DNA from: Frankiaceae bacterium
GTDB taxonomy: Bacteria > Actinomycetota > Actinomycetes > BP-191
Length of the DNA stretch: 64,000 bases
Direction: 5' to 3'
Assembly: GCA_030840645.1 (NCBI GenBank)
Contig: JAVEEC010000008.1
Coordinates: 1-64,000 of the forward strand
Below are positions 1-64,000 of the stretch, in pieces. The position numbers and the translations under genes were made by a program. The notes below the pieces were generated by a model, which was not told where the DNA came from, searched no databases, and saw only the letters and a program-made list of their open reading frames with translations. Each line of letters starts with the position of its first letter. Positions within the stretch are counted from its first letter, which is position 1.

Positions 1-1458
1 GGCATCGGCGTCCTCACCTCCATCCTCGGCATCTTCGCGGTGTCGCCGCGCGATTCCGACCGCAACGGCATGAAGGCGATCAACCGCGGCTTCTTCATCT
101 CCGCGTTCGCGTCCGCGGTCCTCGTCGCGGGGGCCGCGTTCTGGTACCTGCCAGGGAAGTTCAGCGAGCTGAAGGGCGCGGGCCTGTCGCACTTCGACGG
201 CAACCCGCGGGTCATCGCGATCACCGCGACGATCATCGGCCTGGTCCTCGCGTCGGTGATCCAGGTGCTGACGGAGTACTTCACGGCGACCGAGCGCAAG
301 CCCGTCCAGGACATCGCGAAGTCCTCGCTCACCGGGCCCGCCACGACGATCCTGTCGGGCATCTCGGTCGGCCTGGAGTCGTCGGTCTACTCGGCGCTGG
401 TGCTCTGCGCGGCGATCTTCGGGTCGTACCTGCTGGGCCAGGGCAACGAGCAGGTCGCGCTGTACTCCATCGCGCTCACCGGCATGGGCATGCTCACGAC
501 CGTCGGCGTCATCGTGTCGATGGATACGTACGGCCCGGTCTCCGACAACGCCCACGGCATCGCCGAGATGTCGGGCGGCCTCGGCGAAGAGGCCGACGAG
601 ATCATGGCCGGCCTCGACGCGGTCGGTAACACCACCAAGGCCATCACCAAGGGCATGGCGATCGCGACCGCCGTGCTCGCGGCGACCTCGCTCTTCGGCT
701 CGTTCCGCGAGGCTGTCATCGGCGCGCTGGCGAAGGCCGGCTCGACGGCCAGCTTCTCGCTCTCGATCGACCAGCCCCAGATCCTCATCGGCCTGGTGAT
801 CGGCGCGGCGGTGACGTTCCTGTTCTCCGCGCTCGCGATCAACGCCGTGTCACGCGCGGCGGGCCGGGTCGTCTACGAGGTGCGCAAGCAGTTCCGCGAG
901 CACCCCGGGATCATGGACTACACGGAGAAGCCGGACTACGCGGCCGTGGTCGACATCTGCACGCGTGACTCGTTGCGCGAACTGATGACGCCGGGCCTGC
1001 TGGCCATCCTCGCGCCGGTCGCGATCGGCTTCGGCCTCGGCTACGGGCCGCTCGGGGCGTACCTCGGCGGCGCCATCGCGGCGGGGCAGCTGATGGCGGT
1101 GTTCCTCTCCAACGCCGGTGGCGCGTGGGACAACGCGAAGAAGTACGTCGAGGAGGGCAACCACGGCGGCAAGGGGTCCGACGCGCACACCGCGACGGTC
1201 ATCGGCGACACCGTCGGCGACCCGTTCAAGGACACGGCAGGACCGGCGCTCAACCCGCTCATCAAGGTGATGAACCTCGTCGCGGTGCTGATCGCGCCGA
1301 CCGTCGTGAAGTTCTCGGTCGGCGCCGAGAAGAACAACGTCGTCCGCATCACTGTCGCGCTCGTCGCGGGCGCGGTGATCGCGGGCTCGGTCGTCTACAG
1401 CAAGCGGCGCGCGGTCGCCTCGGCGACCGACGTCCAGCTCGAGGGCAGCGCCACGTAA
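1..1458 (+). CDS. hppA: K+-insensitive/-stimulated membrane pyrophosphatase (proton-pumping), 3' part; 5' end lies outside the window
   Basis: Frame is open from base 1 (GIGVLTSILGIFAVSPRDSDRNGMKAINRGFF); multiple TM segments; motifs EMSGGLGEEADEIMAGLDAVGNTTKAITKG and GGAWDNAKKYVE...GDTVGDPFKDTAGPALNPLIK typical of H+-PPase. Confidence 0.96.
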   Translation, partial: GIGVLTSILGIFAVSPRDSDRNGMKAINRGFFISAFASAVLVAGAAFWYLPGKFSELKGAGLSHFDGNPRVIAITATIIGLVLASVIQVLTEYFTATERKPVQDIAKSSLTGPATTILSGISVGLESSVYSALVLCAAIFGSYLLGQGNEQVALYSIALTGMGMLTTVGVIVSMDTYGPVSDNAHGIAEMSGGLGEEADEIMAGLDAVGNTTKAITKGMAIATAVLAATSLFGSFREAVIGALAKAGSTASFSLSIDQPQILIGLVIGAAVTFLFSALAINAVSRAAGRVVYEVRKQFREHPGIMDYTEKPDYAAVVDICTRDSLRELMTPGLLAILAPVAIGFGLGYGPLGAYLGGAIAAGQLMAVFLSNAGGAWDNAKKYVEEGNHGGKGSDAHTATVIGDTVGDPFKDTAGPALNPLIKVMNLVAVLIAPTVVKFSVGAEKNNVVRITVALVAGAVIAGSVVYSKRRAVASATDVQLEGSAT

Positions 1459-1470
1459 GCCGTCGCACCA

Positions 1471-1528
1471 ACGACGGAGGGCGTTCGGCACGGTCGCGAC
1501 CGCGACCCGGCTGGGCGCCCTCCGCCGT
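1471..1528 (+). terminator. Stem-loop downstream of hppA, candidate intrinsic terminator
   Basis: ACGACGGAGGGCG ... CGCCCTCCGCCGT near-perfect inverted repeat just after the stop codon; no T-tract. Confidence 0.5.
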
Positions 1529-1624
1529 CTCCGCCTTGCCTGCGCCCGGCCTTCGCACGGTGGGTGACAACCACTATCAGGCGTGGCACACTGCGCGCTC
1601 GACCAAGTCAATTCGGGGGATTCG

Positions 1625-2998
1625 ATGAAAATTTCGCCGTTTGTCCGGATCGTCGCTGCCGTCTTCGGCGCCACCCTGGTCGCGGCACCCGCGACCTCCG
1701 TACCTGCACAAGCAAATGAAGGTTCGGGCTCCATCACGTTCCGGCTCGTCCGTTCGAACGGTGAGTCAGCGTCCAGCGCCGTTGTAGGCGTGATGGTGCC
1801 AGGGGCAGGTCATTCAATGACGAGGATCCGGGCGAATGCGAACGGCTTCGTTCGGCTCCCAATCGCTGAGCTGACGCGCATCGCGCTGCCCTCCGATCTC
1901 GCACAGCGCCACGTGAACTACATCGTTCGTGCCTACGCGTCGGATGCGCCTCCAACGGAGGCGGGGACGTATCCGGTGGACACTGCCTACGTCGGCTTCG
2001 TACTCGATACGGTGACCGGGCTGCCCACCACGACACCCACTCCGGACGGCGCGACGTACACGATGCGCCAGCGCTCGCTGGCATTCGCGGATCCGACTAG
2101 GTCTTGTGCGGTGCTGAGGCAGGGGGCTTCCGACAATTACGCAACGTGCGAACAGCACACGTACTTCGACGCGGACCTGCAGAGCGTCAAGATCCCCTTC
2201 GTCACGAACTACGGCGGGGGCACCGACTGGGCGAGCACTATCACGGTCGAGACCAGCAAAGAAGTCAAGACGGAGTGGATGATCAAGGCCGGCGCCGACG
2301 AGTGGGGCAAGGGCGAGGGAAAGCTGACCACGTCCGAGACCGGTCGCTCGACCGTCTCGACCCCAGAGTCGCCGCGAGTCGGCAACACCCACCTCGGCAG
2401 GTCAATTGACCAGGACCAGGACTGGCAGTTCGTGCGCGAGACCTCGGAAGTCTGTGTCTTTGTCCACTTGTTCTGCACGAATGACGAGATCGTGCGGCCG
2501 TACGAGTGGACTGGTGGGATCATCCCTCATCCGGTTCAAGTGCCTTCGTACCCGTACGACCAGGCTGGGGAGCCGGGGTTCGACAACTTCAACTGCACTC
2601 GGCGTTACGAGATGCCCGTCGTCATCACCCATGGTCACGATGAGGAACTCGGTACGACGCTGATGTTCGGAGCTTCTGGTGGTTTCCGCGACGAGATCAG
2701 CATCGAGGCCGAGTGGAGCGTGAGCACCACCCAGACCTCGGACCTCTCGCACGCGTACTACATCGTCGACGATTCGCAGCCGATGCACTTCCTCTTCGTG
2801 CCGGGCGGTCTCAACGTCGGCTACGTCGATGCGGAGCCTCGTTGCGCGGAGGATGACATCGCTCACGCCTTCAGCGACGCGGACAGTCACGACCTGACGA
2901 ACGTAGGGCTGGGCGAGACGCCGGACCCGAACCCGAAAGCGATCGACGTGTGCAAGCCGGAGGTTCCCGCGCAGATCAGGAACCTGCTCTGCCCATGA
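1625..2998 (+). CDS. Secreted protein of unknown function
   Basis: ORF with N-terminal signal peptide MKISPFVRIVAAVFGATLVAAPATSVPAQA; ATG at 1625 preferred over 1583; less GC-biased codon choice than its neighbours. Confidence 0.7.
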   Translation: MKISPFVRIVAAVFGATLVAAPATSVPAQANEGSGSITFRLVRSNGESASSAVVGVMVPGAGHSMTRIRANANGFVRLPIAELTRIALPSDLAQRHVNYIVRAYASDAPPTEAGTYPVDTAYVGFVLDTVTGLPTTTPTPDGATYTMRQRSLAFADPTRSCAVLRQGASDNYATCEQHTYFDADLQSVKIPFVTNYGGGTDWASTITVETSKEVKTEWMIKAGADEWGKGEGKLTTSETGRSTVSTPESPRVGNTHLGRSIDQDQDWQFVRETSEVCVFVHLFCTNDEIVRPYEWTGGIIPHPVQVPSYPYDQAGEPGFDNFNCTRRYEMPVVITHGHDEELGTTLMFGASGGFRDEISIEAEWSVSTTQTSDLSHAYYIVDDSQPMHFLFVPGGLNVGYVDAEPRCAEDDIAHAFSDADSHDLTNVGLGETPDPNPKAIDVCKPEVPAQIRNLLCP

Positions 2999-3639
2999 CC
3001 CGGCGACGACGGGGCGCGCTCGGCCCGCTCGCAGCCGCGATTGGTTGGGCGCTCGTCGCCCTCTCGGGGTGCCAGCGCCCGGTGCCGGTCCGACCGCAGG
3101 CGCTGGAGCCGCGGGGCGCGCCGTACAAGACGGGGATCGTGCTCGCCGGTCCGGACTCAGTGTTTATCTACGGGGTCCGCAAGTTCCGCGTAGTCCGGCC
3201 AGTGACGCTGCGGTCGTTCGCCCCGGCCGTCGTCCCGGACGGGGTCACCGTGCTGGCGGCGCGGGCGTCCTTCCTCAGGTCCGCGAAGCCGCGGCTCACC
3301 CCAGGCGGCTGGCCCGGGGCGTTCTGCACGGATACCTGGCCGATGGCCGGCTTCGGGCCGACGTACGAGATCGACGGGCTGGAGGTCGCTGCCGGCGACT
3401 TCGTCGCGTTCACCGTCTACGTCCGCGCCGCCCGGCCCGGCCGGTACGTGCTCGACGGGTACGACCTCACGTACGAGGACCACGGCGAGGGCACGATCGG
3501 TGAGCAATCCGGCCAGCGCGCGGACATGCGGGTGCTGGCGCCTGGGGAGCGGACCACCTTGGGGCCCTGCAACGGCCGGGTGCGGGATATCTGGATGGTG
3601 CCGCCGCCCTCGCCCCGGCACGCCGCGTCACCGCCCTGA
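2995..3639 (+). CDS. Putative lipoprotein of unknown function
   Basis: ATGA overlap with the preceding gene; signal sequence with lipobox ALSGC. Confidence 0.65.
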   Translation: MTRRRRGALGPLAAAIGWALVALSGCQRPVPVRPQALEPRGAPYKTGIVLAGPDSVFIYGVRKFRVVRPVTLRSFAPAVVPDGVTVLAARASFLRSAKPRLTPGGWPGAFCTDTWPMAGFGPTYEIDGLEVAAGDFVAFTVYVRAARPGRYVLDGYDLTYEDHGEGTIGEQSGQRADMRVLAPGERTTLGPCNGRVRDIWMVPPPSPRHAASPP

Positions 3640-3692
3640 CGGGTCCCGGGCCTGGTGGTCTGACCGGCGGCGGCCCCGGTTACGCTGGCCGG

Positions 3693-4271
3693 GTGAGTTC
3701 CGGACAGCTGTCGTTCTTCTCCGCGGGTGCGCGACCCGCGGGTGTCGACGACCTCGAAGGGGTCCTCTGCGGCCCCGGGCAGGTCGTCCGGCAGGGCGAC
3801 ACGGCGCGGGTCTCGGTGATCGTGCACGCCGACTGGCGGGTCGCCGCGCTGCTCGACGCGCTCACCGCGCTCGGCCTCGACGGCGGCACCGCCGAGGCGC
3901 ACGAGGAGGGCGGCACGACGGTCCGGACGCTGTTCGACCCGCGGCTGGTCCCGCTCGCGACGCGGTGGTCGGGCGGGGGCGCCAAGCGCGCCCCGCTCGA
4001 CCTCGCGCTGGACGGCCCGCGGCTGCGCTGGTGGGCGCTGGCGGCCGGTCGCGACACCCCGGCAGGCTACGTCCTCCACCTCGGCCCGCAGGACGAGTCC
4101 GTCTGGCCGGCGGTCGGCGCCGCGCTGGTCCGCGCGGGCCTCACGGCCGGGCAGATCGGGCCGCGGGCCGACGGCCCGGCGTACCGGATCACCGGCCAGC
4201 GCCGCCTCGCGCGGCTGCGCGAGCTGGTCGGCGAACGGCCGCCGGACGTGCCCGCGGAGGCGTGGCCGTAG
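3693..4271 (+). CDS. Conserved actinobacterial hypothetical protein
   Basis: ORF MSSGQLSFFSAGARPAGVDDLEGVLCGPGQVVRQGDTARVSV..., codirectional with topA. Confidence 0.7.
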   Translation: MSSGQLSFFSAGARPAGVDDLEGVLCGPGQVVRQGDTARVSVIVHADWRVAALLDALTALGLDGGTAEAHEEGGTTVRTLFDPRLVPLATRWSGGGAKRAPLDLALDGPRLRWWALAAGRDTPAGYVLHLGPQDESVWPAVGAALVRAGLTAGQIGPRADGPAYRITGQRRLARLRELVGERPPDVPAEAWP

Positions 4272-4364
4272 GGCGGGGCGAGTTGACGCGGTTGGCGCGG
4301 CGTGACAACACTGCGCCGCGAGCACTCCGCTCGTACCCCATCCCCCAGCAGTCGTTGGAGAAGC

Positions 4365-7091
4365 GTGCCCGCGAAGCGTCCGTTGGTGATCGTCGAGTCG
4401 CCCGCGAAGGCGAAGACGATCGCCGGCTTCCTCGGCAACGACTACGTGGTCGAGTCGTCCATCGGCCACATCCGCGACCTGCCGCGCAACGCCGCCGACG
4501 TGCCCGCCGCGTACAAGGGCACGCCGTGGGCCCGGCTCGGGGTGGACGTCGAGAACGACTTCAAGCCGCTCTACGTCGTCAGCCCGGAGAAGCGTGACCA
4601 GGTCCGCAAGCTCAAGGCGCTGCTGAAGGACGCGAGCGAGCTCTACCTCGCGACGGACGAGGACCGCGAGGGCGAGTCGATCGCCTGGCACCTGCGCGAG
4701 GTGCTGTCGCCGCCGGACGTGATGCCGGTGAAGCGGATGGTGTTCCACGAGATCACCCGGGCCGCGATCGAGCGCGCGGTGGACGACTGCCGCGACATCG
4801 ACCAGCACCTGGTGGACGCGCAGGAGGTCCGCCGCATCCTCGACCGCCTCTACGGCTACGAGGTCTCGCCGGTCCTCTGGAAGAAGGTCATGCCGAAGCT
4901 CTCGGCCGGCCGGGTCCAGAGCGTCGCGTGCCGGATCATCGTGGAGCGCGAGCGCGCGCGGATGCGGTTCAACGCCGCCGGCTACTGGGACCTCGAAGGG
5001 ACCTTCGAGCGCGACGGCCAGGCGTTCACGGCGACGCTGGTCGCGCTCGACGGCAAGCGGCTCGCGACTGGCAAGGACTTCGACGAGAGCGGCGCGCTGA
5101 CGAAGGACGCTGTCCTGCTGGACGAGCCGAACGCCCGCGCCCTCGCGCAGCGGCTCGACGGCCGGACCTACGACGTCCGCTCGACCGAGGAGAAGCCGTT
5201 CCGGCGCTCGCCGTACGCGCCGTTCATGACGAGCACGTTGCAGCAGGAGGCGGGGCGCAAGCTGCGCTTCTCCAGCCAGCGCACGATGCAGGTCGCGCAA
5301 CGCCTGTACGAGAACGGCTACATCACCTACATGCGTACGGACTCCACCAACCTCTCCGAGACCGCGCTGACGGCCGCGCGGCAGCAGGCGCGCGAGCTGT
5401 ACGGCCCCGCGTACGTCCCCGACAAGCCGCGCGTCTACGTGAAGAAGGTGAAGAACGCGCAGGAGGCGCACGAGGCGATCCGGCCCGCGGGCGACGCGTT
5501 CCGCACGCCGGACGACGTGTCGCGCGAGCTCTCGGGCGACGAGCTGCGGCTCTACGACCTCGTGTGGAAGCGCACCGTCGCGTCGCAGATGAGCGACGCG
5601 ACCGGGCAGTCGTTGCAGGTCCGCATCGGCGCGCGCATGGAGAGCACGGACGCGGCGGGGTTGGGGTCCCCGCCTGCGGAGGAGGCCGGGGTTGGGGCCC
5701 CGGCCGGGCTGGTGTACACGGACGCGGAGTTCGCCGCGAGCGGCAAGGTCATCACGTTCCCCGGGTTCATGCGTGCGTACGTCGAGGGCGCGGACGACCC
5801 TGAGGCGGAGCTCGAGGACCGCGAGGTCCGGCTGCCGGCGCTGGCGCAGGGCGAGAACGTCGACTGCGCGGGCGTCGAGCCGAAGGGCCACGCGACGCAG
5901 CCGCCGGCGCGCTACACGGAGGCGTCGCTGGTGAAGGCGCTGGAGGAGCTCGGCGTTGGCCGGCCGTCCACGTACGCATCCATCATCGGCACCATCCAGG
6001 ACCGCGGCTACGTCTGGAAGAAGGGGACGGCGCTGATCCCGTCGTTCACCGCGTTCGCCGTCGTGGGCCTGCTCGAGCAGCACTTCGGCCGGCTGGTCGA
6101 CTACCGCTTCACCGCGTCGATGGAGGACGACCTCGACGGGATCGCGACCGGCGCCGAGGACCCGGTCGCGTGGCTGCGGCAGTTCTACGACGGCGGCGCC
6201 GACGACCCCGGCCTGCACCAGCTCGTCTCCGACCACCTCGGCGACATCGACGCGCGCGAGGTCAACTCCATCCCCATCGGTCGGGGCGCCGACGGCGTCG
6301 AGATCCTGGTCCGCGTCGGCCGGTACGGGCCGTACCTCCAGCGCGGCGAGGACCGGGCGTCGGTACCCGAGGACCTGCCGCCGGACGAGCTGACGGTCGA
6401 GAGGGCGGAGGAGCTGCTGTCGGCGCCGTCGGGCGACCGCGCGCTCGGGGCCACACCCGACGGCCTGCCCGTCGTGGCGAAGGCCGGCCGCTACGGCCCG
6501 TACGTCACGACCGTTCCGCCGGAGGGGTCGAAGGACGCGCCGAGGACCGCCAGCCTGTTCAAGTCGATGGACCTCGACACCGTCGACCTCGACACCGCGC
6601 TGCGGCTGCTGACGCTGCCGCGCGTCCTCGGCAACGACCCCGCCGACGGCGAGGAGATCGTCGCGAACAACGGCCGGTACGGCCCGTACGTCAAGAAGGG
6701 CAGTGACTACCGCAACATCGAGTCCGAGGACGCGCTGTTCACCGTGACGCTGGAGGATGCGCTGGCGATCTTCGCGCAGCCGAAGCAGCGGCGCGGGCAG
6801 CGCGAGGCGGCGCCGCCGTTGAAGGAGCTCGGCAACGACCCCGTCTCCGGCAAGCCGATGGTCGTGAAGGAGGGCCGGTTCGGCGCGTACGTCACCGACG
6901 GCGAGACGAACGCCTCCCTGCGCAAGGACGACGCCATCGAGTCGCTGACCGACGAGCGCGCCGCCGAGCTGCTCGCCGACCGCCGCGCGCGCGGCCCGGC
7001 GCCGAAGAAGCGCACCGCCCGCAAGGCCCCGGCGAAGAAAGCAGCCAAGAAGGCGCCGGCCAAGAAGGCGGCCAAGAAGGCCGCGAACTAG
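4365..7091 (+). CDS. topA: DNA topoisomerase I with basic Lys/Ala-rich C-terminal tail
   Basis: KRPLVIVESPAKAKTIAGFLG N-terminus, TDEDREGESIAWHL toprim motif, YITYMRTDSTNLS active-site region; GTG start at 4365; tail KKRTARKAPAKKAAKKAPAKKAAKKAAN. Confidence 0.97.
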   Translation: MPAKRPLVIVESPAKAKTIAGFLGNDYVVESSIGHIRDLPRNAADVPAAYKGTPWARLGVDVENDFKPLYVVSPEKRDQVRKLKALLKDASELYLATDEDREGESIAWHLREVLSPPDVMPVKRMVFHEITRAAIERAVDDCRDIDQHLVDAQEVRRILDRLYGYEVSPVLWKKVMPKLSAGRVQSVACRIIVERERARMRFNAAGYWDLEGTFERDGQAFTATLVALDGKRLATGKDFDESGALTKDAVLLDEPNARALAQRLDGRTYDVRSTEEKPFRRSPYAPFMTSTLQQEAGRKLRFSSQRTMQVAQRLYENGYITYMRTDSTNLSETALTAARQQARELYGPAYVPDKPRVYVKKVKNAQEAHEAIRPAGDAFRTPDDVSRELSGDELRLYDLVWKRTVASQMSDATGQSLQVRIGARMESTDAAGLGSPPAEEAGVGAPAGLVYTDAEFAASGKVITFPGFMRAYVEGADDPEAELEDREVRLPALAQGENVDCAGVEPKGHATQPPARYTEASLVKALEELGVGRPSTYASIIGTIQDRGYVWKKGTALIPSFTAFAVVGLLEQHFGRLVDYRFTASMEDDLDGIATGAEDPVAWLRQFYDGGADDPGLHQLVSDHLGDIDAREVNSIPIGRGADGVEILVRVGRYGPYLQRGEDRASVPEDLPPDELTVERAEELLSAPSGDRALGATPDGLPVVAKAGRYGPYVTTVPPEGSKDAPRTASLFKSMDLDTVDLDTALRLLTLPRVLGNDPADGEEIVANNGRYGPYVKKGSDYRNIESEDALFTVTLEDALAIFAQPKQRRGQREAAPPLKELGNDPVSGKPMVVKEGRFGAYVTDGETNASLRKDDAIESLTDERAAELLADRRARGPAPKKRTARKAPAKKAAKKAPAKKAAKKAAN

Positions 7092-7122
7092 CCCGTCCCG
7101 CCCCGCCCAGCCGGTCAGGAAC

Positions 7123-7173
7123 CGTTGTGTGCGGGAAATGACCGGCTAGGGCCTGCAGATCCCGCACACAACG
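7123..7173. repeat. 51-bp palindromic repeat, copy R1
   Basis: CGTTGTGTGCGGGAAATGACCGGCTAGGGCCTGCAGATCCCGCACACAACG; 14-bp perfect terminal inverted repeat; second copy at 41648-41698. Confidence 0.85.
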
Positions 7174-7324
7174 CGAAAGGCGGGGCGGGGGGCGCCGTTA
7201 GAGTTGGCGCAACGCCGCGCACGCCACCACTGGAGCCCACATCACTGTCCCGAGCGACCCGGTCAAGCCCGCTCTCACCGAGCTGGCCGCCGCGCAGCTG
7301 CCGGAGCCGGACGAGCTGCGCGGG

Positions 7325-9328
7325 GTGCTGTCGTACCCGAGCTTCCGCCGGCTCTGGCTGGCGCTGTCCCTGTCCAGCCTCGGCGACTGGCTCGGGCTGC
7401 TCGCGACGACGGCGCTCGGCGCGGCGCTCGCGGGCGGGTCGGCGACCGGGCGGAAGGCGACGTTCGCGATCGGCGGGGTCCTCATCTTCCGGCTGATGCC
7501 GGCGGTGCTGTTCGGGCCGTTCGCCGGGGTGTTCGCGGACCGGTTCGACCGGCGCAAGACGATGGTGGCCTGCGACTGCATGCGCTTCGCGCTGTTCGCG
7601 TCGATCCCCCTCGTACGCAGCCTCTGGTACCTGCTCGCGGCGTCGTTCCTCGTCGAGGCGATCAGCCTGTTCTGGATCCCCGCGAAGGAGGCGTCGGTCC
7701 CCAACCTGCTGCCACCGGCGAAGCTCGAGGCCGCGAACCAGGTCAGCCTGATCACGACGTACGGCACCGCGCCGCTGGCCGCCGCGGTCTTCGCCGGGCT
7801 GGCCGTGCTGTCCAAGACGCTCGGCGCGGCGGTGCCGTTCTTCCGCACCAACCCGGTCGACCTGGCGCTGTACTTCGACGCGGCGACGTTCCTCTTCTCC
7901 GCGATGACGGTGTACCGGCTCAAGGACATCCACGGCGCCCGCCGGGCCGCGCCGGTGCCGGCCGAGGGCGATGTGGTCGAGCACCACGGCGTGTTCCGCG
8001 ACATCGTCGAGGGGTGGCGCTTCGTCGGGTCGACGCCGCTGATCCGCGGCCTCGTCGTCGGGATGCTCGGCGCGTTCGCGGCGGGCGGTACGGCGATCGC
8101 GCTGGGGCGGCCGTTCGTCGGCGTGCTGCGCGGCGGCGACGCGGCGTACGGCCTGCTGTTCGGCGCGATCTTCACCGGCCTCGCGCTCGGCATGGCGCTC
8201 GGTCCGCGGCTGCTGAGCGACCTGTCCAGGCACCGGCTGTTCGGGCTCGCGATCGTGGCCGCCGGCACGTCGCTCGCGATCATGGCGCTGCTGCCGAACC
8301 TCGTGCTCGCGCTGATCGCGACGATGTCGGTGGGGGCGTTCGCGGGCATCGCGTGGATCGTCGGCTACACGCTGCTCGGCCTCGAGGTCGAGGACGACAA
8401 GCGTGGCCGGACGTTCGCCACGGTGCAGTCGCTGGTCCGCGTCGACCTGCTCGTCGTGCTCGCCCTCGCGCCGGTCGTCGCGGGCGTGATCGGGAACCAC
8501 CGCATCCCGCTCGCGCGGGTGTACATCCGCGCCGACGGCATCACGCTGACGCTGTTCTGCGCCGGTCTCGTCGCGGTGCTCGTCGGCGTCGTGTCGTACC
8601 GGCAGATGGACGACGGCGAGGTGCCGCTCTGGCGCGAGCTGGTACGCGCGCTGCCGTGGCTGTCGCGGCGGCGGCCGTCGCTGCCGGGCCTGCTGATCGC
8701 GTTCGAGGGCGGCGAGGGCGCGGGGAAGTCGACGCAGGCCGCGCTGCTCGCCGACTGGCTGCGGAGCCGGCGCGCGGACGTGGTGGTGACGTTCGAGCCG
8801 GGCGCGACCAGGGCGGGCACCGCGATCCGCCAGCTCCTCCTCTCGCCCGCGCACAGCGACCTCTCACCCCGGGCCGAGGCGATGCTGTACGCCGCCGACC
8901 GGGCTCACCACGTCGTCAACGTCATCCGCCCCGCTCTCGAACGCGGCGCCATCGTCGTGACCGACCGCTACGTCGACTCCTCCCTCGCCTACCAGGCCGG
9001 TGGTCGCGAGCTGCCGATGGACGAGATCCGCGCGCTGTCGCGGTGGGCGACCGGCGGCATCCGCCCCGACCTCACGCTGCTGCTCGACCTCGACCCCGAG
9101 GTCGGGCTACGGCGTTCCGGCGGCACGCCGGACCGGATCGAGGCCGAGTCGCTGGCGTTCCACGAACGCGTCCGCGCGACGTTCCGCGCGCTCGCCGCGG
9201 CGGGCGGCTCGCGCTACGTCGTCTGCGACGCGACGCTGCCGGCCGAGGAGATCGCGGCCAAGGTCCGCAAGGAGGTCGAGCACCGGCTCGGCCCGCTGCT
9301 CGACGGCCGCGGTGAGGCGGCGGCGTGA
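7325..9328 (+). CDS. tmk: Fusion protein: MFS-type membrane domain + thymidylate kinase
   Basis: N-terminal ~12 TM MFS-like region; C-terminal IAFEGGEGAGKSTQAALLADWL (P-loop), TDRYVDSSLAYQ, LDLDPEVGLRR typical of dTMP kinase. Reading frame is open upstream and the true start may be ~7241 (ATC preceded by GGAG). Confidence 0.9.
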   Translation: MLSYPSFRRLWLALSLSSLGDWLGLLATTALGAALAGGSATGRKATFAIGGVLIFRLMPAVLFGPFAGVFADRFDRRKTMVACDCMRFALFASIPLVRSLWYLLAASFLVEAISLFWIPAKEASVPNLLPPAKLEAANQVSLITTYGTAPLAAAVFAGLAVLSKTLGAAVPFFRTNPVDLALYFDAATFLFSAMTVYRLKDIHGARRAAPVPAEGDVVEHHGVFRDIVEGWRFVGSTPLIRGLVVGMLGAFAAGGTAIALGRPFVGVLRGGDAAYGLLFGAIFTGLALGMALGPRLLSDLSRHRLFGLAIVAAGTSLAIMALLPNLVLALIATMSVGAFAGIAWIVGYTLLGLEVEDDKRGRTFATVQSLVRVDLLVVLALAPVVAGVIGNHRIPLARVYIRADGITLTLFCAGLVAVLVGVVSYRQMDDGEVPLWRELVRALPWLSRRRPSLPGLLIAFEGGEGAGKSTQAALLADWLRSRRADVVVTFEPGATRAGTAIRQLLLSPAHSDLSPRAEAMLYAADRAHHVVNVIRPALERGAIVVTDRYVDSSLAYQAGGRELPMDEIRALSRWATGGIRPDLTLLLDLDPEVGLRRSGGTPDRIEAESLAFHERVRATFRALAAAGGSRYVVCDATLPAEEIAAKVRKEVEHRLGPLLDGRGEAAA

Positions 9329-10434
9329 GCGTCTTCGACCGGCTGACGGGCCAGCGCGACGTGGTCACGGCGCTGCGCGCGGCGGTCGCGGGCGACGGCA
9401 TGACGCACGCCTGGCTGTTCACCGGTCCGCCGGGCTCGGGGCGGTCCGTCGCCGCGCGGGCGTTCGCGTCGGCGCTGCTCTGCGCCGACGGCGGCTGCGG
9501 CACGTGTACGTCCTGCCGCCAGTCGGCGGCGACCACGCACCCGAACCTCGTCGTCGTCGCGCCCGCAGGGCTGTCGATCTCCGTGGACGAGGCGCGCCGC
9601 GTCGTCCGCCAGGCCGCGCTGTCCGCAGCGGGGGGGAGTACCCACGTCGTCGTGGTCGAGGACGCCGACAGGCTGACCGAGCAGGCCGCGAACGCCTGGC
9701 TCAAGGCGATCGAGGAGCCGGAGGCCGGGTGCGTGTTCCTGCTCTGCGCGCCGAGCCCGGAGGACCTGCCGCCGACGATCCGGTCCCGGTGCCGGCTGGT
9801 GACGTTGCGGCTGCCGAGCGCGGACGACGTTGCCGAGGTGCTCGAACGCTCCGGTGTGGACGCGCCCACCGCCCGCTGGGCCGCGGCGGCCGCGCAGGGC
9901 CACGTCGGCCGCGCCCGCGCGCTCGCCGTCGACGCGGCCGCACGGGAGCAGCGGGAGCAGGCGTTGCGCGTCCCGGCCCGGCTCGCCACGGTCGGCGAGG
10001 CGCTGGCCGCCGCCGCCGACCTGGTCGAGGCGGCCGAGGCGGAGGCGGACCGGCGGACCAAGGAGGCGGCGGCGGCCGAGACCGAGTCGTTCGTGGAGAC
10101 GGTCGGCAAGGGGCGGGGGACCGCCGGGCTCTACAGCGACCTGGCGAAGAAGCAGCGGTCTCGGGAGACCCGCGCCCGGCGCGACTCGCTCGACCGCGCG
10201 CTGGTGGACCTCGCGGCGTGGTACCGCGACGTGCTGGCGTTGCAGGTCGGGTCGACGGTCGGGCTCGTCAACACCGACCAGGCCGATGCGATCCGCCTCG
10301 CCGCCGCCGACGGCGCGCCGGAGTCCACGATGCGCCGGATCGAGGCGGTGCTCTCCTGCCGCGAAGCGATCGCCGCGAACGTCACGCCGTTGCTCGCCGT
10401 CGAGCAGCTCACCCTCGCGCTGCGAAGCGCGTGA
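9325..10434 (+). CDS. holB: DNA polymerase III delta' subunit
   Basis: HAWLFTGPPGSGRSVAARAFASALLC, zinc-binding CGTCTSC, EDADRLTEQAANAWLKAIEEP, SRC motif; GTGA overlap with tmk. Confidence 0.93.
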   Translation: MSVFDRLTGQRDVVTALRAAVAGDGMTHAWLFTGPPGSGRSVAARAFASALLCADGGCGTCTSCRQSAATTHPNLVVVAPAGLSISVDEARRVVRQAALSAAGGSTHVVVVEDADRLTEQAANAWLKAIEEPEAGCVFLLCAPSPEDLPPTIRSRCRLVTLRLPSADDVAEVLERSGVDAPTARWAAAAAQGHVGRARALAVDAAAREQREQALRVPARLATVGEALAAAADLVEAAEAEADRRTKEAAAAETESFVETVGKGRGTAGLYSDLAKKQRSRETRARRDSLDRALVDLAAWYRDVLALQVGSTVGLVNTDQADAIRLAAADGAPESTMRRIEAVLSCREAIAANVTPLLAVEQLTLALRSA

Positions 10435-10448
10435 CCTAGAGTTCGTCC

Positions 10449-11300
10449 ATGGGCATGGTCTGCGCCGTGTCGTTCGAGCGGTACGGGCGCCTCTACTACC
10501 TCGACCCGGGAACGCACGCCCCGAAGGTCGGCGACCTGGTGCTCGTGCCGACCGACGACGGGCCCGAGGTCGCGGAGTGCGTGTGGGCGCCGCAGTACGT
10601 CGCCGACGACATCGGCGGGCTGCCGGTCCTCGCCGGCATCGCCGGCGCCGACGACCTGCGCCGTGACGAGCGCAACCGCCGCAAGCGGGCCGAGGCGAAG
10701 GTCGCGGCGAAGCGGCTGATCCGCGAGCACGCGTTGCCGATGAAGGTCGTCGCCGTCGACTACGCGGGGGCGCGCAACCGGCACACGATCTACTTCAACG
10801 CGGACGGCCGGGTCGACTTCCGCGCGCTGGTCCGCGACCTCGCCAAGACGCTTGGCGGCCGGGTCGAGCTGCGGCAGATCGGGGCGCGCGACACCGCGCG
10901 GGTGCAGGGCGGCATCGGGCCGTGCGGTCGCGACCTCTGCTGCGCGACGTTCCTCAAGGACTTCGAGCCGGTGTCGATCCGGATGGCGAAGGACCAGGAC
11001 CTACCGGTCAACCCGCTCAAGATCAGCGGCGCGTGCGGCCGGCTGATGTGCTGCCTCAAGTACGAGCACCCGCTGTACCAGGAGTTCAAGGCGACCGCGC
11101 CCAGGCTCGGTGAGCAGGTGGACTCGCCCGAGGGGCCGGGCACCGTCGTCGGCCACCACGTCCCCGCCGGCAACGTCGTCGTCCGCGTCGCCGCGACCGG
11201 CCGCCGGTGCGACTGCTCCGTCGCGTCGGTCTGCGGCTCGCGGCAGGAGTACGACGCCGGCGTCGCCGGCGGTCAGCGACCCGGGCCGGACGCCGAGTGA
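10449..11300 (+). CDS. PSP1/RicT (YaaT)-like protein
   Basis: GPCGRDLCCATFL and ISGACGRLMCCLKYEHPLY cysteine motifs. Confidence 0.9.
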   Translation: MGMVCAVSFERYGRLYYLDPGTHAPKVGDLVLVPTDDGPEVAECVWAPQYVADDIGGLPVLAGIAGADDLRRDERNRRKRAEAKVAAKRLIREHALPMKVVAVDYAGARNRHTIYFNADGRVDFRALVRDLAKTLGGRVELRQIGARDTARVQGGIGPCGRDLCCATFLKDFEPVSIRMAKDQDLPVNPLKISGACGRLMCCLKYEHPLYQEFKATAPRLGEQVDSPEGPGTVVGHHVPAGNVVVRVAATGRRCDCSVASVCGSRQEYDAGVAGGQRPGPDAE

Positions 11301-12847
11301 ACGCCAGGAGGACAGCCGCGGTCGCCGCGGCGGCGCTGCTGCTGTCGGGCTGCCACGTCGGCCGCGTCCGGCGCGCGGTCCCGACGGGGACGGCGACGGC
11401 CGCGACCGTGCCGTCCGCGACCACATCGCCCGCGCCCGCGCTCGCCGCGACGATCGCGAGGTACGGCGCCGCCACGCTGAGCTGGAAGGGCTGCGGCGAC
11501 GGCTTCGAGTGCGCGCGGCTCACGGTCCCGCGCGACTACGCCGCTCCGGCCGGCGGCGACGTCACGATCTCGGTGATCCGGCTCAAGGCGCGGCAGCAGT
11601 CGCGGCGGATCGGCTCGCTCGTCCTCAACCCCGGCGGCCCCGGCGGCTCCGGCATCGAGTTCGCGCGCGGCGCCCGGCAGCTCCTGCCGAACGAGATCCT
11701 GGACCGGTTCGACACGGTGTCGTTCGACCCACGCGGGGTGGGGGAGAGCACGCCGGTCGACTGCCTCGACGACGCGCAGCTCGACAGGCTGGTCGCCGCC
11801 GACCCGACGCCGGACACTCCGGCGGAGCGGGCGGCGTTGTTCGACCTGAGCCGCGAGGAGGCGCTGGCCTGCGGGCGCAAGAGCGGGCCGCTGCTGCCGT
11901 TCGTCGCGACGGTCGACACGGCCAAGGACCTCGACGTCCTGCGGGCGGCGCTGCGCGACCAGAAGCTCACCTACGTCGGCTTCTCCTACGGCACGCTGCT
12001 CGGCGCGCGGTACGCGGAGCAGTTCCCGGGACACATCCGTGCCCTGGTTCTCGACGGCGCGGTCGACCCGATGCTGACGCCGCGGCAGACGACGCTGGCG
12101 CAGGCGCTCGGCTTCGAGCGCGCGCTGGCCGCGTTCCTCGCGGACTGCGAGCAGCAGCGGTGCGCGTTCGCGTCGCACGGCCCGATCGGGGACACGTTCG
12201 ACACGCTGATGGCGCGCGTCGAACGCGACCCGATCCCGGCGAGCCAGTACCCGGGCCGGCTGCTCGGTCCCAGCGAGGCGCTGTTCGGCGTCGCGGCCGC
12301 GCTGTACTCGCGCGAGGGCGGCTGGCCGCTGCTGCGCGACGCGCTGGAGTCGGCGTACTCCGCGAAGGACGCGTCGGGGCTGTTCGCGCTCTTCGACAAC
12401 CTCGTCGAACGCGACCGCGACGGCCACTACTCGAACTCCCTCGAAGCGCAGGCGGCGATCTCCTGCGTCGACAGCGCGTACCCGCGCGACCCGGCGGCGT
12501 ACGACGCCGACGCGGTCGCGTTCAAGAAGCAGGCGCCGCGCTTCGGCGAGGCGCTGGCCTACGGGCCGGTCGCCTGCGCCTACTGGCCGGTGCCGCCGGT
12601 CTCGAAGCCGGGTCCGGTCAAGGCGCCGGGCGCGCCGAAGGTGCTGGTCGTCGGCACCACCCGTGACCCCGCGACGCCGTACGCGTGGAGCGTCTCGCTG
12701 GCCAAGCAGCTCGCCGCCGAGCTGCTCACCCACGTCGGCGACGGGCACACGGCGTACGGCTACTCGCGGAGCTCCTGCGTCGACCGCGAGGTGGACGCGT
12801 ACCTGCTCGCGCTGGCCCTGCCGAAGCCGGGCACGCGCTGTCCGTGA
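11297..12847 (+). CDS. Alpha/beta hydrolase, tripeptidyl-aminopeptidase-like, probable lipoprotein
   Basis: Lipobox LLLSGC, GFSYGTLLG nucleophile elbow, C-terminal TAP-like region (GTTRDPATPYAW...HTAYG); GTGA overlap with the previous gene. Confidence 0.88.
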   Translation: MNARRTAAVAAAALLLSGCHVGRVRRAVPTGTATAATVPSATTSPAPALAATIARYGAATLSWKGCGDGFECARLTVPRDYAAPAGGDVTISVIRLKARQQSRRIGSLVLNPGGPGGSGIEFARGARQLLPNEILDRFDTVSFDPRGVGESTPVDCLDDAQLDRLVAADPTPDTPAERAALFDLSREEALACGRKSGPLLPFVATVDTAKDLDVLRAALRDQKLTYVGFSYGTLLGARYAEQFPGHIRALVLDGAVDPMLTPRQTTLAQALGFERALAAFLADCEQQRCAFASHGPIGDTFDTLMARVERDPIPASQYPGRLLGPSEALFGVAAALYSREGGWPLLRDALESAYSAKDASGLFALFDNLVERDRDGHYSNSLEAQAAISCVDSAYPRDPAAYDADAVAFKKQAPRFGEALAYGPVACAYWPVPPVSKPGPVKAPGAPKVLVVGTTRDPATPYAWSVSLAKQLAAELLTHVGDGHTAYGYSRSSCVDREVDAYLLALALPKPGTRCP

Positions 12848-12871
12848 CCCGGTAGAGTCTCCCCGTTCCAC

Positions 12872-12944
12872 GCCGCCCTAGCTCAGTCGGCAGAGCATCT
12901 CACTCGTAATGAGAAGGTCGTCGGTTCGATTCCGACGGGCGGCT
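12872..12944 (+). tRNA. tRNA-Thr (anticodon CGU); CCA encoded at 12945-12947
   Basis: GCCGCCC acceptor pairs with GGGCGGC; anticodon arm TCTCA-CTCGTAA-TGAGA; T-arm TCGG-TTCGATT-CCGA. Confidence 0.95.
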
Positions 12945-12960
12945 CCACGCACGGCGAGAC

Positions 12961-12979
12961 CGGCGCCCGGCGGGCGCCG
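12961..12979 (+). terminator. GC hairpin downstream of tRNA-Thr
   Basis: CGGCGCCC GGC GGGCGCCG perfect stem. Confidence 0.5.
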
Positions 12980-13017
12980 TGTGAAATTCGGGGCAAACTA
13001 GTCCTGGTCGGACGGCC

Positions 13018-13182
13018 TCACACCGGGCACACTTCCGCGTACGGCGCCGGGTACCCAGAGGCGCTGTAGGTGTACACGCCCAGGCAGTCCGGCGCGGCTG
13101 CCCGGTCCGGACGCGGCGACGGCGCGACCGGGAGTGTCACCAGCAGGAGCGCGAGGAGGGGGAGGGTGAGCGGCTTGACCAC
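13018..13182 (-). CDS. Small (54 aa) putative secreted peptide
   Basis: VVKPLTLPLLALLLVTLPVAPSPRPDRAAAPDCLGVYTYSASGYPAPYAEVCPV; GTG preceded by GGAAGG; signal-peptide-like N-terminus. Confidence 0.5.
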   Translation of the reverse strand: MVKPLTLPLLALLLVTLPVAPSPRPDRAAAPDCLGVYTYSASGYPAPYAEVCPV

Positions 13183-13183
13183 G

Positions 13184-14161
13184 ATGGACCTTCCGACGTC
13201 GAACGTGCTTCCGACTACTACTGCACGTACGGCGCCCGCGAGCGTTACCGCGTACCGGCTCGGCGAGGTCTGGCCGGAGGTCTCCGCGCGGCTCGACCGG
13301 ATGCTCGCGAGCCGCGGCGTCGACCCGGTGCAGCGCCAGGACATCGCGCAGGAGGTGGCGTTGCGCGCGCTGGACAAGCAGGTGCCGTTCACCGACCCGG
13401 GCGACCTGTACCGCTGGGCCGCGACGACCGCCAGGAACCTGCACGTCGACCTGCTCCGTACCGGCGGCCGGACCACCGGCGACGACGCGCTCGTCGTCGT
13501 CGCCGACCCGTCCGACGTCGCGCACACGGCCGAGCGCCGCGTCGCGCTGGGTCACGTGTGGCGGGCGCTCGCACTGATGCGGCCGGACCAGCAGGAGGCG
13601 ATCCTCGAGTCGCTCGACGAGGACCGGCACGCGCGCTCGTCCCAGCTGCTGGTACGGCGGCACCGCGCGCGGGCGACGTTGCGCCGCGCGGTCGGCGGCG
13701 TGCTCGCCGGCGTGGGCGCCGCGCGCCTGCGGCTGCGGACGCTGGGTGCCGCGGCGCCCGCGGTCACCTCCATGGCGGCGGTCGCGGTGCTCGCGCCGGT
13801 GCTCGCGCTCGACCTCGCGAGACCCGCTATCCACCGACCTGCGGTCGTACCCGCCCCTGCCCTCACCGTCCTGGACGGCGCCGCCCGGCCCGCGACGGTC
13901 GCCGTACGGAACCCGGCGACCCGGCAGGCCGCCGTGGCGCGTCGGGCCGCCGTCCCGTCACGGCGGAGAGCCCAGCCGCCCGGCGCTACGCGGAAGCCGA
14001 TCGCCGCGGTCGCGGCACCGGGTGGGTGGGGCGCCAGCGCCGAGCAGCGGCCCAACCCGGGCGGCGACAGGCGCGGCTGCGTCGGCAGCGCGCACGACCC
14101 GGAGATCGAGGTCTGCGCCCGTCCCGGCAGCTTCGTACCGCAGTTCCCGCCGGTGCCCTGA
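13184..14161 (+). CDS. Sigma-70-like (ECF-type) protein with C-terminal TM segment and extracytoplasmic tail
   Basis: RLDRMLASRGVDPVQRQDIAQEVALRAL...RWAATTARNLHVDLLR resembles sigma region 2; compact region 4-like HRARATLRR; hydrophobic VTSMAAVAVLAPVLALDL. Alternative in-frame TTG start at 13175. Confidence 0.65.
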   Translation: MDLPTSNVLPTTTARTAPASVTAYRLGEVWPEVSARLDRMLASRGVDPVQRQDIAQEVALRALDKQVPFTDPGDLYRWAATTARNLHVDLLRTGGRTTGDDALVVVADPSDVAHTAERRVALGHVWRALALMRPDQQEAILESLDEDRHARSSQLLVRRHRARATLRRAVGGVLAGVGAARLRLRTLGAAAPAVTSMAAVAVLAPVLALDLARPAIHRPAVVPAPALTVLDGAARPATVAVRNPATRQAAVARRAAVPSRRRAQPPGATRKPIAAVAAPGGWGASAEQRPNPGGDRRGCVGSAHDPEIEVCARPGSFVPQFPPVP

Positions 14162-14392
14162 CCGCTCGGCGAAGAAAACCTGCGCGCCGACCTGTAATGC
14201 AGGTGGCCCGCCACCGTGTACATACCGGTGCGGCCGATGACGCCGTGCCCGCCCGCCCGTGCGCCGCCACCCCCCCGGCGGCGCCCGGCGGGCGCACGGA
14301 CGGCTCGGCCCGCGTTCCGGCTCACCGGCGCGAGCCGGGCCGTCCCTCTCCGCCCCGGCGTTCCCCGCGTCCCTTCACCGAACGCAGCAGGA

Positions 14393-14881
14393 CTATGCGT
14401 CGCGGGCGCGGAGGCGGGCGTACGAACGGTCGATCTCCGCCTCCGCCTCGGCCCGACCGACCCAGGTCGCGCCCTCCACCGACTTCCCCGGCTCGAGGTC
14501 CTTGTACGTCTCGAAGAAGTGCTGGATCTCGAGCTGGTCGAACTGCGGCACGTGGAAGATGTCCTGGAGGTGCGAGTGGCGCGGGTCGTGCGCGGGCACC
14601 GCGAGGACCTTGTCGTCGCCGCCCTTCTCGTCCCGCATCCGGTACATGCCGATCGCGCGGCACTCGACCAGGCACCCGGGGAACGTCGGTTCGTCGAGCA
14701 GCACCAGCACGTCCAGCGGGTCGCCGTCCTCGCCGAGGGTGTTCTCGATGAACCCGTAGTCGGCCGGGTACCGCGTCGACGTGAACAGCATCCGGTCCAG
14801 CCGGATGCGACCGGACACGTGGTCCATCTCGTACTTGTTGCGCTGGCCCTTCGGGATCTCGACCGTGACGTCGAAGTTCAC
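14393..14881 (-). CDS. ppa: Inorganic pyrophosphatase
   Basis: [36 protein letters not shown] signature. Confidence 0.96.
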
Positions 14882-14922
14882 TGCGCATCTCCTCGCTGCA
14901 GGTGCTCCAGTTAGTCTGCCCC

Positions 14923-16329
14923 GTGGCCAGCATCGGGCGCGTGTTCGCCGTCGTCGGCACCGCGGTCGCGGTGGTCGGGGGTGGCGGCGCGGGCGTCGCC
15001 GCCTACCGCGCCGCGCAGTCGCCCGCCGTTCCCTCGGCGTCACCGTCGTCGTCGCCGATGCCGACGGCCGTGCGGTCCCCGGCCCGGTCGCCGTTCGACC
15101 TCGACGCAACGCCCTCCGCCGGGCCGGCCGCCGTACCCTCCGGCGTCGCCCGCGCACTCGCCGGGCCGCTCGCGGTGCCCACCCTCGGCGCCCGCGTCGA
15201 CGCGACGGTCGCCGACGCGACGAGCGGCGCGACGCTCTACGACCGCGGCGGCGCGGTCGCCGTCGTGCCCGCGTCGACGGCGAAGCTGTTCACGGCCGCC
15301 GCCGCGCTGCACGCCCTCGGCGCGCAACGCCGCCTGGCGACCCGCGTCCTGGCCACCGGCCCCGTCGAGAGCGGGGTGCTGCGCGGCGACCTGGTCGTCG
15401 TCGGTGGCGGCGACCCGACCCTGGCGGCGACCGGCGGGACGTCGTACCCGCGGCCCGCGAGCCTCGCCGAGCTGGCCCGCCGGGTCCGCGCCGCGGGGGT
15501 CGCGCGGGTGACCGGCGGGGTGGTCGTGGACACGTCGCTGTTCGCGACGCCGGGCCTCGGACCGGGCTGGAAGCCGACGTACGTCAGCGAGGGGTCGGTC
15601 GCGCCGGTGACGGCGTTCGAGGTCGACGGCGGCCGGTCCGTCAGGGCCGGCTCGGGCCGGGCGGCGCGGCCCGACCTCGCCGGCGGCGCGCGGCTGCGCG
15701 ACGCGCTGCGCCGGGCCGGGGTGAGCCTGGGCAACGCCGTCAGGACCGGCTCCGCGCCCGGCGGCGCCACCGAGGTCGCGAGCGTCCAGTCGCCGACCGT
15801 CGCGGCGCTCGTCGAACGCATGCTGACCCGCAGCGACAACGACCTCGCCGAGGCGCTCGCGCGCCACGTCGCGCTCGCGCGCGGGCTGCGTACCGACTTC
15901 GCGGGCGCCGCGGCCGCGGTCGCCGCGACGGTCCGCGACCTCGGGCTGGTCGCGCCCGCCCTGGTCGACGCGTGCGGCCTCTCGCCCCGGAACCGCGTGA
16001 CCCCGGCCCAGCTCGTCGCGCTGCTCGCCCTCGCGACCCGCGACGCGACGCTGGCGCCGTTGGTGCAGGGGCTGCCGGTGGCCGGCTTCACCGGCACCCT
16101 CGCCTCCCGCTACGCCAAGGGCGCGGCGGCGCGCGCGGCCGGCTGGGTCCGCGCCAAGACCGGCTCGCTCGACAACGTCGCCACGCTGGCCGGGATCGTC
16201 GAGACGCGGTCCGGACGGCTGCTGGTGTTCGCGTTCGCGGCCGACCGGCTGCCGACGCGGTTCGTCGGCGCCGCGGCGAAGGCCCTCGACGTCGCGGCCG
16301 CCGCGCTCGCCGCGTGCGGCTGCGGGTGA
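14923..16329 (+). CDS. dacB: D-alanyl-D-alanine carboxypeptidase/endopeptidase (PBP4, S13 family)
   Basis: [15 protein letters not shown] (SxxK), SDNDLAEAL (SxN), [13 protein letters not shown] (KTG). Confidence 0.92.
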
Positions 16330-16381
16330 CCCGGATACCATCGACCGACAGTCCGCAACGACGCTCGTAAAGGACCTGCCG

Positions 16382-16648
16382 ATGTCGCCCCGCCACCCCG
16401 TCCGTGCCGCGTCCGTTCTCGCGACGACCGTCGCGACGACGCTGCTGCTCGCGTTCTGCGGTACGGCGTTCGCGCAGCCGGACATCCCCCCGGGCCACAA
16501 GGATCTCAAGAACGGCCGCCCGTGGACGTTCAAGTTCAACGACATGATCGTCGCGGGCGCGGTGCTGCTGCTCGTCGCGATCGTCGTCGGCTACCTGGTC
16601 AAGTCCCGCGACTTCCGCGCCAACGCCAAGCGGGGCGGCAGCAAGTAG
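16382..16648 (+). CDS. Small membrane/secreted hypothetical protein (88 aa)
   Basis: Signal-like N-terminus plus C-terminal TM AGAVLLLVAIVVGYLV. Confidence 0.6.
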   Translation: MSPRHPVRAASVLATTVATTLLLAFCGTAFAQPDIPPGHKDLKNGRPWTFKFNDMIVAGAVLLLVAIVVGYLVKSRDFRANAKRGGSK

Positions 16649-17745
16649 TGGCGTCGCCCGGGATGATCGACTGGGACGTCGCTGTCGCCACCGCCCGCGC
16701 CCTGGTCCGTCCGGGGCCCGACGTCACCCCGGCCGAGGCCCGGGCCGTCGCGACCGAGCTGCGCGCGCTGGTGCCCGACGCCGAACGCCACGTGGCGGCG
16801 TTCGCCCGACTGACCATCCCGGATACCCACGTCCCCGTCGCGATCGTCGACCGGGTCGGCTGGGTGAGGGCGAACGTCGACGGCTTCCAGGTCGCCCTCG
16901 AACCCCTCGTCGGCAAGATCGCCGAGAAGCGCCGGGCCGAGCCGGGTCCGGTCGTTCGGGCCGTCGGCTCGCGGGTCACCGGGGTCCAGGTCGGCACCGT
17001 CATGGCGTACCTCGCGGCCCGGGTGCTCGGCCAGTTCGAGCTGTTCCTGCCGCCGGGCGAGGGCGACAACGGCCGCCTCACGCTCGTCGCCCCGAACATC
17101 GTCGAGACCGAACGCCGCCTCGGCGTCGACCCGCACGACTTCCGGCTCTGGGTGACGTTGCACGAGGTCACGCACCGGACGCAGTTCACCGCGGTGCCGT
17201 GGCTGCGCGGGTACTTCACCGGGCAGGTCAAGGAGTACATCGACGCCGCCGACCTCGACCCGGCGCAGCTGCTGCACCGCCTCCGCGACGCGGCCGGCGC
17301 CGTCCGCGGGGCGGTGACGGGCGGCGACGGCGGCAGCCTGCTGGAGGCGTTGCAGACGCCCGAGCAGCGGGAGATCGTCGCGCGGCTGCAGGCGTTGATG
17401 AGCCTGCTCGAAGGCCACGGCGACTACGTCATGGACGGCGTGGGGCCGGCCGTCGTGCCGACGGCGGAGACGATCCGCGAACGCTTCGACGAGCGCCGCA
17501 AGGGCTCCGGCCCGGTGGACCGGATGATCCGGCGGCTGTTCGGCCTCGACCTCAAGATGCGGCAGTACGCCGAGGGCGAGAAGTTCGTGCGGTCCGTCGC
17601 GGACGCCGTCGGCATGGACGGGTTCAACCGCGTCTGGGCCTCGCCGGAGACGCTGCCGACCCCGGCCGAGATCACCGACCCGGCGGCCTGGGTCGCCCGG
17701 GTGGCGGCGCCCGCGCTCGGGGCGACGGAGGATGGCGGGGCCTGA
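16648..17745 (+). CDS. Zinc-dependent metalloprotease of the family encoded next to tilS in actinobacteria
   Basis: LHEVTHRTQF zinc motif, LEGHGDYVMDGVG, KMRQYAEGEKFV; position next to tilS. Confidence 0.88.
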   Translation: MASPGMIDWDVAVATARALVRPGPDVTPAEARAVATELRALVPDAERHVAAFARLTIPDTHVPVAIVDRVGWVRANVDGFQVALEPLVGKIAEKRRAEPGPVVRAVGSRVTGVQVGTVMAYLAARVLGQFELFLPPGEGDNGRLTLVAPNIVETERRLGVDPHDFRLWVTLHEVTHRTQFTAVPWLRGYFTGQVKEYIDAADLDPAQLLHRLRDAAGAVRGAVTGGDGGSLLEALQTPEQREIVARLQALMSLLEGHGDYVMDGVGPAVVPTAETIRERFDERRKGSGPVDRMIRRLFGLDLKMRQYAEGEKFVRSVADAVGMDGFNRVWASPETLPTPAEITDPAAWVARVAAPALGATEDGGA

Positions 17746-18667
17746 CCCGGCGGTCGCCGACGTCCGCCGGGCCGTCCGGGCGTTCCTCGCAACGACGCCG
17801 CCCGGCTCGCTGACCGTCGCCGCCGTCTCCGGCGGCGCCGACTCGCTCGCGCTGCTCGCCGCCCTGGCCTGGGAGGCGCCGCGCAACGACCGCCGCGCCG
17901 CCGCCGTCACGGTCGACCACGGCTTGCACAGAGGCTCGGCCACGCAGGCCGCGGCCGTCGTCGCCCAGGCCGCCGCGCTCGGCCTCGACTGCGAAGTCCT
18001 GACCGTTGCTCCCGACGGGCGGAACGAGGCCGATGCGCGCCGCGCCCGCTACGCCGCCCTCGACGCCGTCGACGCCGGCGCCGTCCTGCTCGGCCACACC
18101 CGCGACGACCAGGCCGAGTCGGTCCTGCTCGGCCTCGCCCGCGGCTCCGGCGCGCGTTCGCTGTCGGGCATGCCGGCGACCCGGGGCCGGTACGCGCGGC
18201 CGTTCCTCGACCTCACCCGCGTCACCACGGAACGCGCCTGCGCCGCCCTCGGCCTCGTTCCCTGGGCCGACCCCGCCAACGACGACCCGCGCTTCGCACG
18301 CAACCGCGTCCGGCACCGTGTCCTCCCGGTCCTGGAGGCCGAGCTCGGCCCCGGCGTTGCCGCCGCCCTGGCCAGGACCGCCGGGCTGCTGCGGGCCGAC
18401 GCGGACCTGCTCGACGCCCTGACGCCGGAGCTCGCTGCGCCGTTCGATGTCGCCGTCCTGGCCGTCCTGCCCAGCGCGTTCCGGACCCGCGTCCTGCGCC
18501 GCGGCGCGGTCGCCGCGGGCAGCCCGGCGAACGACCTCACCGCCGCCCACGTCGTCGCTATGGACGCATTGGTCACGGAGTGGCACGGCCAGCGGGGCGT
18601 CGACCTGCCCGGCGGCTTGGCGGCGGTGCGGACGTGTGACACGGTGGCGTTCCGCCCGCAGGCATAG
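17732..18667 (+). CDS. tilS: tRNA(Ile)-lysidine synthase
   Basis: AVSGGADSLALLAAL P-loop, VDHGLHRGS, LLGHTRDDQAES. Confidence 0.94.
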   Translation: MAGPDPAVADVRRAVRAFLATTPPGSLTVAAVSGGADSLALLAALAWEAPRNDRRAAAVTVDHGLHRGSATQAAAVVAQAAALGLDCEVLTVAPDGRNEADARRARYAALDAVDAGAVLLGHTRDDQAESVLLGLARGSGARSLSGMPATRGRYARPFLDLTRVTTERACAALGLVPWADPANDDPRFARNRVRHRVLPVLEAELGPGVAAALARTAGLLRADADLLDALTPELAAPFDVAVLAVLPSAFRTRVLRRGAVAAGSPANDLTAAHVVAMDALVTEWHGQRGVDLPGGLAAVRTCDTVAFRPQA

Positions 18668-18685
18668 CTCACGAGCTGGAGCCCC

Positions 18686-19231
18686 GTGTACGACGACGCC
18701 ATCGACAAGATCCTCATCACCGAGGACGAGATCCGCGACAAGATCGGCGAGATGGCGAAGCAGATCAGCGCCGACTACGACGGTCGCGAGATCCGCATGG
18801 TGGGCGTGCTCAAGGGTGCGTTCATGGTCATCAGCGACCTCGCCCGCGCCCTCTCCGTACCGCTGTCCATCGACTTCATGTCGGTGGCGTCGTACGGCAG
18901 CGGCACGTCCACGTCCGGCGTCGTCCGCATCCTCAAGGACCTGGACCGCGACGTCGCCGGGCAGCACGTCCTGGTGGTCGAGGACGTCATCGACTCGGGG
19001 CTGACCCTCAACTGGCTGCTCCGCAACCTCCGCGCCCGCCAGCCCGCCTCGATCGAGGTCGCCGCGCTGCTCCGCAAGCCCTCGGCCGCCCAGGTCGAGG
19101 TGCCGGTGAAGTACGTGGGGTTCGACCTGGAGAACGTGTTCGTCGTCGGCTACGGCCTCGACTACGCCGAGCAGTACCGCAACCTGCCGTTCATCGGCAC
19201 CCTCAAGCCGGGGATCGCCCCGGGCACGTAG
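18686..19231 (+). CDS. hpt: Hypoxanthine phosphoribosyltransferase
   Basis: VLKGAFMVISDLARAL, VLVVEDVIDSGLTL PRPP motif, YVGFDLENVFVVGYGLDYAEQYRNLPFIG. Confidence 0.96.
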   Translation: MYDDAIDKILITEDEIRDKIGEMAKQISADYDGREIRMVGVLKGAFMVISDLARALSVPLSIDFMSVASYGSGTSTSGVVRILKDLDRDVAGQHVLVVEDVIDSGLTLNWLLRNLRARQPASIEVAALLRKPSAAQVEVPVKYVGFDLENVFVVGYGLDYAEQYRNLPFIGTLKPGIAPGT

Positions 19232-19390
19232 GGCGTGTCTCTCAATCCGCGATCGTCGCGAGCGGCGTCCAGGGCGGTGCATCGCAAGGCGGAGGAGGGG
19301 TCGAGAGCAGCGAACTCGGCGCCGACGACAACGCCGCGAGGCGCCGTGCTGGGCGTCGCGCAGCAGATCAGCGGATCGGGAGACACGCCC
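19231..19390. mobile_element. MITE-like non-autonomous element, 160 bp
   Basis: Terminal inverted repeats GGGCGTGTCTCTCAATCCGC / GCGGATCGGGAGACACGCCC (18/20 match), flanked by TA on both sides, no coding capacity. Confidence 0.8.
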
Positions 19391-19764
19391 TAGGCCGTCG
19401 GGTCGACCGCGTCGAGACAGTCGGTGATCTGCCCCAACGCCTCGCGTGCTCCGTCGGTGTCCTTCGTCGCGCGCAGCGCGGCGACCAGGTCGCGGCCGAC
19501 GACGGCGAGCTGGTCGGCGAGCACGGCATTTCTGGCCGGCCGCTGCGGGACGTGGTGAGGCGCCGGGCGGCCCTCGGCCTGCTGGCCCGCCGCGGCCAGC
19601 GTCGCGACCAGCCGGGCGACGTGGTCCGCCCTCGTCGCGCCCCCGGCCTCGCCGGCCCACCACTGCGGCGAACGGCGGCTGACCCGTTTCACCGCCTCTG
19701 TCAAGGCGTCGTCCACAGCCGAGATCGCTGTCCACAGATCCCTCGCCGGCTGCGCCGCGGCCAT
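19390..19764 (-). CDS. Hypothetical protein (124 aa), helical
   Basis: MAAAQPARDLWTAISAVDDALTEAVKRVSRRSPQWWAGEAGG...; stop codon partly supplied by the adjacent MITE-like element. Confidence 0.6.
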   Translation of the reverse strand: MAAAQPARDLWTAISAVDDALTEAVKRVSRRSPQWWAGEAGGATRADHVARLVATLAAAGQQAEGRPAPHHVPQRPARNAVLADQLAVVGRDLVAALRATKDTDGAREALGQITDCLDAVDPTA

Positions 19765-19786
19765 GTGGCGACGTTACCGTGACCTC

Positions 19787-21283
19787 GTGATCTTCTCCTC
19801 GCCGCCGACCGCTCCGGGCCGGGCACGCGCCCGGCTCCTGCCCGTCGCGCTCGCCCTGCCGTTGCTCGTCTCGGGCTGCTCCGGCACCCACCGCGCCGCG
19901 CCGACCGGCTCCCCCACCCCGGGCGCCCCGACGTCGAGCCCACCGACCTCGACCGCACCGGTCACCCCGTCCACCCGGCCGGCGAGCGTGCGGCCGTCCG
20001 CGACCGCCGCGGCGTGCCGCACGACGTACGCCGCACCCGACCCCGACCGGCCGGTCGTCGCGCTGTCGTTCGTCGTCGCCGACAGCAAGGCGTCGGTCCG
20101 CGGGACGGAGCGGGTGACGTTCCGGCCTGACCTGCCCGTCGACCGCCTGGTGTTCCGCCTCTGGGCGAACGAGCCCGCCGCCCGCCGCGGCGGCGGCCAC
20201 ACGGAGGTCACCGCGCTCTCCGTCGACGGCACCGCCAGCGCGTTCGCCGTCAGCGGCGACCGGACCACGGTGACGGTCCGGCTCGGCGGCACCCGGCCCG
20301 CGCGGTCGCGGATCGTCGTGGACCTCGCGTTCGCGCTCACCCTGCCCGGCGGCGTCAACGAGCGGCTCGGCCACTCGGGCCGCGTCGCGTGGTTCGGCTC
20401 CGGGTTCCCGCTGCTCGCGTGGGAGCGCGGCCGGGGATGGGCGACCGAGCCGCCGACGTCGGCGTTCGCGGAGGCCGCGACCAGCGAGTCGTTCCAGCTC
20501 GACCTCAGCGTCGACACGGCCCCTGGCGACACCGTCCTCGGCACCGGCGTGCCGATCAGCACGACGGGACGGATTCGGCACCGCACCGCGGACGCGGTCC
20601 GCGACGTGGTCGTGGCGGTCGGGCCGTTCCACGTCGCGCGCGGACGGGCCGGCGCCACGCCCGTCGCGGTCGGCGTCGCGCCCGGGCTGTCCGACAGCGC
20701 GGAGCGGCTGCTGCCGATGCACGTCGACGCGATCGCCGCGCACGCGGCGCGGTACGGACCGTTCCCGTACGCCTCCCTCGACGTCGCCGTGCTGCCGGAC
20801 ATCGAGGGCGGCATTGAGTTCCCCGGCGGCATCCTGCTCGGGCACAACCAGGACAAGGACGCCACGCTGGTCCACGAGGTCGCGCACCAGTGGTTCTACG
20901 GGCTGGTCGGCGACGACCAGGGCCGCGACCCCTGGCTGGACGAGGCGTTCGCGACGTACGCCGAGGCCCTGGTCCGCGGGACGGGGGGCACGTACGCGAG
21001 CCTGTCCGTCCCCGCGTCCGGGCGGCGCCGGGTCGGCGCGCCGATGGCGTACTGGGAGCCGCGGACGTCGGTGTACTACCGGTCCGTCTACGTGCAGGGC
21101 GCGGCCGCGCTGCTCCGCGCCCGACGAACCGTCGGGGCGACCGCCTGGGACCGGGCGATCCGCTGCTACGTCGCCACGAACGCCCACCGGATCGCCACGC
21201 CGGCCGACCTCGCACGCGCGCTCGCGGGCCTGCCTGCCGCCGTTGCCGTGCTGCGCGGCGTGGGGGCGCTACCGCCGCGCTGA
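19787..21283 (+). CDS. M1-family metallopeptidase, lipoprotein
   Basis: HEVAHQWFYGLVGDDQGRDPWLDEAFATYAE (HExxH-x18-E); lipobox LLVSGC; GTG start at 19787. Confidence 0.9.
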   Translation: MIFSSPPTAPGRARARLLPVALALPLLVSGCSGTHRAAPTGSPTPGAPTSSPPTSTAPVTPSTRPASVRPSATAAACRTTYAAPDPDRPVVALSFVVADSKASVRGTERVTFRPDLPVDRLVFRLWANEPAARRGGGHTEVTALSVDGTASAFAVSGDRTTVTVRLGGTRPARSRIVVDLAFALTLPGGVNERLGHSGRVAWFGSGFPLLAWERGRGWATEPPTSAFAEAATSESFQLDLSVDTAPGDTVLGTGVPISTTGRIRHRTADAVRDVVVAVGPFHVARGRAGATPVAVGVAPGLSDSAERLLPMHVDAIAAHAARYGPFPYASLDVAVLPDIEGGIEFPGGILLGHNQDKDATLVHEVAHQWFYGLVGDDQGRDPWLDEAFATYAEALVRGTGGTYASLSVPASGRRRVGAPMAYWEPRTSVYYRSVYVQGAAALLRARRTVGATAWDRAIRCYVATNAHRIATPADLARALAGLPAAVAVLRGVGALPPR

Positions 21284-21376
21284 GCCCCGCGGGAGTGGCC
21301 AACTCAGGTCTTGCCGAGCAGGTCCGGCAGGGGCATCGTGTGCGCATGGACCGCTGACGCGCACCCGGGAGGTCGC

Positions 21377-21598
21377 ATGTCCTTGCACCACTCGTTGGAG
21401 ACCCACCAGAACCTGCTCGAGCGGATTCCAGAGGTCACCGGGCGGCACCTGCCCCAGTGGTTCGAGGCCATCGAGAACGGACCGGCCCTGCTGCGCTTCG
21501 AGGAGCGCGTGTCCTGGCTGAAGGACGAGCACGACATCCCCCACGGCTACGCCACCGCGCTGGTCTACGAGCACGACCAGCGCCGCCGCGCGGTCTAA
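21377..21598 (+). CDS. Small DUF4287-like protein
   Basis: ORF of 73 aa, VSWLKDEHDIPHGYATALVYEHDQRRRA. Confidence 0.7.
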   Translation: MSLHHSLETHQNLLERIPEVTGRHLPQWFEAIENGPALLRFEERVSWLKDEHDIPHGYATALVYEHDQRRRAV

Positions 21599-21642
21599 GA
21601 GGGCTCTGCGAAACGCCTGCTCGGCCCGCCACCGCGAGCGCG

Positions 21643-22881
21643 CTACTTGTCCGCGGTGATGCGCCACACCTCGCCGCTGGACGACGCGAGGTACACCTCG
21701 CCGTGCCCGTCGACCCCGAACGACACCGGCGAGCCCCCGCGGAACCCGAGCGTCGTCACGGCCGGGTTCGACTCGGTCCCCGCCGCGAACGACCAGACGT
21801 CGCCGGAGCAGTAGTCGGCGAACAGGTACCGCCCGCGTAGCGCCGCCACGCTCCCCCCGTACACGACCCCGCCGGTGACCGAGCAGCGGCCGCCGCTGTG
21901 GCCGTAGGTGTGCACCGGCGTCACGGTCTGGCCGCCGGGCGTGAGCGAGCCGCCCTTGAACCGCGTCCGCCCCTCGTAGATCGACCACCCGTAGTTCGCG
22001 CCGGACTGGCGGGCTGCGGGCACGACGTCGACCTCCTCGACGGAGCCCTGGCCCACGTCGGCGACGTAGAGGTCGCCGTTCGCCGGGTCGAAGGAGAACC
22101 GCCACGGGTTACGGAGGCCGTACGCCCAGATCTCGGGCCGGGCGCCGGACTTGCCGACGAACGGGTTGTCCGGCGGGATCCCGTACGGCTTCCCGCCGGA
22201 GGGGCGCGGGTCGATGCGCAGCAGCTTGCCGAGCAGGTCGCCGAGGTTCTGCGCGCGGTTGTCCGGGTCGCCGCCCGAGCCCCCGTCGCCGAAGCCGATG
22301 ATCAGCCGCCCGCTCGGGTCGAACACGAGCAGGCCGCCGTTGTGGTTCGGGTACGGCTGACCGACCTTGAGCAGCTCGCGCCGGCTCCCGGGGTCGGCCC
22401 GGTCGGCGTTCCCGGTGGCCACGCGGTACTCGACGATCCGGCTGTCGCCGCTCGTGTCGGTGTAGTCGACGTAGAAGAGCCCGGACTTCGCGTAGTCGGG
22501 CGCGAACGCCATCGAGAGCACCCCGCGTTCGCCGCCGCTGCCGACCAGGGACGCGATGTCGAGGAACGTCGCCGGCGCCCGCCCCGCATGCAGCACCTTG
22601 ATCCGGCCCGCCTGCTCGACCACGAACACCCGCGCGTCGCCCGCCGGGGCGGTGACGTAGACGGGCGAGTCGAACGTCCCGACCTGCGCGAGCCGCGGGG
22701 GCCCGGTGAGCGCCGGCGGGCGCGACGACCCGGCGGCGGAGGGAACGGCGGACGGCGTCGCGGACCCGGACGCGGACGCGGGCGCGGACGAGCCGCTCGG
22801 CGACGGCCGGGCGCCGGACCCCCCGGAGGAGCACCCGGCGGCGAGCGCTGCGGTGAGCAGAATGACGGGGACACGGCGCAT
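21643..22881 (-). CDS. PQQ-dependent sugar dehydrogenase-like (GSDH/Yli-type) lipoprotein
   Basis: Lipobox AAGCSS; VVEQAGRIKVL, YPNHNGGLLVFDPSGRLIIGFGDGGSGGDPDNRAQN, EIWAYGLRNPWRFSFD. Confidence 0.92.
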   Translation of the reverse strand: MRRVPVILLTAALAAGCSSGGSGARPSPSGSSAPASASGSATPSAVPSAAGSSRPPALTGPPRLAQVGTFDSPVYVTAPAGDARVFVVEQAGRIKVLHAGRAPATFLDIASLVGSGGERGVLSMAFAPDYAKSGLFYVDYTDTSGDSRIVEYRVATGNADRADPGSRRELLKVGQPYPNHNGGLLVFDPSGRLIIGFGDGGSGGDPDNRAQNLGDLLGKLLRIDPRPSGGKPYGIPPDNPFVGKSGARPEIWAYGLRNPWRFSFDPANGDLYVADVGQGSVEEVDVVPAARQSGANYGWSIYEGRTRFKGGSLTPGGQTVTPVHTYGHSGGRCSVTGGVVYGGSVAALRGRYLFADYCSGDVWSFAAGTESNPAVTTLGFRGGSPVSFGVDGHGEVYLASSSGEVWRITADK

Positions 22882-22916
22882 GGGATCATCGTCACACGTC
22901 GAGCAACGGAGGCGAC

Positions 22917-23327
22917 ATGGACGCCGAGCAGCTCCGCGAGTTCGTCAGGAAGAACCACCGCGCGGTCCTCGCGACCACCCGGTCGGACGGCCGGCCGCAG
23001 CTCTCCCCGGTCCTGGTCGCCCTCGCGCCGGACGGGCGGCTGGTGGTCTCGACCCGCGAGACCGCGGTCAAGGCCAAGAACGTCCGGCGGGACCCGTACG
23101 CCTCCCTCTGCGTCCTCAACGACAGGTTCTTCGGCGACTGGGCGCAGGTCGAGGGCGCGGCCGAGATCGTCGCGCTGCCCGAGGCGATGGACCTGCTCGT
23201 CCAGTACTACCGCGACACGGGTGGTGAGCACCCGGACTGGGACGAGTACCGGGCGGCCATGGAGCGCGAGCGCCGCGTCGCCCTGCTCGTCAGCATCGAC
23301 CGGGTCGGCCCGACCGTCAGCGGCTGA
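22917..23327 (+). CDS. PPOX-class F420-dependent oxidoreductase-like protein
   Basis: FVRKNHRAVLATTRSDGRPQLSPVLV...TRETAVKAKNVRRDPYASLCVL. Confidence 0.88.
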   Translation: MDAEQLREFVRKNHRAVLATTRSDGRPQLSPVLVALAPDGRLVVSTRETAVKAKNVRRDPYASLCVLNDRFFGDWAQVEGAAEIVALPEAMDLLVQYYRDTGGEHPDWDEYRAAMERERRVALLVSIDRVGPTVSG

Positions 23328-23350
23328 CGGTCGGCGGCGGCCGTGCGGTC

Positions 23351-25897
23351 TCAGCGCGGCGCGAGTTCCAGGACCAGCAGCGGGGTGAGTTCGGCGGCGG
23401 GCACCGGCCGGCCGAGCAGGTGGCCCTGCGCGCGCACGCAGCCGAGGCGGCGCAGCGCGCGGAGCTGTTCGGGGCGTTCGACGCCGTCGGCGACGACGAC
23501 CAGCCGCAGGCTCTGACCCATCGCGATGACGGCCTCGCACAGCGCGGCGCGGCGTTCGCCGCGGTCGAGGCCGTCGACGAACGTCTTCGCGACCTTCAGC
23601 ACGTCGAACGGCAGGTCGCCGACGTGGCTCAACGGCGCGTACCCGGTGCCGAAGTCGTCGACGGCCAGCCGCACGCCGAGGCTCTTCAGCGCGGACAACG
23701 TCTCCCGCCAGCCGTCGGCGTCGCCACCGAGCGCGGCGGAGGCGATCTCCAGCACCAGCGAGGCGGCGTCGACGCCGCTGCGGGCGACCGCGTCGGCGAC
23801 CTCTGCCGTGAACGACGACTGCCTGAGCTGCGCGGTGGCGACCTGCACGCTCATCGACAGGGCGCGGCCCGGGTCGGCGTCCTGCCAGGCGCGGAGCTGC
23901 TCGCACGCGGTACGCAGCACGCGACCGCCAATCACGCCGGCCAGCCCCATCTCCTCGGCCAGCGGCAGGAACTCGCCGGGCAGCAGCAGGCCGCGGGCCG
24001 GGTGCCGCCAGCGGACCAGCGCCTCGGCGCCGGTGACCGCGCCGGTCTCGACGTCGACGACCGGCTGGTAGTGCACGACGAACTCGTCGCGGTCGACCGC
24101 GCGCTGGAGGTCGGCCTTCAGCGTGTGCCGCGCGCTGACCTGCTCGTGCATGCCGGCGTCGTAGATCTCGAACCTGCTCTTGCCCTTCATCTTCGCCATG
24201 TACATCGCGACGTCGGCGCGGCGCAGCAGCTCGGCCGTCTCCCCAGCCTCGCCGTCCTGAATCGCGACGCCGATGCTGCCGCGGACCCACATCGGCCGGC
24301 CCTCGACGACGATCGGCGTGGCCAGCGAGTCCAGCAGCCGGGAGGCGACCAGCGTCACTTCCTGCGGGTCGCGGACGGCGGGCAGGCAGACGGCGAACTC
24401 GTCGCCGCCGAGCCGGGCCGCGGTGTCGGTCGGCCGCAGCGCGGCGCGGACCAGTCCGGCGACCTGCGCGAGCAGCTCGTCACCCGCGGCGTGGCCCATG
24501 GTGTCGTTCACGGTCTTGAAGTCGTCGAGGTCGATGAACAGCACGGCCACCCGCGACCCGGCGTCGACCGGCGCGGCGAGGGCCTGGTCCACCCGGGACG
24601 TGAACAGCGCGCGGTTGGCGAGGCCGGTGAGCGGGTCGTGGAACGCCTGGTGGCTCAGCTCGTCCTTCAGCTCGGTGAGCCGGCTGACGTGCGTCTCGAG
24701 CCGGCCGTTGTCGAGCGCGGTACGGACGTGGCCGGCCAGGGTCAGGAACAGCGTCCGGTCGCCGGGGCCGAAGCCGCTCGCGACGCGGCCGAGCCGGTTC
24801 GCGACGAGCAGCATGCCGAGCACCGTGCCGTCGGCGGTGAGCCGGACGAGCATCGCCTCGCGAACGCCGCGCGCGTGCAGGATCGCGGCGAGCGGGCCGT
24901 CGTCGTCCGCCTGCACGACCGTGCACTCGCTCCGGTCGCCCGCGCCGAGGAACTCCACCTCCGCCTCGTCGAGCTGGACCGAACGCATCGCCTCGCGACG
25001 CCCACCCGGTCCCACGGTGGTCCGCACGCCCATCGACGCGTCCGGGCGCCCGACCAGGACCAGCTCCGCCAGCTCGGCGCGGAAGCGCCCGGTGACCTCG
25101 TCCAGCAGCGACAGCACGACCGTGTCGAAGCCGGCGTCCGCGCTGAGCTTGCGGCTGGCCTCGTAGAGGAAGCTGAGGCTCTGCTGCCGCTCGCGGCTGG
25201 ACACGATCTCCCGGTACGCCGCCACGAGCAGCGCCCACGTGCAGAGCAGCAGCCAGAGCGAGCCCGGCGCGATGGCGACGATGAGGACCGCGGACAGCGA
25301 CATCGTCGTGACGGCGACCCCGCCCGCGAGGTCGAGCAGGTGCGGCAGGAACACGTCCCGCAGCCGGGCGGTGTCGTCCATCGTGCGGATCACGACCGAG
25401 ATGGCAACGGTGCCCACCGTGCTCTGCGCGACCACCGCGACCAGGGCGGCGAGCCACGCGCGCTGCCCGATCTGCGCAGGCGCGCCCGCGACCGCATGGA
25501 ACACGATCAGCGCCAGCTCGGCCTCGAGGCTGTACAGGGCGACGTTGAACAGCAGCTTCTGCGGCGGCTGGCGGCGGCGCAGGGCGAACGCCAGCGCGAC
25601 GCCGACGAACTGCGTGCCGACGAGCGCGAGCGGCGGGAGGAAGAACAGGCCGATGACGAGCGGCACCTCGCAGAGCGCGAACGTCGTCGCCTGGCCGCGG
25701 AACTCGACGTGCGCGCACGCCTCCTCGGTGCAGAAGAACGCCGCCGCGAACACGAGCAGCCAGAGCGGCCCGCGCGCGGTACCGAGGTCCGGCGCAGGCA
25801 GCCGGCCCACCCAGCCGAGCAGGCCGGCCGAGACGGCCCAGAGGGCGGCCACGATGACCCAGACGCAGGTGGAAGGGCTGAGCCGCGGTCGCCGCAT
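23351..25897 (-). CDS. Membrane GAF-GGDEF-EAL protein (c-di-GMP turnover)
   Basis: TM-rich N-terminus; AARLGGDEFAVCLP; TGAEALVRWRHPARG; AVDDFGTGYAPLSHV. Confidence 0.93.
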   Translation of the reverse strand: MRRPRLSPSTCVWVIVAALWAVSAGLLGWVGRLPAPDLGTARGPLWLLVFAAAFFCTEEACAHVEFRGQATTFALCEVPLVIGLFFLPPLALVGTQFVGVALAFALRRRQPPQKLLFNVALYSLEAELALIVFHAVAGAPAQIGQRAWLAALVAVVAQSTVGTVAISVVIRTMDDTARLRDVFLPHLLDLAGGVAVTTMSLSAVLIVAIAPGSLWLLLCTWALLVAAYREIVSSRERQQSLSFLYEASRKLSADAGFDTVVLSLLDEVTGRFRAELAELVLVGRPDASMGVRTTVGPGGRREAMRSVQLDEAEVEFLGAGDRSECTVVQADDDGPLAAILHARGVREAMLVRLTADGTVLGMLLVANRLGRVASGFGPGDRTLFLTLAGHVRTALDNGRLETHVSRLTELKDELSHQAFHDPLTGLANRALFTSRVDQALAAPVDAGSRVAVLFIDLDDFKTVNDTMGHAAGDELLAQVAGLVRAALRPTDTAARLGGDEFAVCLPAVRDPQEVTLVASRLLDSLATPIVVEGRPMWVRGSIGVAIQDGEAGETAELLRRADVAMYMAKMKGKSRFEIYDAGMHEQVSARHTLKADLQRAVDRDEFVVHYQPVVDVETGAVTGAEALVRWRHPARGLLLPGEFLPLAEEMGLAGVIGGRVLRTACEQLRAWQDADPGRALSMSVQVATAQLRQSSFTAEVADAVARSGVDAASLVLEIASAALGGDADGWRETLSALKSLGVRLAVDDFGTGYAPLSHVGDLPFDVLKVAKTFVDGLDRGERRAALCEAVIAMGQSLRLVVVADGVERPEQLRALRRLGCVRAQGHLLGRPVPAAELTPLLVLELAPR

Positions 25898-26023
25898 GTC
25901 AGATGTATCGGCACGCGCGGCGTCTTACGTGCTAGTCATTCAGGGTCAAATCGGGGCGCCCGGGCGGTGGGCGGGACCGGTCCGCAGTACCGTCGCGCCG
26001 GTGCCGACCAACCCAACCCCCGC

Positions 26024-26830
26024 GTGAGCGACGGCGGCGTCCTGCGGCTCGATGACGGGCGCGACCTCTCGTGGCGGGCGAGCGGGCCGCGCGCCGCCGC
26101 ACCTCTGCTCTGGCTGCACGGCAGCACCGGGAGCAGCCGCACCGCCCCGATTCAGGACTCCGCCCGGGTGCTTGCGTACGACCGCCCCGGCTACGGCGGC
26201 TCCTCGGTCCATCCAGGACGGACGTTGCGGAGTGACGTCGCGGACGCCCTCGCGCTGCTGGACGCGCAACACGTCGACCGCACGGCGGTGCTGGCCTTCT
26301 CCGGCGGTGCGGCGGTCGGGTACGCCCTCGCGGCGCTCGCCCCCGACCGCGTCTCCCGGCTCGGCGTCGTCTCCGGCGCGACGTGGCCGGTCGGCCCGCC
26401 GCCACCCGACGCGGCGCTGCGCGACGCCGGTGCCACGCTCCGGGCGGCAGATCCGGCGGCCACGGTGGCCGCGCTGGCGGCGGACGCCCCGCCGCTCGAC
26501 CGGCAGGCCCTCCTGGACCCCGGTCTCGCGACGCGCCTGCGGCTCGGCGTGGAGGACGCGGTGCGAAGCGGTATCGAGGGCTGGGTGGCCGAGGCGCGCG
26601 TGGTCCGTACCGAGTGGCCGTTCCTGCCGCGGGACGTTCGTTGCCCCGTGCTGCTCTGGCACGGACGGGAGGACGCGGCGGTCCCGTTGGCGGCTGCCGA
26701 GACCACCGCGAGAACGCTGCCGGTCGCCCGCCTGCACACGCTGCCCGGCGCCGGTCACCTGGGCTGGCTGGCGCGGGAGGACAGCATCACCGCCGCGATG
26801 GTGAGCGGGCGGCAGGCACCGAGCAGGTGA
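26024..26830 (+). CDS. Alpha/beta-fold hydrolase
   Basis: LLWLHGSTGSSR, YDRPGYGGSS, AFSGGAAVGYALAAL, LPGAGHLGWL; GTG start at 26024 inside a longer open frame. Confidence 0.85.
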   Translation: MSDGGVLRLDDGRDLSWRASGPRAAAPLLWLHGSTGSSRTAPIQDSARVLAYDRPGYGGSSVHPGRTLRSDVADALALLDAQHVDRTAVLAFSGGAAVGYALAALAPDRVSRLGVVSGATWPVGPPPPDAALRDAGATLRAADPAATVAALAADAPPLDRQALLDPGLATRLRLGVEDAVRSGIEGWVAEARVVRTEWPFLPRDVRCPVLLWHGREDAAVPLAAAETTARTLPVARLHTLPGAGHLGWLAREDSITAAMVSGRQAPSR

Positions 26831-26859
26831 ACGGGCTCGCACGGCGTATTCCTGCCGCC

Positions 26860-27057
26860 ATGACCCGACCCCTCGCCATCGCCGCCCTGCTCGCCGGTGC
26901 GTTCTTCGCCGGCGCGCCCGCCCACGCCGACCCGATCGTGCCGCAGACGTGCCACTACTGGACCGACTACGGCTTCTGCACGCCGGCCGTGAACAACCCG
27001 GTCAAGCCGCGCTGCTTCTACTGGACCGACTACCCGTTCTGCGTCCCGCCGGCGTAG
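26860..27057 (+). CDS. Small secreted Cys/aromatic-rich peptide (65 aa)
   Basis: Signal peptide MTRPLAIAALLAGAFFAGAPAHA followed by CHYWTDYGFCTP...CFYWTDYPFCVPPA. Confidence 0.65.
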   Translation: MTRPLAIAALLAGAFFAGAPAHADPIVPQTCHYWTDYGFCTPAVNNPVKPRCFYWTDYPFCVPPA

Positions 27058-27093
27058 CCCGCTTCCGGGGGAACGTGCCCACGGAGCCCGGCT

Positions 27094-27146
27094 CGTTCTG
27101 TGAAGATCACCACGCTCAAGCAGGGGCGGGTGGGCTGCACAGAACG
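27094..27146. repeat. 53-bp palindrome-ended repeat-like element R3 between convergent genes
   Basis: CGTTCTGTGAAGATCACCACGCTCAAGCAGGGGCGGGTGGGCTGCACAGAACG; ends CGTTCTGTG/CACAGAACG. Confidence 0.6.
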
Positions 27147-27168
27147 CGACGGGAGGGGGCCGACGGCC

Positions 27169-28149
27169 TCAGCGCCTGGCGCGGAGCCGCTTCCGTTGGA
27201 GCGTGACGAGCACGGCAACGGCGCCGAGCAGCAGGACCGCGACGGCCGGCACCCGCCCGCGCCGGTCCGGCCGGGTGCTCACCGGCGCCGCCGCTCCCGT
27301 GTCCGGGAACGTGACGGTGGCCCGCGCGACGTGTTCGACCAGCCCGCTCCGCAGGGTGATCTCGGCGTTCCACGGTCCGGCGGGCAGCCGCGGGTCCAGG
27401 CCGATGGTGACCGGCTCCGTGTCGCCGACCGCCAGGGTGGTGCCGAGGTTGGCGGGGAACGGTCCGGCGCTGAGCCCGCCCGGGCCGGCCGAGAGTCGCA
27501 GCGTCCCGGTCATGTCGAGCGCCCGACGCCCGGTGTTGCGCACGGTCGCGACGATGGTGGGCCGGCCGGCAGCGGATCGTTCCGCGGTCAGCGAGTCGAT
27601 CGCGAAGCCGGGCGCGGGCAGCCCGCCGGTTCCGACGGACACGTACAGGCGGATGCCCACGCGGCTGACCTGCGTGACACCGCCACGCTCCACCGAGCGC
27701 GCCTCGGCCCAGACCACGCCGTACCGTTCGCCGGGGGTCGCGTCGCGCGGGACGGAGAGCGTCACGACGGCCGTGACGCGTCCATCGGCCGGGAGGTCGG
27801 ACGCGTCCGGGCTGACGGACGTCCACGTGGACAGGTCGTTGGCGGTGTGTCCGGCCGCGCCCAGGAACGTTCCCTTTGCGAGAGTGGCGGCGGCGGCGTA
27901 GAGGCCGACGTGCGTGGTCGAGCCCGCAGTGCTCGAGACCTCGACCCGGCGCTGGACGGCCGTCCCCGGCGCGAGGTGGTCGACGATGTAGAGCCGCGCT
28001 CGGGGGTCGCTCTGGGCCGTCAGCGGGACGTCGACGAGCCGAAGCCCGATGCCGCCAGGAGACGCGCCGGCCGGGGTCACGGACACGGCGGTCGAAGTGG
28101 CGAGAAGCGCGCACGAGAAGAACCGCGCCGCCCGACCGTTCCTAGACAA
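27169..28149 (-). CDS. DUF916/WxL-associated-like surface protein with C-terminal TM
   Basis: IGLRLVDVPLTAQSDPRARLYIVDHLAPGTAVQRRVEVSST..., VPRDATPGERYGVVWAEA; C-terminal VPAVAVLLLGAVAVLVTLQRKRLRARR. Start uncertain (TTG at 28149 or ATG at 28206). Confidence 0.7.
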   Translation of the reverse strand: MSRNGRAARFFSCALLATSTAVSVTPAGASPGGIGLRLVDVPLTAQSDPRARLYIVDHLAPGTAVQRRVEVSSTAGSTTHVGLYAAAATLAKGTFLGAAGHTANDLSTWTSVSPDASDLPADGRVTAVVTLSVPRDATPGERYGVVWAEARSVERGGVTQVSRVGIRLYVSVGTGGLPAPGFAIDSLTAERSAAGRPTIVATVRNTGRRALDMTGTLRLSAGPGGLSAGPFPANLGTTLAVGDTEPVTIGLDPRLPAGPWNAEITLRSGLVEHVARATVTFPDTGAAAPVSTRPDRRGRVPAVAVLLLGAVAVLVTLQRKRLRARR

Positions 28150-28675
28150 CGGAGTGCGTGATCTCCGCGGAATAGACGCCGGCGGCCAGGCCCCCGGGAA
28201 CGGCAACGTTGATGGTGGGGTTCCAGGTCGCGGAATTGTCGCCGGTGATCCCGGTCGCGGTGACCGCGGAGGCGACGCCGGTGAGGCTGGCGGGGTTGTT
28301 CGCCGTGTAGGTCGCCGTACCCACCTTGGTGATCGTTCCCGCGGTGTAGCTGACCGCGCTGGCGGCGATCGCCGGCCCCGTCGGCGGGGTGAACGCGGTG
28401 GAGATCGCGCTCGCGACCCAGCCGGAGCCCGCGGCCGCGCTGCGCGCGTCGTTCACCTGAACCTGGCCCAGCGAGCCGCTGATCGTGCCGCCGCCGACGG
28501 TGTTCGCCCGGGTCCCGAGGCTGCCGGCGTCCGCGGGGACGGTGATCGAGAGAGCGCCGCCCTGCAGGGTGATCGTCGCGGTGCTGACCCCTGGCCCGTC
28601 CGCCGATGCGGGTGCTGCGACCCCCACCGCGAGCAGCGCGGCAATCGTCGCGATAAACGTGCCGCGCATTATCAT
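28142..28675 (-). CDS. WxL-domain-like secreted protein
   Basis: Signal peptide; ATITLQGGALSITVPADAGSLG..., GQVQVNDARSAAAGSGWVAS, ATWNPTINVAVPGGLAAGVYSAEITHSVV. Confidence 0.7.
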   Translation of the reverse strand: MIMRGTFIATIAALLAVGVAAPASADGPGVSTATITLQGGALSITVPADAGSLGTRANTVGGGTISGSLGQVQVNDARSAAAGSGWVASAISTAFTPPTGPAIAASAVSYTAGTITKVGTATYTANNPASLTGVASAVTATGITGDNSATWNPTINVAVPGGLAAGVYSAEITHSVV

Positions 28676-28862
28676 CAGATATTCTTCGTTCTGTCAGCGT
28701 TTGGCAGAGAAACGGGTCCGCTCTCTGCGACGTTCTTCGACGCCTGAAACCGGTGCCTGAAGCACGTTCGGGTATGTAAACCACACCTCGGCAGGATTCT
28801 TGCGCCCGCGCTATATCGGCAGCGGACATGCCGTACCCACCGGAACGCGACGCGGACTGCGG

Positions 28863-28937
28863 TGCCCCCGGCGGGAGTCGAACCCGCACCTGAGCCGATT
28901 TTAAGTCGGCCGCCTCTGCCGGTTGGGCCACGGGGGC
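28863..28937 (-). tRNA. tRNA with UAA anticodon (nominal tRNA-Leu) and class-I body, 75 nt
   Basis: GCCCCCG/CGGGGGC acceptor + A73; anticodon arm GCCGA-CTTAAAA-TCGGC; T-arm GCGGG-TTCGACT-CCCGC; variable region only ~6 nt. Confidence 0.88.
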
Positions 28938-28959
28938 CGGGCCAGTGTCCCGCGCGGCG

Positions 28960-29754
28960 CTACTTGGCGCGCGCGATCTCGACGGCGCGCCCGAACACCG
29001 CGTCGAGCATCGGCTCGGTGAGCCGCCCGGTGAACGCGTTCTGCTGGCTCGGGTGGTAGCAGCCGAGGACGACGGGACCGGTGTGGCCCAACGGCACCTC
29101 GGCGCCGTGGCCGAACCGCGGGTTGCCGGCCGGCGGCGGGTAGCCGACCGCGACCGCCGCGGGGAACGTCGCGGCCCACGCGAACCCGCCCAGCACGACG
29201 ATCGCCCGCAGCGTCGGCGCGAGCAGCTCCAGGTCGCGTTCCAGCCAGGGGCGGCAGGCGTCGCGCTCGGCGGGCAGCGGCTTGTTCGCCGGCGGGGCGC
29301 AGTGGACCGCCGCCACGAGCCGGGTGTCGATCAGCCGCTGGCCGTCGCCCGCGTGCGTCGAGAACGGCTTGGCGGCGAGACCGGCGCGGTGCAGGGCGGC
29401 GTAGAGCCAGTCGCCGGACCGGTCGCCGGTGAACATCCGCCCGGTACGGTTCCCGCCGTGCGCCGCGGGCGCCAGCCCGACGACCGCGATCCGCGCGCGT
29501 CCGGGACCCCACGACGGCACCGGGCGACCCCAGTACGTCTCCCCGGCGAACGCCGCCCGCTTGTCGTCGGCGACGCGCTCCCGCCACTCGACCAGCCGCG
29601 GGCAGGCGCGGCAGACCGACATCCGCGAGTCGAGGTGGCCGAGGCTGACGGCCGACGCGGCGAGCCGGGCGACGTCCGGCGGCGTGTACGCGACCGGCGT
29701 CTGCTTCGTCGCCACCTCGGCGGGGTGTTCCGAGCCGGGGGCCACCGCCCCCAT
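28960..29754 (-). CDS. Uracil-DNA glycosylase (family 4/5 type)
   Basis: CRACPRLVEWRE, VVGLAPAAHGGNRTGRMFTGDRSG, CYHPSQQNAFTGRLT. Confidence 0.92.
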   Translation of the reverse strand: MGAVAPGSEHPAEVATKQTPVAYTPPDVARLAASAVSLGHLDSRMSVCRACPRLVEWRERVADDKRAAFAGETYWGRPVPSWGPGRARIAVVGLAPAAHGGNRTGRMFTGDRSGDWLYAALHRAGLAAKPFSTHAGDGQRLIDTRLVAAVHCAPPANKPLPAERDACRPWLERDLELLAPTLRAIVVLGGFAWAATFPAAVAVGYPPPAGNPRFGHGAEVPLGHTGPVVLGCYHPSQQNAFTGRLTEPMLDAVFGRAVEIARAK

Positions 29755-30758
29755 CAGGTCACGTCGCGGCGCTGGAACGTCCCGTAGAAGATCCCCAGCA
29801 GGACGCCGAGGTAGATCGCGAGCGTGATCGCGCCCCGGGCGGCCGTGAGGTGGTAGCTCAACAGCGAGGTGTCGCCGCTGAACACGCTGCCGTGCGGGTG
29901 CGCCGCGGTCACCGCGACCTTCTTCGCCATCACGGCGCTGACGTTCGGCGTGACGAGGAAGCGCTGCCAGCCTGGGCGCAGCCCGAGGATGAGGTTCTCG
30001 ACGATGACGAAGTAGACGAACGCCGCCACGATCGCCGCCACGGTGTTGCGCGCCAGCCCGGCGATGGCGTAGCCGAGCAGCGCCGTGATCGAGACGACGG
30101 CCATGCCGCGCAGCACCAGCAGCAGGATCGACGTCTGGATGCCGGCGGTGAGGCCCTCGGTCGAGCCCCGGGTGGCCGCGATCAGGTAGAGGCCGCCGTA
30201 GCAGAACACCTGCAGCGCAGCGGTTATCACCACGACCCCGGTGACCAGCCCGACGGCCTTGGCGAGCAGCACCCGCCCCCGCCGCGGCTCCCAGAACAGC
30301 AGCGCCTGCATCGTCCCGGCGTTCCACTCCGCCCCGATGAAGCTGGCCCCGATGACGACCGCGAAGATCGCCATCGCGACCGCGACGGCCTGCGCCCCCT
30401 GTCGCAGGGCGGTGCGCGCGAACATCCGCGGGTCCTGGTAGAAGTTCGCGGCGTCGAGCGCCGCGCCGTCCCGGGGCCCGAACTCCGGCGGGATCCAGGT
30501 CGAGCAGTCGGTCTGCGGGTCGATCGAGCCCGCCGTCTTGCGGGCCGCGCAGTCCTCGGCGAACTGTCCCCGCAGCCCGCCGGTCACCTTCTCGGCCTGG
30601 CGTTCGGCCTTGCGGTGCGCGCCGGCGACGTCGCGGTTCGAGAGGAAGAACACCCTGATCTGGACGATCAGCAGGATGGCGAACGCGAGCAGCACGACGA
30701 TCCGCACCAGCCGCCGCGACCGGAACCGCAGCAGCTCCGCACTCAGCAGGCCGCGCAT
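29754..30758 (-). CDS. ABC transporter permease (ABC-2 type)
   Basis: Multiple TM segments; ATGA overlaps; adjacent ATPase. Confidence 0.85.
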   Translation of the reverse strand: MRGLLSAELLRFRSRRLVRIVVLLAFAILLIVQIRVFFLSNRDVAGAHRKAERQAEKVTGGLRGQFAEDCAARKTAGSIDPQTDCSTWIPPEFGPRDGAALDAANFYQDPRMFARTALRQGAQAVAVAMAIFAVVIGASFIGAEWNAGTMQALLFWEPRRGRVLLAKAVGLVTGVVVITAALQVFCYGGLYLIAATRGSTEGLTAGIQTSILLLVLRGMAVVSITALLGYAIAGLARNTVAAIVAAFVYFVIVENLILGLRPGWQRFLVTPNVSAVMAKKVAVTAAHPHGSVFSGDTSLLSYHLTAARGAITLAIYLGVLLGIFYGTFQRRDVT

Positions 30759-31669
30759 CAGGCGCCCCCGGTCAGCTCGAGGAACACGCTCTCCAGGTTG
30801 GCCATCAACGGCACCAGCTCGGAAACGTAGAGCCGCTTCTCGGCGAGCGCCCGCGACACGAGCGACGGGTCGGTGACGTTGCTCACGATCAGGTGGTCAG
30901 GACCCGCGGTGACGGCCATGCCGGCGGTACGCAGCACCTCGGCCGCCGCGCCGAGGTCGCCGACGCGCACGCGGACCTCACCGGTCGCCTTGGTGGCCAG
31001 CACCTCGTCCACGCTGCCTGACGCGATCTTGCGGCCGCGGACCAGGATGTCGACGGTGTCGCAGACCTGCTCGACCTCGCCGAGCAGGTGCGAGGAGAGG
31101 AACACCGTCACGCCGTGGGTGCCGAGGGTACGGATCAGCTCGCGCACCTCGCGGATGCCGGCCGGGTCGAGGCCGTTGCTCGGCTCGTCCAGGATGAGCA
31201 GCGTCGGCCGTTTCATCAACGCCGCCGCGATGCCGAGCCGCTGCCGCATGCCGAGCGAGTACCCCTTGACCCGGTCACCGCCGCGGTCGGCGAGGCCGAC
31301 GCGTTCGAGCGCCTCGGCCACGCGCTCGTCGGGCAGGCCCGCGACGCGGGCCAGCAGCTCGAGGTTGCGGCGGCCGGAGAACTGCGGGAAGAACAGCGGC
31401 GTCTCGACCAGCGCCCCGATCTGCCCGATCGTCTCGGGCAGCGCCTCGGGGACGGGCCGGCCGAGTACCGAGATCTGCCCCTCGTCGGGGCGGACGAGGC
31501 CGAGCAGCAGGCGGATCGTCGTCGTCTTGCCGGAGCCGTTCGGGCCGAGGAAGCCGTGCACGCCGCCCTCGGCGACCGAGAGGTCGAGCCCGTCGACCGC
31601 GGCCTGCGGGGGCCGCCGGAAACGCCGGTACGTCTTGCGCGCACCGACCAGCTCGATCACCGCCGTCAC
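30758..31669 (-). CDS. ABC transporter ATP-binding protein
   Basis: GPNGSGKTTTIRLLLG Walker A, YSLGMRQRLGIAAAL signature, LLILDEPSNGLDP Walker B; GTG start 31669. Confidence 0.94.
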   Translation of the reverse strand: MTAVIELVGARKTYRRFRRPPQAAVDGLDLSVAEGGVHGFLGPNGSGKTTTIRLLLGLVRPDEGQISVLGRPVPEALPETIGQIGALVETPLFFPQFSGRRNLELLARVAGLPDERVAEALERVGLADRGGDRVKGYSLGMRQRLGIAAALMKRPTLLILDEPSNGLDPAGIREVRELIRTLGTHGVTVFLSSHLLGEVEQVCDTVDILVRGRKIASGSVDEVLATKATGEVRVRVGDLGAAAEVLRTAGMAVTAGPDHLIVSNVTDPSLVSRALAEKRLYVSELVPLMANLESVFLELTGGA

Positions 31670-31679
31670 GCGCGATACC

Positions 31680-32366
31680 TCAGTGCAGACGCCCGCGCAG
31701 CAGCGCGAGCGTCCGGTCCAGCGCGAGCCCGGTCGCCGCGGCGTCGTGCACCTCGGGGCGGGTGTCGTTGACGAACGCGTGCTCGGTGCCGGGGTAGTCG
31801 TAGACGTCGACCGTGCCGCCGGCCGCCTCGATCGCACTCTTGGCCTGCTGGATGCCCTCGGCCTGCGACCCGCCGTCGCCCTCGGACGTGTGGATCGCCG
31901 CGGCCTTGCCTTCGTAGGACCCCCAGTCGGGGCTCATGCGTTCCCACGGGACCGCGGGGTAGAAGCCGACCGCGACGGTGATCTCCGGCGCGAGCGTCGC
32001 GGACCAGAGCGCGAGGCTGCCGCCCATGCAGAAGCCGACCGCGCCGACGGCCTCGCCGGTCGTGTCGTCCCGGCCGGTCAGGTACCTCGCCGCCCCCGCG
32101 ATGTCCTTGGCGGCGCGGTCCATCGCCAGCCCCATGAGCAGCCGCATGGCCTCGTCGGGCTCGCCGGTCTTGGCGCCGTGGTAGAGGTCGGGCGCGAGCG
32201 TCACGAACCCCTCGCGCGCGAACCGGTCGGCCAGGTCGGTGATGTGCGGCACCAGGCCCCACCACTCCTGGATCAGGATGACGCCGGGGCCGGAGCCACC
32301 GGGCGGCAGCGCGAGGTACCCCTCCGCCGTGTCGCCGTTGCTCGCGAACGTCACCTGCTCGCCCAT
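31680..32366 (-). CDS. Dienelactone hydrolase family protein
   Basis: GVILIQEWWGL, GAVGFCMGGSLAL, YPGTEHAFVND. Confidence 0.93.
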   Translation of the reverse strand: MGEQVTFASNGDTAEGYLALPPGGSGPGVILIQEWWGLVPHITDLADRFAREGFVTLAPDLYHGAKTGEPDEAMRLLMGLAMDRAAKDIAGAARYLTGRDDTTGEAVGAVGFCMGGSLALWSATLAPEITVAVGFYPAVPWERMSPDWGSYEGKAAAIHTSEGDGGSQAEGIQQAKSAIEAAGGTVDVYDYPGTEHAFVNDTRPEVHDAAATGLALDRTLALLRGRLH

Positions 32367-32367
32367 G

Positions 32368-33318
32368 TCACGCTCCCTCGTCCGGACCGGTGCGGCCGAC
32401 CCTAGCGGAAGCGATGCCGTACGCGATCCCGTCGAGGATGTCGCGCTCGCTCGCGACGACCTCGGGCAGCGACCAGCGGCGCATCGTCTCGCGCAGCACC
32501 AGCGCGCCCGCGGCGATCACGTCGACCCGGCCGGGGTGCATCACCGGCAGCGCGGCGCGCTCCTCGCGGGTCGCCGCCAGCAGCATCGCCGTCACCTCCT
32601 CGACGGCGAGCGCGGGGATGCGCGCGAGGTGGATCGCGTGCGGGTCGTACGCAGGGAGGTCGAGCGCCAGCGCCGCGACCGTCGTGACCGAGCCGGCCAG
32701 GCCGACGAACGTCCGCCCCCGCGCCACGTCCACGGCGGCGTCGACGACACGCAGCGCCCGGCCGATCGCGTCGACAGCCGCCACGACCTCGACGGCGGTG
32801 GGCGGGTCCGCACGCAGCAGGCGTTCGGTCAGGCGGACGCAGCCGACGTCGACGCTCGCGCTCTGCGCGACGTCACCGGTCCCGAGCACCACCTCGGTCG
32901 AGCCGCCGCCGATGTCGCAGACGACGTACGGCGCGGCGAAGCCCACCAGCTCCGCCGTCGCGCCGCGGAACGACAGCCGCGCCTCCTCCGCACCCGACAC
33001 GACCTGCGGCGCGACGCCGAGGATCGCGGTGCAGCCGGTGACGAACTCCGCGGCGTTCGCCGCGTCGCGGGTCGCCGACGTCGCGACCATGCGGACGCGT
33101 TCGGTGCGGGTCTCCAGGCAGATCGACGCGTAGTCCCGCAGCGCCGCGAACGTCCGCTCGAGCGCCTCCGGCGCGAGCCGCCCGGTCTCGTCCACGCCCT
33201 GCCCGAGCCGGACGACCCGCATCTCGCGGTGCACGTCCACCAGCGTGTCGCCGTCGACGTCCGCGACGAGCAGCCGGACCGAGTTGGTGCCGCAGTCGAC
33301 GGCTCCGACGCGGGTCAC
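32368..33318 (-). CDS. Ppx/GppA phosphatase family
   Basis: VGAVDCGTNSVRLLVAD, VATSATRDAANAAEF, VCDIGGGSTEVVLG. Confidence 0.95.
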   Translation of the reverse strand: MTRVGAVDCGTNSVRLLVADVDGDTLVDVHREMRVVRLGQGVDETGRLAPEALERTFAALRDYASICLETRTERVRMVATSATRDAANAAEFVTGCTAILGVAPQVVSGAEEARLSFRGATAELVGFAAPYVVCDIGGGSTEVVLGTGDVAQSASVDVGCVRLTERLLRADPPTAVEVVAAVDAIGRALRVVDAAVDVARGRTFVGLAGSVTTVAALALDLPAYDPHAIHLARIPALAVEEVTAMLLAATREERAALPVMHPGRVDVIAAGALVLRETMRRWSLPEVVASERDILDGIAYGIASARVGRTGPDEGA

Positions 33319-33791
33319 GGCGTGACGCAGGGACCGCCGGAGCCCCAGTCCCCCAGCAGTTCCAGCGCCTCGCGGCCGAGCGGGTTGGCGCCGGGCACGG
33401 CCAGCTCGTGCGCGACCAGGACGTGCAGGCACTTCACCCGCGACGGCATCCCGCCGGCACTCGGCGCGCCGGGCAGCGGACGTACGGCGTCGCGTCGCGC
33501 GAGGTAGTCGTCGTGCGCCGCCGCGTACGCCGTCGCGAGGTCCGGCTCGTCCGCGAGCCGTCGCGTCATCTCCGCCATCAGCCCCGATGCTTCGAGCCGC
33601 CCGACCGCCGACGCCGCGCGCGGGCAGGTCAGGTAGTACAGCGTCGGGAACGGCGTGCCGTCGGCCAGCACGGGATCGGTCTCGACCACGTCGGGCAGCC
33701 CGCAGGTACAACGGTGCGCCACCGAACGCAGGCCGCGCGGCGGCCGACCGAGCTGCGCCTCGACCGTTGCGCGGTCCGCCTCGGCGGTCAC
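33315..33791 (-). CDS. DUF501 family protein
   Basis: QLGRPPRGLRSVAHRCTCGLPDVVET...FPTLYYLTCPRA...GGMPSRVKCLHVLVAHEL; GTGA overlaps on both sides. Confidence 0.9.
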   Translation of the reverse strand: MTAEADRATVEAQLGRPPRGLRSVAHRCTCGLPDVVETDPVLADGTPFPTLYYLTCPRAASAVGRLEASGLMAEMTRRLADEPDLATAYAAAHDDYLARRDAVRPLPGAPSAGGMPSRVKCLHVLVAHELAVPGANPLGREALELLGDWGSGGPCVTP

Positions 33792-34327
33792 GGCTTCCGG
33801 ACGGGCGCGCGGCCCGCCGTGTCGACGGTCCCCCAGAGCCGGGAGTACCACGGCCCGGTGCCGTCGACCTTCGCGACGCCGGGCGCGGCCGGCTTGGCGG
33901 GGACCGGCGCCGGCGTCGGCGTGAGCATGATGTACGGCACCTCGCCTGGCCGCACGAAGTGCAGCCGCTCGCGGGCCAGCCGCTCGATGTACGCGGGGTC
34001 CTGGAGCTGCCGCTTGCGCGCCTCCAGCGCGTCCACCCTGGCCTGCGCCTGGGTCTGCGTGGCGCGCAGCCGCGCGACCCGGCCGCGCTGGGCGACGTAC
34101 TGCCGCAACGGCACCGTCAACGCCAGCGCGAGGACGCAGACGACGACGCCGAGGATCGCGGCCCTGCTGGTGACCGCGGTCCGCCGCGCGGCGGGGTCCG
34201 GCTTCCTCGCGGCCGGTGTCCCGACGCCGGTCGTGCGCCGCCGCTGGTCGGGTCGCCGTGCGGCGCTGGCCCTGCGCGCGGTCGCGGGTGTCCGCGACCC
34301 GCCAGGCTTCGGCCCGCCGCGCGCCAT
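33788..34327 (-). CDS. Septum formation initiator (FtsB/DivIC) family protein
   Basis: Single TM, coiled coil, DPAYIERLARERLHFVRPGE. Confidence 0.88.
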   Translation of the reverse strand: MARGGPKPGGSRTPATARRASAARRPDQRRRTTGVGTPAARKPDPAARRTAVTSRAAILGVVVCVLALALTVPLRQYVAQRGRVARLRATQTQAQARVDALEARKRQLQDPAYIERLARERLHFVRPGEVPYIMLTPTPAPVPAKPAAPGVAKVDGTGPWYSRLWGTVDTAGRAPVRKP

Positions 34328-35707
<1,380 letters not shown>

Positions 35708-35884
35708 CTACTGCGGCTCGACCGGAGGCAGGCCGCGCAGCGCGAACGGCAGGAGCACCAGCGCGAGCCCGAAGCCGCCGACCAGCCCGATGCCGCCGCC
35801 GTTGCGCATCGCCGCCGCCGTCCCCGCGACGAAGATCGGCCCGCCGATGACCAGCGAGAGCGTCCGCCAGATCGCACCCTGCAT
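35708..35884 (-). CDS. Small membrane protein (58 aa)
   Basis: MQGAIWRTLSLVIGGPIFVAGTAAAMRNGGGIGLVGGFGLALVLLPFALRGLPPVEPQ. Confidence 0.65.
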   Translation of the reverse strand: MQGAIWRTLSLVIGGPIFVAGTAAAMRNGGGIGLVGGFGLALVLLPFALRGLPPVEPQ

Positions 35885-35894
35885 GTCGCGCTCC

Positions 35895-37076
35895 CTAGTC
35901 GACCGGTGGTAGCGCGGCAGCGTCCCACACCTCGCGCCACGCCGCCTCGTCCCACTCGGCCAGCGGCACGCCGGTCGCGCGCGCCGTCTCCTCGGCCGCC
36001 TCGAACGCCGCGCGGAACTCCCGCGACACCCCGCGCAACGCCGCCTCGGCGTCGACGTCGAACGTGCGCGCCAGCGCCACGACCGCGAACAGCAGCCGCC
36101 CCACCGCGGCGGCCCTGTCCTCCGGCGCCGAGCGTTCGATCGCCGCGAGCGCGTCGTCGGCGTACGGCAGCAACGCGGCGGGCAGGCCGGCCTTGGTCGC
36201 GCGCTTCTGCAGCTTCGCCGCGAGCGCGGTCGCGGGCTGCCCGAGGGGTACGCCGTGCAGCGCGCCCGCGCCCTCCGCGCGTTCGCCCGCCTTGATGACG
36301 TCCCAGTTGTGCACGACCTCCTCCGCGCCGGAGACCGACACGTCGCCGAACACGTGCGGGTGGCGGCGCACCAGCTTCGCCACGATGCCGCCCGCGACAT
36401 CGTCGATGGTCCACGCGGTCTCGTCGGTCCGCTCCTGCGCGACCCGCGCGTGGAACACCACCTGCAGGAGAACGTCACCCAGCTCGTCGCGCAGCGCGTC
36501 GAGGTCGCCGTTCTCGACGGCTTCGAGCGCCTCGTACGTCTCCTCGACCAGATAGGGAGCGAGCGACGAGTGCGTCTGCTCCGCGTCCCACGGGCAGCCG
36601 CCCGGCGAGCGCAGCCGGTCCATCGTCGACACGAGGTCGAGCAGCCGCGCGCCCGGCAGGTCGTACGAGCCGTAGACGACCTCCAGCTCGACGCCGCCCT
36701 CGCGGGCGGCGACGTCGCCGAGCGCCCGGACGAACGCCGGGTCGCCGCCGGGCGACGCGAGCCAGACCGCCGTACGGCCGTCGCGGGCGCGGTCGCGGAA
36801 CAGGTGCGCGAGCGCCGCCGCGGACGGGTCACCGCCGCCGAGCAGGTACGACACGGTCTGCCCCGCCGGGCCGTCCTCGGGCCGCAGCACGGTGACCGTG
36901 ACGCCCGCCGCGTCGAGGAACGGCAGCTGCGGGTGCTCCGGGTCGGCGCAGCAGACGTCGCCGCTGCGCAGCTCGTCCCACGCCGCCCACGAGAGCAGTC
37001 CGGGCGCGACGCGGTGGGTGTTGGCGACCAGCACCAGCCGGTCCATCGATCCGCCGAACGCGGGCGTCTCGGTCAC
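35895..37076 (-). CDS. mazG: MazG family nucleoside triphosphate pyrophosphohydrolase
   Basis: LRSPGGCPWDAEQTHSSLAPYLVEETYEALEAV, DELGDVLLQVVFHA; GTGA overlap with the surA-like gene. Confidence 0.93.
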   Translation of the reverse strand: MTETPAFGGSMDRLVLVANTHRVAPGLLSWAAWDELRSGDVCCADPEHPQLPFLDAAGVTVTVLRPEDGPAGQTVSYLLGGGDPSAAALAHLFRDRARDGRTAVWLASPGGDPAFVRALGDVAAREGGVELEVVYGSYDLPGARLLDLVSTMDRLRSPGGCPWDAEQTHSSLAPYLVEETYEALEAVENGDLDALRDELGDVLLQVVFHARVAQERTDETAWTIDDVAGGIVAKLVRRHPHVFGDVSVSGAEEVVHNWDVIKAGERAEGAGALHGVPLGQPATALAAKLQKRATKAGLPAALLPYADDALAAIERSAPEDRAAAVGRLLFAVVALARTFDVDAEAALRGVSREFRAAFEAAEETARATGVPLAEWDEAAWREVWDAAALPPVD

Positions 37077-38098
37077 GGCCCGCCCGTGGCCGCGGGCGGC
37101 GCGGGCTGCGGCTGGTTCTGGCCGGGGCTCGGCGCGGGCGACGAGAGGTCGTCGCCGCTGACCGCGACGACGCCGTTGCCGTTGGGGTCCCAGCCGCCGA
37201 AGCGCGGGTTGACCTTGACCTTCAGCCGCTTGGTGAGGTCGGTCATGTAGGCGGCGAGCTTCTGCTCGCGGGCCTGCCCGATGACCGTGCGGCGCAGCTC
37301 GTCGCGCGCCTGCGCGAACGTCGTCGTCCGCCGCTCGATCACCTTGACGACCTCGTACCCCGACTCCGCCTTGATCGGCCCGACGATCGAGCCGGTCTGC
37401 CCGGTGAAGATCGCCTTCTCGAACGACGCCTGGAACTTGCCGTCGCCGTTGCCGATCTGCCCGAGGTCGCCGCCCTCGGTGTTGGTGTTCGCGTCCTGCG
37501 AGTACTTCTTCGCCAGCGCCGCGAAGTCGGCGCCGGGCTTGCGCGCCTCTGTCGCGACGGTCGCCGCGGTCGCGGCGTCCTTCACCAGGATGTGCGCGAT
37601 GTGCGCGACGTCGAGCTGCGGCAGCGCCTTCGCGTACGCCTCGGTGAGCTGCTTCTCGGTCACGACGACGTCCGCGACCAGCTTGTCCGCGACGGCGTCG
37701 CGCAGGACCAGGTCGTGCGTCGCGTCCCGGAGGTCCTCCTTGGCGACGCCCTGCGCCGCTGCCTGGGCCTCGAGCTGCTGCTGGCCGCCGGCGTTGTCGG
37801 CGAACCGCTTGAGCTGGGCGTCGACCTGCGCCTCGGTGACCGTGACGCCGAGCCGTTGCGCGGCGACCTCGATGAGGTGCGCGGAGATCAGGCGGTTCAG
37901 CCACTGCCGCTGGTACTCGTCCTTGGGGTGGGACTGCGCGAACGCCTTGTTCTCGTAGCCGCGCGTCACGCGGGTCGTCAGCGCCGAGGTCGTGATCCGC
38001 GTGTCGCCCACGCGGGCCGCGACACCGGCGCCGGTCCGCGCGCAGCCCGCGAGGGTCAGGCAGGCGAGGGCGAGCGCCCCGAGACGGCGAACGTTCAC
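37073..38098 (-). CDS. SurA N-terminal/PpiC-type peptidylprolyl isomerase lipoprotein
   Basis: Lipobox LTLAGC; VAHIAHILVKDAATAATVATEARKPGADFAALAKKYSQDANTNTEGGDLG parvulin motif. Confidence 0.92.
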   Translation of the reverse strand: MNVRRLGALALACLTLAGCARTGAGVAARVGDTRITTSALTTRVTRGYENKAFAQSHPKDEYQRQWLNRLISAHLIEVAAQRLGVTVTEAQVDAQLKRFADNAGGQQQLEAQAAAQGVAKEDLRDATHDLVLRDAVADKLVADVVVTEKQLTEAYAKALPQLDVAHIAHILVKDAATAATVATEARKPGADFAALAKKYSQDANTNTEGGDLGQIGNGDGKFQASFEKAIFTGQTGSIVGPIKAESGYEVVKVIERRTTTFAQARDELRRTVIGQAREQKLAAYMTDLTKRLKVKVNPRFGGWDPNGNGVVAVSGDDLSSPAPSPGQNQPQPAPPAATGGP

Positions 38099-41000
38099 GT
38101 AACGGATCCTTCCGGGACGGGCTGGTCGAGTACGGCGTCGAGCACGTCGGTGCACCACGCCAGGAGGTCAGTGTCGCGTACGTCGGGCCGCGGCACGAGC
38201 ACGGTCCGCACGGCCTGCTTCACGATCGCCCCCTTGTAGAGGCGCTGCAGCCGCAGCTGCTGGCTCTCCAGCAGCTCCAGCGGCGCGAAGCGGACGGCGC
38301 TGCCCTGCACCGAGACCTCGGTGATGCCGAGCCCCCTGGCGCGGTTGCGGAACGCCGCCACGGCCATCAGGTTCTCGACCTGCGCGGGCAGCGGGCCGTA
38401 CCTGTCGGAGAGCTCCTCGCGGACGGCGTCGAGCGTCGGCGCGTCGTGGGCGGCGGCGATCCGGCCGTACGCCTGGATGCGCAGCCGCTCCTCGGGGATG
38501 TAGGAGTGCGGCAGCGCGGCGTCGACGGGGAGGTTGACCTTGACCTCGATCTCCTCCTCGCGCTTCTCCCCCTTGAACTCCGCGACCGCCTCGCCGACGA
38601 GGCGCACGTAGAGGTCGAAGCCGACGGCCGCGATGTGCCCGCTCTGCTCGCCGCCGAGCAGGTTGCCCGCGCCGCGGATCTCGAGGTCCTTCAACGCCAC
38701 CGCCATGCCGGCGCCGAGCTCGGCGTTCTGCGCGATCGTCTGCAGGCGGTCGTACGCGAGCTCCGAGAGCGGCTTCTCCGGCGGGTAGAGGAAGTACGCG
38801 TACGCCCGCTCCCGCCCACGGCCGACGCGGCCTCGTAGCTGGTGGAGCTGGGACAGACCGAGGGCGTCGGCGCGCTCCACGATCAACGTGTTCGCGTTGG
38901 CGATGTCGAGTCCCGACTCCACGATCGTGGTGCAGACGAGGACGTCGAACTCCTTCTCCCAGAACTCCACCATCACGTGTTCGAGCAGGTCCTCGTTCAT
39001 CTGGCCGTGCGCGGTGCGGATGCGCGCCTCGGGCACCAGCTCGCGCAGCCGCTGCCCGGCCTTCTCAATCGAGTCGACCCGGTTGTGCACGAAGAACACC
39101 TGGCCCTCGCGCAGCAGCTCCCGGCGGATCGCCGCGCCGATCTGCCGCTCGTCGTACGGGCCGACGAACGTCAGCACCGGGTGGCGTTCCTCCGGCGGGG
39201 TGTCGATGGTCGACAGCTCGCGGATGCCGGTGATGCTCATCTCCAGCGTCCGCGGGATCGGCGTGGCGCTCATCGTCAGCACGTCGACGCTGGTGCGCAG
39301 CCGCTTCAGGTACTCCTTGTGCTCGACGCCGAAGCGCTGCTCCTCGTCCACGACGACCAGCCCGAGGTCCTTGAACTTGGTCGACGTCGAGAGCAGCCGG
39401 TGGGTGCCGATGACGACGTCGACGGTGCCGTCCGCGACGCCGTCGAGGATCGCTGCCTGCTCCTTCGCGGAGTTGAACCGGCTGACGCCGCGCACCGCGA
39501 CGGGGAACTGCGCGAACCGTTCACTGAACGTCTGGAGGTGCTGCTGCGCAAGGAGAGTCGTGGGTACGAGGATGCCGACCTGCTTGCCGTCCATGACCGC
39601 CTTGAACGCCGCGCGGACGGCGATCTCCGTCTTGCCGTAGCCGACGTCACCGCAGATGACCCGGTCCATCGGGACCGGCGACTCCATGTCGGCCTTGACC
39701 TCGTTGATGGCGGCGAGCTGGTCCGGCGTCTCGTGGTACGGGAACGCGTCCTCCAGCTCCGCCTGCCACGGCGTGTCCGGACCGAACTGGTAGCCGGGGC
39801 TCGCCATCCGCGCGCTGTAGAGGCGGATCAGCTCGGCGGCGATCTCGCGGACCGCCTTGCGCGCGCGGCCCTTGGCCTTGGCCCAGTCGCTGCCGCCGAT
39901 CCGGTGCAGCGTCGGTGCCTCGCCGCCGACGTAGCGGGTGACGAGGTCGAGCGAGTCGGTGGGCACGCGGAGCTGGTCGCCCTTGGCGTACTCCAGGACG
40001 AGGTACTCGCGCTCGCCGCCGTTGACCGTGCGCTTCTCCATCTGCACGTACCGGCCGACGCCGTGGGACTCGTGCACGACGTAGTCGCCGGGGCGCAGCG
40101 ACAGCAGGTCGACGGCGTTGCGCCGCCGGCTCGGCATCCGGCGCATGTCCTTCGTCGCGGAACGCTGCCCGGCGAAGTCGGTCTCCGTGACGACCGCGAG
40201 CTTGAGGCCCGGCGCGACGAAGCCGTCGTCGAACACCGCGTTGCTCACGACGATCCCCGGCTCCGGCGGCGCGTCCAGCTCGGCCGTCACCCGGACGCCG
40301 AGGTCGTGCTCGCGCAGCACCTCGGCGAGGCGTTCGGCCGGGCCGTGGCCCTCGGTCACGAACACCACGCGCCAGCCGTCGCGCGACCAGTCCCTCGCGT
40401 CGTTGACCAGCTTGTCCATGTCGCCGACGTACGGCTCGTGCGCCCGCGCGTCGACCACGTGCTCGGCGTCCTCGTCGGCCGCGAACGGCGACAGCGTCCA
40501 CCACGCGATGCCCTGCTCCAACGCCGTCGTCCGGACGTCGGCGACCTCGCGGTACGCCGCCGCGCCGAGGTCGACGGGCGCCGTCCCGCCGCCGGCCGCG
40601 ACCGCCCACGACGCTTCGAGGAACTCCTCGCTGGTCCTGGTCAGCTCCTCGGCCCTGGACCGCACGCGCTCGGGGTCGCAGACGAGGACGTGCGCGCCCG
40701 CGGGCAGCTCCTCGACCAGCAGGACCAGGTCGTCGACGAGGACCGGCGCGAGCGCCTCCATGCCCTCGACCGGCGTTCCGTCGGCGAGCTTGTCGAGGAT
40801 CTCGACCAGCTCTGGATGCTTGTCGGCGAGGTTGCGCGCGCGGTCTCGCACGTCCGGCGTCAGCAGCAGCTCGCGGCACGGCGGCGCCCACAGCCCGTGC
40901 TCTGCCTCGCCGAGTGAACGTTGCGTGCCGGCCGCGAAGTAGCGGACGTCCTCGACCTCGTCGCCCCAGAGCTCGATGCGGACCGGGTGCTCCTCGGTCG

Positions 41001-41562
41001 GCGGGAACACGTCGAGGATGCCGCCGCGGACCGCGAACTCCCCGCGCTTCTCGACCAGGTCGACGCGGCTGTAGCAGTAGTCGACCAGCCGGCCGACGAA
41101 CGCGTCGAGGTCGACGGTGGCGCCTTTCGCCGTGACGAGCGGCGGCAGGTCGCCGAGGCCCTTCACTTGCGGCTGGAGCAGGCTGCGTACGGGGGCCACG
41201 ACGACCTTCAACGGGCCGTCGTCGCCCGGGTGAGCGAGGCGTCGTAGCACGGCGATCCGCCGCCCTACGGTGTCGGCCCGGGGGCTGAGCCGTTCGTGGG
41301 GCAGCGTCTCCCAGGCCGGGTACTCCGCGACCGACTCGGGCGGCAGCAGGCAGCGCAGCGCAGCGGTCAGGTCCTCGGCCTCGCGGCCGGTGGCGGTGAC
41401 GGCGACGACGAGGCGTTGCGTCTCGTTCGCCAGGGTCGCGACCGCGAACGGCCGCAGCGGGGCCGGCGCGGTCAGCCCGAGCTCGGGCTCACCCGCCCGC
41501 GCGGCGGCGCGGGCGAGCGCGGGCTCGGCCGCGAGCAGCGGGACGAGTCCAGGTACGGCCAC
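38095..41562 (-). CDS. mfd: Transcription-repair coupling factor
   Basis: DRVICGDVGYGKTEIAVRAAFKAV, DEEQRFGVEHKE, SATPIPRTLEMS; UvrB-like N-terminal module. Confidence 0.97.
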   Translation of the reverse strand: MAVPGLVPLLAAEPALARAAARAGEPELGLTAPAPLRPFAVATLANETQRLVVAVTATGREAEDLTAALRCLLPPESVAEYPAWETLPHERLSPRADTVGRRIAVLRRLAHPGDDGPLKVVVAPVRSLLQPQVKGLGDLPPLVTAKGATVDLDAFVGRLVDYCYSRVDLVEKRGEFAVRGGILDVFPPTEEHPVRIELWGDEVEDVRYFAAGTQRSLGEAEHGLWAPPCRELLLTPDVRDRARNLADKHPELVEILDKLADGTPVEGMEALAPVLVDDLVLLVEELPAGAHVLVCDPERVRSRAEELTRTSEEFLEASWAVAAGGGTAPVDLGAAAYREVADVRTTALEQGIAWWTLSPFAADEDAEHVVDARAHEPYVGDMDKLVNDARDWSRDGWRVVFVTEGHGPAERLAEVLREHDLGVRVTAELDAPPEPGIVVSNAVFDDGFVAPGLKLAVVTETDFAGQRSATKDMRRMPSRRRNAVDLLSLRPGDYVVHESHGVGRYVQMEKRTVNGGEREYLVLEYAKGDQLRVPTDSLDLVTRYVGGEAPTLHRIGGSDWAKAKGRARKAVREIAAELIRLYSARMASPGYQFGPDTPWQAELEDAFPYHETPDQLAAINEVKADMESPVPMDRVICGDVGYGKTEIAVRAAFKAVMDGKQVGILVPTTLLAQQHLQTFSERFAQFPVAVRGVSRFNSAKEQAAILDGVADGTVDVVIGTHRLLSTSTKFKDLGLVVVDEEQRFGVEHKEYLKRLRTSVDVLTMSATPIPRTLEMSITGIRELSTIDTPPEERHPVLTFVGPYDERQIGAAIRRELLREGQVFFVHNRVDSIEKAGQRLRELVPEARIRTAHGQMNEDLLEHVMVEFWEKEFDVLVCTTIVESGLDIANANTLIVERADALGLSQLHQLRGRVGRGRERAYAYFLYPPEKPLSELAYDRLQTIAQNAELGAGMAVALKDLEIRGAGNLLGGEQSGHIAAVGFDLYVRLVGEAVAEFKGEKREEEIEVKVNLPVDAALPHSYIPEERLRIQAYGRIAAAHDAPTLDAVREELSDRYGPLPAQVENLMAVAAFRNRARGLGITEVSVQGSAVRFAPLELLESQQLRLQRLYKGAIVKQAVRTVLVPRPDVRDTDLLAWCTDVLDAVLDQPVPEGSVT

Positions 41563-41647
41563 GGGGTCCTCTCACGACGAATGCCCCCACGGAGCCAGCG
41601 ACCGGGGGGTGTCCCTCCAGCCTAACCGGCCCGCGCCACCCCTCTTT

Positions 41648-41698
41648 CGTTGTGTGCGGGATTCGACCGGCTAGGGCCGTCGAATCCCGCACACAACG
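41648..41698. repeat. 51-bp palindromic repeat, copy R2
   Basis: CGTTGTGTGCGGGATTCGACCGGCTAGGGCCGTCGAATCCCGCACACAACG; 20-bp perfect stem with 11-nt loop; shares ends and core with R1. Confidence 0.85.
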
Positions 41699-41711
41699 GG
41701 GATCCGGCCGC

Positions 41712-42503
41712 TCAGGCGACGGGGACCCGGCCGCGGGCCGCCCACGCGCGGGCCGTCAGCGGGATGGTGCCGTCGGGGGCGGTGGGGAGGCGTTCGCGCA
41801 GGGCCTCGCGCAGCGCGTCCCGGCGCTCCTCCGGCAGCCCTGCCAGGTACGTCGGGCCGGGGCCCTGTCCGCCGAGGAACGGCGTCCAGTAGTCGTCGAA
41901 GTCGCGGAACACCGTCGGCACGGTGATGGCGCGCGTCTCGACACCGTCGAGCCCGCCGAACAGCGTGCCCAGCGCGCCCGCCTTGCAGAGCGGGAAGCGC
42001 ACCGCCTCGTCCAGCGAGTGCGCGTCCGGGTCGAGGTCCACTGCGACGTCCCAGAACGTGCGCAGCAGCGCGAGACCGCCGGCGCCGTAGTCCCAGACGT
42101 ACGCCGCGATCGTCCCGCCCGGGCGGACCGCGCGGCGGATCTCGGTGAGGGCCGCGGCCGGGTCGGGCACGAAGTTGAGGACCAGGCCGGTGACCGCGAC
42201 GTCGAACGCGTCGTCCTCGACCGGCAGCGCCATCGCGTCGCCGACGCGGAACGTCGCCCGCCGGTCGGGCACGTGCGCTTCGGCGAACGCGACGTAGGCC
42301 GGCGCCGGGTCGACGCCGACGACGCTCGCGGGCGCCGCGTCGCGCAGGACGGTCCCGGAGAGCGCGCCGGTGCCGCAGCCGACGTCGAGCCAGCGCAGGT
42401 CGGGCGGCGCGCCGAGCCACTCGACGAACTCCGGCGCGACGAGGCGGCTCCACCGGCCGATGAACGGCTCGTACGCGTCTCCGCTCGACCAGCGTTCGCT
42501 CAT
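41712..42503 (-). CDS. Class I SAM-dependent methyltransferase
   Basis: [36 protein letters not shown] overlap with pth. Confidence 0.9.
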
Positions 42504-43084
42504 GGGGACTCCACCGTGTGGAAGGTGTTCTGCGCGGTGGCGAGCCCGTCGCGCAGCAGCGACTCGACCGCGTCGGCCGCGCGGTCGAGGAGGAACGGCA
42601 GCTCCCGGCGTTCGACCGGGGAGAAGTCGGAGAGCACGTAGTCCGCGGGGTCCTGGCGACCGGGTGGGCGGCCGATGCCGAAGCGGACCCGGTAGTAGTC
42701 GCGGGTGCCGAGCGACTTGGTGATCGACTTGAGCCCGTTGTGGCCGTTGTCGCCGCCGCCGAGCTTGAGCCGCAGGGTCGCGAACGGCAGGTCCAGCTCG
42801 TCGTAGGCGACGACGATCCGCTCCGCCGGGACCTTCCAGAAGTCGCGCAACGAGGCCAGCGGGCCGCCGGACTCGTTCATGAACGACTTCGGCTTGGCGA
42901 GCACGACCCGCTCCGGGCCGAACCGCGTCTCGATGACGTCTGCGCGGCCGCGGTGCGCCTTGAACGAGCCGCCCGCGCGGCGGGCCAGCTCGTCGAGCAC
43001 CAGGAAGCCGACGTTGTGCCGGTTGCCCGCGTAACGCGGCCCCGGGTTGCCGAGGCCGACGACGAGCGTGGGGGCGTCGGCCAC
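42500..43084 (-). CDS. pth: Peptidyl-tRNA hydrolase
   Basis: [47 protein letters not shown]. Confidence 0.96.
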
Positions 43085-43087
43085 GCG

Positions 43088-43771
43088 CTACTCCGCGGCC
43101 GGGGTCTCGCCCTCGGCAGCGGCAGCGGGCGCCTCGCCACCGGCGGCCTCGGCGGCCTCGGCACGCTCGGCGGCCTCGCCGGCCTCCTCGGCGGCGACGT
43201 CGGCCTCGGTGGACGAGCCGACCACGTGGACGACGAGCGCGTCGGGGTCGGTGAGCAGCGTCGTGCCCTGCGGCAGCGGGACGGAGCCGGCGTGGATGCC
43301 GTGGCCGCCGACCTCGGAGAGGCCGGAGATGTCGACCTCGAGGACGGTCGGGATGTGCGTGGCCTCGGCCTCGACAGAGAGCATCGTGAGCTGCTGGTCG
43401 AGCATGCCGCCGCCCTGCTTCACCGCGGGCGCCTCGCCCGTGAGAACGACGGGGACGTCGACGGAGACCTTCTCGCCACGGCGGACGAGCAGCAGGTCGA
43501 TGTGCTGGAGGTCGCCGCGCAACGGGTCGCGCTGGACCTGCCGGGGCAGCGCCAGCTCCTCGCCGTCGGGCAGGTCGAGGGAGAGCAGGACGTTCGAGCC
43601 GCCCTCGCTCTTGAACGCGTGGGCCAGCTCGCGCGCGGGCAGCGCCAGGTGGCGGACGTCGACGCCGTGGCCGTACAGGACGGCGGGCACCTTGCCGGCC
43701 CGGCGGGTGCGGCGCGCGCCGCCCTTGCCGAACTCGGTGCGCGGTTCGGCGGCGATGCGGACCTCGGACAC
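43088..43771 (-). CDS. rplY: 50S ribosomal protein L25/general stress protein Ctc
   Basis: EFGKGGARRTRRAGKVPAVLYG, DPLRGDLQHIDLL. Confidence 0.95.
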   Translation of the reverse strand: MSEVRIAAEPRTEFGKGGARRTRRAGKVPAVLYGHGVDVRHLALPARELAHAFKSEGGSNVLLSLDLPDGEELALPRQVQRDPLRGDLQHIDLLLVRRGEKVSVDVPVVLTGEAPAVKQGGGMLDQQLTMLSVEAEATHIPTVLEVDISGLSEVGGHGIHAGSVPLPQGTTLLTDPDALVVHVVGSSTEADVAAEEAGEAAERAEAAEAAGGEAPAAAAEGETPAAE

Positions 43772-43939
43772 GACTGCTCCTAGCGACGGCGTACGGCGTG
43801 GGCCGGCGCGGCGACGACAACGCCTGCGCCCAGGGAGCGGAGTCTAGCCGTGCGGAGCCCCCGCACGAAACCGCGCGTTCCCGGCGAGAGGGTTGGCGTG
43901 CTGCCGCGTCGAACACTTCGGGCGGACCAGGAGGCTGGG

Positions 43940-45454
43940 ATGACCCGTCGGACGACGTTCCTCACAACGTTCACCGCGCTCGCGATCGGCGCGTCGATGG
44001 CGCTGCCCGCTGGGGCCGCCGCACCGCTGCCGCTACCGTCGAAGTACGGCACCGCCAAGGGCTTCACGCTCGTCGGCCACACCAACCTGGGCAAGCGGGG
44101 CACCAACTCCCCCATCGCCGTCGCCGGCACCTGCGTCTACGTCGGCGACCGCTACGACAAGCACGGCATCGCCGTCGTCGACGCCCGCAACCCCGCGAAG
44201 CCGAAGCAGGTCGGCACGATCGCCCCGACCAAGGGCTCGACGCAGCGGGAGATCCGCGCGGACGCAGGCCTCGGCATCCTCGTCGTGATGACGTACGCCA
44301 CCGCGAACGGCGACGCGACGACCGGCAACTTCCTGAAGACGTACGACATCAGGAACTGCGCCAAGCCGGTGCTGCTGTCCACCGTCGACTTCGGCCCGCG
44401 TCCGCCGCACGAGTTCTTCCTCTGGAAGGACGCGAAGCACCCGGGCCGCGCGCTCGCCTACGTGACGTTCACGCTCTACTCGCCGGACCTCGAGGTGTAC
44501 GACCTCGCCGACCCCAAGGCGCCGATGCTCGCCGCGGCGTACGACCTCGGCGCCGACATCGCCGACGTGCAGCGCGGCGCGACCGGCGTCACGTCGTCGA
44601 ACGGCGGCTACCTGCACTCGGTCTCGGTGAGCGACGACGGGAAGACGGCGTACCTGTCGACGTGGGACTTCGGGCTGATCCTGGCCGACACCTCGACGCT
44701 CGCCGACCGGTCCCCCGGCGCCGTCGTCCCGACGTCCGCGCCGCTGCAGTACGACGGCAACGTGCACGGCGCGGTGAAGGTCCCCGGCAAGCCCTACCTC
44801 GTCCTCGTCTCCGAGGGGTACGCCAAGACCGCGGACCTGGTGACCAAGGTCGGCGGCTGCCCGTTCGGGTGGCTGCGGATGGCGTCGATCGCCAACCCGG
44901 CCGTGCCCGCGCTGACCGGCGGCGAGTTCAAGCTGCGGGAGAACGACTGCGACCGCGCCAAGGCGCTGAACGGCTCGTTCACCTCGCACAACCAGACGGT
45001 GTTCCCGGACGTCGCCCTCGTGCCCTGGTACGGCGGCGGGCTGCGCGCGGTCGACATCTCGAACCCGAAGGCCCCGGTCGAGGCGGGGGCGTTCGTGCCG
45101 AAGCCGGAGTTCGAGCCGGACGCGCGCGAGGACCGGCTGTACTTCACGACCGCGACGGACCGCTGGACCGGCGCCATGTGGTCGTACCCGGTCGTCGCGA
45201 ACGGTCTCGTGTACGTCGTCGACATCGACCTCGGCCTCTACGTGCTGCGCTACACCGGCAGGTGGGCGAACGAGGTGTCGCAGGCGAGGTTCGTCGAAGG
45301 CAACTCGGCGCCGTCCCGCTACAAGGCGAGCGACCCGGTGATCAAGCGTCCGGCCGTGCCGCCGGGCACGCCAGCCACGTACCTGCGCGACCGCTACGCC
45401 GACCGCCCGCTGCCGGCGCGCGCGACGCGGTACGGCTTCTTCTGCGTCCTCTGA
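43940..45454 (+). CDS. Secreted LVIVD-repeat-like beta-propeller protein
   Basis: Signal peptide MTRRTTFLTTFTALAIGASMALPAGAAA; repeated GIAVVDARNPAKPKQVG / LEVYDLADPKAPM / LRAVDISNPKAPVEAG. Confidence 0.85.
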   Translation: MTRRTTFLTTFTALAIGASMALPAGAAAPLPLPSKYGTAKGFTLVGHTNLGKRGTNSPIAVAGTCVYVGDRYDKHGIAVVDARNPAKPKQVGTIAPTKGSTQREIRADAGLGILVVMTYATANGDATTGNFLKTYDIRNCAKPVLLSTVDFGPRPPHEFFLWKDAKHPGRALAYVTFTLYSPDLEVYDLADPKAPMLAAAYDLGADIADVQRGATGVTSSNGGYLHSVSVSDDGKTAYLSTWDFGLILADTSTLADRSPGAVVPTSAPLQYDGNVHGAVKVPGKPYLVLVSEGYAKTADLVTKVGGCPFGWLRMASIANPAVPALTGGEFKLRENDCDRAKALNGSFTSHNQTVFPDVALVPWYGGGLRAVDISNPKAPVEAGAFVPKPEFEPDAREDRLYFTTATDRWTGAMWSYPVVANGLVYVVDIDLGLYVLRYTGRWANEVSQARFVEGNSAPSRYKASDPVIKRPAVPPGTPATYLRDRYADRPLPARATRYGFFCVL

Positions 45455-45463
45455 CGCCCGCGC

Positions 45464-46441
45464 CTAGTTCGTCCCGTCGAACAGGCCCGACACCGTCGAG
45501 TCGTCGAACACCGCGCGGATGGCGTTCGCCAGCATGGGCGCCACCGACAGGACGGTGAGCTTGTCGAACTGCTTGTCCGGCGTGACGGGCAGCGTGTTCG
45601 TGACGATGACCTCGGAGATGCGGCTGTTCTTGAGCCGGTCGACGGCGGGGCCGGAGAAGATGCCGTGCGTCGCGGCGACGAGCACCTCGGCCGCGCCCTG
45701 GTCGAACAGCGCGTCGGCGGCCTTCACGATCGTCCCGCCGGTGTCGATCATGTCGTCGACGAGGACGCAGCAGCGGCCCTCGACCTGGCCGACGACGTTG
45801 AACACCTTGGCGTCGTTGGCGACCCGCGGGTCGCGGCGCTTGTGGATGATCGCCAGCGGCGTGCCGAGGCGGTCGGTGTACTTCTCGGCGACGCGGACCC
45901 GGCCGGCGTCGGGCGAGACGATGGTGACGTTGTCGACGTCGCCGCGCGCGGCAATGTGGTCGGACAGCAGCGGCAGCGCGGTGAGGTGGTCGAGCGGCGC
46001 GTCGAGGTAGCCCTGGATCTGCGGCGTGTGCAGGTCGATGGCGATGATCCGGTTGGCGCCGGCCGCGCGGAACAGGTCGGCCATCAGCTTCGCCGAGATC
46101 GGCTCGCGCGCGAGGGTCTTCTTGTCCTGGCGGGAGTACGGGTAGAACGGCGCGACGACGGTGATCCGCTTGGCGCTCGCGCGCTTCAGCGCGTCGCACA
46201 TGATGAGCTGCTCCATCACCCACGTGTTGATGGGCACGGTGTGGCTCTGCACGAGGAACGCGTCGCAGCCGCGGACCGACTCCTCGAAGCGGCAGTACGT
46301 CTCGCCGTTCGCGAAGTCGTACAACGTCACCGGCGACGGCTGGCAGCCGAGGTGCTCCGCGACCTCCTCCGCCAGCTCGGGGAACCCCCGCCCCGAGAAC
46401 AGCATCAGGGTCTTGTGGCTGGTGATCTCCAAGCCGGTCAC
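45464..46441 (-). CDS. prs: Ribose-phosphate pyrophosphokinase
   Basis: [10 protein letters not shown]-type motif, [25 protein letters not shown] motif; GTGA overlap with glmU. Confidence 0.97.
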
Positions 46442-47835
46442 TGCGCCGCTCCCTCGTCGTCGTGTGTCGCGTCCTCCGCGCCGCGCCGTCGCGCGACCCA
46501 GCCCTCGACGTTGCGCTGGTACGCCCGGCCGACGCCGAGCGCGCCGGCGGGCACGTCCTTGGTGATCACCGAGCCGGCCGCGGTGTACGCGCCGTCGCCG
46601 ACCTCGACCGGCGCGACCAGCATCGTGTCGCTGCCGATGCGCACGTCGTCGCCGATCACGGTCGGGTGCTTGGCGACGCCGTCGTAGTTGACGACGACGG
46701 TCGCGGCGCCGATGTTGCTGCGTTCGCCGATGGTCGCGTCGCCGACGTAGGACAGGTGCGGGACCTTCGAGTCGGCGCCGACGGTGCTCGACTTGATCTC
46801 GACGAAGCCGCCCGCCTTCGCGCGCGGCCCGAGGACCGTGCCGGGACGCAGGTAGGCGTACGGGCCCACGGTCGCGTCCGCGCCGACGACCGCGCCGACG
46901 CAGGTGCTCGCACGCACCGTGGCGCCCTCCGAGACGACCGTGTCGGTGAGGTCGGCGTACGGGCCGACCGTCGCGCCGCCCGCGACGCTGGTGGTCCCCC
47001 GCAGGACCGTGAAGGGCTCGACGGTCGCGTCCTGAGCCAGCGTGACGGTCGCGTCGACCCAGGTCGTCGCGGGGTCGACGACGGTGACGCCGGCGCGCAT
47101 CGCCTCGCGCAGCAGCCGGTCGCGCAGCGCCCCGGCCGCCGCCGCGAGCTGGGCGCGGTCGTTGACGTTGTCCACCTCGGCCGCGTCGGTCGTGACGGCG
47201 ACACCGCCGCCGAGGATCGCGACGACGTCGGTGAGGTACTCCTCGAGCTGCGCGTTCTCCGCCGACACCTTGGTCAACGCGGCCCGCAGGGCGATCGCGT
47301 CGAACACGTAGACCCCGGCGTTGATCTCGGTGATCGCCCGCTGCTCGCGGGTCGCGTCGACCTCCTCGACGATGGCGGTCACCCACCCGCCGTCGTCACG
47401 CAGGACGCGGCCGTAGCCGGTGGGGTCGGCCAGGTGCGCGGTCAGCACGGTCAGGTCGCCGGTGTGCGCGGCGAGCAGCGCGCGCAGCGTCGCGGTCGTG
47501 AGCAGCGGCATGTCGCCGTAGAGGACGAGGACCGGGCCGTCGAGCGACGGCAGGGTCTCCAACGCGAGGCGGACGGCGTGCCCGGTGCCGTTCTGCTCGG
47601 CCTGGACGACCGTCTCCGCACCCTCGGGCAGCGCCGCCGCGACCTCGTCCGCGCCGTAGCCGACGACGACGACGAGGCGTTCGGCACCGAGCGGCTCGAC
47701 CGCGGCGAGGACGTGCCCGATGAGTGGCCGGCCGCAGAGCCGGTGCAGCACCTTCGGCGTCGTGGAGCGCATCCGGGTGCCCTGGCCGGCGGCCAGAACG
47801 ACGACCGCCGCCGGGCGGGCAGCGGATGTCGGCAC
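46438..47835 (-). CDS. glmU: Bifunctional UDP-N-acetylglucosamine pyrophosphorylase/glucosamine-1-P acetyltransferase
   Basis: [20 protein letters not shown]; left-handed beta-helix repeats; [25 protein letters not shown]. Confidence 0.97.
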
Positions 47836-47897
47836 GAGGCTCCTCGCGTTGGCGGGTGGAGGCCGAGTGTACCGGGGGTTCACCACGCGGGGGATTG

Positions 47898-47974
47898 CTC
47901 CGGGGGGAGGAATCGAACCTCCGTCGTACTCAGATCCAAAATCTGATCGCCCCTGCCAACAGAGCAACCCCGGA
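47898..47974 (-). tRNA. tRNA-Gln (anticodon UUG)
   Basis: TCCGGGG/CCCCGGA acceptor, G73; anticodon arm TCAGA-TTTTGGA-TCTGA; T-arm GGAGG-TTCGATT-CCTCC. Confidence 0.93.
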
Positions 47975-48017
47975 ACGTACGCAGCCGATGGTAGCGATGC
48001 GGGGTCTCGTCTCGACA

Positions 48018-48050
48018 GGTTACGGTTGAGTAGGTTACGGTGGCGTAGCC
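48018..48050. promoter_or_regulatory. Tandem 15-bp repeats / imperfect palindrome, candidate operator for the desaturase-TetR operon
   Basis: GGTTACGGTTGAGTA GGTTACGGTGGCGTA GCC; second unit forms GGTTACG-GTGG-CGTAGCC inverted repeat; sits just upstream of the desaturase start. Confidence 0.55.
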
Positions 48051-48083
48051 AGCGCGACTCCCCCAGCCACGAGGAACCGCCTC

Positions 48084-49013
48084 ATGACATTGCTCGCCGA
48101 ACGCCCCATAGCGCCGCCGCCCATCCCGACCGAGCCGAAGAAGCGCTGGGAACAGGTCGCGCTCGTGCTGTTCGTCGTGCTGCCGTTCGCGGCGGTGCTG
48201 GCCGCCGGGTTCGTGCTCTGGGGCAACGGCATCGGCTGGACCGACGTCTGGATCGCCGTGCTGATGTACGCCATCGCCGGCCACGGCGTCACGGTCGGCT
48301 TCCACCGCTACTTCACGCACGGCTCGTTCAAGGCCAACCGCCCGTTGCGGATCGGCCTCGCGATCGCCGGCTCGCTCGCGATCCAGGGCCCGGTCATCCG
48401 CTGGGTCGCCGACCACCGCCGCCACCACGCGTTCAGCGACAAGCCGGGCGACCCGCACTCGCCGCACGAGTACGGCGAGGGTGTCGGCGCGATGCTCAAG
48501 GGGCTGTGGCACGCGCACATGGGGTGGCTGTTCGACCCCGAGCAGACCTCGATGGAGAAGTACGCGCCCGACCTGCTCGCCGACAAGGACATCGCCGCGG
48601 TACACAAGGCATTCCCGCAGCTCGTGGCGGTCTCGCTGATCGGCCCCGCACTGCTCGGCTTCGCGGTGACCGGTCGCTGGACCGGCGCCGTGTCGGCGTT
48701 CTTCTGGGCCAGCCTGGTGCGCGTCGGCGTCCTGCACCACGTGACGTGGAGCATCAACTCGCTCTGCCACACGTTCGGCAACCGACCGTTCAAGACGCGC
48801 GACAAGAGCACGAACTTCTGGCCGATGGCCGTCATCTCGATGGGCGAGTCGTGGCACAACCTGCACCACGCCGACCCGACCGCGGCGCGGCACGGCGTCG
48901 ACCGCGGCCAGGTGGACAGCACGGCGCGCATCATCTGGGCGTTCGAACGTCTCGGCTGGGCCACGGAGGTCCGCTGGCCGACCCGCGAGCGGTTGGCCAA
49001 GGCTCGCGCGTGA
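48084..49013 (+). CDS. Acyl-CoA/fatty acid desaturase
   Basis: HRYFTHGSF, DHRRHHAFSD, HNLHH histidine boxes; 4 TM. Confidence 0.94.
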   Translation: MTLLAERPIAPPPIPTEPKKRWEQVALVLFVVLPFAAVLAAGFVLWGNGIGWTDVWIAVLMYAIAGHGVTVGFHRYFTHGSFKANRPLRIGLAIAGSLAIQGPVIRWVADHRRHHAFSDKPGDPHSPHEYGEGVGAMLKGLWHAHMGWLFDPEQTSMEKYAPDLLADKDIAAVHKAFPQLVAVSLIGPALLGFAVTGRWTGAVSAFFWASLVRVGVLHHVTWSINSLCHTFGNRPFKTRDKSTNFWPMAVISMGESWHNLHHADPTAARHGVDRGQVDSTARIIWAFERLGWATEVRWPTRERLAKARA

Positions 49014-49026
49014 GACAGTCCCTCGC

Positions 49027-49656
49027 GTGAGCGAGGAGGCGAAACCGCGGGTACGCATGACCGGGCAGCAGCGCAGAGCGCAGCTGCTCGACGTGTCGCG
49101 GACGCTGTTCGCCGAACGTGGCTTCGAGGCAACGTCGATCGAGGAGATCGCCAACCGCGCGGGCGTGTCCAAGCCGATCGTGTACGAGCACTTCGGCACC
49201 AAGGAAGGCATCTACGAGGTCGTCAAGGACCGCGAGGTGCAGCGCCTCATGACGCAGGTCAACGACTCCCTCGTCGGCGACCACCCGCGCATCCTGCTGG
49301 AGCAGGCCGCGACGGCGCTGCTGACGTACATCGAGACGCAGACCGACGGCTTCCGCATCCTGATCCGCGAGTCGCCGGTCGCGTCGACGACCGGCATCTT
49401 CGCGAGCGTCATCGGCGACATCGCGGTGCAGGTCGAGTACATCCTCGCGGGGCAGTTCAAGGCGCGGGGCTACAACACCAAGCTGGCGCCGTTGTACTCG
49501 CACGCCCTCGTCGGCATGGTCGCGCTGGTCGGCCAGTGGTGGCTGGACGCGCGCAAGCCGAGCCGCGACGACGTGGCGGCCCACCTGGTCAACCTCGCGT
49601 GGAACGGGCTGGGCAACCTCGAACCGAAACCCGAGCTACGGACGAAGCGCAAGTAG
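49027..49656 (+). CDS. TetR/AcrR family regulator
   Basis: RAQLLDVSRTLFAERGFEATSIEEIANRAGVSKPIVYEHFGTKEGIYEVV HTH. Confidence 0.94.
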   Translation: MSEEAKPRVRMTGQQRRAQLLDVSRTLFAERGFEATSIEEIANRAGVSKPIVYEHFGTKEGIYEVVKDREVQRLMTQVNDSLVGDHPRILLEQAATALLTYIETQTDGFRILIRESPVASTTGIFASVIGDIAVQVEYILAGQFKARGYNTKLAPLYSHALVGMVALVGQWWLDARKPSRDDVAAHLVNLAWNGLGNLEPKPELRTKRK

Positions 49657-49683
49657 GCGCCGCCGGCCGGAGGGCCGCCTCGT

Positions 49684-51414
49684 CTAAGCCTCGTCGGAAA
49701 GGTTGAGCCACTCCTCCTCGGCGGCCGACCGCCGAGCGGCAAGGTCACGCAACTCGGCGTCGAGCTTCGCGACGGCCTCGTAGTCGGTGGCGTTCGCGGC
49801 GAGGGCGGCGTGCAGGCGGGTCTCGTCGCGGCCGAGCTTCTCCAGCAGGCGTTCCAGGCGGGTCAGCTCCTTGCGCGCGGCGCGGGAGTCGCCGGAGCGC
49901 TCGCGCTTGGCCGGCGCGGCCTCGGGCGGCGCCTGCACCCGCGCGAGGTACTCGTCCACGCCGCCGGGCAGGTCGCGCAGCGTCCCGTCGCCGTACAGCG
50001 CCAGGACGCGGTCGGTGGTGCGCTCCAGGAAGTACCTGTCGTGCGAGACGACGACCAGCGTGCCCGGCCAGCCGTCGAGCAGGTCCTCGACGGCGGCGAG
50101 GGTCTCGATGTCGAGGTCGTTCGTGGGCTCGTCGAGGAGGAGCAGGTTCGGCTCGGTCATCAGCAGCCGCAGCAGCTGCAGCCGCCGGCGTTCCCCGCCG
50201 GACAGGTCCTCGACCGGCGTCCACTGGCGCCCGGCGTCGAAGAGGAACCGTTCGAGCAGCTGCGACGCCGACAGCGACCGCCCCTTGCCGAGGTCGACGT
50301 GCCGCGCGACCTCCTCGACGGCTTCGAGTACGCGCTTGCCGGCGGGCAGCCCGCGGACCTCCTGATCCAGGTGCGCGGTACGAACCGTCTGCCCGCGAAC
50401 GACGCGCCCCGCGCGCGGCGCGAGGTCGCCGGCGAGGACGCGGAGCAGCGTGGTCTTGCCGGATCCATTGACGCCGACGACGCCGACTCGGTCGCCGGGC
50501 CCGAGGTGCCAGGTGAGCCGTTCCAGCAAGACGTTGTCCCCCGCGACGACGTCCGCGTCCTCGAGGTCCACGACCGTCTTGCCGAGCCGCGACGTCGCGA
50601 AGCGAACGAGGTCCGCGCTGTCGCGGGCGGGCGGCTCGTCGGCGATGAGGGCGTTCGCCGCGTCGATGCGGAACCGCGGCTTCGACGTCCGCGCCGGCGG
50701 GCCGCGGCGCAGCCACGCGAGCTCCTTGCGGAGCAGGTTCTGGCGGCGCTGCTCGGTCGCGGCGGCGACGCGTTCGCGCTCGGCGCGGGCGAGGACGTAC
50801 GCGCTGTACCCGCCCTCGTACTGCCGAACGGCGCCGTCGGCGACCTCCCACGTCGCCGTGCAGACCGCGTCGAGGAACCACCGGTCGTGGGTCACGACGA
50901 GCTGCGCGCACCGGCGTTCGGCGAGGTGCGCCGCGAGCCAGGCGATGCCCTCGACGTCGAGGTGGTTGGTCGGCTCGTCCAGGACGAGCAGGTCGTGCTC
51001 GCCGGCGAGCAGCGCGGCCAACGCGACCCGGCGGCGTTCGCCACCGGACATCGGGCCGACGACCGCGTCCAGCCGCTCGTGCACCCCGAGGCCGTGCAGG
51101 ACGGCCCGCACCCGCGCGTCGCCCGCCCACTCGTGCTCGGCCGCGTCGCCGATCACGACGTCGCGCACCGTGGCCGTCGCGGGCAGGTCGACGGCCTGCG
51201 GCAGCCAGCCGACCCGCAGCCCGCTGCTGTGGGTCACCCGCCCGGTGTCCGGCGGCTCGGCCCGCATCAGCAGGCGGAGCAGGGTGGTCTTGCCGCCGCC
51301 GTTGCGGCCGACGACGCCGATCCGCTCGTCGGCGGCGATGCCGAGGGAGACGTCGTCGAGGACGGTCGTCGTGCCGTACGTCTTGCCGACCGCCTCGACG
51401 TTGACGAGGTTCAC
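49684..51414 (-). CDS. ABC-F family ATP-binding protein (Uup/EttA-like)
   Basis: Two ATPase cassettes ([28 protein letters not shown]), [31 protein letters not shown]-terminal coiled coil; no TM. Confidence 0.94.
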
Positions 51415-52343
51415 GAACCGTCGCCCTGGACGCGGGCTCCCGGCACCGGGCCGTACGCCGTCCGCACGCTGCGGCACGCACCCGCCCCGGCGAGCCCGGC
51501 CGCGAGCGCGACCGCGTCGCTGCGTGACCTGGCGAGGAACGCGCACGTCGGCCCGGAGCCGCTCACGACCGCGCCCAGCGCGCCGCGTTCGATCCCCGCG
51601 TCGAGGGTCCTGCGCAGCCCCGGTCGCAGGCGCAGCGCGGCGGCCTGGAGGTCGTTGTGCAGCGCCCGGCCGAGGGCGACCGCGTCGCCGGCGCGCAGCG
51701 CGGCGAGCACGCCGTCCGGCTCGCGTTCGGGCTGCGGGTCGCCGCGGTCGTGCTCCTCGTAGACGGACGCCGTTGCCAGGCCGCGGTCGGCGAACGCGAG
51801 CACCCAGTGGAACTGCCCGCGCACCAGCACCGGCGAGAGGCGTTCGCCCCGGCCGACGCCGAGGGCGCTGCCGCCCTGCAGCGCGAACGGCACGTCGCTG
51901 CCGAGCGTCGCCGCGAGCGACGCGAGCTCCTCGCGCGGCAGGCCGGCCCCCCAGAGCGCGTCGCACGCCAGCAGCGCGGCGGCCGCGTCGGCCGAGCCGC
52001 CGGCCATGCCGCCCGCGACCGGGATGCCCTTGACGACGTGCAGGCGGACACCCCGCTCGACGCCCGCGACGAGGGCGAGGCGCAGCGCGGCCGCGACGGC
52101 GAGGTTGCCGGAGTCGCTCGGCAGCTCCCCCGCGCCCTCGCCGGAGACCGTGCACGAGATATCGTCAGGTCCGGGCGTCGCCGTCAGGTCGTCGTAGAGC
52201 GACACCGCCTGGAACACCGTCGTGACGTCGTGGTACCCGTCCGCGCGGCGGGCGCCGACGGACAGGTGCAGGTTGACCTTGCCGGGTACCCGGACCGTGA
52301 CCGGCTCCGGCACGCCGGCCAGACCTCGGCGCTCGGCCAGCAC
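51411..52343 (-). CDS. ispE: 4-diphosphocytidyl-2-C-methyl-D-erythritol kinase
   Basis: [62 protein letters not shown]. Confidence 0.95.
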
Positions 52344-52369
52344 GGGCTCCTCAGGGACGTCCTACGGGT

Positions 52370-53191
52370 TCAGACCCTAGTGGCGGCCGCGACCCGCGCG
52401 AACTCCTCGACCCCGAGCGCCTCGCCGCGCAGCCCCGGGTCGACGCCCGCCGCCCGCAACGCCGCCTCGGCGGCCGCCGGCGACCCGGCCCAGCCGGCGA
52501 GCGCGGCCCGCAGCGTCTTGCGGCGCTGCGCGAACGCCGCGTCCACCACGGCGAACGTCGCCGCGCGGTCCCCGCCCGGCGGCTCGCGGCGGGTGAACGC
52601 GACCAGCCCGGAGTCGACGTTCGGCACCGGCCAGAACACGCTGCGCGGCACCGACCCGGCCTGCCGCGCGGCGGCGTACCAGGCGAGCTTGACCGAGGGG
52701 ATGCCGTACGTCCGGGAGCCCGGCGGCGCGGTGAGCCGGTCGGCGACCTCCTGCTGGACCATGACCAGGCCGTGCCGGATCGACGGGAACCGCTCCAGCA
52801 TCGTGAGCAGGACGGGGACGGCGACGTTGTACGGCAGGTTGGCGACCAGCGCGGTCGGCGGGTCGCCGGGCAGCTCGGTCACCCGCAGCGCGTCCGCGGT
52901 GACGACGGTCAGGTCCCCGGGCGAACGTTCGGCCGCCGTCGCCGGCAGCGCGGCCGCGAGGACCGGGTCGACCTCGACCGCGACGACCCGCCGGGCAGCG
53001 TCAAGCAGCCCGAGCGTCAACGACCCGAGCCCGGGGCCGACCTCGACCACGACGTCGGCCGGGTCGAGCGCGGCGGCGCGGACGATGCGGCGCACGGTGT
53101 TCGCGTCGTGGACGAAGTTCTGGCCGAGCGACTTCGTCGGCCGGACCCCGAGCGAGGTCGCGAGGTCGCGGACCTCGGCCGGGGTGAGCAG
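52370..53191 (-). CDS. rsmA: 16S rRNA (adenine(1518)-N6/adenine(1519)-N6) dimethyltransferase
   Basis: [66 protein letters not shown]; conserved N-terminus requires a non-canonical start (CTG 53191 or GTC 53200); first canonical GTG is 53095. Confidence 0.92.
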
Positions 53192-53268
53192 GGCGGCGAC
53201 GGCTAGTGCCCCGTCCGGGAGCGTCGCCCGTCGCGAGCGGCGGTCAGGGGGATGAGCGGCAAGGCCGA

Positions 53269-53301
53269 GGCGCCGCCGATGGCAGCGTCATCGGCGGCGC
53301 C
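53269..53301 (-). terminator. Strong hairpin downstream of rpf-like gene
   Basis: GGCGCCGCCGATG-GCAGCGT-CATCGGCGGCGCC, 13-bp perfect stem. Confidence 0.6.
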
Positions 53302-53374
53302 GAGAACGCCGCCGGTCGCCGCCTGGCCGTCGCGCAGCAGGGCGGACGGTGCCGGACGGGGCACTACCCGTCGC

Positions 53375-54439
53375 CTACAGGAGCCGGCCGCAGTACGGCC
53401 ACGGCCCGCGGCCCGACCGCAGGTACAGGCGCTTCGCGCGGTACGTCTGCTCCGACACCGAGGCGTCGATCGGGTCGCCGCTGCCGCCGACGCCGCGCCA
53501 CGTGCTCATCCGGAACTGGTACAGGCCGCGGTACGTCCCGCCGGACGAGACGGCGCGCGGGTTGCCGCCGGACTCGCAGCGCGCGAGCGCCGACCAGTTC
53601 AGGTCGTCGACCGTACGCCGCCGGGTGCCGTAGTAGAGGACCTCGGTCGTGGGCTTGCGGACGGTCTTGACGGTGCTGAGGTTGCGCGCGGTGAGCCGGT
53701 GGTTGGTGTAGATCAGCTTCCAGGTCCGCACCTTGATGCCGGGCACGCCGCGCACGGACACGCGGGTGTCGCCGAGCCACATCCGCGAGTCCGCCTTGCG
53801 GATCGTCTGGAACGGGATCGCCACGTCCTCGGTCTCGACGCCCGCGCGGACGCGGGTGATGCGGACCGTGAGCCCGTTCAGCGGCAGGATCGTCAACGGC
53901 GCCGAGACCTTGTCGGTCTTGGCGAGCGTGATCTTCGCCTGCGCCAGCGTCTCCTTCAACGTCGCCTTCGTGGTGACCACCGTGCGGACGTGGCCGTCGA
54001 CGAGGAAGTTCACCCGGGCCGGCGTGCGGATCTCCACCGCCATGCCGGACAGCGGGATCTGCCGCGACCGCGACGCGGACACGTACGCGCCCGACGCGTC
54101 ACGCAGCGCGAGCTGGTCCATCGCCTCGTCCACCGAGAGCGCAGTCACCCAGACGGTACGGGTCTTGCCGTTCAGCTTCAGGGTCAGCTCGCGCCCGCGC
54201 CGGACGACGATCCGCGACCCCTCCTTGACCTTCACCTTCGGCGCGGGGGCCACCAGGTCGTGCTGCCCCGCCCGCACGTCGATGTGCGAGAGCACGCCCC
54301 CGACCGTGCCCGCGAACGTGCGTACTGCCCTCGGCTGGCCGTCGATCTCGACCTGCACCGTCTTGTCGAATCTCACCCACGCGAACGCCGCGACGAGGAG
54401 GAGGGACAGGACCAGCCCCTGGAACAGCGCTCTGCGCAC
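53375..54439 (-). CDS. Resuscitation-promoting-factor-like protein (DUF348 repeats, G5 domain, transglycosylase-like C-terminus)
   Basis: DUF348-like repeats, VGDTRVSVRGVPGIKVRTWKL G5-like segment, LNWSALARCESGGNPRAVSSGGTYRGLYQFRMSTWRGVGG. Confidence 0.93.
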   Translation of the reverse strand: MRRALFQGLVLSLLLVAAFAWVRFDKTVQVEIDGQPRAVRTFAGTVGGVLSHIDVRAGQHDLVAPAPKVKVKEGSRIVVRRGRELTLKLNGKTRTVWVTALSVDEAMDQLALRDASGAYVSASRSRQIPLSGMAVEIRTPARVNFLVDGHVRTVVTTKATLKETLAQAKITLAKTDKVSAPLTILPLNGLTVRITRVRAGVETEDVAIPFQTIRKADSRMWLGDTRVSVRGVPGIKVRTWKLIYTNHRLTARNLSTVKTVRKPTTEVLYYGTRRRTVDDLNWSALARCESGGNPRAVSSGGTYRGLYQFRMSTWRGVGGSGDPIDASVSEQTYRAKRLYLRSGRGPWPYCGRLL

Positions 54440-54540
54440 AGTGCTCCGATGCTCGGAGTTTCCGGGCAGGGGGCATGCAGTCGCTCAGCGAAGCTGGGCG
54501 CTGGGGCTTCCCCACCCCGGCGATGTGACCTCGAACGGTA
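54440..54540 (-). promoter_or_regulatory. Structured 5' leader of the rpf-like gene with hairpin overlapping the RBS
   Basis: Minus strand: GGGGTGGGGAAGCCCC, CAGC-TTC-GCTG and CTCCGA-GCA-TCGGAG followed by CACT-GTG start. Confidence 0.45.
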
Positions 54541-54653
54541 GCCAGCCCTAGGCAGGAATGTCCAACCGGACATGGCGTCTGTGGACTACTTCCTTCGCCT
54601 GTGGACGGGACGCTTGACAGGGCCGTTGGTCCTCTGCTTGTGCGTGCTCGCCC

Positions 54654-55469
54654 TCACCAGGTGCCGAAGACCCGCGTCGCGTTCGCGTCGATGGCCGCGG
54701 CCAGCGTGTCCTCGTCCGTCCCCCGCACCTCGGCCAGGGCGCGGACGGTCAACGGGATCAGGTACGGCGCGTTCGGCCGCCCGCGGAACGGCATCGGCGT
54801 GAGGAACGGCGCGTCCGTCTCGACCAGCAGCAGCTCGGCAGGGGCGAGCGCCGCGGCGGCGCGGAGGTGGCCCGCGTTCTTGAACGTCACGTTGCCGGCG
54901 AACGAGAGGTAGTAGCCGTTGGCGACGCAGGTCCTGGCCATCTCCTCGTCGCCGGAGAAGCAGTGGAAGACGGTGCGCTCTGGCGCGCCCTCCTCCGCCA
55001 GGACGCGCAGGACGTCGGCGTGGGCCTCCCTGTCGTGGATGACCAGCGCCGTGCCGGTCGCCTTGGCGATGGCGATGTGGGCACGGAACGAGCGCTCCTG
55101 GTCGGCGTGGTCGGCCGTGTCGCGATAGTGGTCGAGCCCGGTCTCCCCTACCGCGCGTACCCGGTCGAGCCGGGCGAGCGCCTCGATCTCGCGCAACGCC
55201 TCGTCGGTCGCCTCGCCGGCGGAGTTCGGATGGATCGCGGCCGCCGCCAGCACGCCCGGGTGAGAGGCGGCCTGCGACGCGGCGAGGCGCGACGACGGGA
55301 CGTCCACGCCGATCGTCACGACGCGCGGCACGCCGACCGACGCGGACAGCTCGAGCGCCTCGTCGAGGTCCGTGCCCATCAGGTCGAGGTGGCAGTGCGC
55401 GTCCGCGACCGGCGTCCGCAACGGCTCCGGCGCGGGCGGCGCGGCGCCCTCGCGTTCGTACCTGGTCAC
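54654..55469 (-). CDS. TatD family hydrolase
   Basis: DAHCHLDL, AVGETGLDHYRD, FHCFSGDEEMA, LLVETDAPFLTP; GTGA overlap with metG. Confidence 0.94.
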   Translation of the reverse strand: MTRYEREGAAPPAPEPLRTPVADAHCHLDLMGTDLDEALELSASVGVPRVVTIGVDVPSSRLAASQAASHPGVLAAAAIHPNSAGEATDEALREIEALARLDRVRAVGETGLDHYRDTADHADQERSFRAHIAIAKATGTALVIHDREAHADVLRVLAEEGAPERTVFHCFSGDEEMARTCVANGYYLSFAGNVTFKNAGHLRAAAALAPAELLLVETDAPFLTPMPFRGRPNAPYLIPLTVRALAEVRGTDEDTLAAAIDANATRVFGTW

Positions 55470-56989
55470 TCCGTCTCGACCCTGGGGAACAGCCCGTCGC
55501 CCTTCGCGACCTTGGTGCCGGCCGGCAACTGGCCCCAGCGCGCGACGTCGGCGACGCGCTGCGCCGCGAGGTCGCCCTCGGCGCCGAGCGCCGACCAGAG
55601 CGCGGCGCACGCCTTCGGCATGACGGCGTTGAACAGCACGGCGACCGCGCGCAACGACTCCGCGGTCGCATACAGCACCCGGTCGAGGTCCCCGGACCGC
55701 GCGGGGTCCTTCGCGAGCTGCCACGGCTCGTTCTCGGTGACGTAGTTGTTGACCGCGCGGACGAACCCCATCACCGCGCCGATGCCGCCCTGGAAGTCCA
55801 GCGCGCAGAAGCGTTCGTCGGCCTCGGCCGCGGCGGTCGCCAGCGCCGACTCCAACGCGGGCTCGGACGCGACCGGCGGGAGCAACCCGTCGCGGTACCG
55901 CTCGACCATCGCGAGCAGCCGCGACGCGAGGTTGCCGAGCTGGTCCGAGAGCTCGGACTTGTACCGCGCGTGCATGTCCTCCCACGAGAACGACCCGTCC
56001 TGGCCGAACGGGATCGCCCGCATGAAGTAGTACCGGTACGCGTCGCTGCCGAACACGTCGGTGATGACCGAGGGGGCGATGCCGGTCAGCTTGGTCTTGC
56101 TCATCTTCTCGCCGCCGACGAGCAGCCAGCCGTTGGCGAACACCTTGCGCGGCAACGGCAGCCCGGCCGCCATCAGCATCGCGGGCCAGATGACCGCGTG
56201 GAACCGCAGGATGTCCTTGCCGACGAGGTGGACGTCGGCGGGCCAGCGCTCCTCCCAGCCCGGCTCGGGCCAGCCCGTTGCGTTGAGGTAGTTCTGCAAC
56301 GCGTCGATCCACACGTAGATGACGTGCTTGTCGTCCCAGGGCACCTTGATGCCCCAGTCGAACGACGACCGGCTCATCGAGATGTCCTGCAGCCCGCCGC
56401 GGACGAACGACACCACCTCGTTGCGCGCGCTCTCCGGCTCGACGAACGCGGGGCTGGCCTCGTAGTGCGCGAGCAGCGCGTCGGCGTACTTCGACAGCGG
56501 GAAGAAGTAGTTCTCCTCGCTGATCTCCTTCACCGGGCGGCCGTGGATCGGGCAGTTGCCGTCGACGATCTCGGACGGCTGCTTGAACTCCTCGCAGGCA
56601 ACGCAGTACGGGCCGGTGTACGTGCCGCTGTAGACCTCGCCCTTCTCCCGCAGCGCGAGCCAGAAGTCGCGGACCCGCTCCTCGTGGCGCGCCTCGGTGG
56701 TCCTGATGAAGTCGTCGTTGGCGACGTCGATCGTCTGCAGCGCGGGCAGCCACGCGGTGTTGACCATGTGGTCGGTCCACTGCCGCGGCGTCATGCCGTG
56801 CTCGGCGGCGGCGGTGAGGATCTTCTCGCCGTGCTCGTCGGTGCCGGTGAGGAACCAGACCCGCTCGCCGCGCTGGCGGTGCCAGCGCGTCAGCACGTCG
56901 CCCGCGACGGTCGTGTAGGCGTGGCCGATGTGCGGGACGTCGTTGACGTAGTAGATCGGCGTCGTGACGTAGAACGCCTTCTCGGTCAT
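55466..56989 (-). CDS. metG: Methionyl-tRNA synthetase
   Basis: YVNDVPHIGHAYT (HIGH), VGKDILRFH, EKMSKTKL (KMSKS). Confidence 0.97.
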   Translation of the reverse strand: MTEKAFYVTTPIYYVNDVPHIGHAYTTVAGDVLTRWHRQRGERVWFLTGTDEHGEKILTAAAEHGMTPRQWTDHMVNTAWLPALQTIDVANDDFIRTTEARHEERVRDFWLALREKGEVYSGTYTGPYCVACEEFKQPSEIVDGNCPIHGRPVKEISEENYFFPLSKYADALLAHYEASPAFVEPESARNEVVSFVRGGLQDISMSRSSFDWGIKVPWDDKHVIYVWIDALQNYLNATGWPEPGWEERWPADVHLVGKDILRFHAVIWPAMLMAAGLPLPRKVFANGWLLVGGEKMSKTKLTGIAPSVITDVFGSDAYRYYFMRAIPFGQDGSFSWEDMHARYKSELSDQLGNLASRLLAMVERYRDGLLPPVASEPALESALATAAAEADERFCALDFQGGIGAVMGFVRAVNNYVTENEPWQLAKDPARSGDLDRVLYATAESLRAVAVLFNAVMPKACAALWSALGAEGDLAAQRVADVARWGQLPAGTKVAKGDGLFPRVETE

Positions 56990-56999
56990 GGCGCCCAGC

Positions 57000-57506
57000 C
57001 TATCGACGGGCGCGCAGCGCGAAGAGCGGCACCGCAGCGGCGAGCGCGATCCCCGCCACCCCGGCCGCGCGGAACGCCGTCCCCGACGGCCAGGGCACGG
57101 CGGCGACGGCGTAGACCGCGAAGCCCGCGAGACCCGCGATCCCGAGAACGACGCCGAGCCCGCGGATGCGCGCGAGCAGGAACGCCCTGTCCACCCGCCG
57201 GTCGCTCGGCAGCGACGCCGCCAGGTCGGCCGCTTCGAGGTAGCCGACGATCAGTGCGCCGACGACGGGCGCGCCGAGGTCGAGCGACACCCGGCCGTAC
57301 GCCAGCGAGGCGCCGTAGTGCGCGGCGAGCGCGACGGCGGACGCGGTGACGAACCCGTCGCGCCACAACGTCAGCGACACGACGACGAGCAGGGCGACGA
57401 GGTAGGTGGCCGCCATCATCGCGACCGAGCCCGCGGCGACGGCGCCGTTGCGCGCCAGCACGAGCGCCGCGAGCAGCCCCGCGACGACGCGCGCGATGTC
57501 CCTCAT
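57000..57506 (-). CDS. Hypothetical membrane protein (168 aa)
   Basis: Several hydrophobic segments; ATGA overlap with DUF58 gene. Confidence 0.65.
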   Translation of the reverse strand: MRDIARVVAGLLAALVLARNGAVAAGSVAMMAATYLVALLVVVSLTLWRDGFVTASAVALAAHYGASLAYGRVSLDLGAPVVGALIVGYLEAADLAASLPSDRRVDRAFLLARIRGLGVVLGIAGLAGFAVYAVAAVPWPSGTAFRAAGVAGIALAAAVPLFALRARR

Positions 57507-58761
57507 CGCAGGGCCAGCCGGGGCCTGGCGTGCAGCCGCGCGACCTCGCCGAGGACGACGTCCAACGTCCCGGGGCCGGCCCACGGCACGACGGGCACGC
57601 CGACCTCCGCGAGCCGGTGGATCAGCGCGTCCCGCTCGAGCAGCCAGACCCGCTGCGCGAGGTCGCGCGACCAGGTCGGCGCGGGCGGCAGCAGCGGTCG
57701 CGGCGACGTGTCCACGACGACCAGGCCGTAGCCGCGCCTGGCCAGGTCGGCGACGGCGCCGGTCGCGCGGCTGTCCAGCAACGGCGACAGCGCGATGACG
57801 AGAGCGCGCGGCGGCAGCGTCCTGGCGGGCAGGATCGAGACGTCCTTGGCGGCGTAGGTGCCGTGGGTCACGGTGCCGATCAGGTGCTCGACGATGCGGT
57901 ACCGCTGCAGCCGGCCGGTGTCGGCCGTCAGCCAGCGCATGACGCCGCCGAAGCCGACGACGCCGACCCGGTCCATCGACCGCAGGTAGTGCTCGGCGAT
58001 GCCGACGGCGGCGCGGACGGCGACGTCGAGGGAGGTGTTGCCGAGCGGGCCGCGTTCGACGAACGTGTCGAGGAACAGCACCACCTCGGCGTTGCGCTCG
58101 GGCCGGTACTCGGTCACGTGCAGCGCGCCCCGCCGCGCGGTCACCCGCCAGTTGACGCGGCGCAGCGAGTCGCCGTAACGGAACTCGCGGACGCCCACCG
58201 GCTCGATCCCCTCGCCCGCCACGCGCGCGACGTGAGTGCCGGACAGCGCGCGGGTGAACGGGTGCGCGCTGGTCGCCTCGAACTCGTGCGCGCGCGGCAG
58301 CACCCGCACGGTCTCCTGGGGCGCCTCGACCAGGGCGCCGGTGAGCCGGCCGCTGCCGTACGTCGTCACGAGCGCGGGGCCGATCGGGTACACGCCCCAA
58401 CGCCGCGGCAGGACGGTGAGCGTGACGTCGCGGCTCTCGCCGTCGCGCACCGAGACGGTCGCGGCCGGCGCGCCCCTCGACACGGCAACGCCCTCAGGCA
58501 GGACGACGTTGACGGTCGCGGAGTCGACGTCGCCGAGAACCGCGACGGTGACGGTGACCTGGACGGCGTCGCCCTCGACGATGCGGTCCGCCGAGAGCCG
58601 CAGCGCGACGCCGACGGCGGCCGGGCGGCGGGTCAGGCCGTACCCGAGGACGGCGACCGCCGCCGCGCCGAGCGCGACGACCTCGACCCGCCCGGCGATC
58701 ACGCCGGCGAGCAGGGTGACGACGGCGTACGTCGTCAGCCGGCCCGCGTGCGGCGTGATCC

Positions 58762-58765
<4 letters not shown>
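57503..58765 (-). CDS. DUF58 domain-containing protein
   Basis: GVREFRYGDSLRRVNWRVTARRGALHVTEYRPERNAEVVLFLD. Confidence 0.93.
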
Positions 58766-59826
<1,061 letters not shown>

Positions 59827-60232
59827 AGCTCCTCACCCATCAGGCGCCGCGCCCCGGACGGGTCCGCGGTGACGTCGATCCCGGTGCGCGTCAGCAGGCG
59901 TTCGGTGGCGAGCCGGCGCAGCATCGGCCGGGTCACCCGGCTGAACTGCTCGTCCGACTCGGTCGCGCGGACGAGCGACGCGTCGAGCCGCGCCAGCCGC
60001 ACGTCCTGCTCGTCGGCGGGCGAGAGCTCGCCGTAGTAGTCAGGCGCGCGGGGCGCCCGCGCCTCGGGCCGCGCGCCGACGCCGAGCCGGCGGCGGACGG
60101 CGGAGAAGACGTAGACGACGCCGGCCAGGACGACGACCCGGTCGAGGCGGGCGCGCGACGGGGGCACGGCGACGTACACCAGGAGGAACGCGCCGAGCAG
60201 CCCGAACGTCGTTCCCGCGACGCGGCGCGGGG

Positions 60233-60946
60233 TCACGCGTCCACCATCAGCGCGCCCGCGACGGCGTCGACCGAACGCCGCGCGGCCGAGCGCATCTCGT
60301 CCGTCACCGGGTGCGTCGAGAACCGCGCCTCGGTGAACAGCGCGGTGAGGCGGCGTACGTCGGCCTCGGGCACGGCCTGTTCGCCGAGGACGCGGGCGAG
60401 CAGCTCCAGCGGCGTCTCCGTCACGCCGCGCGGCGACCCCGCGCGGGCGAACGCGCCCTCCATCCGCAGGTAGCACGCGATGACGACCTCGCGCGGGTCG
60501 GCGTCGCCGCCGAGGTCGGCGGAGAGCGCGGTCAGCTCCGCCGCGACCCGGTGGCGCAGCACGGTCTCGGCGTCGTCGCGGGACTCCTCGCCGGGGTCGT
60601 AGGCCGACGTCGCGGCGCCACCGCCCGACCGGTCGAGGAGCAGCCGGACCAGCCGGGTCAGTACACGCGCGACGCGGTACAGGCCGTAGAGCAGCGCGGC
60701 CGCGAGGACGACGAACGCCACGACCTGGAACAGCACGTCGAACACGTGCACGGCCCGGTCCACGCCGCTCGGCGCGGCGTCCGTGACGGGGATCCGCCGG
60801 GCGCGGCGGGCGCGCAGCGCCGCCCGGAGCCGGCCCGCGAACGGCTCCGAACGCACGTCCGCGACGAGGAAGGGGCCGGTGCTCGCAGCCGCCGCGGCCA
60901 GCGCGCAGCCGAGCGCGAGGGCGGCGACGGCGCGGACCCTGGTCAC
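60233..60946 (-). CDS. DUF4129-like membrane protein
   Basis: C-terminal VIACYLRMEGAFARAGSPRGVTETPLELLARVL...LTALFTEARFSTHPV. Confidence 0.85.
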   Translation of the reverse strand: MTRVRAVAALALGCALAAAAASTGPFLVADVRSEPFAGRLRAALRARRARRIPVTDAAPSGVDRAVHVFDVLFQVVAFVVLAAALLYGLYRVARVLTRLVRLLLDRSGGGAATSAYDPGEESRDDAETVLRHRVAAELTALSADLGGDADPREVVIACYLRMEGAFARAGSPRGVTETPLELLARVLGEQAVPEADVRRLTALFTEARFSTHPVTDEMRSAARRSVDAVAGALMVDA

Positions 60947-60980
60947 TGGCCGACCGTAGATCAGTTCGCTCCCCCGGTGG

Positions 60981-61850
60981 TCACGCCCCGGTATCGATTG
61001 GCGAGCGGGCGCGCGCGACGGCGGCGTCGTAGACGACGCGCTTCTGCACGCCGCGGGCGCGGGCCGTCTCGGCGATCGCGTCCTTGCGCGTCGCGCCCGC
61101 GGCCTCGCGCGCGGCTACCTCGTCCGCGAGCGCCTCGGGCGTCGCGTCGGCGGCGCGTTCCGGCGCCCCCGCGACGACCAGCGTCAGCTCCCCGCGCACC
61201 TCGCCCGCTGCCCACTCCGCGAGGTCGGCGAGCGTGCCGCGGCGGACCTCCTCGTACGTCTTGGTCAGCTCGCGGCAGGCGACGGCCCGGCGTTCCCCGC
61301 CGAACGCCGTGGCGAGGTCCGCCAGCGTCGCGCCGAGCCGGTGCGGTGCCTCGAACAGCACCAGCGTCCTGCGCTCCCCGGCGAGCTCCGCGAGCCGCGA
61401 GCGCCGCTCCCCCGCCTTGCGCGGCAGGAACCCCTCCATGCACCAACGGTCGCTCGGCAGCCCGGACAGCGCGACCGCCGCCGTGACGGCCGAAGGACCT
61501 GGGACGACGGTGACGTCGACGCCCGCCTCGGCCGCCGCCGCGACCAGCCGGAAGCCTGGGTCGGAGACGCCGGGCATGCCCGCGTCGGTGACCAGCGCGA
61601 CGGTCGCGCCGCCCTCGATCAGCGCGAGCAGCTCGCGCGCGCGGGCGGCCTCGTTGGCGTCGTGGTAGGACACTGTCCGCCTGACCTGGACGCCGAGCTC
61701 GCGAACCAGCCGCGCGAGTCGGCGGGTGTCCTCGGCCGCGACCACGTCGGCGTCCGCGAGCGCGCGGGCGAGGCGCGGCGAGGCGTCGGCGACGTTGCCG
61801 ATGGGCGCGCCGCAGAGGACCAGCCTGCCCCGCGTCGCGTCCTCGGCCAT
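60981..61850 (-). CDS. rsmI: 16S rRNA (cytidine(1402)-2'-O)-methyltransferase
   Basis: LVLCGAPIGNVADASPRLARAL, AEDTRRLARLV, VSYHDANEAARA, VTDAGMPGVSDPGFRLV. Confidence 0.95.
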   Translation of the reverse strand: MAEDATRGRLVLCGAPIGNVADASPRLARALADADVVAAEDTRRLARLVRELGVQVRRTVSYHDANEAARARELLALIEGGATVALVTDAGMPGVSDPGFRLVAAAAEAGVDVTVVPGPSAVTAAVALSGLPSDRWCMEGFLPRKAGERRSRLAELAGERRTLVLFEAPHRLGATLADLATAFGGERRAVACRELTKTYEEVRRGTLADLAEWAAGEVRGELTLVVAGAPERAADATPEALADEVAAREAAGATRKDAIAETARARGVQKRVVYDAAVARARSPIDTGA

Positions 61851-61891
61851 GCCGGACATCCTGGCAGCCGCGCGGCACGTAGCATCCCCGC

Positions 61892-63418
61892 ATGGTGATG
61901 ACGGACGTCCTGCCCGCGCACGAGCGGGTGGTCGCGCGCGAGCCGCGCCCGCTCTGGCAGGAGATCCCGGGGAGCCGGCTGGTCGGCTGGCTCGGCCCGC
62001 TCGGCGTCGCCGTCTTCGCGCTGCTGCTGCGGATACACAACCTCGCCGTACCGGCGAAGGCGGCGTTCGACGAGGTCTACTACGCGTGCGACGCGCAGAT
62101 GCTGTGGAAGTACGGCTACGAGCACGCCCACCTGAAGGACAACGTCTGCGTCGTCGACTCGACGACGACCGGCGCCGGGTTCGTCGTGCACCCGCCGCTC
62201 GGCAAGTGGCTGATCGCGATCGGCGAGTGGATCTACGGCTACGACCCGAACGGCGGCGCCAGGTCGGCATTCGGCTGGCGCATCTCCGCGTGCGTCGTCG
62301 GCGCGCTGTCGGTGCTGGTGCTCTGCCGCCTGGGGCGGCGGCTGTTCCGCTCGACGCTGCTCGGCTGCTTCGCCGGCCTGCTGCTCGCGCTCGACGGGCT
62401 GCACTTCGTGCAGAGCCGGATGGCGATGCTCGACATCTTCCTGATGTTCTTCGTCGTCGCGGCCGCGGCGTGCCTCGTCGCCGACCGCGACTGGGGCCGG
62501 CGGCGGCTGCAGCAACGGCTGACCGAGGACCGGTCGTTCCCAGGACCGTGGCTCGGCGCGCGGCCCTGGCGGATCGCGGCGGCGGTGCTGCTCGGCCTCG
62601 CGCTCGGCACCAAGTGGAGCGCGGTGTATCACGTCCCGATCTTCCTGCTGGTGGCGTACGCGTGGGACGTGGGCGCGCGGCGCGCGGCCGGGATCAGGAA
62701 GCCGTTCCGCGCGGCGTTGCTCAAGGACGGGCTCTACGCCCTCGGCATCTTCGTCGTCCTGCCGTTCGTCGCGTACGTCGCGACCTGGACCGGCTGGTTC
62801 GTCACCGACGGAGGGTGGCGGCGGACCTGCGGCGAGCGCTACCCCACCTCCTGCGGGCCGGTCGCGGGGTTCATCAAGTACCACCGCGAGATCCTCGACT
62901 TCCACGTCCACCTGCACTCGCCGCACCCGTACGCGTCGAAGCCGTGGGGGTGGCTGGTCCTCGCGCGGCCCGTCCTCTACGTGTACGAGACGCCGGCGAA
63001 GGGCACGTCGCAGGCCGTCCTCGCGATCGGCACCCCGGCGATCTGGTGGGCGTCGGTCCTCGCGCTGCTCGGCTGCGTCTGGGGCTGGATCTCGCGCCGC
63101 GACTGGCGGGCGGCGTTCATCCTGGCGGGGTTCGCGGTCGGGTACCTGCCGTGGTTCTGGCCGCCGGACCGGACCGAGTTCTTCTTCTACGCGCTGCCCG
63201 CGCTGCCGTTCCTCTGCCTCGCGCTGGCGTACGTCGCGGGCCTGGTCCTCGGCCCGCCCGACGCGAGCCCGACCCGGCGGCACGTCGGCGTGACGATCGT
63301 CGGCGCGTACGCGCTGCTCGTCGTCCTCAACTTCTTCTGGCTCTACCCGGTGCTCGCGGCGAAGGTGATCCCGTACGGGTCCTGGCACTCGCGGATGTGG
63401 TTCTCGTCCTGGATCTGA
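61892..63418 (+). CDS. Dolichyl-phosphate-mannose-protein mannosyltransferase (PMT family)
   Basis: AAFDEVYYACDAQMLWKYGYE, VHPPLGKWLIAIGEWIYGYDPNGGARSAFGWR; multi-TM. Confidence 0.94.
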   Translation: MVMTDVLPAHERVVAREPRPLWQEIPGSRLVGWLGPLGVAVFALLLRIHNLAVPAKAAFDEVYYACDAQMLWKYGYEHAHLKDNVCVVDSTTTGAGFVVHPPLGKWLIAIGEWIYGYDPNGGARSAFGWRISACVVGALSVLVLCRLGRRLFRSTLLGCFAGLLLALDGLHFVQSRMAMLDIFLMFFVVAAAACLVADRDWGRRRLQQRLTEDRSFPGPWLGARPWRIAAAVLLGLALGTKWSAVYHVPIFLLVAYAWDVGARRAAGIRKPFRAALLKDGLYALGIFVVLPFVAYVATWTGWFVTDGGWRRTCGERYPTSCGPVAGFIKYHREILDFHVHLHSPHPYASKPWGWLVLARPVLYVYETPAKGTSQAVLAIGTPAIWWASVLALLGCVWGWISRRDWRAAFILAGFAVGYLPWFWPPDRTEFFFYALPALPFLCLALAYVAGLVLGPPDASPTRRHVGVTIVGAYALLVVLNFFWLYPVLAAKVIPYGSWHSRMWFSSWI

Positions 63419-63429
63419 CGAACGAGCAC

Positions 63430-63455
63430 GGACCCTGGTCGTGAGACCAGGGTCC
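63430..63455 (+). terminator. Hairpin downstream of the PMT gene
   Basis: GGACCCTGGTC-GTGA-GACCAGGGTCC, 11-bp perfect stem. Confidence 0.65.
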
Positions 63456-63470
63456 GCGGCGGTCGGGTCG

Positions 63471-63544
63471 TGGAGGTGAGGGGATTCGAACCCCTGGCCT
63501 CTTCCGTGCGAGGGAAGCGCTCTACCGGACTGAGCCACACCCCC
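63471..63544 (-). tRNA. tRNA-Ala (anticodon CGC)
   Basis: GGGGGTG/CACCTCC acceptor with G3:U70 Ala identity pair, A73; anticodon arm CTTCC-CTCGCAC-GGAAG. Confidence 0.95.
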
Positions 63545-63575
63545 TGATCGCGGAGAGCGACGCTACCACGCAGCG

Positions 63576-63998
63576 TCAGTCGTTGACGGCCCTGCGGCGC
63601 TCGTCCGGCTCCGGCATCGACAGGACCGTGGCGGTGGCGCCGTGGGCCGCGTCGTACGCCGCGCGGTGGGCCGCCTCGCGCTCGGCCAGCGCCACGCGCC
63701 GCTGCGCCCGGGCCGCCTCGGCGGCGGCGAGCGTCGAGCGGCGGAGGAATACGACGTACCCCACCAGCCCCGCGTCGATGGTCAGGTGGATCCAGACCCA
63801 CGGCCCGCCGAGCAGCAGCCCCGCGAACGACACCCCCGACGCGATGACGAGCCGGCGCAGCATCGTGCGACGGCGGTCCAGCGCGGTCGTCCGGGTCCGC
63901 GCCGGGTCGGTGACGCGGGTGCCCGGCGTGACGATGTACCGGCCGCCGGCCTGGCTCGCGGCGTGGCGCGCCGGGGCGCGGCGCGAGAGCACGCGCAT
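63576..63998 (-). CDS. Hypothetical membrane protein
   Basis: Two hydrophobic segments (LVIASGVSFAGLLLGGPWVWIHLTIDAGLVGYVVFL); may extend past the window. Confidence 0.6.
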   Translation of the reverse strand: MRVLSRRAPARHAASQAGGRYIVTPGTRVTDPARTRTTALDRRRTMLRRLVIASGVSFAGLLLGGPWVWIHLTIDAGLVGYVVFLRRSTLAAAEAARAQRRVALAEREAAHRAAYDAAHGATATVLSMPEPDERRRAVND

Positions 63999-64000
63999 GG

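Follow-up and report, generated by a model that had tools for sequence, protein, structure and literature searches.

A fixed-length 51-bp palindrome family dispersed at gene 3′ ends of an actinobacterial draft genome: a candidate REP-like element of an endonuclease-associated type

Two palindromes of 51 bp each, located at 7123-7173 (R1) and 41648-41698 (R2) of the stretch of 64,000 nucleotides analysed here (hereafter the window, which lies on contig C91 of a draft genome of 3.5 Mb in 152 contigs with completeness 100 and contamination 6.99), raise the question of what kind of genetic element they represent and by what means they were scattered. As claimed in the preliminary description, whose positions and letters proved accurate, both copies carry the same 14-bp outer arms CGTTGTGTGCGGGA and TCCCGCACACAACG and the same core GACCGGCTAGGGCC; the stem of R2 is perfect over 20 bp, while the inner arm of R1 is partly unpaired. 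The features of the window relevant for this question are as follows.

4365..7091, plus strand: topA (Topoisom_bac, Toprim), upstream of R1
7123..7173, no strand: R1, a copy of the family named here fam1, 31 bp beyond the topA stop codon
7146..7149, no strand: central CTAG of R1, matching the IS481 insertion point of two other copies
7325..9328, plus strand: gene of an MFS-thymidylate kinase fusion (tmk), downstream of R1
27094..27146, plus strand: copy of another palindrome family, fam2, CGTTCTGTGAAGATCACC...GGGCTGCACAGAACG
38095..41562, minus strand: mfd (CarD_TRCF_RID, TRCF), with its start beyond R2
41648..41698, no strand: R2, fam1 copy, 13 bp beyond the stop of the minus-strand methyltransferase gene and 85 bp before mfd
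41671..41674, no strand: central CTAG of R2
41712..42503, minus strand: methyltransferase gene, the 3′ end of which adjoins R2

Screening of the 3.5-Mb draft for the exact arms separated by a free spacer of 8-38 bases gave 11 occurrences, with a spacer of 23 bases every time, and none for the reversed control pattern. If up to three mismatches were allowed in the arms, 23 full-length copies were obtained, all with a 23-base core, again against 0 for the reversed control; the arm pattern is far beyond chance. Four further copies are truncated where a contig ends (C11, C15, C85, and C148) and two are split by IS481-family elements, bringing the family to at least 29 members, so that the pair from which the preliminary description started is by no means the whole of it. 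The aligned copies, with the consensus CGTTGTGTGCGGGATNTGCCNGGCTAGGGCCCGCAAATCCCGCACACAACG, start with CGTTGTG and end with CACAACG. Their outer arms are nearly invariant, rare changes being confined to one side, and the inner arms are more variable, partly in compensated pairs, although this covariation is modest (its score was reached by 12 of 500 shuffles). Folded as single strands the copies yield -33 to -43 kcal/mol (z -7 to -10), and no Rfam family matches at the palindromes. The role of an uptake signal was rejected: every half-site of fam1 either belongs to a palindrome, is due to a contig end or an IS interruption, or is the one degenerate half-site at C120. The latter (L104 953-966; G000:C120), with the sequence GAAGATCCCGCACAGAACG, stands alone behind the stop of a gene and looks like an intermediate between fam1 and fam2.

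Placement relative to genes was assessed for 22 copies using a home-made codon-usage gene caller. None of them lies inside a gene, though 91% of the sequence is coding, and 20 of the 22 lie next to the 3′ end of a gene, in most cases 2-31 bases downstream of the stop codon, which substantiates the bias to gene 3′ ends that had been proposed for checking. Within gaps between genes of the same direction the palindrome is closer to the 3′ end of the upstream gene in 12 of 14 cases (p 0.006), and convergent gaps accommodate 5/22 copies vs 7% of intergenic length. The asymmetric core shows no preferred orientation relative to the gene, being mixed among the copies. Single-copy genes including topA, mfd, gyrB, rpsO, and rplL are found among the neighbors, and no protein neighbor is shared by fam1 copies except IS481 and two response regulators. 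Near the copy adjoining rpsO, an Actino-pnp RNA (RF01688) was registered at L002 935-995.

The family is species-specific. It was found neither in two genomes of the same genus (G001 and G002) nor in 95 other genomes of the class; exact copies are absent from other genera among 84,980 species genomes, and covariance-model matches in other genomes of the class were weak (E 1e-6 to 1e-2, one to three per genome). Viral contigs and phage records gave no match, and a phage or viral origin was discarded on this ground. Comparison within the genus, based on 462-605 kb per genome (own, G001, and G002) and the home-made gene caller, revealed sister palindrome families of their own fixed length: FA (56 bp, 15 copies in 565 kb) and FB (69 bp, six copies) in G001, and FD (55 bp, three copies) in G002. 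Covariation in FA is strong, with seven pairs changed on both sides and 0/500 shuffles reaching its score. At the sites occupied by fam1 other families replace it: the topA-tmk gap holding R1 contains a different palindrome family in the sister genome, the gap near mfd holding R2 contains fam2 in G001 and no palindrome in G002, the C141 gap has another palindrome in G002, the groEL end has an FA palindrome in G001, and the C78 gap has none in G001. As to fam2, it is 52-54 nt long, resides at gene 3′ ends, occurs six times within 462 kb of own-genome sequence, has relatives in G001, and has 8/9 terminal bases in common with fam1 (CGTT[G/C]TGTG). One more hairpin family, present in G001 and G002 (e.g., L134 13647-13715 and L133 13221-13306), is organized in the reverse of the fam1 manner, with conserved loop-side letters GACTAAAG..CTAG and outer arms that vary freely.

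Some of these families are accompanied by a gene. Both G001 and G002 contain full palindromes with a half copy at a distance of about 1 kb, and the gene enclosed between the two encodes a product with weak Pfam matches to AbiEi_4, MTES_1575, and DUF559; fam2 likewise flanks an endonuclease gene in G001. Profile search detected one such AbiEi/Vsr gene in the own genome, five in G001 (one in two frames), and one in G002, and each of them has its own palindrome family, with a palindrome ahead of the gene and another, whole or half, at its stop. Flanking palindromes are clear at 6/7 of these genes, the palindrome and half-site at the G001 C1 gene being weaker and recognized by eye. Their flank-repeat scores amount to 33, 22, 11, 26, 36, 52, and 35, vs one value of 22 and all others not exceeding 17 among 254 control genes. 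All seven (L211, L212, L213, L215, L217, L218, and L126) are preceded by the motif GTCCACAG, found upstream of 15/995 genes in general, a set that includes some of the seven. This motif often appears as TTGTCCACAG, a form similar to the DnaA box of high-GC bacteria. The own genome contributes the following gene.

L213 1483-2394 (G000:C46): AbiEi/Vsr-like gene situated between ilvC and serA, the only one detected in the own genome

It is flanked by palindromes GCTACTGGTGGGTAGCG..CGCTACTCACCAGTAGC, a type other than fam1, and an AbiEi/Vsr gene flanked by fam1 (CGTTGTGTGCGGGAT repeats) was not found in the own draft genome. The orthologous site in G001 is occupied as well (gene C5), so this pair of genes is no proof of recent jumping. 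The structure of the C46 protein predicted by AlphaFold2 (pLDDT 88.8) matches the AbiEi antitoxin (6y8q) together with the catalytic domain of homing endonuclease I-Bth0305I (3r3p), the latter being the best match among nucleases with a target TM-score of 0.73. The paired protein is modeled as a combination of AbiEi-like and Vsr/I-Bth0305I-like folds.

The same layout is not restricted to this genus. A scan of public genomes provided nine AbiEi/Vsr loci in other genera, and plasmid records provided two Tsukamurella genes and one Nonomuraea gene of this type (no matches came from querying plasmids with two other members of the family). Palindrome-flanked genes were encountered in Curtobacterium, Amnibacterium, a Pseudonocardiales MAG, and Tsukamurella, and 8/12 genes outside the genus score 19 or higher, while none of 32 control genes from these loci exceeds 15; with all controls pooled, 1/286 genes passes. 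Four of the 12 fall within the control range by score, namely Curtobacterium L225-L227 and Nonomuraea L229; flanking palindromes are visible by eye at L225 and L227, and the Nonomuraea homologue is devoid of them. In five Curtobacterium species the palindrome-gene-palindrome block occupies one conserved site and differs in sequence, most clearly in L224, and similarity of the flanks ends near the palindrome edges. In Tsukamurella, both palindromes have additional dispersed intergenic copies, which occur only in the records of that species.

Taken together, these data suggest that fam1 is probably mobile but non-autonomous, resembling REP elements and representing a new type associated with endonucleases. 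It would belong to a set of palindromes of 41-74 bp in which the outer arms are conserved, changes of the inner arms are compensated, and length is fixed within the family. These palindromes lie just past stop codons in this actinobacterial genus and turn over between species, and families of this kind are paired with a gene for a protein composed of an AbiEi-like DNA-binding part and a Vsr/I-Bth0305I-like (homing-endonuclease) part. Such a protein may recognize the arms and cut at or near its target, so that repair of the break would copy the palindrome, with or without the gene, into a new site; the palindromes may persist at gene 3′ ends as the places of least harm. The AbiEi/Vsr protein, or a lost relative, would have spread fam1 by this cutting and repair, i.e., the family, an orphan in this draft, is inferred to have used a partner of the same kind as its sisters. 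Against the model stands the fact that neither a target-site duplication nor a precise empty site of fam1 is definable, and compensatory changes may reflect replication-templated correction of the palindrome as well as selection. A wider reading, to which we would give slightly less than an even chance, is that palindrome-flanked AbiEi-Vsr genes in several orders of Actinomycetes constitute a new class of selfish elements scattering their ends as REP-like repeats, fam1 being one of the products; by analogy, an endonuclease might here take the role that the transposase has in RAYT systems.

The palindromes also serve as targets for other elements. At two loci, transposase genes are enclosed by a pair of inverted fam1 half-sites spaced by about 1.1 kb, an arrangement expected if the palindrome were a MITE and its arms the terminal repeats of an IS. 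Each pair, however, turned out to be a single fam1 palindrome split by an IS481-family element identified by its transposase domains.

L098 3459-4620 and L099 7789-8926: IS481-family elements in the CTAG of fam1, one transposase intact and one split between frames

The two elements differ, and each has its own ends (TGTCCTGACCGG.. and TGTAGCGACCTG..), inside the palindrome between CCTAGC duplications. Both sit exactly at the central CTAG, with this 6-bp duplication on both sides, i.e., at two fam1 copies the insertion agrees with the NCTAGN target preference reported for IS481 of Bordetella (PMC3053399). The arms are therefore the target and not the transposon ends, the elements are guests within the palindrome, and the MITE interpretation, refuted as regards IS481, is scarcely credible. 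In 462 kb of sequence from the own genome, 92 CTAG sites lie outside gene bodies and only 5 of them within fam1, which gives two of two insertions there a chance of about 0.3% as a coincidence; in the congener G002 both IS481-type copies checked also adjoin a CTAG, but outside the fam1 palindrome. The attention drawn in the preliminary description to the CTAG of the core was thus well placed.

Among the remaining interpretations, that of bidirectional terminators or protectors of mRNA 3′ ends, maintained by selection and homogenized by gene conversion, deserves the closest consideration. Stable hairpins mostly 2-31 bases past stop codons, their enrichment in convergent gaps, and the frequent presence of a different palindrome at the same gene end in the sister species are all in its favor. 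Nevertheless, one fam1 copy lies between nuoI and nuoJ, within the nuo operon, where a strong terminator would harm, no U-tract terminator is called at R1, some orthologous gaps are free of palindromes, and many gene ends are already filled by generic hairpins of unrelated sequence. Neither the invariant arm letters and the fixed length of 51 bp, which termination does not need, nor the mixed orientation relative to the gene fit this function, making it unlikely as the explanation of the family.

In favor of a classic REP mobilized by a RAYT since lost or left unassembled speak the dispersed extragenic occurrence of the palindrome and the state of the draft, with 152 contigs, several of which end in the fam1 repeat. 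Yet the RAYT-like transposase suggested earlier as a partner did not come to light: no Y1_Tnp (PF01797) protein was found in the own genome by a search that was positive in five well-known control genomes. As the genes accompanying the sister families code for proteins of a different family and 51 bp exceeds the 20-40 bp given for REPs (PMC3733652), we regard this variant as improbable. Constancy of the outer arm letters, with their rare one-sided changes, the variable inner arms, and the fixed spacing would suit a duplex binding site of a chromosomal protein engaged in nucleoid organization, replication, or regulation; a host function, however, should not vanish completely in two congeners, and the copies adjoin unrelated genes, at their 3′ ends, which renders such a site improbable as well.

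Many repeat families have no known mover, although an association with RAYT transposases is established for REP-like palindromes. If palindromes have a further enzyme partner, unrelated to the first, actinobacterial hairpin repeats would acquire a candidate mover, and uncharacterized genes of AbiEi/DUF559/Vsr type would gain a testable function. Repeated re-occupation of gene 3′ ends by hairpins that may be selfish also matters for terminator annotation and for mapping of IS481 landing sites. No earlier report linking MTES_1575/DUF559/AbiEi_4-type genes to palindromic repeats was found in the open-access literature.

Comparison with known systems delineates the proposed group. An intrinsic terminator shares with fam1 a stable hairpin and differs in the T run (U tract), lacking at R1. 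IS elements inserting into REPs (IS1397, IS621, and ISPpu9) resemble the present case in that two different IS entered the center of a palindrome, although the IS481 family is outside the five families (IS3, IS110, IS4, IS256, and IS5) listed for this behavior (PMC1525189). The paired proteins share weak Pfam matches to the MTES_1575-type Vsr REase (PF18741; described as a Vsr-family REase in PMC3710099), DUF559, and AbiEi_4, and their predicted catalytic domain relates them to Vsr-like homing endonucleases such as I-Bth0305I; unlike these, the gene is palindrome-flanked with dispersed copies, lies outside an intron or intein, and encodes an AbiEi-like N-terminal part. Assignment to REP/BIME-like units, put forward at the outset, stands in its first half, given the many dispersed copies at gene 3′ ends, and falls in the second, since the fam1 copies are solitary and the alternating-orientation clusters of BIMEs are not seen. 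The difference from REPs extends to the absence of the GTAG head and of the GTAG or CGTC end tag, to length, and to the unrelated fold of the gene product paired with sister families, an AbiEi/Vsr-like endonuclease. With respect to the endonuclease-associated group, fam1 has the fixed length, conserved outer arms, intergenic location, and species-specificity, and covarying inner arms to a modest degree; a partner gene flanked by the same family is seen for the sister families and for fam2, which shares its ends with fam1, and none was found for fam1 in the draft. In being short, dispersed, extragenic, species-specific, and multicopy, with conserved ends and compensating stems, fam1 is nonetheless closest to REPs, and its sister families place a nuclease-type gene between two palindrome copies just as two inverted REPs invariably enclose a RAYT gene (PMC2817692).
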